This document shows, in pieces, positions 1 through 36,348 of a stretch of DNA of 36,348 nt. The notes beneath the pieces are model-generated. The model was not told where the DNA came from, made no database searches, and saw only the letters and a program-made list of their open reading frames with translations. The stretch's first letter is position 1, and every line of letters starts with the position of its first letter. Origin of the DNA: Candidatus Woesearchaeota archaeon (GTDB lineage: Archaea > Nanobdellota > Nanobdellia > Woesearchaeales > UBA10216); NCBI GenBank assembly GCA_002688315.1, contig NZCN01000008.1:1-36348 (forward strand), in the 5' to 3' direction. A program made the translations under genes and the position numbers.

Positions 1-16
1 TCCTCGCCAAGACTAA

Positions 17-47
17 GAGATTTCTTACAACAAGTGCAAGAAATCTC
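17..47. repeat. Perfect 10-bp inverted repeat (hairpin) upstream of the LAGLIDADG ORF
   Basis: GAGATTTCTT (17-26) / AAGAAATCTC (38-47), 11-nt loop; outer TCCTC (1-5)/GAGGA (68-72) also complementary. Confidence 0.6.
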
Positions 48-79
48 AACGTTAGATTGAGGTTTCGGAGGAAAATAAA

Positions 80-718
80 ATGAAAATATCAAAAGAATTA
101 ACTAAATTATATGGTATTTTATTAGGTGATGGATGCTTATCCAAAGTTGGAAAAAAGTATTACTTTATTTTGATTACAGGACATGCAATTGATGATAGAG
201 CGTTTTTCGAAAATACAATAGTTCTACTAAAAGAAATTTCTGGAAGGCAATATCGAATAAAGAAAAGACGAGGAAACACAATAGAAATTAGTTTTAGCAA
301 TAAATCTTTGTTTACTTTACTTAAATCTCTGGAATTCCCAGTCGGAAAGAAAGGAATAAACTTAAAGATTTCTTCTTTATTTGATTACAAATCATATAGG
401 CATCTTGTTAGAGGGTATTTTGCAACAGATGGAAGTTTAGTTTTAACCGATAATAATGGATTACTTTATCCCAGAATAGAATTCTCTAGCATATCTAAAA
501 AATTACTGAAGCAGGTATTAGAATATTTGAAAAGTATGGGAATGCATGGAAACATATACGTATCTAGAAAATATGACAACCCTAATTTGCATACACTATA
601 CCGAATACAATGCAATGGCAAGACAAATCTTGAAATATTTAGAGACAAAGTAGGATTTGTAAATCCTAAACAAGAAATCAGATATCAATACTTTAAGAAA
701 TATATGGCGGTGGCGTGA
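80..718 (+). CDS. LAGLIDADG-family homing endonuclease-like protein
   Basis: Two LAGLIDADG-like motifs (LYGILLGDGCLS and VRGYFATDGSLV) about 100 aa apart; 212 aa; GGAGG-like RBS before ATG. Confidence 0.8.
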   Translation: MKISKELTKLYGILLGDGCLSKVGKKYYFILITGHAIDDRAFFENTIVLLKEISGRQYRIKKRRGNTIEISFSNKSLFTLLKSLEFPVGKKGINLKISSLFDYKSYRHLVRGYFATDGSLVLTDNNGLLYPRIEFSSISKKLLKQVLEYLKSMGMHGNIYVSRKYDNPNLHTLYRIQCNGKTNLEIFRDKVGFVNPKQEIRYQYFKKYMAVA

Positions 719-844
719 TTTGAACACGCGACGCCTACGTAACCCAGTTAGATTTTGAGTCAATCATCCCTTTCGGTCATCGCTCAAACATATGAGCCTC
801 GCCACGATTATTGTAGCGCTCTAACCAGGCTGAGCTACACCGCC
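705..844 (-). tRNA. Intron-containing tRNA, isotype not resolved
   Basis: Minus strand GGCGGTG-TA-GCTC-AGCCTGGTTA-GAGC-G ... GCGTG-TTCAAAT-CACGC-CACCGCC-A: perfect acceptor, D and T stems; about 65 nt excess in the anticodon region implies an intron. Confidence 0.75.
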
Positions 845-870
845 ATATCTTTCTGACAACAGAATAAGTT

Positions 871-1284
871 TTATAAAGCTTTCTTTATAACTTCGTAAAG
901 TTCTTGTTTGTGTTTGTCGTCTTTAAACAGGTTTTTGCTCCACGTCTTTAACCCGTCGTCTGAGTAACGAGGAATAATGTGCATGTGCGCGTGAAACACT
1001 TCCTGTCCTGCTGCTGGCTTGTTGTTCATGCCTATGTTTATGCCTTGCGCTTTTGTTCCGTTCATTACAGGAAGAGCTAGCTTTTTTGCAACAGCCATCA
1101 TTTGCTTTATTGTTTCTTCATCTGTGTCAAAAATATCCACAGTATGTTTTTTAGGAACAACTAAGGCATGCCCTGGGTGTATTGGGAAAATATCAAGAAA
1201 TGAAACAACAAGTTCGTCTTCGTAAAGCTTGTAAGCAGGAACTTCTCCTTCAATTATTTTGCAGAATATGCAGTCTTCAGCCAT
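871..1284 (-). CDS. HIT (histidine triad) family protein
   Basis: CIFCKIIEGEVPAYKLYEDE start and HAHMHIIPR histidine triad; start moved to MAEDCIFC within ORF 871..1335. Confidence 0.9.
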   Translation of the reverse strand: MAEDCIFCKIIEGEVPAYKLYEDELVVSFLDIFPIHPGHALVVPKKHTVDIFDTDEETIKQMMAVAKKLALPVMNGTKAQGINIGMNNKPAAGQEVFHAHMHIIPRYSDDGLKTWSKNLFKDDKHKQELYEVIKKAL

Positions 1285-1318
1285 GCTAAAAGGTAAGTTG
1301 GTTTTTTTATAAATTTTA

Positions 1319-2209
1319 TCATAGTTTAAAAGCACTTATTGAGGATGCGAATTCAGCGATTCTGTGTTTAAGCACTATTATGATTACTCCTGCAACAATC
1401 AGGATTCCTCCAAGCAGTTCCTGCACATTTGGAAATGTTCTGAATAGGATAAAGCTGTAAATAACCACGAAAAAAGGGTCGAGTGTTCTTATAACTGCTG
1501 CTTTTGAAACGTCAATAAGCTCCAATGATTTGTAGAAGAAAACAAAACCAAGCACACCAAGCACTCCTGCTACAATAAGCAAAATAGGGATAATATTGAG
1601 TGGAACAGGCTGCATGTTTGATGTGAAAAATGTTATAGCAAAGAGAATAACTGTTGTAAATAGTACTCTTATGTTAACTAAATGCAACGGATGTATTCGT
1701 TTAACAAAGATTTTTGCCACTATTTGATGTGAGGCAATTGCAAGGGCTGCTGCAAGCGCAGCAATCAAAGCTATTGTTGTGTATGTTCCATTGTTATAAT
1801 TAATAAGTAAAGCACCTCCAACTGCCACCAGAATTCCTATTAGTTCGTATCTTGTTAATCGTTCTTTAAGCAAAAGCACTCCTAATATAACTGTAAAGAT
1901 AGTACTAAACCTGACGAGAAATGCCATTGTTGATGCTTCAAGCAAGCTAAGTGCGAAAAAGAAAAAAGTAACTCCTACTCCGTTTATTCCTCCTACAATC
2001 AGCCCGTCTTTCCAGTGTTTTTTCACATTAGAAATAAATTCAGTCCGTCTATGTAACAGAATTGCTATACTAGAACCTATGAAAATTGTTCCAAACCACA
2101 AGAAAGCTAGCATTTTTGGGTTTACAAACTGCATTAAGTACTTGTTTGTTAAAATTCCTGTTGACAAAAACAGTGCTGACAACAGCGCATACAAATATCC
2201 GCGATTCAT
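1319..2209 (-). CDS. EamA/DMT-superfamily transporter
   Basis: 296 aa, about 10 hydrophobic helices, duplicated EamA-like halves (VFFYKSLELIDVSKAAVIRTLDPFF). Confidence 0.8.
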   Translation of the reverse strand: MNRGYLYALLSALFLSTGILTNKYLMQFVNPKMLAFLWFGTIFIGSSIAILLHRRTEFISNVKKHWKDGLIVGGINGVGVTFFFFALSLLEASTMAFLVRFSTIFTVILGVLLLKERLTRYELIGILVAVGGALLINYNNGTYTTIALIAALAAALAIASHQIVAKIFVKRIHPLHLVNIRVLFTTVILFAITFFTSNMQPVPLNIIPILLIVAGVLGVLGFVFFYKSLELIDVSKAAVIRTLDPFFVVIYSFILFRTFPNVQELLGGILIVAGVIIIVLKHRIAEFASSISAFKL

Positions 2210-2220
2210 TTTAAAATAAA

Positions 2221-2336
2221 TGGACTGGCCGGGATTTGAATTTCCGCTTCAACTGCTATGCAGCCAAAGTCCCGGAGTCTTCCCCATTCTGGTTGGATAG
2301 CCAAGGGGACACGATGCCAGATTTCGCCACCAGCCC
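2221..2336 (-). tRNA. tRNA-Ala(GGC)-like gene with two apparent insertions (12 nt anticodon loop, 30 nt T-loop)
   Basis: Minus strand GGGCTGG...CCAGTCC-A acceptor with G3:U70 wobble; D-stem GCGA/TCGT; anticodon stem TCCCC/GGGGA with 19-nt loop TTGGCTATCCAACCAGAAT; T-stem CCGGG/CCCGG with 37-nt loop ending TTCAAAT. Confidence 0.65.
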
Positions 2337-2396
2337 ATTCCAATCTGAGCTTTAAGAGGTTTTACTTTATTTATAAAACTATCTGAGATAGCCAGA

Positions 2397-2960
2397 TCAT
2401 GAATAAACATGATCTGTTTTATCAAGAGAAGGGTTGCCAAAAGACTGGCATAACGTAAGAGCTCCTTGATTTCCTGTACTAAGTTGATGAGTTTGATTCA
2501 CTTCTGCCAAAAGAGAGTCACCTTCTAAGATAGTGTATTTGCCATCAATTTCAACAGTTAGTGGGCCGTAGAAATTAACAAAGCGTTCACCATTTTCTCT
2601 ATGCAAATGTTTTGAAGTTTGAGAATTGGGAGGAAGAAATTGAAAAAGCAAACCATCAAGTCCATTAGTTCCAACAGCAACATATTCAGCAGCTGAAGTT
2701 GGAGAAGCAGGATAATCTTCAGCAGCTTCAAAACTGAAAAAAGAGTTTTTCTTTGGTGCTATATAAAAAGTCCTATTTTCTACAGCCAGCATAATATAAT
2801 CAAAATCAGGATTATTTAACATCCAAGCTACCATTTCCAGGCTAGGGTTTAAAAGAGTGACAAGAGTATGAGAATCCAAAATATCTTTGCTAAGGTCTTC
2901 GTCTGGAACATCTGCCAATTCCAAATCATAAGTTAGCATACGTGCCATACAAGAAAGCAA
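2397..2960 (-). CDS. Cupin-fold domain protein
   Basis: C-terminal FLPPNSQTSKHLHRENGERFVNFYGPLTVEIDGKYTILEGDSLLAEVNQTHQL resembles cupin_2 motifs. Confidence 0.6.
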   Translation of the reverse strand: MLSCMARMLTYDLELADVPDEDLSKDILDSHTLVTLLNPSLEMVAWMLNNPDFDYIMLAVENRTFYIAPKKNSFFSFEAAEDYPASPTSAAEYVAVGTNGLDGLLFQFLPPNSQTSKHLHRENGERFVNFYGPLTVEIDGKYTILEGDSLLAEVNQTHQLSTGNQGALTLCQSFGNPSLDKTDHVYS

Positions 2961-2995
2961 ATAAACTTCTTCTTTTAAAGTTATGGATTTTAACT

Positions 2996-3247
2996 TTAAC
3001 CTGGATATCCGGTTGCATCTTCATAAGAAGAGCCAATAGGTAACGGAGGAGACGCATCATACGCACCCACGCCTTTTAGTGGATCTTTACGCGTTTCAGT
3101 TTCAGAATCTTTACTTCCAACAAGGGAATTAAGTTCAAAAGGATAATCATCACAGTCATTTCCGTATACAACAACACCTCTGCTTTCAGCAAACGGATCA
3201 TCGTTCTCAATAATATCGTCAACAACCATTACAAAATCACCTCGCAC
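2996..3247 (-). CDS. Hypothetical acidic small protein
   Basis: 83-aa ORF, same strand as neighbour; no family recognised. Confidence 0.4.
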   Translation of the reverse strand: MRGDFVMVVDDIIENDDPFAESRGVVVYGNDCDDYPFELNSLVGSKDSETETRKDPLKGVGAYDASPPLPIGSSYEDATGYPG

Positions 3248-3392
3248 CGCTCACTATAGAATTAATTCTGTTACGCAACTCAAATAAAGCTTTAATTTTT
3301 AATCAAAATTGCTACACGGAAAGGCATTAATAAAGGTTACGTATATACTTTATTAACAAACTTTATATACAAAAATCAAGCTTTCAGGCTTT

Positions 3393-5075
3393 ATGGACGT
3401 AAAAAAAGCTGCTTTGAAGTATGCGCTGCAGAACGCTGTCCAGTTTGATGGAAGAGCTAATCCAGGCGCTGTTATAGGCAAGATTATTTCTGAAGATCCT
3501 AAACTGAAAAGCAAAATAAAAGAAATTGCCAGCACTTCCAATGCTGTTGTAAAGGAAGTTAACAATCTAAGTTTAAAACAGCAGCTAAAAAAACTAGAAG
3601 AGCTTGCTCCTGAATTATTGGAAAAGAAAAAATCCGAGAAGCGAAGCTTGGCTGAGCTTCCAAACGCAGTTAAAGGAAAAGTATTAACCAGAATCCCTCC
3701 TGAACCTTCTAAATATGCTCATATCGGCCATGCAATCAGCTTTATGATTAACTATCTCTACGCAAAGAAGTATGACGGCAAATGCATTGTCAGGTTTGAA
3801 GACACTAATCCTGATCTCTCAAAGCAGGAATACGTGGATGCAATTCTTGAGGATATCAAGTATCTTGGAATAAAAGCAGATAAGATACTTCATGTAAGCG
3901 ATGATATGGACAAACTTTATTCTTTTGCTGAAAAATTAAGTTCAGAAAGGCACGCTTACATTTGTTTCTGCAACATGGAAAAAATGCGTGAATCAAGAAG
4001 AGAAGGAAAAAGCTGCAGTTGCAGGAAATCTTCAGCTAGTGAAAACAAAAAAAACTGGGAAAAAATGCTGGCTAAAGAATTCAAAGCAGGAGAAGCTGTT
4101 TTAAGGCTTAAAGGAAATATGAAATCAAAGAACAGTGTTATGCGCGACCCTGTGCTTTTCAGGATTTCTTATGAAAAACATTACCTTCATGGCAATAAGT
4201 ATGTTGTATGGCCATTGTATGATTTTGAAAACGCTGTTGAGGATGGATTGCAGGGAATAACTCACATTCTCAGAAGCATTGAGTTTGGAGGAATGAGAGT
4301 TGAGTTGCAGGACACAATCAAGCAATTGTTGAAATTGCCAAAGCAAACAATTACTCAATACGGCCGCTTTAATGTAACTGATGCTTTAACACAAGGCCGA
4401 GAAATCCGCGAGTTAATTGAAAAAAAAGAAGTTTCTGGATGGGATGATCCAAGGCTTGTAACTATCAAAGCTTTGGAAAGGCGCGGTATTCAGCCTGAAA
4501 CATTTGCTGACTTGGCAGTTGAAGTAGGGTTATCAACCACTCCTACAAACATTGACTGGGCAGTTATATCTTCATTTAACCGCAAGTATTTGGATGCTTC
4601 ATCCAAACGCTACTTTTTTGTTGAAAACCCGCAAGAAATCAAAATAGAAAACGCGCATGTAGGGAAAGTTTCGCTAAAGCTTCATCCGTCTGACAAAAAA
4701 GCATCCCGTAATTTCTCTATCAACGACGAGTTTTTGATATCAGAAAAAGATTTTTACAGCATAAAGAAACTTAAGAAAGGCTTGGTAAGATTAATGGACT
4801 GCTTAAACTTCAGCGTGGAAGCTGAAAAGTTTGTGCTTGATTCATTGGATGTTGATAGTTATCGCAAATCCGGCAGTAAAATAATTCACTGGCTTCCTTC
4901 AAAAGGAAACGTAGAAGCTGAAGTTTTAATGCCTGATGCAACTATTGTTGATGGTTTGGCTGAAAGCTTTGCTTCTAACATTAAAGTTGGTGAAATAGTC
5001 CAGTTCACCAGGTTTGGATTTTGCAAGCTAGAAGAAAAAGGAAAAAAGTTAAAGTTTATTTATTGTCATGATTGA
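3393..5075 (+). CDS. gltX: Glutamyl-tRNA synthetase (archaeal type)
   Basis: RIPPEPSKYAHIGHA (HIGH), RFEDTNPDLSKQEY, archaeal anticodon-binding beta-barrel; 560 aa. Confidence 0.95.
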   Translation: MDVKKAALKYALQNAVQFDGRANPGAVIGKIISEDPKLKSKIKEIASTSNAVVKEVNNLSLKQQLKKLEELAPELLEKKKSEKRSLAELPNAVKGKVLTRIPPEPSKYAHIGHAISFMINYLYAKKYDGKCIVRFEDTNPDLSKQEYVDAILEDIKYLGIKADKILHVSDDMDKLYSFAEKLSSERHAYICFCNMEKMRESRREGKSCSCRKSSASENKKNWEKMLAKEFKAGEAVLRLKGNMKSKNSVMRDPVLFRISYEKHYLHGNKYVVWPLYDFENAVEDGLQGITHILRSIEFGGMRVELQDTIKQLLKLPKQTITQYGRFNVTDALTQGREIRELIEKKEVSGWDDPRLVTIKALERRGIQPETFADLAVEVGLSTTPTNIDWAVISSFNRKYLDASSKRYFFVENPQEIKIENAHVGKVSLKLHPSDKKASRNFSINDEFLISEKDFYSIKKLKKGLVRLMDCLNFSVEAEKFVLDSLDVDSYRKSGSKIIHWLPSKGNVEAEVLMPDATIVDGLAESFASNIKVGEIVQFTRFGFCKLEEKGKKLKFIYCHD

Positions 5076-5085
5076 GGTGGTCAAT

Positions 5086-5277
5086 ATGCATTTGGTTGTT
5101 AAGACGCAAGTTACAGCTTTGGTTAAGGAAACCAATAAGAAAAAAGGGTATAGAGTTAAGAACGTTGATGGCAGTTTTATTCCTGCTCTAAACCAAAAAG
5201 TTCTCAAGCTTGTTGAAGAGTCTGTTGAGCGCGCCAGTTTAAACCAAAGAAAGACTTTGATGGGAAAGGATATTTAG
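5086..5277 (+). CDS. Histone-fold (DUF1931-like) small protein
   Basis: FIPALNQKVLKLVEESVERASLNQRKTLMGKDI resembles archaeal histone-like helices 2-3; ATG at 5086 preceded by GAGGTGG (5073-5079). Confidence 0.6.
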   Translation: MHLVVKTQVTALVKETNKKKGYRVKNVDGSFIPALNQKVLKLVEESVERASLNQRKTLMGKDI

Positions 5278-5522
5278 CTTCCTTCTATCCTGCTCTTGAG
5301 AGCATGTATCTTAGATTTGAGTTTTGAAAGTTCTTCAGAATTATTATGGTGTGCAGCAATTTTACATCTGGCTTCCATAGATAAAAGTTGAGTGATAATT
5401 TCTGCTTTTAGGCGTTTCTTTTCATAAATTAATAATCGTTTAGCAAATTGCTGGTGTTCATCAATAGGATGGAAATGGTTGTAAGCAATTGCAAGGTGTC
5501 TGAGAAAGTGTGAAGCACTCAT
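5274..5522 (-). CDS. Hypothetical helical protein
   Basis: 82-aa ORF overlapping the upstream ORF by 4 bp. Confidence 0.5.
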   Translation of the reverse strand: MSASHFLRHLAIAYNHFHPIDEHQQFAKRLLIYEKKRLKAEIITQLLSMEARCKIAAHHNNSEELSKLKSKIHALKSRIEGS

Positions 5523-5953
5523 TTTTTAACTCGTTCAGAGTAAAGTTGGGCAGGAGGTTTTCTTAATCTTAATTCAGATGACATTCTTGTATGCTTTGCT
5601 ATCTGCGGGAGGTTCTCGCGGTGCAACTCAAGCAACAGAAGCAATGCTCTGCCTATTTCTTCGTTTTGTTCGACTAATTTGTCCATTTTCTTGTTAAAAT
5701 CTGTTGCCGGTTCTGTCTTTATGTCTTCGTGAGCTTTGCTGAACACTTGAAGCAGTTCATTTATTGAGGAAGTAAGCCTTCTTATTTCTGATCTTAATTC
5801 TTTGAAGTTGACATGTTCAGGTCTGCTTTTTGCAGGAGCTTTAGGAGCAGAAGGTCTATTAAACAACGGTTTGAATGCTCGTTCATCAAAAGCAGGAGCT
5901 GGCTCTGGCTTTCCTTTGCCAAATCTTTTCAGAAGTTCGTCATCTACACCCAT
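5519..5953 (-). CDS. Hypothetical coiled-coil protein
   Basis: 144-aa ORF with Pro-rich N-terminus and coiled-coil-like C-terminal half. Confidence 0.55.
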   Translation of the reverse strand: MGVDDELLKRFGKGKPEPAPAFDERAFKPLFNRPSAPKAPAKSRPEHVNFKELRSEIRRLTSSINELLQVFSKAHEDIKTEPATDFNKKMDKLVEQNEEIGRALLLLLELHRENLPQIAKHTRMSSELRLRKPPAQLYSERVKK

Positions 5954-6029
5954 TTTACCTCTTTTAGCTACTTTCCTATTTATATGCTTAAATAGTTTTC
6001 TATCACAGAAGGGATAAGGTAATCAGAAA

Positions 6030-6464
6030 TTATGCTAATATGCAATGTTGGTTTGCAATAGCTGTATTAATCATATCTTCATAAAAGCTCTTGCGTTTTA
6101 CTAATCCATCAAAAGATTTTCTGTTTGGAATACGCGCTTTTGCAATTTCAGGCAAATTATGATAAGCATCTGCAAGGTTTAAAAATACACTACCTGCTAC
6201 ACCTTCAAATACTATTCTTTTATCCTTTTTTTCATCATCAGATTCAAAGTGGTTAGGCAGTAAGTCTTCTAATGCATCTAAACCGCCAAAATTGACTCTA
6301 CTAAGAGCATCAGTAACACAAGGTTTTAAGGCTTCTCCTTGTTCTTCTTCTGGTTTATTTTCTTCAACAATGTTATAACAGCTTACAGCAAAAGAAATCT
6401 GTCCAGCTAAAATAAGAGAAAGCTGATAAGATTCCCACATTCCTGAATTAGGTGAAATTTCCAT
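6030..6464 (-). CDS. Hypothetical protein
   Basis: 144-aa ORF, no family recognised. Confidence 0.45.
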   Translation of the reverse strand: MEISPNSGMWESYQLSLILAGQISFAVSCYNIVEENKPEEEQGEALKPCVTDALSRVNFGGLDALEDLLPNHFESDDEKKDKRIVFEGVAGSVFLNLADAYHNLPEIAKARIPNRKSFDGLVKRKSFYEDMINTAIANQHCILA

Positions 6465-6518
6465 ATTGCAATTTAGAGCTTTTCCCCTCTATTTAAACCT
6501 ATCGGTTTCAATATATAG

Positions 6519-6719
6519 GTTGCAGTAGGACCAGAAACATGGCTTGAATGGAGAAGTATAAAAAATGATATATTAAAAGACGAGGAACAGAAGACTCGCT
6601 CAAATCAACAAATTGAGAGTCCACCAAAAGACAGTAACTTAAGATTTTCAGGAAATACAGCAGCTCAACAGTTCTATGCAAAACATGGCTATTCTAAAAA
6701 ACCAATGTTAAGAAAATAA
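6519..6719 (+). pseudogene. Start-less 66-codon reading frame, possible GNAT-like C-terminal remnant
   Basis: Open after in-frame TAG 6516-6518; only Met is codon 63; VAVGPETWLEWRSIKNDILKDEEQKTRSNQQIESPPKDSNLRFSGNTAAQQFYAKHGYSKKPMLRK*. Confidence 0.35.
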
Positions 6720-6721
6720 TT

Positions 6722-8371
6722 TTACATCTCAGGCATTCCGCCCATGCCGCCCATTCCGCCTGGTGGCATTCCTGGAGGCATTTCAGGGCCTCCTGATTTG
6801 CCAGAGCCGATTACGTCGTCTATTCTCAATACCATTGTTGCTACTTCGCTTGCAGAGCTGATAGCTTGCAGCTTTACTTTTAATGGCTCTACAACACCGT
6901 CTTCCAAAGCGTTTCTTGTTTTGCCTGTGAAAACATCTATTCCAGCTGACTTGTTGCCTTTGTCATGCTCTGCTTTCAGCTCTGTCATGACATCTATTGG
7001 GTCAAGTCCTGAGTTTTCTGCTAGTGTGCGCGGGATTACTTCAACAGCGTCTGCAAATGCGTTGACAGCCAGCTGTTCTCTTCCGCTTAATGACTGCGCG
7101 TATTTTTTTATTTGCAGTGCAAGTTCTGTTTCTGTAGCGCCTGCTCCTGCAACTACTTTTCCTGTTAGAAGTGAAACTGTTAAGTCTCCAATACTGTCTT
7201 CAACAGCTCTTTTTATTTCGTCAGCAACATGCTCTGTGCCGCCTCTTATCAATAGAGTGACTGATTTTGCGTTCTTGCATTCTCTTACAAAGGTCATGTC
7301 TTCGTCTCCAACACGCTTTGCTTCAACTAATCCTGAAGTTCCCAAGTCCTCCTGGGATAAGTCATCAAGGTTTGTGACTATTTTTCCGCCTGTTGCTCTG
7401 GAAAGCTTTTCCATGTCAGATTGGCTTACTCTTCTCACTGCAAAAATTCCTTTTTTTGCTAAGAAGTGCTGTGCTAAGTCATCAATGCCTTTCTGGCAAA
7501 AAACAACATTTGCGCCAGAAGCAATTATCTTGTCTACTTTCTCTCTTATAATCTTTTCTTCCATTTCTATGAAGCCCTGCATCTGAGCAGGGTCTGTTAT
7601 CTGGATTTTAGCATCTGTTTCTGTGCTTTTTATTTCAACAGCAGCGTCTATCAGAACTACTTTGGCGTCTTTAACAGTGTCAGGCATTTCTGGGTGTACT
7701 TTTTCTTTGTCAAGGATTATGCCTTCTACAAGTTCAGAATCTTCAACACTTCCGCCAACTTTCTTCTCTATCTTTATATCTTCTTTGTCAATAACTATCT
7801 TGCCGTCTGTTTTTTCCATTACAGCTTTTACTGCTTTTACAGCAAGCTCTGACAAGTGTTCTTTGGAGCTTTCAGCGCCTTTTCCTGTCATTGCAGTATT
7901 TGCAACTTTTTTAAGAGTGTCTTCATTGGTTTCATCTACGTTTTCTGAAATTTCGTTTAAAACCTGAATGGCTTTTTCAGCCGCTAATCTGTATCCTTTA
8001 GCAACAACAGTTGGGTGAATTTCCTGGTCAATAAGGTCTTCTGCTTTTGCAAGCAATTCTCCTGCAATAACAACTGCAGTTGTAGTGCCGTCTCCAACCT
8101 CATTTTCCTGTGTTTTAGCTATCTCAACCATCATTTTGGCAGTTGGATGCTCTATGTTCATTTCTTCAAGAATAGTTACTCCGTCGTTTGTAACAACAAA
8201 ATCGCTCATGTTGTCAACAAGCATTTTGTCCATTCCTTTTGGACCTAAAGTTGTTCTTACAGTGTCTGCAACTGCTTTTGCAGCTGCGATGTTGCCTTTC
8301 TGTGCAGTTTTGCCGCTGGTTCTTGTAGAACCTTCTGGCATAATGAATATTGGCTGTACTTGTTGTGTCAT
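6722..8371 (-). CDS. thsA: Thermosome (group II chaperonin) subunit
   Basis: [31 protein letters not shown], Gly/Met-rich C-terminus; 549 aa. Confidence 0.97.
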
Positions 8372-8377
8372 TTTTTA

Positions 8378-8713
8378 TCACCCAAAATAGTCTTGTTTTT
8401 TAGTTTTCTTGCCCTCTTTGTGGGCTTCTTTTTCAAATTTCTTTAAAGCAGTTGGTTTTTCTATCTTGCCAAACTTTTTCTCGTATTTTCCAATGTTGTC
8501 TGCAAGAACAGACAAAAATTCTTTAGCAAGGTACGGGTCAAGCATTACAATGCTATGGCTCATGAACAATCTAGTGCTTTGAGTAGAGCCGTCTATACGA
8601 GGCGTACTTCTTAAAAAGTCCACCACAAACCTAACAGGACTATGCGAAACACTAACCTGCTCAGCAAAAAAATCCTGTCCAGGACTAACATCTGTAGGTA
8701 TTGGTTCTGTCAT
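8378..8713 (-). CDS. DUF3467-like protein
   Basis: [17 protein letters not shown]...[23 protein letters not shown] pattern typical of DUF3467. Confidence 0.7.
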
Positions 8714-9035
8714 TGTAAATGCACCTCTGGTTTTTTACTTTTTTTTACGTTTATTTTGCTCAGTTGCCAAAGCAAGGTAATGCAAGGCAACGTCGGGAAA
8801 ATCACTATAAAAATCCCTAAAACTCCAGAAAAAGCAAGTAACTGGTTCTATTTAAAGGTAATGGTTTTAAGGCTTTGGCTATTAAGTAGGGTTTTGGCTA
8901 TAAAGTCTTCTTTGGATAATCACCTGATTGTATAATGGGAATATTTTACACTAGAAATCTTTGATTTTTTTAAGAGGGTAGGTTATTTGAAAAGATTTTA
9001 ATACCTAGAAAACGTCTGATTTCAAAGTGATTTAA

Positions 9036-9749
9036 TTGAAAAAAACATTACTCGGACTGATTCTTGTTAGTGTACTGTTCATTAGTGCTTGTGAACAAGT
9101 AGGTTTTTTAGGTGTAAGTGAAGAGTGTGAAGCACAGGCTAAGAAATTATTTCCAAAGGATATTGTTCTTTATTATGATGACATACGGGGATTTGACCAT
9201 GTTAATAGTTTTGAATGGGCTGACGGTACTGTAGGCTATAGATCAAGCGCGTTTTCAGCCACTGTCTACGGGTGTTTATTATACACTGGTAAGGGTGAGA
9301 ACCGCAACTACTGTCATACTGAACCTGTGTTTGAAGCACCTGGTCACTTCAAGTATTCAAAACAGGTTACTAATGAGGAAGGAATAATTTTAGGATATAA
9401 TGAATTTACAGTTCAATTTATTGTGGATACGAGTAAAACAACTAATAAGCGTGGTGCTAACCCCATTGTAGATTATAACCTTAAATCTTGTAAATGGGTC
9501 AATATTGATAACCTGAAAATTGAAGAGCCATATAAAATAGCAAAAGCGGAATACGCTTGGACACAACCGAACGACGAACAAGTTGAGGAGTTTTGTTCAG
9601 ATATATGTAGGCCCTCTGGTCTTCAGAAATACGCTAACAATGTGAATCATAATTTCTTTGAGTGTGGCTGTAGAGATGGTAGTAGTTATGATATTGATTA
9701 TCAAACCAAAGAGGAGATTAGTAAGGAAGAGAGAGAGAAAAAAGGATAA
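9036..9749 (+). CDS. Putative lipoprotein, orphan
   Basis: TTG start, signal peptide with lipobox LFISAC; Cys-rich C-terminal region. Confidence 0.6.
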   Translation: MKKTLLGLILVSVLFISACEQVGFLGVSEECEAQAKKLFPKDIVLYYDDIRGFDHVNSFEWADGTVGYRSSAFSATVYGCLLYTGKGENRNYCHTEPVFEAPGHFKYSKQVTNEEGIILGYNEFTVQFIVDTSKTTNKRGANPIVDYNLKSCKWVNIDNLKIEEPYKIAKAEYAWTQPNDEQVEEFCSDICRPSGLQKYANNVNHNFFECGCRDGSSYDIDYQTKEEISKEEREKKG

Positions 9750-9973
9750 GTGAATATTTAAGAAAAAGGGATGGGTAAGATTCTGAAACTTTTTATTTCC
9801 TAGTATCATAAGAAATATTAACCTTGTGCGAAACAATCATGTGACTATTTAAATTAGTTTTGTGGTTCACCAGAGATAAGAATTACAAGGCGCCGAAGGC
9901 GAAACACATGTCATAACTAAAAAAATAACAAACAGCAAATAAATTTATAAAAGTGTGAATTTCTTTTTACAAA

Positions 9974-10390
9974 ATGGTAAGAGTGCTTGGTGGAGTAATA
10001 TTGGTAGATTTGTCGGTAAACTACACAGTTGAAGAAGGCGAAGTTGTGCATCAGGAACTGCGCGACGAGTTTGCTATATTCATGAAAGACAAATATAGAT
10101 TAAAAGCACAATCCAAACGTTCTGAGCGAAATGAATGGCTTGATGAATCATCACATCTAAACGTTTCATCAGACCACTACGTATTTCCTAGAGGTACAAT
10201 GACTGTTGGTATGATTGCTATAGAAAACCAACAGAATATTGTTGACGAAATTCCATTGCCTGTGAATGTTCAAATAAATCTTGAAGGCTCTAACTGGGAC
10301 AAAGAAGATTTAGTAAACAAAATAAAGAAGGAAATATTCTCCAGCCACATTGAAACTGCACGTTCTTTGAGTTATGACGTGGAAGACTAA
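9974..10390 (+). CDS. Hypothetical protein
   Basis: 138-aa ORF preceded by TATA-like AAATTTATAAAAG. Confidence 0.5.
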   Translation: MVRVLGGVILVDLSVNYTVEEGEVVHQELRDEFAIFMKDKYRLKAQSKRSERNEWLDESSHLNVSSDHYVFPRGTMTVGMIAIENQQNIVDEIPLPVNVQINLEGSNWDKEDLVNKIKKEIFSSHIETARSLSYDVED

Positions 10391-10437
10391 TCCTTTATCC
10401 AGAATTCTTCGCGAATAAATGTTTGCAAAAAAAAGAA

Positions 10438-10881
10438 TTATTCTTCAGTATCAAAAGGACTATTTACATTCATAGCGTGTAGATTCACTAAGTTATAGCG
10501 TTCATCATTAGCTTCCTGAAAAAGAACTCCTGATGTTTGCATAAGGCCAAAAAAATATCTAAAAGTAAAGCTCAAATTAAGGTCTGAACGTCCACCAACA
10601 GAATCTGTATGCATAACAGACACAGGATAAGTCATTTCTTCAGGCACTGGCGAGCCAAAAGGACTTGCTGTTATCCTGCGGTTATAGTCTGGCATAACAT
10701 GTTCTTGGACATAAGCAAGGGCATCGATTATTGTTTTTGCATTCAGTGTTGTATGTGTAACTTCTTCATTAACGTGAATTAAGCCAATTTCATGGTCAGG
10801 ATATATCTCTCTGAGTTCAGTTTCAAGATCAGATGCGTCTGGTATAAATAATCTAGGAGAAAATGTTGTTTTCGCATTCAT
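10438..10881 (-). CDS. Hypothetical protein
   Basis: 147-aa ORF with TATA-like sequence directly upstream. Confidence 0.5.
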   Translation of the reverse strand: MNAKTTFSPRLFIPDASDLETELREIYPDHEIGLIHVNEEVTHTTLNAKTIIDALAYVQEHVMPDYNRRITASPFGSPVPEEMTYPVSVMHTDSVGGRSDLNLSFTFRYFFGLMQTSGVLFQEANDERYNLVNLHAMNVNSPFDTEE

Positions 10882-10928
10882 ATAATTAAAGAAATCGTTT
10901 TATTTTATAAAGTTTTTCACTGAAAGAA

Positions 10929-11330
10929 TTAGTCTCCAAGATTTCTTGTTGCTTCTAGTATTGGAAGATTTGCTTCTGTTGGGACGTAGATTACTTCGCT
11001 GCTTCCGTCGTGCAGCCCTTCAACCCAACGCCATTGTATGTACTGTGCGCTTAGGCTTTCTGCTATGATTTTGTTAGCTTCTGCAACTCCTTCTGCTCTT
11101 ATGATGTCTGCTTGTTTTTTTAGCTTAGCTGATTCCAGCTCTGCTTTGGCTTCTTCGATTGCTATCTGTCTGTTCCATTCAGCCTGTTTTAGCTCGCTTT
11201 TTCCCTGTTGCCCTTTTTGCCAGACTCTGTATAAGGGCATTGCGAATAACATCCCGATTACTAATATGGTTACAAGAATAACTGCCATGATTATTACGCC
11301 AGGCTTAGCATGCTGTGCTTTTTTGTTCAT
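10929..11330 (-). CDS. Membrane-anchored coiled-coil protein resembling the C-terminal half of SPFH/prohibitin proteins
   Basis: One N-terminal TM helix then QAEWNRQIAIEEAKAELESAKLKKQADIIRAEGVAEANKIIAESL; no room for an SPFH domain. Confidence 0.6.
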   Translation of the reverse strand: MNKKAQHAKPGVIIMAVILVTILVIGMLFAMPLYRVWQKGQQGKSELKQAEWNRQIAIEEAKAELESAKLKKQADIIRAEGVAEANKIIAESLSAQYIQWRWVEGLHDGSSEVIYVPTEANLPILEATRNLGD

Positions 11331-11404
11331 TTTTATCTAGGCTTGTTCTTGATTATTTAAACTTATTGTTATTGAAAAAGTATAAAAACTTTATATATTA
11401 AATA

Positions 11405-11950
11405 GTGTTTTTAAGCAGGATGGGCTATGTTGATGATGTTGTGGATAGAATTCTTGAATGTGATAAAATACCTGTTACTAATGGCCAAAATGCTAATACA
11501 AATAGAATGATTAAATTGACTGGACGAGTAGTTGATTATAATTATAAATACGACGTTGAAAATGACCCTGAAGGCGATGATCTTATTAACAAGTGGGCGA
11601 ATGGGCAAACAGTCACTCTAACCATAACTCTTGTGAGCGACGGGTACGAACCAAAAACTTCAACCATAACTTATGTTGGATTTAACGAGGCTAAAAAACC
11701 TTACTTGGAAATACAAAAACTATTGAGACAAGTTATGCAGGATCAAACAAGCTTGGAATTTGTGATTGGAAAAAGAGTTGCAAAAGGCAATAACGTTGTT
11801 GTTATGTTAAGACCTGAACATGGAACGCCAGAATACCGCGCAAATAACACTCATCTAAAAATGTCAGGAAGTAACCAGATAGTTAGACCTTTAAGAGAAA
11901 GTGTTATTGATACATATGTTAGAACTCAAATGCAGGAAGTTAGTGAGTGA
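11405..11950 (+). CDS. Hypothetical protein
   Basis: 181-aa ORF; TATA-like TTTATATATTAAATAG upstream. Confidence 0.55.
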   Translation: MFLSRMGYVDDVVDRILECDKIPVTNGQNANTNRMIKLTGRVVDYNYKYDVENDPEGDDLINKWANGQTVTLTITLVSDGYEPKTSTITYVGFNEAKKPYLEIQKLLRQVMQDQTSLEFVIGKRVAKGNNVVVMLRPEHGTPEYRANNTHLKMSGSNQIVRPLRESVIDTYVRTQMQEVSE

Positions 11951-11969
11951 TTAAAAGAAGCAGCAATCA

Positions 11970-12797
11970 TTAAGTGAAGATAGACATTATAAAACTTATT
12001 ATCTTCCCAAAAAATCCTTGTTTTGGAGGAACGTCTTCTACTATTTCAGCGTCGATTTCTGCAGTGCCTTCCTCATTATTCGGCAAGTCAATAGGTTCTT
12101 GGTTTGGGTCAAATTCTGCAACAGGTTCAGGTTCCTGCTCTACTTCTACTGCAATGCAATCGTGGTTCTTTGCTATTGTTCCTTCCCAGCAGCCTAAGTC
12201 AAGGCATTTTTTTCCTATGCAGCTTTGCTCTTCTGTGCAGTCGTCATCTTCTGTGCATTCTACTTGTATTTTTTTAATTTCTAAAGGCTGTTGTTCGCTT
12301 TTTGCAGCAGGACTTTCCAAAGTTGCGCCTATTCTTAGCTCATGGGCAACATAATTTGACAAGTCTTCTTCAGCCAGGAAACGTGCTGTTTTTCTTGTGT
12401 CTGATGCTGTTTTTCCTGTTACTATGAGATAAGATATTCCGCTTAAGTCTACAAGTTTAAGGTAGCCTTCTCCTTCGTTTAATCCAATATCACAGGCATT
12501 TGTTTCAAGGATTGTTGCGATTGCAGTGTTCTGGCATGGCAATCCGATTAGTATTGCGTTTTTGTTTGGGTCAAATTCATCATCCATATTTGCTGTTATC
12601 ACAGATGAAGAGCTTTGTTGAAGTGCAATTGCGATTTCAGAAGCAGCTAAAGAATCTATTGAAGTGCCTTCATTCCCCACTATGATTTGCGCGTTAAAAT
12701 CACCATTTGTTAAAAAAGGGGAAGGGTAGTCTGACAAATGCGCTGTTGCTATGCTTGCTGATAAAAGAAATACTAGAATGAATAATATTTGTTTCAT
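11970..12797 (-). CDS. Secreted/S-layer-like protein with Cys-rich segment and C-terminal hydrophobic anchor
   Basis: Signal peptide; NAQIIVGNEGTSIDSLAASEIA; ECTEDDDCTEEQSCIGKKCLDLGCWEG; terminal FFGKIISFIMSIFT. Confidence 0.6.
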   Translation of the reverse strand: MKQILFILVFLLSASIATAHLSDYPSPFLTNGDFNAQIIVGNEGTSIDSLAASEIAIALQQSSSSVITANMDDEFDPNKNAILIGLPCQNTAIATILETNACDIGLNEGEGYLKLVDLSGISYLIVTGKTASDTRKTARFLAEEDLSNYVAHELRIGATLESPAAKSEQQPLEIKKIQVECTEDDDCTEEQSCIGKKCLDLGCWEGTIAKNHDCIAVEVEQEPEPVAEFDPNQEPIDLPNNEEGTAEIDAEIVEDVPPKQGFFGKIISFIMSIFT

Positions 12798-13468
12798 TTT
12801 TCTTTTTCAATTATTTCTACCAGTTCTCCTATACTTTTTAATTCGTAATCTGCATCTGAAACAACGTCTTTTGTAGCGCCGTATTTTGCAAAAGCAGTTG
12901 TCATTCCCAATGATTTTGCGCCATGTATGTCGCGCTCTGGCCTGTCTCCAACCATGAGGCAGTTTTCAGGAGCAACGTTAAGCTGTTTTAAGACAGCTAT
13001 GAACGGTGCTTTGTGGGGTTTATATTTCTTTGTATCATCATAAGTTATTATGACATCAAAAAAGTTTTGCAGTTCCATCTCAACGAGCCGTATCCAGGCT
13101 TTTAATCTTGGCGCGTCAGAGATTATAGCTAGTTTCAATTCTTTTTTCTTGAGTTTTTTCAGTGTTGGCAAAACTTTTGAGTACGGTTTAAGGACTTCCA
13201 CCTGAGCTTTTCTGTAAGCAACTATTCCTGTTGCGAGAATTTTATAGTCTATTCTTCCCATAACTTTTTTCAGAAATTTCTGAAATATTTTTTGGTGTTC
13301 TAAGCCAATTTTCCTGTATAACCCATATAGCTTTTCAGATGCTTCTTCTTTGCTCATTTCAAGTCCTGCATTCAGCATTGCATTCAACGCAGCATCCACA
13401 GAAGTTTTCTTAATGCGCATGAAATCTATCAATGTGTTGTCTAAGTCAAAAAGAACTGCTTTTATCAT
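12794..13468 (-). CDS. HAD-superfamily hydrolase
   Basis: DLDNTLIDF motif I, LAIISDAP motif II, CLMVGDRPERDIHGAKSLGM motif IV. Confidence 0.9.
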   Translation of the reverse strand: MIKAVLFDLDNTLIDFMRIKKTSVDAALNAMLNAGLEMSKEEASEKLYGLYRKIGLEHQKIFQKFLKKVMGRIDYKILATGIVAYRKAQVEVLKPYSKVLPTLKKLKKKELKLAIISDAPRLKAWIRLVEMELQNFFDVIITYDDTKKYKPHKAPFIAVLKQLNVAPENCLMVGDRPERDIHGAKSLGMTTAFAKYGATKDVVSDADYELKSIGELVEIIEKEK

Positions 13469-13513
13469 GCTAATGCAGTTCCTGCTGATTTTATAAATGT
13501 TTGGCTATAGAAT

Positions 13514-14599
13514 CTAGCTTTTCTTAGGATAATAGTTATCATCGTCTTCTGCTGTCCAGAACATGGCTTCTTCAAGTGCTTCAACAACATAGCCGTCAGG
13601 CAAACCCATTACATGATGCAAACTATATTCATGCCCCATTGTTTTGTGCATTTGCTCGATGTCTTTTCGAAGAAGTTCTGAATTAAGAGTTTCAACAGTA
13701 GTCATTGGAACGTACATTCCATAGATTCCTTTCCCAAGGTCTGCCCAGAAGAAATTGTGAGGAGGCGGTAAGTTTTGAACTCTGCTTTTGTTAAGGTAGC
13801 CGCCGTACAATTTAGTTTTGTTTTTTTGAGGCAAAGAGTAAAGAGGGCCTTTTATAGTAGTTATTGGATTAAGTTGTGTTCCTTCAAACACTTGCTCAGC
13901 TGTTACATTTCCTTGGCTAATGCTGTTAAACAAGTTCAGTGGCTCTATTTCAGAATTATTTTTTACAAAGTTAAATGCCACATCATGCAATCCGTTCTTT
14001 GCAGGGTTAAGCATTGCTGCGTTGATTGAATTTCTTAGTCCTGCTATGTCGTGCTCAAATATTGTTTTCGCCCATGCTGTTTCAAATGCAAATGCTTTGG
14101 CTTCTTCTTCCTGAGGAGTTCTGGCTGGTTCTTTAATTATGTGGCCGAGTTCATGGCCAACAGTAAGCATTACTTCGTCCATTTTTCCAGCTACTGCAAA
14201 TACTTCTTTTGTTTGGCTGATTGATATTCCAACAACAGAGTCATTCAAAAATGCAAGGTTTTTCTGTATGAGTTCATCGCGCGTTGCTATTGTAATTGAA
14301 ATGTGTTCAGGCAATTCATTTCCTGTTGTTGAAAAGAATGCTTGTTTTATTGGCTCTGCTATTTCAGCTGCTTGCCCTATAAACGGTGTATCAGGTCTTT
14401 TAGGATTGAGAAAAGCTGCAGGTTGTTCTTCTGCAATTGTTTTATACTTATTGTAAGCAGGCTTGCTATCCTGCTGTATGTGATATACTGGAAAGCTTGG
14501 ATGAGATGTTTCAACAGAGTATTCTGCTACTATGTTTTCAAGGTTAGAACTACCATAACCATTGCTGTTACTGCTGTAATTTGTAATTGTTGAATACAT
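13514..14599 (-). CDS. Putative zinc metallopeptidase (gluzincin-like)
   Basis: VGHELGHIIKEPARTPQEEEAKAFAFE: HExxH plus downstream acidic helix. Confidence 0.6.
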   Translation of the reverse strand: MYSTITNYSSNSNGYGSSNLENIVAEYSVETSHPSFPVYHIQQDSKPAYNKYKTIAEEQPAAFLNPKRPDTPFIGQAAEIAEPIKQAFFSTTGNELPEHISITIATRDELIQKNLAFLNDSVVGISISQTKEVFAVAGKMDEVMLTVGHELGHIIKEPARTPQEEEAKAFAFETAWAKTIFEHDIAGLRNSINAAMLNPAKNGLHDVAFNFVKNNSEIEPLNLFNSISQGNVTAEQVFEGTQLNPITTIKGPLYSLPQKNKTKLYGGYLNKSRVQNLPPPHNFFWADLGKGIYGMYVPMTTVETLNSELLRKDIEQMHKTMGHEYSLHHVMGLPDGYVVEALEEAMFWTAEDDDNYYPKKS

Positions 14600-14702
14600 A
14601 GTGAAATCAGTAAGGTTTAACCATTTAAATTATTATAGTTTAAATTTGTCCCTAATAGGCGATACTTTTTTAAATACTAAGTATAACAATACTAGTGGGC
14701 AA

Positions 14703-15506
14703 ATGGAATTTGATATTGAAAAGAGGGATAATCCTAATGTTAAAAGTTATAGTAATGATGAGCTTTCTCTTGCGTATGATTTTGCCAAGAAAGTTCATGG
14801 CGAATTTGGTGATATGGTTAAGGCGCTTATTCTGTTTGGAAGCAGTGCAAGGAAGAAAACCACTAAACAAAGCGATATTGATTTATTGATAGTTTTCGAT
14901 GATGTTACTATTACGCTTACTCAGGAGATTGTAAGCACTTACAGGATAATAGTGGAGAAGATAATAGCCCAAACATCAACAAGATTGCATGTAACTACAA
15001 TCAAGCTAAGCACGTTCTGGGAGTACATACGGGCAGGCGATCCTATTGGTATGAACATATTAAGGGATGGCACTGCACTGCTTGATACAGGCTTTTTTGA
15101 CCCTTTGCATGCTCTTCTTGTTAGAGGCAGAATAAGGCCTAGTCCTGAATCTGTATGGACGTATTTTGCCAGGGCACCCAGAACTATCCACAACTCAAGA
15201 TGGCATGTTATGCAGGCTGTTATAGACCTTTACTGGGCTGTGGTGGATGCAGCGCATGCTGCTTTAATGAAGATAGGAGAGGTTCCTCCAAGCCCTGAAA
15301 ACGTTGCTGATATTCTTGACGAGAAGCTTGTTAAAACAAAGCACTTGGAAAAGAAGTATTCTGACATAATGAGGAAGTTCTACAACCTCCAAAAGCAGAT
15401 TCTATACAGGCAAATACGCGATATTCCAGGCAAAAGCTATGACGGCTATCTTAAAGAAGCCCAGGCTTTTGTAACGAGAATAGACGAGTTTATTAATAAA
15501 AAATAA
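14703..15506 (+). CDS. MNT-type nucleotidyltransferase with helical, HEPN-like C-terminal domain
   Basis: LILFGSSARKKTTKQSDIDLLIVF (GSx10DxD) followed by helical C-terminal half; internal ATG start preferred. Confidence 0.7.
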   Translation: MEFDIEKRDNPNVKSYSNDELSLAYDFAKKVHGEFGDMVKALILFGSSARKKTTKQSDIDLLIVFDDVTITLTQEIVSTYRIIVEKIIAQTSTRLHVTTIKLSTFWEYIRAGDPIGMNILRDGTALLDTGFFDPLHALLVRGRIRPSPESVWTYFARAPRTIHNSRWHVMQAVIDLYWAVVDAAHAALMKIGEVPPSPENVADILDEKLVKTKHLEKKYSDIMRKFYNLQKQILYRQIRDIPGKSYDGYLKEAQAFVTRIDEFINKK

Positions 15507-15569
15507 TGGTTACTGCCATAAAATTATAGCAGTAGAATGAGTTAAAAAAAATAAATTAAAGAAAACTGC

Positions 15570-17432
15570 TTATTTTCTAAGCAGCTTTATTGCAACTAAA
15601 GCGCCGCCACCCAAAACTACTATGTAGGCAAGCACTAGCATTATCATAAATGAGTTGCCTTCAAGGAAGCTTGTTTTTTCCTCATCAACAGTTGGTAGTG
15701 GTGCTACAACATCACCAGTGGTTACTTCAGCAGGTGGTGTTACTGTTGGAGGTGTGACAACAACTATGTCGTCTTTCTTAACATCTTCTGGTTGTTCTGG
15801 TTCAACAACTTCTTCGTCTCCACAAGCAACTTTCTTTAAAAGAATGCCGTCTACCACGCTTTTATCGCTGGTATCATAGTATGTTTCAACAGTAATTCTG
15901 TAGTTTTTAGGTTCTAAGTTTTCAGGTATAGGAACAATAAAGTTTACTGTTTTTTCCTTGTTTTCTTTAATCTCTATTTGGTCACTAACTTCAGAATGTT
16001 GAAGTTCAAGGCTTTCTATTCTTACATATGTGTCTTTTTCTTTGCGTGTTCCAGTGTTTCTTATTTCAACAGCTAGTTGAGCATCAGATTCACATGAAAT
16101 TGTTTGTGGTTGTAAGCTTAGTGATTTTATATCGATTTCATGAGCTTCTCTTTCAATTTTTAATGTAACAACCCAGTTTTCACCGTGTCTTGCTCCGTTT
16201 TCATCTTCTCCTAAAACTATGATTTTTAAGTCTTCACTTCCTCTGTTGGTTTTTTCATCTATATCAAACTCGACATCAACAACATCTGTTTCTTCTGTAG
16301 CAAGATTATTGCCGTCTACTTCTTTACGAACTTCAAGATCGCCGTTGTTTTCAACTTCTACAGTTATACGTTCAATTTGAACGTCTTCATCATCTTTGAA
16401 AAGGTTTTCAAGAGTGAAATCCATTAAAACATCAACGCCAGGTCTTACGTCTTCAACGTCATCCCCGTCATCAACATTTTCTTCATCACCATTGAATTTT
16501 ATTACTAAGTCTTCTATTTCTAGGTTATTTTCTGCTTGCATAGTAACCTTTGATGTTCCAGTTACTGTTGTAGAAGGCTGATTAGCGCCTCTTGTTGCAG
16601 CAAATGATATATCCAAAACATGGAATGATTTAGCCACTCCTTTTTCATCTACAGCATTAAGATTTTCAGGTATTCTTAATTCCTCAACAGATACTGTTGT
16701 GGATTCTCCTGCATCAAGGATAAGTCCTTCAGCAGGGATTGTTATGTCTTTGTATGCAAGATCAGCAAGTGATAATGAACCAGCTTTGCCAGCTTCACTT
16801 CCAAGTGTTACTGTTGCAGTAAGGTCTGTTAATTGTTCATTTCCTGTATTTGTTACAGTTATTGTTCCGGTTTCATTTCTTTCTCTATCATTTTCATCGT
16901 CGTCTCTTGGATTGCTTCTTCTTTGGCTTTTACTGCCAATGCTAAGATCGCCTACTTCAAGAGTAGGAGCAACGTCAACTACAGTTAGTGTAACTAATTC
17001 AGTATCAGATGAAGCATCTACGCCAAGATCTTTAGCTTCAAATTGAACATAATAAGTTCCAGCAGCTGTAAAGCTTGGAGTCCAGTTAAATTGTGCTTCA
17101 GTGTTACTAATATTAGTTAAATTAGCTTGAGTGCCTCCGAGGCTTGATATAATACTTTCTCCATCTGCGTTAGCAGTTCCTGTACAGGTTCCGCCAGATG
17201 TAGTTGAACATATAGTAAAGATAGTAAGAGGATCAGCAGCTGGCGAATCAGAGCCTGCTGTTAATATAAAATTAAATTTCAAAAGGTCGCCTTCATTAAC
17301 TGATTGCACACCAATATCTGGTAAGGTAGGCTGTGCAAAAGCAGCTACAGCTAAACCTACTAACATCAATAAGAAAACTGTTGCGAATTTGAATCTTTTC
17401 ATCATACCGATCCCCATTTTAAAAACATTCAT
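15570..17432 (-). CDS. Secreted cell-surface protein with Ig-like/CARDB-like repeats and C-terminal TM anchor
   Basis: Signal peptide FATVFLLMLVGLAVAAFAQ, repeated beta-rich segments, C-terminal MIMLVLAYIVVLGGGALVAIKLLRK. Confidence 0.7.
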   Translation of the reverse strand: MNVFKMGIGMMKRFKFATVFLLMLVGLAVAAFAQPTLPDIGVQSVNEGDLLKFNFILTAGSDSPAADPLTIFTICSTTSGGTCTGTANADGESIISSLGGTQANLTNISNTEAQFNWTPSFTAAGTYYVQFEAKDLGVDASSDTELVTLTVVDVAPTLEVGDLSIGSKSQRRSNPRDDDENDRERNETGTITVTNTGNEQLTDLTATVTLGSEAGKAGSLSLADLAYKDITIPAEGLILDAGESTTVSVEELRIPENLNAVDEKGVAKSFHVLDISFAATRGANQPSTTVTGTSKVTMQAENNLEIEDLVIKFNGDEENVDDGDDVEDVRPGVDVLMDFTLENLFKDDEDVQIERITVEVENNGDLEVRKEVDGNNLATEETDVVDVEFDIDEKTNRGSEDLKIIVLGEDENGARHGENWVVTLKIEREAHEIDIKSLSLQPQTISCESDAQLAVEIRNTGTRKEKDTYVRIESLELQHSEVSDQIEIKENKEKTVNFIVPIPENLEPKNYRITVETYYDTSDKSVVDGILLKKVACGDEEVVEPEQPEDVKKDDIVVVTPPTVTPPAEVTTGDVVAPLPTVDEEKTSFLEGNSFMIMLVLAYIVVLGGGALVAIKLLRK

Positions 17433-17523
17433 TTTATTATTATTCAGTTACTATTTGAATTTGTTTCTATAAAGTAGTATATAAATGTTTCGATTTGTAC
17501 GTTTTTTCTTCACAAATCTTTTG

Positions 17524-17799
17524 TTATTGCTTATCAGAATTCTGCTGTTTGCCGTATATTTTCTTGGCGTCTTCTTCAACCATTTCTTTCAAACTTTTGT
17601 CTTTATTCAGGTCTACGGAAGCTATATTAATTTCTTCTATATCCTCTATTTTTGGGAGGGTTTTAACATCAACCGACTCTTCTCTGGTTTTTACTTTAAG
17701 CAGCTCCTTGGCTTTTTTCATGGCTTCTGCATAATTTGATACAAGGCCGCTTTTTAGCAGTGTTCTTGCCAGTTTGCTGAGTTGTTCTTCTGTTTTCAT
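17524..17799 (-). CDS. Small hypothetical protein sharing an N-terminal motif with the upstream gene
   Basis: QLSKLARTLLKSGLVSNYAEAMKKAKELLK. Confidence 0.55.
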   Translation of the reverse strand: MKTEEQLSKLARTLLKSGLVSNYAEAMKKAKELLKVKTREESVDVKTLPKIEDIEEINIASVDLNKDKSLKEMVEEDAKKIYGKQQNSDKQ

Positions 17800-18254
17800 T
17801 TTTGCCCAAAATAAAATATTTTGTCTAAAGCAATATCTTTTTCAGAAAAGGGATTATCTTGGTTTTCATTAGTCTCTGATGTTTCAGCATTTGTTTCACT
17901 AGGAGTATCAGAACCGCTAGTATCAGAAGCTGCAGTAGTTTCAAGGGGAGCAACAGGTTTATCTTCTGCTTGCTTTTTAGCCAGTTCGTCAACTTGCTCC
18001 TTAAGCTTAATATGAATGTCATTCAAATTGATTATTGCTTCAGACATTTGCCTGACGTCAGAGGTAAGACTTCTGATAGTTTCTTTAAGATAGCTAATTT
18101 CATCTTCTTTTTGCGAAGCTTCTTTTGCTTTTTCAGAAGGCTGCTTCATCATCTCTTCAGCTCTAATCACAGCTTCAGAAGGTGTTTCAACAACCCCATG
18201 AGAAAGAAGCTGTTTAGAAAGCTCGTTTATTTTTTGTATTTCTTCAACATTCAT
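17796..18254 (-). CDS. Hypothetical coiled-coil protein sharing an N-terminal motif with the downstream gene
   Basis: KINELSKQLLSHGVVETPSEAVIRAEEMMKQ; 4-bp overlap with next ORF. Confidence 0.55.
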   Translation of the reverse strand: MNVEEIQKINELSKQLLSHGVVETPSEAVIRAEEMMKQPSEKAKEASQKEDEISYLKETIRSLTSDVRQMSEAIINLNDIHIKLKEQVDELAKKQAEDKPVAPLETTAASDTSGSDTPSETNAETSETNENQDNPFSEKDIALDKIFYFGQK

Positions 18255-18319
18255 TTTCCATGCCTATATAATAATAGAACAGCTTTTTACTACGAAGCTA
18301 GTTTATAATGTTTTTCCAT

Positions 18320-19567
18320 TTAAGGACAAGCTAAAGGAGCAGGGCAAGCATATGGCGCATCTGGCTCAGTGCAGACTGAAGCCATCTTGCATCGGCAGCT
18401 TGCATCATTGTTCGGGTCATTCGCATATGTATTGCCGTAAAACAAGTTTGTTCCAAATTCATCAGGGTCAGATAAGTTAAGCTGGGTTAAATGATACGTA
18501 TCCAGTACAAATCCTCTAAACTTTGGAGCAGCTCTTGATATGCATGTTATGTTCCATAATGAGTCTTGCTGGTCTAGTGGGCACCTTGTTCCGAAAAAGC
18601 ACCAGTCTGTGTAAGTTTTTTCAATGCTTGCTCCTGCAGTTCCGTCAGGGTCAGGAATATCGCTCATAACAAAGGGGTTTATTAAGCTTTCAACTCCGCA
18701 GCAGCTTGAAATCTCGTCATCATCAGTAAATCTTGTAAGGAAGCTTGAACCATTTGTATCATGACGATACCGCCTCCATTCATTATGCAAGAAAAGATTT
18801 GTGAGATTCCATTGAGTTATGTTTGTCTGGTTGAAGACATTAGTGTATGTAGTTCCTAACAATGCTTGGCTTCCTACAGAGTAAAGCGGGTCTTCTATGC
18901 CTTCAAAGTTAAAAATAACAGAGACGTTTTCAGTGTTGTTCCACCATGCAAGCCCAGCGTTAACTGAATAATTAATTAGGATTTTAACTTCAACTTGGAA
19001 TGGCCCTGTATCGTCATTCTGGGAAAGGTTAATCTGGAAATTGGAATGAGTGTGAGTGAAGTTTGTCTGTATTTGCATTGTATCTTTTGATGCAGCTTCT
19101 ATGTCCTTGAGTCTTGATGTGAAGTTTCTGTCTCTCATCAATCCTAAACCATCCGGACATCCAGGGTATGCTGCATCCCAATCGCATATGCATGTTTCAA
19201 TATCTTTAAGTTCAAAGTTTGTTGGAATAAGAGGGTCAGGACAAGCAAGAGAGCCATTAAGCATAACTTGGGTAAAGTTTGAGTTAAGCTCATCGTAATT
19301 CGAAAATGCTGCTCCTCTCACTCTCAAGTATATGGCAAGCGCGTTTAATGCGCTATAGCTTGATGTCCTCATGGTTATTGGAATGTAAGATGTTTTTAGT
19401 GTTTCAACAAAATCATCAGCAACAGATATTCTGCTTTCTGTTGAAGGAATTTTATACTTAAGAGTGACTTGTGATTTAGGAGCAGATGAAATAAAAAGAA
19501 CAGAAATTATCAGAATCGCAATTATTGTAAAGAAAAAACCTTTCTTGTTTTTAAAAATCATTGCCAT
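18320..19567 (-). CDS. Membrane-anchored pilus-like/surface protein, Cys-rich C-terminus
   Basis: KNKKGFFFTIIAILIISVLFISSA N-terminal helix; start after upstream ORF (MAMIF/MIF). Confidence 0.55.
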   Translation of the reverse strand: MAMIFKNKKGFFFTIIAILIISVLFISSAPKSQVTLKYKIPSTESRISVADDFVETLKTSYIPITMRTSSYSALNALAIYLRVRGAAFSNYDELNSNFTQVMLNGSLACPDPLIPTNFELKDIETCICDWDAAYPGCPDGLGLMRDRNFTSRLKDIEAASKDTMQIQTNFTHTHSNFQINLSQNDDTGPFQVEVKILINYSVNAGLAWWNNTENVSVIFNFEGIEDPLYSVGSQALLGTTYTNVFNQTNITQWNLTNLFLHNEWRRYRHDTNGSSFLTRFTDDDEISSCCGVESLINPFVMSDIPDPDGTAGASIEKTYTDWCFFGTRCPLDQQDSLWNITCISRAAPKFRGFVLDTYHLTQLNLSDPDEFGTNLFYGNTYANDPNNDASCRCKMASVCTEPDAPYACPAPLACP

Positions 19568-20109
19568 ACTCTTACCTCTGCTGTGATAGGCCCCCAAAAA
19601 TGCACGCTTTTGTTAACAGTTCCGAAAACAATTCTTTTGCTTGAAACCAGCAAGTCGCTTGTGTCTTGTCCTGTACCGCGTCCGTATATGACATCAGTGT
19701 CTAAAAGGATTTCAAAATTATATTGTTCTGGCACTAGCTTTTGCGTCACGTTTGCCAAAAATTGTGCAGACAAGTCAGTGTATAGTACAGGGTCATATCC
19801 ATGACAGTTTGGAGCGCATGCTCCATCAAGGTTAGAGTCAAAATACCGCTTAAATTCGTATGCCTGCTGCAAAAGAGTATTATCAGGGTCTGTGATATTA
19901 TTTGCTTTTAGCTGTTGTGTTAAAAAAGGGGTGTTAACTTCTTTTATTTTTGTCTGAGCAAGTGTGTTGATAAATTCTTGTGAAAGAACTTCAGGTTGGG
20001 AAGAGGAAGGATTGTAAGAAGATACAGCAAACACCAAAATCAGCCCGGTTGATACAACAAGCATAGCTACAAAAGCATCTATAGTGAAGTATTGCCCTCT
20101 TTTTGACAT
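19558..20109 (-). CDS. Pilin-like N-terminally anchored protein
   Basis: MSKRGQYFTIDAFVAMLVVSTGLILVFAVSS; start moved to Met30 of ORF 19558..20196. Confidence 0.6.
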   Translation of the reverse strand: MSKRGQYFTIDAFVAMLVVSTGLILVFAVSSYNPSSSQPEVLSQEFINTLAQTKIKEVNTPFLTQQLKANNITDPDNTLLQQAYEFKRYFDSNLDGACAPNCHGYDPVLYTDLSAQFLANVTQKLVPEQYNFEILLDTDVIYGRGTGQDTSDLLVSSKRIVFGTVNKSVHFWGPITAEVRVWQ

Positions 20110-20173
20110 GGATAGGTAATGATTTTCAAGAGTTATTAAATGTTTTGTTAGGATTAATTTGCTAAACTCTAAC

Positions 20174-20563
20174 TTATCCGCAATTAATTCCTCCAACAGT
20201 TACAAATAAGCTTCCAATTCCTGTTTTATTCTTGGAAATGTTTATTACATTGCCTTTTTCATCCTCAAAGTGGATGCAAAAGTCAGCGTCAACACCAAGA
20301 GTGTCTTTTAATTGTTTGTAATCTAAGTCACTTAAACTTTCTAATTTTTCAGCATCTACTTTAGTCCCATCCAAAAAGGAAAGTGATGAGTTTCTTGTTC
20401 CAGATATGGAAGAGACAAGTTTTGTGCTTTCTGTTTGCAAATCCTGGACTTTTGTTTCACTAAGCTTATCGCTGCTCAGAGAAAAAAAGAATATTATCAC
20501 TACAAGAAACAATGCAACTGCTATAAATGCATCTGTAGATACTGTTTGTCCTTTTGAATTCAT
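20174..20563 (-). CDS. Pilin-like small protein (paralog A)
   Basis: MNSKGQTVSTDAFIAVALFLVVIIFFFSL; LGVDADFCIHFEDEKGNVINIS...GIGSLFVTVGGINCG. Confidence 0.6.
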   Translation of the reverse strand: MNSKGQTVSTDAFIAVALFLVVIIFFFSLSSDKLSETKVQDLQTESTKLVSSISGTRNSSLSFLDGTKVDAEKLESLSDLDYKQLKDTLGVDADFCIHFEDEKGNVINISKNKTGIGSLFVTVGGINCG

Positions 20564-20584
20564 TTTAGCACATCATCCAATTAA

Positions 20585-20926
20585 TTATTCTCCGCATTTA
20601 TGTCCTCCGACAAGAGCATAACTGCTTCCTATGCACGGCTTATCTGCTATTTCAATCAAATTGCCGTTTTCATCTTCAAAATGAATTACAAATTCTGAAT
20701 TTACTCCTAAGCGTTTTTTAAGTTCATGGTATTCTGAGTTTGTAAACTCAAGTATTTTTTCATTGTTAATGCTGTCTCCTGCAATTATGCTATTCATAAT
20801 TATTTTTTGGTCTTGTTTTGTTTGCGATTCAGTATCACTAAAGAAAAAGATGATTAGGATAACAAAAACTAAAAACATCATCAGAACCAAGTTATCACTT
20901 ATTCCATTATGTTTTTTTGTTTTCAC
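20585..20926 (-). CDS. Pilin-like small protein (paralog B)
   Basis: NLVLMMFLVFVILIIFFFS; LGVNSEFVIHFEDENGNLIEIADKPCIGSSYALVGGHKCGE. Confidence 0.6.
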   Translation of the reverse strand: MKTKKHNGISDNLVLMMFLVFVILIIFFFSDTESQTKQDQKIIMNSIIAGDSINNEKILEFTNSEYHELKKRLGVNSEFVIHFEDENGNLIEIADKPCIGSSYALVGGHKCGE

Positions 20927-20954
20927 TCTAACCCCTTTTATGTTATATTGAAAA

Positions 20955-21653
20955 CTAATGTTTAAAAAGCTTTCTTATTATGCCAAATTTTTGAATTGGT
21001 AAAGGTTCTTTTTTTCTTATAAAACTATTAAGGCGTTTTTCAATTTGTTTCTGATTCTCAAACATGTTTTCCAGTTCCCGAAATTGTTTGCTATGGTGTA
21101 TTGCTCGGCCAGAGTTATTGTTAAACTTTAGTTTTTTATGGAGCATCTCATGATAGAGAAGGTAAGCGATTAGCTCTTCATCAGCATTCTTAAATAATGT
21201 GCTGACGTTTATTGTATCTGTATGATAATCGTATGTTGCAAGTCTTCTTCTTGAGTTTAAATTCCACTTTAAGTTTGGCCGTTCTATTGAGTTATGAAAA
21301 TATTTTGAGTTTATTTTGTTGAATATTTCTGAAAGCTGCTCATCTGGCTGCGTTTTTTGTGCAGATAAGTGAAGATTTTTTATGAAATTGTTGTAAAGGT
21401 CTATGTTTGTTGTTTTAGCTTTTTTTCTTAGTATTTTCAGCATTAATTCCTGTATCAATCCTATTCTAATCTCTTCATTTACAGTTTTCCATTCATGGCT
21501 AAGATTAAAGACAAGATTACTTCCAATTTTTTTAACATTTGCATTGTAAGGGCTGAATTTTTTAGAAAAAGTTGTTTTTACATTGTAGTTTAATTTTTCA
21601 TTTGGGAACAATCTAATAAATGCTTGCTCAATCAGTTCATTCATGAATTTCAT
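20955..21653 (-). CDS. SprT-like zinc metallopeptidase
   Basis: LIAYLLYHEMLHKKLKF...IHHSKQFRELENMF. Confidence 0.75.
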   Translation of the reverse strand: MKFMNELIEQAFIRLFPNEKLNYNVKTTFSKKFSPYNANVKKIGSNLVFNLSHEWKTVNEEIRIGLIQELMLKILRKKAKTTNIDLYNNFIKNLHLSAQKTQPDEQLSEIFNKINSKYFHNSIERPNLKWNLNSRRRLATYDYHTDTINVSTLFKNADEELIAYLLYHEMLHKKLKFNNNSGRAIHHSKQFRELENMFENQKQIEKRLNSFIRKKEPLPIQKFGIIRKLFKH

Positions 21654-22740
21654 ACCTCAATATTGCTCCAATACCGCCAAATTCTTTTAATTGTATGCCT
21701 TCTCTTGTTTCCACAGAGATTATTTCAACTTTTGTGCCGTACTTTGCTGCTTCCTCTTCAAAGTAAGCAATGTTTTCGTCAGAAAGCGATTCTGAAAGCA
21801 GCAGCAAATCAACCGCGCCCATCTGAAGTTTCTTAATGACATCATCGTTTCCATAGCTAACCATTTTATCATTTTTTGCCAAGTATTCGAAAAATTTGTT
21901 CATTACTTTTTTTTCTGAAGCTAATTCTTCTTTGGCAAGAATATCCTGGCTTGAGTCCAACAGTTCCTGCAAACCAAATTCATCTGTGTAAGTAATGTCT
22001 TTAATAGCTATTACTTTTTTTCTTAGTTCAGAAGTTATGAAATCTCCATCAAGGAATTCTTGTTTAGTGTGTCCTGGACCTCCCACTATTATGCCTTTCA
22101 GGTTTTTGTTTTCAAAAAATGCGTCTTTCAAATGCTCTCCCATTCTAATGTAGAATTCTTTTGCAGCGTTTTCTCTTATCCTGCCGAATCTTGCTGCGCT
22201 TTGCCCGCCTGCTCGCATTTTTCCTGGAACATTTGAAGTATGCTTGGAAAGAACAGTAACGCTTTTTCCTTTCAAGCTTGCGATTATGCCTTCCCTTCTG
22301 TCTATTAAAACAAGGCCGTAAACTTCTTTTACCTGAAGCATTTCTATGAGCAAGTCAAGAAGAAAAGTTTTATCACACCTGTAAAGTTTCATTTGGATAG
22401 GAATTGGAGGTTCTAAGCTCCATACTTTAAAATCCTGCTTTCCTTCAGGCGCTATATTTCCTGAGAAAACAGCCAACCCATTTTCAGGTGTTTTTTTGAA
22501 CAATCTTAAGTGCTGCACCATTCTTTCCAAAGCATCTATGACGTTCTTTCTGGTGGATGCAGATTTTATGTTTGCAGCAGTTCCTTGTTCCTGCTGAAGC
22601 TGCTGTATTATCTTATTCAAGTCATAACCTACAGGAACGTAAATAGTAACTAGTTCAGTGTGCCTGCCTTTGTGCTGCCCAAGCTCTTTGATGAATGCTT
22701 TCAGGTCGTGCTGTTGCTTGGCAGTAATCTTAGATACCAT
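21637..22740 (-). CDS. prf1: Peptide chain release factor aRF1
   Basis: NIKSASTRKNV, GKMRAGGQSAARFGRIRE (GGQ). Confidence 0.95.
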   Translation of the reverse strand: MVSKITAKQQHDLKAFIKELGQHKGRHTELVTIYVPVGYDLNKIIQQLQQEQGTAANIKSASTRKNVIDALERMVQHLRLFKKTPENGLAVFSGNIAPEGKQDFKVWSLEPPIPIQMKLYRCDKTFLLDLLIEMLQVKEVYGLVLIDRREGIIASLKGKSVTVLSKHTSNVPGKMRAGGQSAARFGRIRENAAKEFYIRMGEHLKDAFFENKNLKGIIVGGPGHTKQEFLDGDFITSELRKKVIAIKDITYTDEFGLQELLDSSQDILAKEELASEKKVMNKFFEYLAKNDKMVSYGNDDVIKKLQMGAVDLLLLSESLSDENIAYFEEEAAKYGTKVEIISVETREGIQLKEFGGIGAILRYEIHE

Positions 22741-22753
22741 TTTTCACCAGGGT

Positions 22754-22879
22754 ATGTTCTATTCAACTAAAGCTGAAGCTATTAAAGAAGAAGTAAATTT
22801 TTCACTATTGCAACTTTTTATGTTTACCATAGTTGTAATTGTACTAATCATAGTATTTAAAGGTTTGTTTCATCGATAG
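22754..22879 (+). CDS. Candidate 41-aa single-pass membrane microprotein
   Basis: MFYSTKAEAIKEEVNFSLLQLFMFTIVVIVLIIVFKGLFHR*; in-frame tail of track ORF 22658..22879, divergent from prf1. Confidence 0.45.
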   Translation: MFYSTKAEAIKEEVNFSLLQLFMFTIVVIVLIIVFKGLFHR

Positions 22880-22940
22880 ATTTATCAAAAACGTTAAATA
22901 AGCTGCCAGAACTCCAAAGCAAATAGTTATCGGTGATAAA

Positions 22941-23435
22941 ATGGATGACAGAGAATTTATGGATTATGTTGCTGAAAGAGTAACCACTAGATTAAGGCCA
23001 TTGCTTAACGATGAAGATTTTGAGAGTGTTTTAAGACAGAGTCATGATATAGACTCTTCTAGCGAAGGTTATTCTTGGGATATATCTGCTAGAATAAAGC
23101 TAGAATATCTTGGTTTCGACTTATATAATATTGCTTGGAATGTACAGAAAATCGCTACTTTTCCTAAAGAAGAAGACATACTTCCTTACTTAAATTCAAA
23201 AGGTATTCTTCCACAAGCAACAGTAAAAACTTACAAAGATATTGATTTAAGTTCTTATGACGGATACATTAATTGTTCAGTTTCCGAAGATTTTTCTGTA
23301 ATTATTGGTATTGACAAAGATTCAGACATGGGGATACCTGTTGAGGTAGGACAAACACTCGAAACAGCATTAGATCATTTGTTAGACCATGTTGTTAAGC
23401 AATATCAAACAGATGACGAATTCGATGAATTCTAG
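22941..23435 (+). CDS. Hypothetical acidic protein
   Basis: 164-aa ORF, no family recognised. Confidence 0.5.
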   Translation: MDDREFMDYVAERVTTRLRPLLNDEDFESVLRQSHDIDSSSEGYSWDISARIKLEYLGFDLYNIAWNVQKIATFPKEEDILPYLNSKGILPQATVKTYKDIDLSSYDGYINCSVSEDFSVIIGIDKDSDMGIPVEVGQTLETALDHLLDHVVKQYQTDDEFDEF

Positions 23436-23486
23436 TTTAAAACATCAATAGATTTAAAAACATCACATAAACCACATAAGCCCATT

Positions 23487-23560
23487 GGGGCTATAGTGTA
23501 GCTTGGCTATCACTTCTGGTTTGGGGCCAGACAACCCCGGTTCGAATCCGGGTAGCCCCG
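23487..23560 (+). tRNA. tRNA-Pro(TGG)
   Basis: GGGGCTA...TAGCCCC acceptor; TCTGG-TTTGGGG-CCAGA anticodon arm (TGG); CCCGG-TTCGAAT-CCGGG T-arm. Confidence 0.9.
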
Positions 23561-23627
23561 TTGAGCATAGCGAAATGGGGTTAGACGGTTCCCGAACGCA
23601 AGTGAGGATACCGGGTAGCCCCGTTGA
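23548..23627 (+). repeat. 17-bp direct repeat of the tRNA-Pro 3' end
   Basis: CCGGGTAGCCCCGTTGA at 23548-23564 and 23611-23627. Confidence 0.9.
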
Positions 23628-23688
23628 AAACCATAATGTTTTTAAACAGGCGTTAAGTTTCGTTATTCGTGAGGATTTTGGGTTTAAA

Positions 23689-23991
23689 ATGGCTGCTGAA
23701 AGATTTTCTGCTAAACGTTACGGTGTACGATATGGCCGTAAGCTAAGAGATAAGATTGGTAGTCTAGACAATGAAAAACGTTCTAATATTTGCCCTTATT
23801 GCCATTATAAAAAAGTAGATAGGCTTTCTGCAGGAATATGGCTTTGCAGAAAATGTGATAGTAAGTTTACAGGCCGCGCTTATACGGTAGGTAAAAAAGT
23901 GGAGGAAACAGTTGTTGAAGAAGCTGAGCCAATTGCTAAAGAGCCAGCAACAGAAACAGAAGAAACAGCTACAGCTAAAGCAACACCTTGA
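23689..23991 (+). CDS. rpl37ae: 50S ribosomal protein eL43 (L37Ae)
   Basis: MAAERFSAKRYGVRYGRKLRDKIG...CPYCHYKKVDRLSAGIWLCRKC; start at 23689, not 23503. Confidence 0.9.
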   Translation: MAAERFSAKRYGVRYGRKLRDKIGSLDNEKRSNICPYCHYKKVDRLSAGIWLCRKCDSKFTGRAYTVGKKVEETVVEEAEPIAKEPATETEETATAKATP

Positions 23992-23996
23992 TAAAA

Positions 23997-24134
23997 ATGG
24001 TTGAATACAAATGTTTTGATTGCAATAAAAAAGTATCTGTTGACTATATTAGGAAAAAGATTCGGTGCCCTTATTGTGGCAGTAAAGTGCTCTACAAGTC
24101 AAGGAAAACTTCAACTAAAGTAAAAGCAGTATAA
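23997..24134 (+). CDS. rpoP: DNA-directed RNA polymerase subunit Rpo12 (RpoP)
   Basis: MVEYKCFDCNKKVSVDYIRKKIRCPYCGSKVLYKSRKTSTKVKAV*; absent from ORF track (short). Confidence 0.9.
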   Translation: MVEYKCFDCNKKVSVDYIRKKIRCPYCGSKVLYKSRKTSTKVKAV

Positions 24135-24355
24135 TGTACCAAGCAACAATTTCAGTTGAAGACAAGAACAAGATATTAAAAAAATGTTTCAGTTCAGAAG
24201 ATAAGGATATAAAGAAAGCAAGCTATAAAGTAAGGGAAGATAGGGGAAAAACGTTTTTTGATATAAAAGCTGGCGATTCAGTTGCTTTGAGAACTGTTTT
24301 GAATTCCATAACAAAGATGCTTACAGTAATAGAAAAGATGGGTAAAATAAAATGA
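24134..24355 (+). CDS. KEOPS complex subunit Pcc1-like protein
   Basis: DRGKTFFDIKAGDSVALRTVLNSITKMLTVIEKM; position after rpoP. Confidence 0.8.
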   Translation: MYQATISVEDKNKILKKCFSSEDKDIKKASYKVREDRGKTFFDIKAGDSVALRTVLNSITKMLTVIEKMGKIK

Positions 24356-24693
24356 CCGCAGAAAACGAAGAAAAAATTAAGCATTTACAGCGTGCTGAAC
24401 AGAGCATGCAGGCTTTAATGTCTCAAAAACAAGCCTTACAAATGCAGCTTATGGAGCTTGAATCAGCTCTAAAAGAGCTTGAAACCGCAAATGAAGCTTA
24501 CAAAATTGTTGGAAATGTCATGGTTCTTTCTAAAAAAGACAAGCTGGATTCTGATTTAAAGTCAAAAAAAGAAACAGTTGAACTGCGTATAAAAACTCTT
24601 GAAACGCAGGAGAAAGACACCAGGGAAAAAGCAGAAACAATTCAAAAAGAAGTTTTGGAGGCGATGAAGAATGATGACAAAAATGATAAATGA
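24352..24693 (+). CDS. pfdB: Prefoldin beta subunit
   Basis: Prefoldin coiled-coil/beta pattern; YKIVGNVMVLSKKDKLDSDLKSKKETVELRIKTLE. Confidence 0.85.
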   Translation: MTAENEEKIKHLQRAEQSMQALMSQKQALQMQLMELESALKELETANEAYKIVGNVMVLSKKDKLDSDLKSKKETVELRIKTLETQEKDTREKAETIQKEVLEAMKNDDKNDK

Positions 24694-24928
24694 AAAAGTT
24701 GCTAACATGGTTGAAATGATTGCAGAGTTGCAGGAAGATTCAACAATCCCTCGAAACGTTAAAAACAAGTTAGAGTTTTGCTCAAATGCATTGCAGGAAG
24801 ATATTGAGATTTCTTTAAGAGTTGACAAGGCCAAACATGCAATAGAAGAAGTTTCTGAAGACTCAAATTTGGAAGCTTACACCCGCACTCAGCTGTGGAA
24901 CATTGCAAGTGAGCTTGAGAAATTATAG
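24671..24928 (+). CDS. UPF0147 family protein
   Basis: IAELQEDSTIPRNVKNKLEFCSNALQ...DSNLEAYTRTQLWNIASELEKL. Confidence 0.85.
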   Translation: MMTKMINEKVANMVEMIAELQEDSTIPRNVKNKLEFCSNALQEDIEISLRVDKAKHAIEEVSEDSNLEAYTRTQLWNIASELEKL

Positions 24929-24976
24929 TCAGCCATAAAACAAAATTAATATAATACCTAAAACTAGCTTCTTTTT

Positions 24977-26065
24977 ATGGCATATGAAGAGCAAATTAAG
25001 GAAATAGAAGAAGAAATAAGCACTACCAAGTACAATAAGGCAACTCAGCACCATATTGGGTTGTTGAAAGCTAAAGCTGCCAGGCTGCGTGAGAGAAAAG
25101 AAGCCAGAAGCAGCGGTGGAAAAGCAGGAAGCGGTTATGGTGTTAGAAAAACCGGTGATGCCACTGTTGTTTTGGTTGGTTTTCCTTCTGTAGGCAAATC
25201 TACAATTCTGAATAAAATCACTAATGCTGAATCTAAGATAGCTGATTATGCGTTTACTACACTCACTGTTATTCCTGGAATGATGGATTACAACCATGCA
25301 AAAATTCAGGTTTTAGACATTCCTGGGCTGATAAAAGGAGCTGCTTCAGGAGCAGGCATGGGGAAAGAAATATTATCTGTGGTTAGAAGTTCGGATTTGA
25401 TTGTTTTTGTAGCAGACCCTTTTTCATTAAAGCAGGTTGAAATTCTGCAGAAGGAATTGTATAATGCAGGGATTAGGCTTGATGAAACTCTCCCAAACGT
25501 TAAGATAAAAAGAAAGGAAAAAGGCGGTGTTGATTTTGCAACCACAGTTAAACTTACTCACATTGACAGAAAGACTGTTGAGGATGTTTTAAGGGAGTTT
25601 TCATTTGGCAATGCATCAATTGTAATCAGAGAAAACATAACAGCAGACCAGCTTATTGATGCGATTCAAGGAAATAAAACTTATGTTTCTTCTTTGGTCA
25701 TAATAAATAAGGCAGATATTGCAGGCGAGAAACAGTTAAGCCTGATTAAAAAGATTTATCCAAATGCGCTTATAATGTCAGCGCAAAAAGATAGTCCGGA
25801 AAAAGTTAAAAAAGTTATTTTTGATAATCTTAAACTTATTAGAATTTACCTGAAAGAAGCAGGAAAAAAGGCAGATATGAAAGAGCCTCTTATTGTAAAA
25901 AAGAACAGCACAATAGAAGATATTTGCAGAAGAGTCCATAAAGATTTTTTGAAAAAATTCAAGAGCGCGAAAATATGGGGAAAATCCGCTAAATTCCCTG
26001 GACAAATACTTCACGGCTCGCATGTCTTGATGGACAAGGATGTTGTGCAGATAAATTTAAGATAA
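24977..26065 (+). CDS. DRG-family GTP-binding protein with TGS domain
   Basis: GFPSVGKSTILNKITNAESKIADYAFTTLTVIPGMMDY; LDIPGLIKGAASGAGMG. Confidence 0.93.
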   Translation: MAYEEQIKEIEEEISTTKYNKATQHHIGLLKAKAARLRERKEARSSGGKAGSGYGVRKTGDATVVLVGFPSVGKSTILNKITNAESKIADYAFTTLTVIPGMMDYNHAKIQVLDIPGLIKGAASGAGMGKEILSVVRSSDLIVFVADPFSLKQVEILQKELYNAGIRLDETLPNVKIKRKEKGGVDFATTVKLTHIDRKTVEDVLREFSFGNASIVIRENITADQLIDAIQGNKTYVSSLVIINKADIAGEKQLSLIKKIYPNALIMSAQKDSPEKVKKVIFDNLKLIRIYLKEAGKKADMKEPLIVKKNSTIEDICRRVHKDFLKKFKSAKIWGKSAKFPGQILHGSHVLMDKDVVQINLR

Positions 26066-26067
26066 AG

Positions 26068-27021
26068 TTATTCTTCAGGCTTTACTTTTCCTGTGGACAT
26101 TTCTTCTTCATATGTTCGTATGTTTTCTACATTGTAGCCAGAATAAGTAACTGTGGCTACTGGCTTTTCTTTTATTTTGGTTTTTTCTTCTTTTTCAGTT
26201 TTTTTAGGAACTTTAGTTTTTTTTGCTGTTTTAACAGTTTTATTTTTTTTATTTGCTTTAACTTTTTTGACTGTTTTAGTTTTTGTTTTTAGTGATTTCT
26301 TTTTTGCAGCAGGTTCAGTTGTTTCTAAAAGTGTTCCTACATCTGTAATAGTTAATTCGCTTATTGAAAGCTCAACTGCTTTTCTGCATATGTCTTCGCA
26401 ATTCTGCAATAATCTGCGAGGGTTGCCATTTGACCTCCCATATATTTCTCGTATTACATAGTCAGGAATTAGTTTAAGGTTTCCTATTCTTCTTCTAACA
26501 ACGCCAATTGCTTCTTCAGGCGCAAGGTAAGGAAGAGATATTATATTTCCGTTAAGAGAATTGTTTAAGTGGTTTGTCAACAGTTTTTTATTGTATTCTA
26601 TGCCAAAGAAAACAACTGATTTTATGTTTCCCTGCTCTAAATAGCTGGTTATTTCTTTTGCATCTTCTTTTGAAATGTTTTGAGCTTCATCAACCATAAG
26701 TATCATGTCTTCAGGCACTTGGCCAAAAAGTTTTCCTTTAAGAGTTGAATTTTTCAAAAGATCTGTTACTTCAAGGCACTCATTCTTTATGCAGCTTGCA
26801 TAAATTAATTTCTTTTTTCCGCCAAAAGTAGAAATTATGTTTTTTAACATGCTGGTTTTTCCCATTCCAAGCGGCGCTTCTATAAACTGAATTTCGTTGT
26901 TGCTTATTTTTTCAAGAACTGGCTCAACATGAATTCCTGCTAACTCATTTGTTAATACTGCAGGTTTTATGTTAAAAGGGTTTGAGGAAAAGCCAAGTTT
27001 CCAATACCATAAATCAGCCAT
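26068..27021 (-). CDS. AAA+ (GspA/ExeA-like) ATPase with Lys-rich C-terminal extension
   Basis: Walker A APLGMGKTS; Walker B MILMVDEAQ; GRSNGNPRRLL sensor-2-like. Confidence 0.75.
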   Translation of the reverse strand: MADLWYWKLGFSSNPFNIKPAVLTNELAGIHVEPVLEKISNNEIQFIEAPLGMGKTSMLKNIISTFGGKKKLIYASCIKNECLEVTDLLKNSTLKGKLFGQVPEDMILMVDEAQNISKEDAKEITSYLEQGNIKSVVFFGIEYNKKLLTNHLNNSLNGNIISLPYLAPEEAIGVVRRRIGNLKLIPDYVIREIYGRSNGNPRRLLQNCEDICRKAVELSISELTITDVGTLLETTEPAAKKKSLKTKTKTVKKVKANKKNKTVKTAKKTKVPKKTEKEEKTKIKEKPVATVTYSGYNVENIRTYEEEMSTGKVKPEE

Positions 27022-27706
27022 CTATCTCACCTAGATTTTTCTCGCTTACCACAGATTCTCCTGCTTCTGTTGCGTTTTTGCATGTTTTTCCGCAACTTTC
27101 AAGAAAAGAAACAGTGTCTTTCTTTGATTTTGCGTATATTTTTTTGATAATTTTTTCAGGTAAAAATTCGAGAGAGTTAAGCCTGTTTCTAACAAGCTCA
27201 ACAGCATCGCTTGTTGTTAGGGATTTAAGCTTTATTATGCGGTTTCCTATCCTGTCTCTTATGTTATCTGGAAGTTCAGAGTCGTTTCCTGTGAAAATAA
27301 TTGAACGCAGGTAATTGTTGTCATAGTAATATTTTGCTCTTTCAAGTTCTTTATGATTTAATTTTTTAAAGTTATCAAGCATAAGAACCATGCCTTTTGG
27401 CATTAAATTAAGAAGTTTTCCAACAATTCCGTACTTGTTTTGCATTAATTTTTTTATGTCAACTTCATCTGTATTGCAGTCAAAGTATATCACTTTGCGT
27501 TCTCCTTTAAATTTTTCAATTGCAGAAAAAAGCAATGCAGTTTTTCCTGTTCCTTTATTGCCTTCTATTAACATCATATTACCTGCTTCAATGCTGTAAA
27601 CAAGCTCTTCTGTTGGTCCGTTAAGGTGTATTGATTGCTCTATAAATGCTCCTTTTTTTGTGCTGAAAGGGTCTTCAATATAACCGTGGTTTTCATACCA
27701 GCTCAT
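27014..27706 (-). CDS. AAA+-like ATPase paralog with altered Walker B
   Basis: Walker A GNKGTGKTAL; Walker B MVLMLDNFKK (DN instead of DE); aligns in layout with downstream paralog. Confidence 0.7.
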   Translation of the reverse strand: MSWYENHGYIEDPFSTKKGAFIEQSIHLNGPTEELVYSIEAGNMMLIEGNKGTGKTALLFSAIEKFKGERKVIYFDCNTDEVDIKKLMQNKYGIVGKLLNLMPKGMVLMLDNFKKLNHKELERAKYYYDNNYLRSIIFTGNDSELPDNIRDRIGNRIIKLKSLTTSDAVELVRNRLNSLEFLPEKIIKKIYAKSKKDTVSFLESCGKTCKNATEAGESVVSEKNLGEIDG

Positions 27707-28065
27707 TGTGTCTCCGCTTTTTCTCTGTACGTGTTCGCTTTTTGATAATAATCCTCTGCTTCTTGTGGATTACCTGAATCGTGTAATTCGGATGCTTTTT
27801 TATGTAAGTCGCGCGCGCGCCTCATATTGTTGGAAGCAGTATCGCGCGTCCTGAAATAAATTATTAAAGCAATAGAAACAAGGCCTGCCAGTATTGCCAG
27901 CTTTGTAGACATGCCTAAATCTCTCAAGGAAGAAAACAGTTCAAAAATTGCCAGTTTTACGTAGCCAAAGTATGTTTGGACTGCATTTTCCTGCGCGTAT
28001 GCAGTTTTAGACAAAGCAATAGCTATTAAAAAAAGTAATTTGGATTTTATAAGCATTATTTTCAT
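27703..28065 (-). CDS. Membrane-anchored protein with cytoplasmic TPR-like helical tail
   Basis: Signal/TM LLFLIAIALSKTAYAQ, TM LAILAGLVSIALIIYF, then ARDLHKKASELHDSGNPQEAEDYYQKANTYREKAE. Confidence 0.6.
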   Translation of the reverse strand: MKIMLIKSKLLFLIAIALSKTAYAQENAVQTYFGYVKLAIFELFSSLRDLGMSTKLAILAGLVSIALIIYFRTRDTASNNMRRARDLHKKASELHDSGNPQEAEDYYQKANTYREKAETQ

Positions 28066-28173
28066 TAATACCACAGTAAAAGCTGGTTGAGATGCAGAAT
28101 AACCCATATTTAAATTTTTTAGTTTTTTGCTTTATTTTAGTTATAAGAATTGTCTGCGAAAGTAGTGAATTTT

Positions 28174-29064
28174 TTATTGCAAAGATTTAAGATACTCTTT
28201 TTTGTACTTAAATCTGTTTTGTTTTGATAATTTTTCAATTGCTTTGTCAAAACCAGAACCGTATTGTGCTGCAAGCTTTTTTCTGAAAGCAAACTGTTTT
28301 GGCAACCCGATTTTCATTGCTACTTCTCGCAATATTATTTTTTTCTCATCTTTGCTGATTTTGTATTTACCAGGAACGTTCATTGCTGCAATAATCAAAT
28401 CTTTATCCAGAAAAGGTACAAGAAAATTTGCTTTTGTTATTGTAGCTACTTTAAAATCTCTGGATAAATCTCTTGCCCACATGTTTTTCAAGCCATTCCA
28501 GCATTCTTTGTTAACATCTTTTGCGTTTTCGTGACGCTGATAGCCGGCAAATATTTCTTCGCTTCCTAGCCCGCCAAAGAATGTGTTGATTTTATCTTTT
28601 TTAGCCAGCTGAATGGCTGCTAGTTCAACTGCTGCAACACCTACATTAACTACATTTGGCTCTCCCACTACAATTACTGCTTTTTTGATTATTTTCTCTG
28701 CTTCTTTCAAACTATAGAGTTTATAACGCAGTTTCAACTTTAGTTTTTTAGCTACTTTTTTTGCTTCTGTTACGTCTTTGCTGCCTTCCATACCTACACT
28801 ATAGCATATGAAAGTTCCATGCAGTTTCTTTGCAATCAAAGAAATAGTAGAACTGTCAACACCGCCAGAAAGCATTATTCCAAATTTTTTGTTAGGCAGG
28901 CGTTTATTTACTGCTTCGATTAGCTTTTGTTGTAACTCTTCTTTTATTTGTTTTTTATCAGGATTGTAGCTAGTAGCAGCAGTTCTTAAATTTCCAATAT
29001 ATTTTTCCCAATTCTTTCTGCTGACTAATTTTCTGTTTTTCGCTATATTAGCAAGAATAGCCAT
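28174..29064 (-). CDS. Asparagine synthase-like PP-loop domain protein without glutaminase domain
   Basis: GIMLSGGVDSSTISLIAKKL; FFGGLGSEEIFAGYQRH. Confidence 0.8.
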   Translation of the reverse strand: MAILANIAKNRKLVSRKNWEKYIGNLRTAATSYNPDKKQIKEELQQKLIEAVNKRLPNKKFGIMLSGGVDSSTISLIAKKLHGTFICYSVGMEGSKDVTEAKKVAKKLKLKLRYKLYSLKEAEKIIKKAVIVVGEPNVVNVGVAAVELAAIQLAKKDKINTFFGGLGSEEIFAGYQRHENAKDVNKECWNGLKNMWARDLSRDFKVATITKANFLVPFLDKDLIIAAMNVPGKYKISKDEKKIILREVAMKIGLPKQFAFRKKLAAQYGSGFDKAIEKLSKQNRFKYKKEYLKSLQ

Positions 29065-29120
29065 TACTTAAAGCGATTAATAAGAAATATTTAAATATGA
29101 CCTTTTAAATCAATTTTATC

Positions 29121-29372
29121 ATGGCAAAAGCTAAAAAAGAAGAAAAGAATGCTCCAGAGCAAAGCAAAGAAGAAAGCATAGGCTTTCATAAAGGCAGTTT
29201 GGCTGTTCTTGCAAAAGAAAGACAGGAAATGCAGAGAATTCTAGCAATAGTTGAGCAGCTCATGCAGATGCATCTTACAGAGCTTAAGGATTTGGGGGTT
29301 GACCTTTCACAGGAAGTTGAAAAAGCCCAAAAACAAGCCACAAAAAAACCGCCGATTGATGAACTGCTTTAA
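29121..29372 (+). CDS. Hypothetical small helical protein
   Basis: 83-aa ORF abutting the DUF371-like gene. Confidence 0.5.
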   Translation: MAKAKKEEKNAPEQSKEESIGFHKGSLAVLAKERQEMQRILAIVEQLMQMHLTELKDLGVDLSQEVEKAQKQATKKPPIDELL

Positions 29373-29374
29373 TA

Positions 29375-29764
29375 ATGATTTATTCATTCAATATCTTTGG
29401 TCACAAAAACATTCTCTCCACGCATAAAAATACAGTTGAGTTCACTAAAGAAAGGGAGCTGACAAAAAACGGAGATTGCATTGTTGGAGTAAAAGCTGAT
29501 TTTGAACTATCAAAGTTGAAACAATTTCTGAAATTTGAAAAAGTAAAAATAACAATAAAAGTAGACGACGTTTCAGATACAATAACTGCTGTTCCTAACA
29601 AGGATTTTGCCAGCAATCACGAACTTGTAATCAGGCTAAGTGATTTTTCTTCTGAAAGAACGTTTGCAATAAGAGCAGATAAAGCTGCAGATGACTTAAA
29701 CAAAAAACTAGTTACTGCTTTAAAAGATGGAAAAAAAGCTGTAGTTACTGTTTCTGAAGTATAG
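29375..29764 (+). CDS. DUF371-like protein
   Basis: GHKNILSTHKNTVEFTKERELTKNGDCIVGVKADFEL. Confidence 0.8.
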   Translation: MIYSFNIFGHKNILSTHKNTVEFTKERELTKNGDCIVGVKADFELSKLKQFLKFEKVKITIKVDDVSDTITAVPNKDFASNHELVIRLSDFSSERTFAIRADKAADDLNKKLVTALKDGKKAVVTVSEV

Positions 29765-29843
29765 GTAATATATAGAAAAGAATTTAAAGACTCTGCGATC
29801 AGTTTATATAAATTATATAAATTTTTGTTTTAAGGGGTTTCAC

Positions 29844-30206
29844 ATGGCAATAGACGATATTAGCAGGCAAATTTTTGAACAGGTTGACGAATTAGTAACT
29901 ATGTGTGTTAACAATGACGGGAGTATGCAACAGAAAGTAGGCGATATCCCTATATGCGGTTATGGTGCCGAAATGCCTTGCGACTGGCGCGGTCCTGATT
30001 TCAGATTAGTCAAGTCCAGGTCAGTTGATGACCCTCTTAGGCAATGGCCAAAGGAAAGAACTTATCGCTGTAAGTATGAAAAAAAAGAGCTACAGCAAAT
30101 ATCCCCAGCAGAAAGATCACTAATTGAAGGAGAATATACTCATAAAGAGTTAAACAGAATAAACGGACTTGGCATGGGAGAAGATATAGGACTTGGACAA
30201 GGTTAA
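29844..30206 (+). CDS. Hypothetical protein
   Basis: 120-aa ORF with strong TATA-like upstream TTTATATAAATTATATAAATTT. Confidence 0.5.
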   Translation: MAIDDISRQIFEQVDELVTMCVNNDGSMQQKVGDIPICGYGAEMPCDWRGPDFRLVKSRSVDDPLRQWPKERTYRCKYEKKELQQISPAERSLIEGEYTHKELNRINGLGMGEDIGLGQG

Positions 30207-30682
30207 ATTCTACTAATACTCATCCTCCTGGATTTGGGAACGAAATTCAGGAGTAAGCCATCCTTTATTCTTCCGCAGCCGAAGAAGTCTTTGTTGTTTT
30301 TGATTAGTACAAAGCTGTTGTTTTCAGCAGAGGTTGTCAAGGTTATGTTGTCTCCTTTCAGCCATTGTTGAAGTTGTTCATCATTCAAACTAATCACATT
30401 TTTGCTGGCTTTTTTGCCTATTATCTGGCTTCCTTCTATGCTTAATCTGAGTTGCTCATGCCTTAATTCGCCAAAGTATAAGCCAAGCGAGTTAACATTT
30501 ACTTCATTTAAGTCTATTTTGTCAATGTCTTTTGTTACAAGAAAAATGTCGTTTTCTTTCTGAAGAAAGCCATAATCAAATTTTTCAGGATAGCCCCATT
30601 GATTCTGCAATATTTTCAGAATTTGCTTAATTTTTTTGCTGTTAAGCACTTCTGCATTTTTGATTATCATTAGACCCCCCAC
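30203..30682 (-). CDS. Small RNA-binding PUA-like protein (Nip7/RsmF C-terminal-like)
   Basis: LGLYFGELRHEQLRLSIEGSQIIGKKASKNVISLNDEQLQQWLKGDNI ... CGRIKDGLLLNFVPKSRRM. Confidence 0.6.
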   Translation of the reverse strand: MGGLMIIKNAEVLNSKKIKQILKILQNQWGYPEKFDYGFLQKENDIFLVTKDIDKIDLNEVNVNSLGLYFGELRHEQLRLSIEGSQIIGKKASKNVISLNDEQLQQWLKGDNITLTTSAENNSFVLIKNNKDFFGCGRIKDGLLLNFVPKSRRMSISRI

Positions 30683-32412
30683 AGCGGGTTTTGCTTTCTC
30701 ATGATTGCTGCAATCTCTCGCAGAGCTTCTTTCTCATCATCTGTTAAGTATTGCTTAAGTTCTTTCAGTTTTCTGTAATCTTTGTCTGTTATGAAGCTGT
30801 ACAAGGTATCGCCTTCATTTAACTGCCGTCCAATAATTATTTTTTCATAAGCAACTGCTACTTGTTTTCCTTTTCTGGCTTCTGTTACATTTTCTTTTTC
30901 CTCTTGAATTTCTTTTACTATTGTAACAACCGTTCCATCTTTCATAAGCTCTGCTCCGGTTTGAAGAGTTCCCATTAAAATTTCTGTTCCCACTATTGCA
31001 GGATTGCTTTGCCTGAAAATATATCCTTTTAGAAGCATTAATTTACATGGTTTTGTTATCTTCTTTACTGCACTGCTTTCAAGCTTTGTTTTCTCTTTTT
31101 TTTGCCATTCCTGCAATCTGTCGATAAGTGTATAGATAACATCACCGGTAATTATTTGCACGCCAATAGTTGTTATTGAAGGAGCGTTAACATTAAATCC
31201 GATTACTGCTGCAGATAACGGGTCTGTTTGAATATTAGTGACAGCGTCAGAAACATCTTTTCTTGTTATTTCTCCTATCGCTGCCTTCTTCACTTTTATG
31301 CCATGCTCTTTCAGCAGTTTTACAAGTGCTTCCAGCGAGCCAAGTGTGTCTGCTTTTGCAATCACGCCAGTAATATCCAGTTCAATGGCCATCTCTGCTA
31401 TTTCTTTTTGCACCAATGCTTTGGTTTCTTCAAGATTTTTCTTTACTGCAAGCAAAGGCATTCCTGCTGAAACATTTTCTATTCCTAAAGCAGCTATTTT
31501 TACTCCGGTTGCTGCAACAACTTGGTCAACTTGCTGGAACTTTGTTGAATTACTAAGTTCTAGCAGTTTCTTAGGTTCAAACAATGCTTTTACTTTTGTT
31601 ACAATCGGCTCGTCAATACCGCCTATGACTAATTCATCTTCTTTGCTTAGCACTCCATCATATATTATTGTATCAAGAGTCATTCCAAGGCCGCGTTCTT
31701 TCTTGACTTCAAGGATTGTTCCTTTTGCAGGTGCATCTTCGCTGTATTCAAGTTTTTTTCCAAGAAATCTTTGTGATAAGCCTGCTGCCATAACAAGCAA
31801 TTCTGGAATTCCTTCTCCGGTTTTTGCAGAGCAGGGAACTATTGCCAAAGCTTTTGTGTAATCATCAACTCTGTCATACCTGTCAGCATTCAATTCAAGC
31901 TCAGCCAATTTTGTAACGAGAGAGTATAATAATGTATCAAGTTTATCTTGGACAGATTTTTCCTGTTTTGGAATGTTTTGCAAAAGATTTTCGCCAGGTT
32001 TCCAGCCGTTTAAAGTATCTAGCTTATTTGCTGCTATTAAAAAAGGTGTTTTGAATCTTTTAAGAATTTCTATGGCTTCAAGAGTCTGCGGCATCAGGCC
32101 TTCGTTTATATCAACCACTAAAACTGCTAAGTCAGCTAATGTTCCTCCTCTTTTTCTAAGGCTGACAAAAGCAGCGTGCCCTGGCGTGTCGATCATTAAA
32201 AGCCCTGGGATTTTAAGGTCTATTTTTAACTGATTAAGAAGGTCTCCGCACAAATTTTTTATTATAACGTCTGGAACTAAAGAAGCGCCTATTGACTGGG
32301 TAATTTCTCCTGCTTCTGATTTTACAATAGCGGTCTTTCTAATAAAGTCCTGGAGTGTTGTTTTCCCAGAGTTTACATGTCCTAAAAAAGCAATAATAGG
32401 TGTGCGTATCAT
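30670..32412 (-). CDS. infB: Translation initiation factor aIF5B (IF-2 family)
   Basis: FLGHVNSGKTTLQDFIR, IDTPGHAAFVSLRKRGG, AANKLD; 580 aa. Confidence 0.95.
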   Translation of the reverse strand: MIRTPIIAFLGHVNSGKTTLQDFIRKTAIVKSEAGEITQSIGASLVPDVIIKNLCGDLLNQLKIDLKIPGLLMIDTPGHAAFVSLRKRGGTLADLAVLVVDINEGLMPQTLEAIEILKRFKTPFLIAANKLDTLNGWKPGENLLQNIPKQEKSVQDKLDTLLYSLVTKLAELELNADRYDRVDDYTKALAIVPCSAKTGEGIPELLVMAAGLSQRFLGKKLEYSEDAPAKGTILEVKKERGLGMTLDTIIYDGVLSKEDELVIGGIDEPIVTKVKALFEPKKLLELSNSTKFQQVDQVVAATGVKIAALGIENVSAGMPLLAVKKNLEETKALVQKEIAEMAIELDITGVIAKADTLGSLEALVKLLKEHGIKVKKAAIGEITRKDVSDAVTNIQTDPLSAAVIGFNVNAPSITTIGVQIITGDVIYTLIDRLQEWQKKEKTKLESSAVKKITKPCKLMLLKGYIFRQSNPAIVGTEILMGTLQTGAELMKDGTVVTIVKEIQEEKENVTEARKGKQVAVAYEKIIIGRQLNEGDTLYSFITDKDYRKLKELKQYLTDDEKEALREIAAIMRKQNPLWGV

Positions 32413-32458
32413 GCTATTAAGAACCTTGCAATTGCTTTTAAACTTTACTGATAAGAAA

Positions 32459-32857
32459 TTACTTAATCAATCTAACTGCCTGCAGATAAGGCATTATTTT
32501 GTTTCTTATTACAGGGCTTAGCCTGTACGGATCGTTCTTTTTTCCAAACCAAACTATTTTTTTAACTTCGTTTCTTGGCTTTGGTTTTGTCAGAAGTTCT
32601 GCTTGATAAAGCTCAACAGTAAGGATTGAATTGCCGTCAGCTGCTATGTCTTCAAACTTGCCAAGCGATTCAAGTGTTGCCTCATTAATCTCAGCATTCA
32701 ATTCTTCTTTTATTTCTCGTTTAAGGCAACTTAAGGAATCTTCGCCTTTTTTTGGCTTGCCTCCTGGAAGAAGAAGTAATTTTTGTTTTTTCTCAATCTG
32801 AAGAAGTATTTTATTGTTTTTTACTACGATAAGAGCGTGCTTCATTATTCGTTTCAT
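32459..32857 (-). CDS. NUDIX hydrolase
   Basis: Nudix box GGKPKKGEDSLSCLKREIKEELNAE. Confidence 0.9.
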   Translation of the reverse strand: MKRIMKHALIVVKNNKILLQIEKKQKLLLLPGGKPKKGEDSLSCLKREIKEELNAEINEATLESLGKFEDIAADGNSILTVELYQAELLTKPKPRNEVKKIVWFGKKNDPYRLSPVIRNKIMPYLQAVRLIK

Positions 32858-32933
32858 AACCAGATAACGGTCTAACTATTATATTAAACTTTCTACCAAA
32901 GATATTTATACTATCCACAATGATATTTTTTCT

Positions 32934-34025
32934 ATGAAATCAGAAATTTTAGAAGGAAAAGCTAAAATAAAAGCTAGTAAGGGTAAGATTACTAGAAAGA
33001 TGCCTGTTTTTTACAATCCTGATATGAAGCTAAACAGAGACGTCTCTGTACTGCTTCTCAAATCCATCAAGAATAACAAAATGAAAATTGCCGACCCGCT
33101 GGCTGCTTCTGGAGTTAGAAGTATAAGGTTTTTGTTAGAGTTAAATAAGTCTAAAGTAAAAGAAGTTTTCATCAATGATGCTTCAGCTACTGCTATTAAT
33201 AATGTTAAAAGTAATTTAAAGCTAAACAAACTAAATAAAAGCAAAAAAGTAACAGTAGCGAATGAGGAAGCTAACATGTTCCTCCTGGAAAACAGGCCGT
33301 TTGATTACATTGATATTGATCCATTTGGAACTCCTGTTGGTTTTTTAGATGCAGCCACTAAAAGCCTTTCAAGAAACGCAATATTAGCTGTTACTGCTAC
33401 TGATACTGCTGCTTTGGCTGGAACTGCTCAAAAAGCATGCGTAAGAAAATACTGGGCAGTTCCATTGAAAAACTATTTGATGCACGAATTTGGTTTAAGA
33501 ATTTTAATTAGGCGTGTTCAGTTGGCAGCAGCAAGCAATGAGAAAGCGCTAATTCCGGTTTTTTCTTATTCAAAATTGCATTACATGCGAGTGTTCTTCA
33601 GGTGCGGCTATAAAACAAGAGACGTTGATGAAATTTTGAAGCAGCATAATCATATAAGCTACTGCACTAATTGTTTAGGTCTTAATTGTAACTGTAAAAA
33701 TAAGAAAGTAGTTTTAGGGCCTGTGTGGATTGGTGACTTGTTTGACGCAAAACTAGCTGCTGATATTTATAAAAATAACAGCGACGATAGCAACAACAGT
33801 TTCCTGAAAACAATAGTTGATGAATCAAAAATAAGCACTCTTGGCTTTTATGATACGCATGAGCTTAGTAAAAAACTAAAATTGCAGCCACCAAAATTAG
33901 ATGCGTTAATGCAGAAGTTGAAAAAACGCGGCTTCAAAGCTGCCAGGACGCATTTGAGTGGTAATGGAGTAAAAACAAACGCAAGTTCTTCAGTCATAAT
34001 TGAATTGTTAAAGAAGTTTTCATAA
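32934..34025 (+). CDS. trm1: tRNA (guanine(26)-N2)-dimethyltransferase Trm1
   Basis: VFYNPDMKLNRDVSVLLL; IDIDPFGTPVGFLDAATKSL; C-terminal Cys cluster CTNCLGLNCNC. Confidence 0.93.
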   Translation: MKSEILEGKAKIKASKGKITRKMPVFYNPDMKLNRDVSVLLLKSIKNNKMKIADPLAASGVRSIRFLLELNKSKVKEVFINDASATAINNVKSNLKLNKLNKSKKVTVANEEANMFLLENRPFDYIDIDPFGTPVGFLDAATKSLSRNAILAVTATDTAALAGTAQKACVRKYWAVPLKNYLMHEFGLRILIRRVQLAAASNEKALIPVFSYSKLHYMRVFFRCGYKTRDVDEILKQHNHISYCTNCLGLNCNCKNKKVVLGPVWIGDLFDAKLAADIYKNNSDDSNNSFLKTIVDESKISTLGFYDTHELSKKLKLQPPKLDALMQKLKKRGFKAARTHLSGNGVKTNASSSVIIELLKKFS

Positions 34026-34033
34026 AGTTAGAA

Positions 34034-34642
34034 TTATTGGCATGTTCCATCTGCCTGGCAAGTTCCAGAACTGCATCCACAATCTTCGCAATGGTCTATT
34101 AAAACATTATTAAAGCAAAACAAAGGTTTTGTTGTAGAACACATATTGTGAACAGTTCCGTCATTGCATGTTACGTCTTCTCCAAGGTTTACAGTTACTG
34201 TAGGACTGCCTCCAATAACAGGCCCAGCTTCTACTCTCACCATTTTTATGCCTGCAGCCACATCTTCAGCCTCAAACAAGCCTTTAATGTTAGCTTCTGT
34301 AGGATATGAAAGGTTAAACACCCCTTCACGCGTTCTTACATCAATGTTTAAGAAATATTTTCCACTCGCAGGGTCTTGATTTACACTGATACTTTCCACA
34401 GAGCTTGGAAGCTGCTCCTTGATAACAATTCTTGACGGGCTTCCAAGGTAAGAAACTGTTTCTGCAGTTGTTATAACCTCAGTAGCAAACTTATCTATCT
34501 GCGCCTTATCTATGCGTTCCACAGACTCAGAAGCATAACTAAAAAACAGAAAGGTTGTAGGAATGACTATGATAGAAATAATTCCAGTTATCATCATATA
34601 TTCTAATGCTATTTGAGCAAGCTTATTTCTTTTCATATGCAT
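34034..34642 (-). CDS. Class III signal-peptide pilin-like protein with Cys-rich tail
   Basis: MKRNKLAQIALEYMMITGIISIIVIPTTFLF; tail CNNVLIDHCEDCGCSSGTCQADGTCQ-like. Confidence 0.75.
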   Translation of the reverse strand: MHMKRNKLAQIALEYMMITGIISIIVIPTTFLFFSYASESVERIDKAQIDKFATEVITTAETVSYLGSPSRIVIKEQLPSSVESISVNQDPASGKYFLNIDVRTREGVFNLSYPTEANIKGLFEAEDVAAGIKMVRVEAGPVIGGSPTVTVNLGEDVTCNDGTVHNMCSTTKPLFCFNNVLIDHCEDCGCSSGTCQADGTCQ

Positions 34643-34663
34643 AACCTAAAATGATTCGCAGAC

Positions 34664-34680
34664 TATTTAAGTTTGTTGGT
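34664..34680 (-). promoter_or_regulatory. Putative BRE/TATA promoter (copy 1)
   Basis: Minus strand ACCAACAAACTTAAATA about 22-28 bp upstream of start. Confidence 0.5.
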
Positions 34681-34723
34681 CATATGTAGACTATTTAAAA
34701 ATCTCGTTTTCGCCTTCTTTCTC

Positions 34724-34761
34724 TTTTATCTCTCCCTTGAAATTTAGAGGGAGAGATAAAA
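34724..34761. repeat. Perfect 14-bp intergenic hairpin, possible 3'-end element
   Basis: TTTTATCTCTCCCT (34724-34737)/AGGGAGAGATAAAA (34748-34761), 10-nt loop. Confidence 0.7.
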
Positions 34762-34825
34762 AGGAAAAGGAACAAAAGAACAGAAGCAAGCAGAGATTTT
34801 CAATAAGCAAATTATTTGTCAAAAT

Positions 34826-35737
34826 TCATTGTTCAAAACAGTATATTGGTCGGGAAGAACCGCAGCCTCTTGCACCATCTTCTGTCCATTTATTATCAAT
34901 ATCTGAGGATGAACCAACTCTTCCAGAACCGCCTCCTTGCCAGTCATTACAATGAGTTGAGCCAACAGTTCCGTCAAATTTTGTTCCTGTCCATATGCTT
35001 GTTGCAACAGGACCGAGATTTTCATCAAGGTCAATAGGGTTTTCTATGGTTCCGTCTATTAAATCATCTCTGTTAGTTGCTATAGGTAAACCATCAACTC
35101 TAACATAAAATGCGTCATTTATCAAGTCTCGAGCGTCATGTGAGTCATTAGACAGCCAGGCGTTCCAAGTGCCGCTAAGTGATACAGAATCAGCGTGTTG
35201 CTGGCATAAATCATTAGCTTCAAGTATACTGCCGAAATCTCCATCGTAAGCAGTTGAAGTTGCAAATACTCTTGATAATGGCCTTTCAAAGCTTATTGAT
35301 GTAAAGAGTTGCCCTCCAATACCACTTTTAGCTTCCACTCTTATATTTTTTATACCTTCAGAAATATCTTCACCTCTGAACAAGCCAAACATGTTTACTG
35401 ATGAAGGGTATGTTAAGTTTGAGATGCCTAGTCTTGTTCTTATGGCTATTGCAAGCATGTATGTTTGGCTAACAGGGTCTTGAATCACGCTTATGCTTTC
35501 AACATTGCTTGGAAGTCTTTCTTCGATGAAAATTCTTGAAGGGATTCCAAGGTAATAAACATCTTCTGCTGTTGTTACAATTTCATTGCCAATTTTATTT
35601 ATCTGGGCAAGGTCTATTTCTTCTGTTGAGTCAGAAGCAGACCTGTAAAATAGAAAGATTGCAGGAAGCACCATGAGTAAAACAAGCCCAACAGTCAGCA
35701 TGTATTCCATTGATACTTGTCCAGAATTGTATCTCAT
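34826..35737 (-). CDS. Pilin-like protein (class III signal) fused to DUF1554-like domain
   Basis: MRYNSGQVSMEYMLTVGLVLLMVLPAIFLFY; C-terminal STAYDGDFGSILEANDLCQQHADSVSLSGTWNAWLSND...WTGTKFDGTVGSTHCNDW...SSRPIYCFEQ. Confidence 0.75.
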   Translation of the reverse strand: MRYNSGQVSMEYMLTVGLVLLMVLPAIFLFYRSASDSTEEIDLAQINKIGNEIVTTAEDVYYLGIPSRIFIEERLPSNVESISVIQDPVSQTYMLAIAIRTRLGISNLTYPSSVNMFGLFRGEDISEGIKNIRVEAKSGIGGQLFTSISFERPLSRVFATSTAYDGDFGSILEANDLCQQHADSVSLSGTWNAWLSNDSHDARDLINDAFYVRVDGLPIATNRDDLIDGTIENPIDLDENLGPVATSIWTGTKFDGTVGSTHCNDWQGGGSGRVGSSSDIDNKWTEDGARGCGSSRPIYCFEQ

Positions 35738-35760
35738 AAAGTTAAATCTTGATTAAAGCA

Positions 35761-35777
35761 TATTTAAACTTGTTGGT
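35761..35777 (-). promoter_or_regulatory. Putative BRE/TATA promoter (copy 2)
   Basis: Minus strand ACCAACAAGTTTAAATA 24 bp upstream of start. Confidence 0.5.
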
Positions 35778-35827
35778 ATAAAAGGCCATATCCTAAAAAT
35801 CCGATTTTGTTTCTTTTACTTTTTTAT

Positions 35828-35858
35828 TTCCTCTCCTCTACAAAGTTAAGGAGAGGAA
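35828..35858. repeat. Perfect 10-bp intergenic hairpin, same arm composition as 34724-34761
   Basis: TTCCTCTCCT (35828-35837)/AGGAGAGGAA (35849-35858), 11-nt loop. Confidence 0.65.
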
Positions 35859-35932
35859 GAAAAAAAGATTTATGGAAAACAACAGAGGCTCGGGATTCAG
35901 AACAAAACAAGTATTAAAAGAATTAAAAACGT

Positions 35933-36348
35933 TTATGGTCCTCTAGCGAATAGCTCGCCTGGAAGAGTATGGGTTATAGTAGGATTGTCAGTCCAGCTAT
36001 AACTGAAATTAATAATATATCTGTTTTTGTCTCGTCCAGTATCTGAAAATGGGCATGAAACCATAGTATAACTGCCTTTTGCTCCATTAATTAAACGAGT
36101 ATTTGCAGGTGCAGCATATTCACAAGGTATTAAAGGCGCACCGCTTATAGCTTCAGAACTTGCATTAACGTGTCGTATAAGCATATCTCTTCCAGCACCG
36201 TTTTGCAATGAAAGTATAATTGTAGTTCCTCCAACACTATGGTCCACACAGCTTATTTGTACAGGGAATGTGCATTTTTCAGGAAGTAAAGTAGCAGGAC
36301 TTAAAACACCAAAATAAGACAAAGCACTGATAACAACGAGAACAACAA
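35933..36348 (-). CDS. Pilin-like protein, 5'-truncated by window edge
   Basis: Frame stays open to window end, adding VVLVVISAL before MSYFGVLSPATLLPEKCTF, the end of a pilin-type hydrophobic helix. Confidence 0.65.
   Translation of the reverse strand, partial: VVLVVISALSYFGVLSPATLLPEKCTFPVQISCVDHSVGGTTIILSLQNGAGRDMLIRHVNASSEAISGAPLIPCEYAAPANTRLINGAKGSYTMVSCPFSDTGRDKNRYIINFSYSWTDNPTITHTLPGELFARGP

Follow-up and report, generated by a model that had tools for sequence, protein, structure and literature searches.

A membrane-protein gene and two complementary AAA+ ATPase paralogs in a conserved cassette of one class of DPANN archaea

Gene layout, sequence features, and fold of the ATPases

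The window analyzed here is the whole 36,348-nt stretch of contig NZCN01000008.1 (contig C8), which belongs to a Candidatus Woesearchaeota genome of 912 kb that is rated 99.7% complete. It contains a cassette of three minus-strand genes, designated C, B, and A in their order of reading (Table 1). The overlaps between these genes, 4 bp for C and B (27703-27706) and 8 bp for B and A (27014-27021), had been described in a sequence-only reading of this DNA and were confirmed from the ORFs and the junction DNA. The longest ORF of C extends from 27703 to 28107 (134 aa). The shorter form of 120 aa chosen in that reading is the better one, because its start at 28065 opens a signal peptide. The cassette lies between an asparagine-synthase-like gene and a GTPase gene, and no DNA genes were found among its neighbors in the window. 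Both flanking genes are kept beside the cassette in most members of the window's family (f1) and not outside it. The order C-B-A recurs across the class and is therefore more than a chance arrangement; its presence in many genomes also rules out an assembly or annotation artifact.

Table 1. Features of the C-B-A cassette and its flanking genes, with positions in the window
Feature	Positions	Strand	Description	Basis
Gene C	27703-28065	minus	Single-pass membrane protein with TPR-like cytoplasmic tail (predicted), 120 aa	ORF; family occurrence upstream of B-A
C signal peptide	27994-28065	minus	Residues 1-24; MKIMLIKSKLLFLIAIALSKTAYA followed by Q, ending in AYA before the Q	Read from sequence
C transmembrane helix	27853-27903	minus	Residues ~55-71; position ~45-57 residues from the C-terminus conserved in relatives	Hydropathy
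C cytoplasmic TPR-like hairpin	27706-27852	minus	Residues 72-120 (49 residues); ARDLHKKASELHDSGNPQEAEDYYQKANTYREKA	Profile conservation
Gene B	27014-27706	minus	AAA+ protein without catalytic Glu, with predicted arginine finger, 230 aa	ORF; family alignment
B Walker A	27539-27562	minus	GNKGTGKT, residues 49-56	
B Walker B	27371-27376	minus	Asp111-Asn112, Asn in place of catalytic Glu	
B box VII	27239-27256	minus	DRIGNR, residues 151-156; Arg152, predicted arginine finger	DnaA profile alignment
Gene A	26068-27021	minus	AAA+ protein with catalytic Glu, without arginine finger, 317 aa	ORF; family alignment
A Walker A	26854-26877	minus	APLGMGKT, residues 49-56	
A Walker B	26680-26703	minus	ILMVDEAQ, residues 107-114; catalytic Glu112	
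A degenerate box VII	26545-26568	minus	LNNSLNGN, residues 152-159; Ser155 replacing the arginine finger	
A sensor 2	26413-26427	minus	GNPRR, residues 199-203; Arg202	
A lysine-rich C-terminal tail	26071-26313	minus	Residues 237-317; end motif NIRTYEEEM conserved in part of the family	Alignment
Asparagine-synthase-like gene	28174-29064		296 aa, without glutaminase part	
GTPase gene	24977-26065		Convergent; MMR_HSR1 and TGS domains	

The products of A and B are paralogs with 27% identity, which match each other with a probability of 100% in a profile comparison (E = 3e-68). The shared layout of N-terminus, Walker A, and C-terminal helices reported for them earlier is present, the N-terminus having the form W..(L)G(F/Y)..(N/D)PF. 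The difference then seen in Walker B, VDEAQ in A and LDN in B (within the full string VLMLDNFKK), is likewise present in the sequence. The C-terminal tail of A contains 26 K/R in 82 residues in the window, and a basic tail is missing in many lineages. B proteins of families f36, f41, f71, and some others, the window's family not being among them, carry a four-cysteine zinc-ribbon-like C-terminal segment (L047, L048, L053, L094, L096, L098, L100, L103-L109, and L112).

AlphaFold2 models of the A core (pLDDT 88.3, pTM 0.81) and of B (pLDDT 90.9, pTM 0.85) each contain a AAA+ domain, for which the nearest solved structures are ORC/Cdc6, MgsA, RFC, and RuvB. The structure 7jgr_A was the first match of A (E = 1.7e-09, TM-score by query 0.70) and the second match of B (E = 3.0e-09, TM-score by query 0.76). 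In both models the core ends after the helical lid, and a winged helix is absent. The family matches AAA_14, AAA_22, ORC-CDC6-like, and STAND-type models of Pfam; every match of the window's A is under the cut-off, and only AAA_14 passes for its B. The ORC/DnaA/clamp-loader clade usually acts by ATP-dependent assembly and conformational switching, not by threading.

Distribution and complementary decay of the paired ATPases

Searches covered relatives, the order (242 genomes), and the phylum (370 genomes), with most genomes being fragmented assemblies. All ATPase matches at the phylum level fall in one class. The loci examined contain 66 adjacent same-strand pairs, in which the order is always B then A and the commonest spacing is a 4-bp overlap (21 pairs). 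A further 22 matches are unpaired, including two A-type genes (L052 and L054) that are truncated close to the end of a contig. A and B co-occur and co-evolve; the distances in the two families correlate at 0.79, and none of 2000 permutations reached a value as high. The distribution of the pair is vertical and co-inherited, with housekeeping neighbors conserved within the family, and a search of viral contigs yielded no near relative of B. In G089 and G088 the genome contains another B-A pair that has diverged strongly (L098 13323-14920; L103 7690-9178).

Conserved residues were counted in 154 proteins aligned to one profile. Because all A proteins go back to a single ancestor, as do all B proteins, these counts are not statistically independent and reflect the long conservation of one split rather than repeated inventions. 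The catalytic Glu is present in 66/66 A and 5/66 B proteins (replaced in B by Asn in 47, Asp in 12, Ser in one, and Gly in one), the box-VII Arg in 65/65 B and in 7 of the 64 A proteins with a letter at that position, and the sensor-2 Arg (GNPR) in 65/65 A and 8/65 B, while the Walker A Lys is found in both (65/65 A, 61/65 B). In a profile alignment, the box-VII Arg coincides with the Arg of "VSRFEGG" in box VII of DnaA, the position of the DnaA arginine finger, and the prediction that the box-VII residue is the finger is based on this match. In all 20 of the other unpaired relatives, the Glu, the box-VII Arg, and the sensor-2 Arg occur together in one chain. The sequence-only reading had reckoned with homologs that usually lie apart and with relatives in which both ATPases are catalytically complete. 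Neither pattern was seen, the homologs being tandem pairs in the neighborhood survey and the Glu being missing from 61/66 B proteins.

In a phylogenetic tree, the A proteins make up essentially a single clade and the B proteins another, with the other relatives outside. This tree and the alignment show that a duplication gave rise to A and B, which lost complementary catalytic parts. A composite active site, to which each putative subunit would contribute what the other lacks, is well supported by the comparison. B had been described as "regulatory or nucleotide-binding"; a merely regulatory role is improbable, since B retains the arginine finger that A lost and therefore probably contributes to catalysis in trans. 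Some lineages show an incomplete split. In genus g198 of family f82 (L125, L127, and L136), B still has the Glu and A has an Arg close to the finger position, and A of family f36 keeps the Arg. Family f86 has C together with a single full-set ATPase, which is sister to the A clade (SH-aLRT 91). This form could be the pre-duplication state or a lineage that lost B, and the tree fits either.

Unpaired full-set relatives of ~245-385 aa that have no C gene occur at L055-L058, L098 (147-1214), L138, L140, L145, and L146. Several of them end in a stretch that looks like a winged helix, and the group may represent a separate DNA-binding branch of the family.

Membrane protein C and its outer part

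The signal peptide, membrane helix, and TPR-like tail previously read from C are real features, with the reservation that the tail is short, consisting of a single helical hairpin, and that its Pfam matches to TPR, MIT, and DUF1771 are all below the curated cut-offs (TPR_1, 17.1 bits vs. 27.8). The tail profile matches designed TPR proteins, and the TPR matches are stronger than those to MIT (2jqh, E = 0.048). Positions occupied by A, H, G, Y, R, and A are invariant or near-invariant in the profile. The tail is ~45-57 residues long in nearly all C proteins, and ORF lengths range between 64 and 2303 residues. In 40/49 proteins the flank of the helix toward the tail carries the more positive charge, which favors a cytoplasmic location of the tail.

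A profile of the membrane helix and tail placed C directly upstream of B in 44/66 pairs, and also directly upstream of the single full-set ATPase in f86. For the other 22/66 pairs C was not detected with this profile, and some of these have a large secreted protein just upstream. The tail is found in 41/59 genomes with the ATPase vs. 2/311 others (370 genomes; p ~9e-38, uncorrected for phylogeny).

The part of C outside the membrane differs greatly among lineages. C of the window has almost no outer part, hence a surface client is not visible there, and C proteins in other genera of the window's family have Cys-rich segments. In f41 and f24, and by eye at L050 of f22, C takes the form of a large surface protein with 500 to 2,300 residues. 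Ig, PKD, or InlB-type repeats are present in the four giant C proteins that were scanned, and one genome (G058) has two giant C proteins, each with its own B-A pair. In f82, the gene immediately upstream of C-B-A or B-A codes for a secreted protein of ~610-690 residues. The outer parts of C and these upstream secreted proteins suggest a surface-client role, and we infer that the ATPase may serve a surface protein as its client.

Several other arrangements were seen upstream of the pair. Two more surface-type proteins (L125 8532-11161 and L127 5069-7688) have a membrane helix followed by a "GWSDxxIxxAL" cytoplasmic tail. In G041 (L051 8296-10029), the place of C ahead of one pair is taken by a lipoprotein whose repeated segments are thioredoxin-like and contain CPFG, and at L091 6114-12441 (G115) ten consecutive similar lipoprotein-like ORFs of ~200 aa precede C-B-A.

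Proposed mechanism, alternatives, and known systems

The reading preferred here, with a probability of roughly 0.6, is that C-B-A encodes a membrane-tethered heteromeric AAA+ ATPase of the ORC/DnaA/clamp-loader clade, in which A would hydrolyze ATP with the help of an arginine of B in trans, C would recruit the enzyme, and the client would be at the cell surface. A would bind ATP and provide the general base, and Arg152 of B would supply the arginine finger to this ATP. The two proteins would be adjacent in a ring or partial ring. B is predicted to bind nucleotide without turning it over, so that the enzyme would be active only as a mixed complex. The constant cytoplasmic hairpin of C may recruit the ATPase to the membrane, with the variable outer part of C either being the surface client or binding it. 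In the least certain step, an ATP-driven conformational change, as opposed to threading, might assemble, cluster, activate, or reset the surface protein. The idea of a heteromeric ATPase held at the membrane was already part of the sequence-only reading, and a heteromer located there through C is supported by the comparison of pairs, split residues, and the upstream position of C. Among the roles then suggested (secretion, surface assembly, or DNA transactions), that at the surface is backed by the giant Ig-like C proteins; a DNA role has on its side only the similarity in fold and a basic tail confined to some lineages.

The same features can be arranged in other ways. A hypervariable outer part of C joined to a constant inner tail would also suit a signaling switch, in which an outside contact or ligand, sensed by C or by a C-bound protein, would be relayed through the TPR-like tail to A and B acting as a STAND/ORC-type nucleotide switch, with a cytoplasmic signal as the output. 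Members of the A family match STAND-type and ORC-CDC6-like Pfam models, and the solved structures closest to A and B are those of AAA+ proteins of the switch and loader types. However, the cassette has no effector domain, the zinc ribbons on some B proteins being the only extra domain seen, and an outer sensor part is missing altogether from many C proteins. We consider such a switch rather unlikely. A machine that tethers or moves DNA at the membrane through an initiator- or loader-like ATPase, for instance in chromosome segregation or DNA uptake, is considerably less probable: although the nearest folds are those of ORC/Cdc6, RFC, RuvB, and MgsA, the window's A has its lysine-rich tail, and some unpaired relatives end in an apparent winged helix, A and B themselves contain neither a winged helix nor another known DNA-binding domain. 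In addition, the basic tail is not general, the window neighbors are not DNA genes, and the Ig-like outer domains of C proteins point outward.

Pseudo-ATPase partners are common in AAA+ families, and B might accordingly be a pseudo-enzyme scaffold that only positions a homomer of A, with another arginine completing the site in place of a composite one. The seven A proteins that keep an Arg at the finger position would agree with this, but retention of the finger in 65/65 B proteins with its loss from most A proteins is unexpected of a mere scaffold, and we regard this explanation as improbable. Less probable still is a membrane-anchored ATPase that docks to the proteasome by an HbYX-like C-terminal end and serves membrane protein turnover. 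B ends in AE(K/R)YY at eight class-level loci, and A ends in ELYY or QYY at several f82 loci; each of the eight genomes with the AE(K/R)YY ending has it a single time, at B, the reversed control pattern gave no match, and proteasome-family genes are present in 29/30 genomes tested. Yet the window proteins and most pairs have no such ends, KYY lacks the hydrophobic residue, the readable Cdc48 and PAN proteins of these genomes end in -Y(Y/F/M/L)G-like sequences or MYG, and the AAA+ clade of A and B is not known for unfolding. The B proteins concerned carry EDIAE(K/R)YY at the end of a disordered tail (L115, L116, L117, L119, L123, L126, L128, and L135), and the ELYY/QYY ends of A in f82 are at L125, L127, L130, L131, L133, L134, L136, and L139. 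Candidate ligands of the -YY end motif are the TPR-like tail of C, the proteasome, or another partner.

A tethered heteromer of A and B makes a residue-level prediction, that A would be inactive without the arginine of B and that B would be unable to hydrolyze ATP without the glutamate of A. The f86 form, with a single ATPase and the same membrane partner, offers a natural comparison for the passage from a homomer to an obligate heteromer. If the client is a surface protein, DPANN surface and attachment biology would become open to experiment. A broader proposal, which we hold to be unlikely in its full extent, is that one DPANN class has in C-B-A a dedicated transmembrane machine, coupling cytosolic ATP hydrolysis to surface proteins that include 2,000-residue Ig-domain ones, so that attachment proteins might be assembled, clustered, or switched in tiny, presumably host-dependent cells. 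A search of the open-licence literature found no description of the C-B-A system, nor of a comparable machine at archaeal surfaces, and a paper on archaeal dark matter names a few DPANN-specific families, none of them recognizably C-B-A (PMC6393860). The cassette is a class-wide conserved and apparently undescribed operon in poorly understood archaea.

The view that no named system has this composition still holds, as no curated family or named system matching C-B-A was found in Pfam, curated models, or PADLOC. The GspA/ExeA, MshM, and XrtA/PEP-CTERM ATPases (AAA_22 group) resemble the ATPases of the cassette in an N-terminal G(F/L)..(N)PF layout and, for A, in a DEAQ Walker B, and there are weak AAA_22 and TIGR03015 matches; GspA-type ATPases consist of one subunit, whereas A and B are two complementary ones. 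The standard GspA or TniB module that the earlier reading had allowed for was rejected, GspA on scores and missing domains and TniB on neighborhood and distribution. For the GspA/ExeA secretion ATPase, AAA_22 scored 20.1 bits vs. 27 and TIGR03015 15.6 vs. a cut-off of 324.5, the hhalign probability with E. coli K-12 GspA was only 15-17%, and Pfam detected neither a membrane domain nor a peptidoglycan-binding one in A and B, A ending instead in its lysine-rich tail. Similarity to TnsC is at the level of the P-loop (E = 0.002), and TniB/TnsC was rejected on the lack of a nearby transposase, the conserved housekeeping neighbors, the vertical distribution, and the failure to find viral relatives of B. 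A known anti-phage defense system was also rejected, the PADLOC matches being partial and confined to the P-loop region (e.g., AbiO positions 161-298 of 468). With respect to STAND NTPases, nSTAND matches are sub-threshold, and A and B of the window have no attached domains.

Vps4/MIT and TPR adaptor systems place a short hairpin of the TPR/MIT kind beside a AAA+ protein, as the C tail would do, but the MIT domain of Vps4 belongs to the ATPase itself, whereas in C-B-A the hairpin is on a separate membrane protein. ORC (Orc1/Orc4), archaeal Orc1/Cdc6, and RFC share the AAA+ fold of the initiator/loader clade with A and B. In ORC only the Orc1/4 and Cdc6/Orc1 sites are active, and ORC thus resembles A and B in being a heteromer of paralogs in which only some interfaces are catalytic (PMC7450096). 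The putative A/B site would work like that of Orc1/4 without A and B being ORC members, and unlike ORC, Cdc6, and RFC, C-B-A has no winged helix, clamp, or DNA gene context and has the membrane partner C instead. The heteromeric AAA+ ATPase Pex1/Pex6 is brought to a membrane by Pex15/PEX26, a small adaptor that spans it once (PMC9265785). This is the same layout as that proposed for C-B-A, which would work like the peroxisomal system without being related to it: Pex1/6 are double-ring threading unfoldases with an active Walker B in both D2 domains, whereas A and B are single small AAA+ domains (230-317 aa) of another clade.
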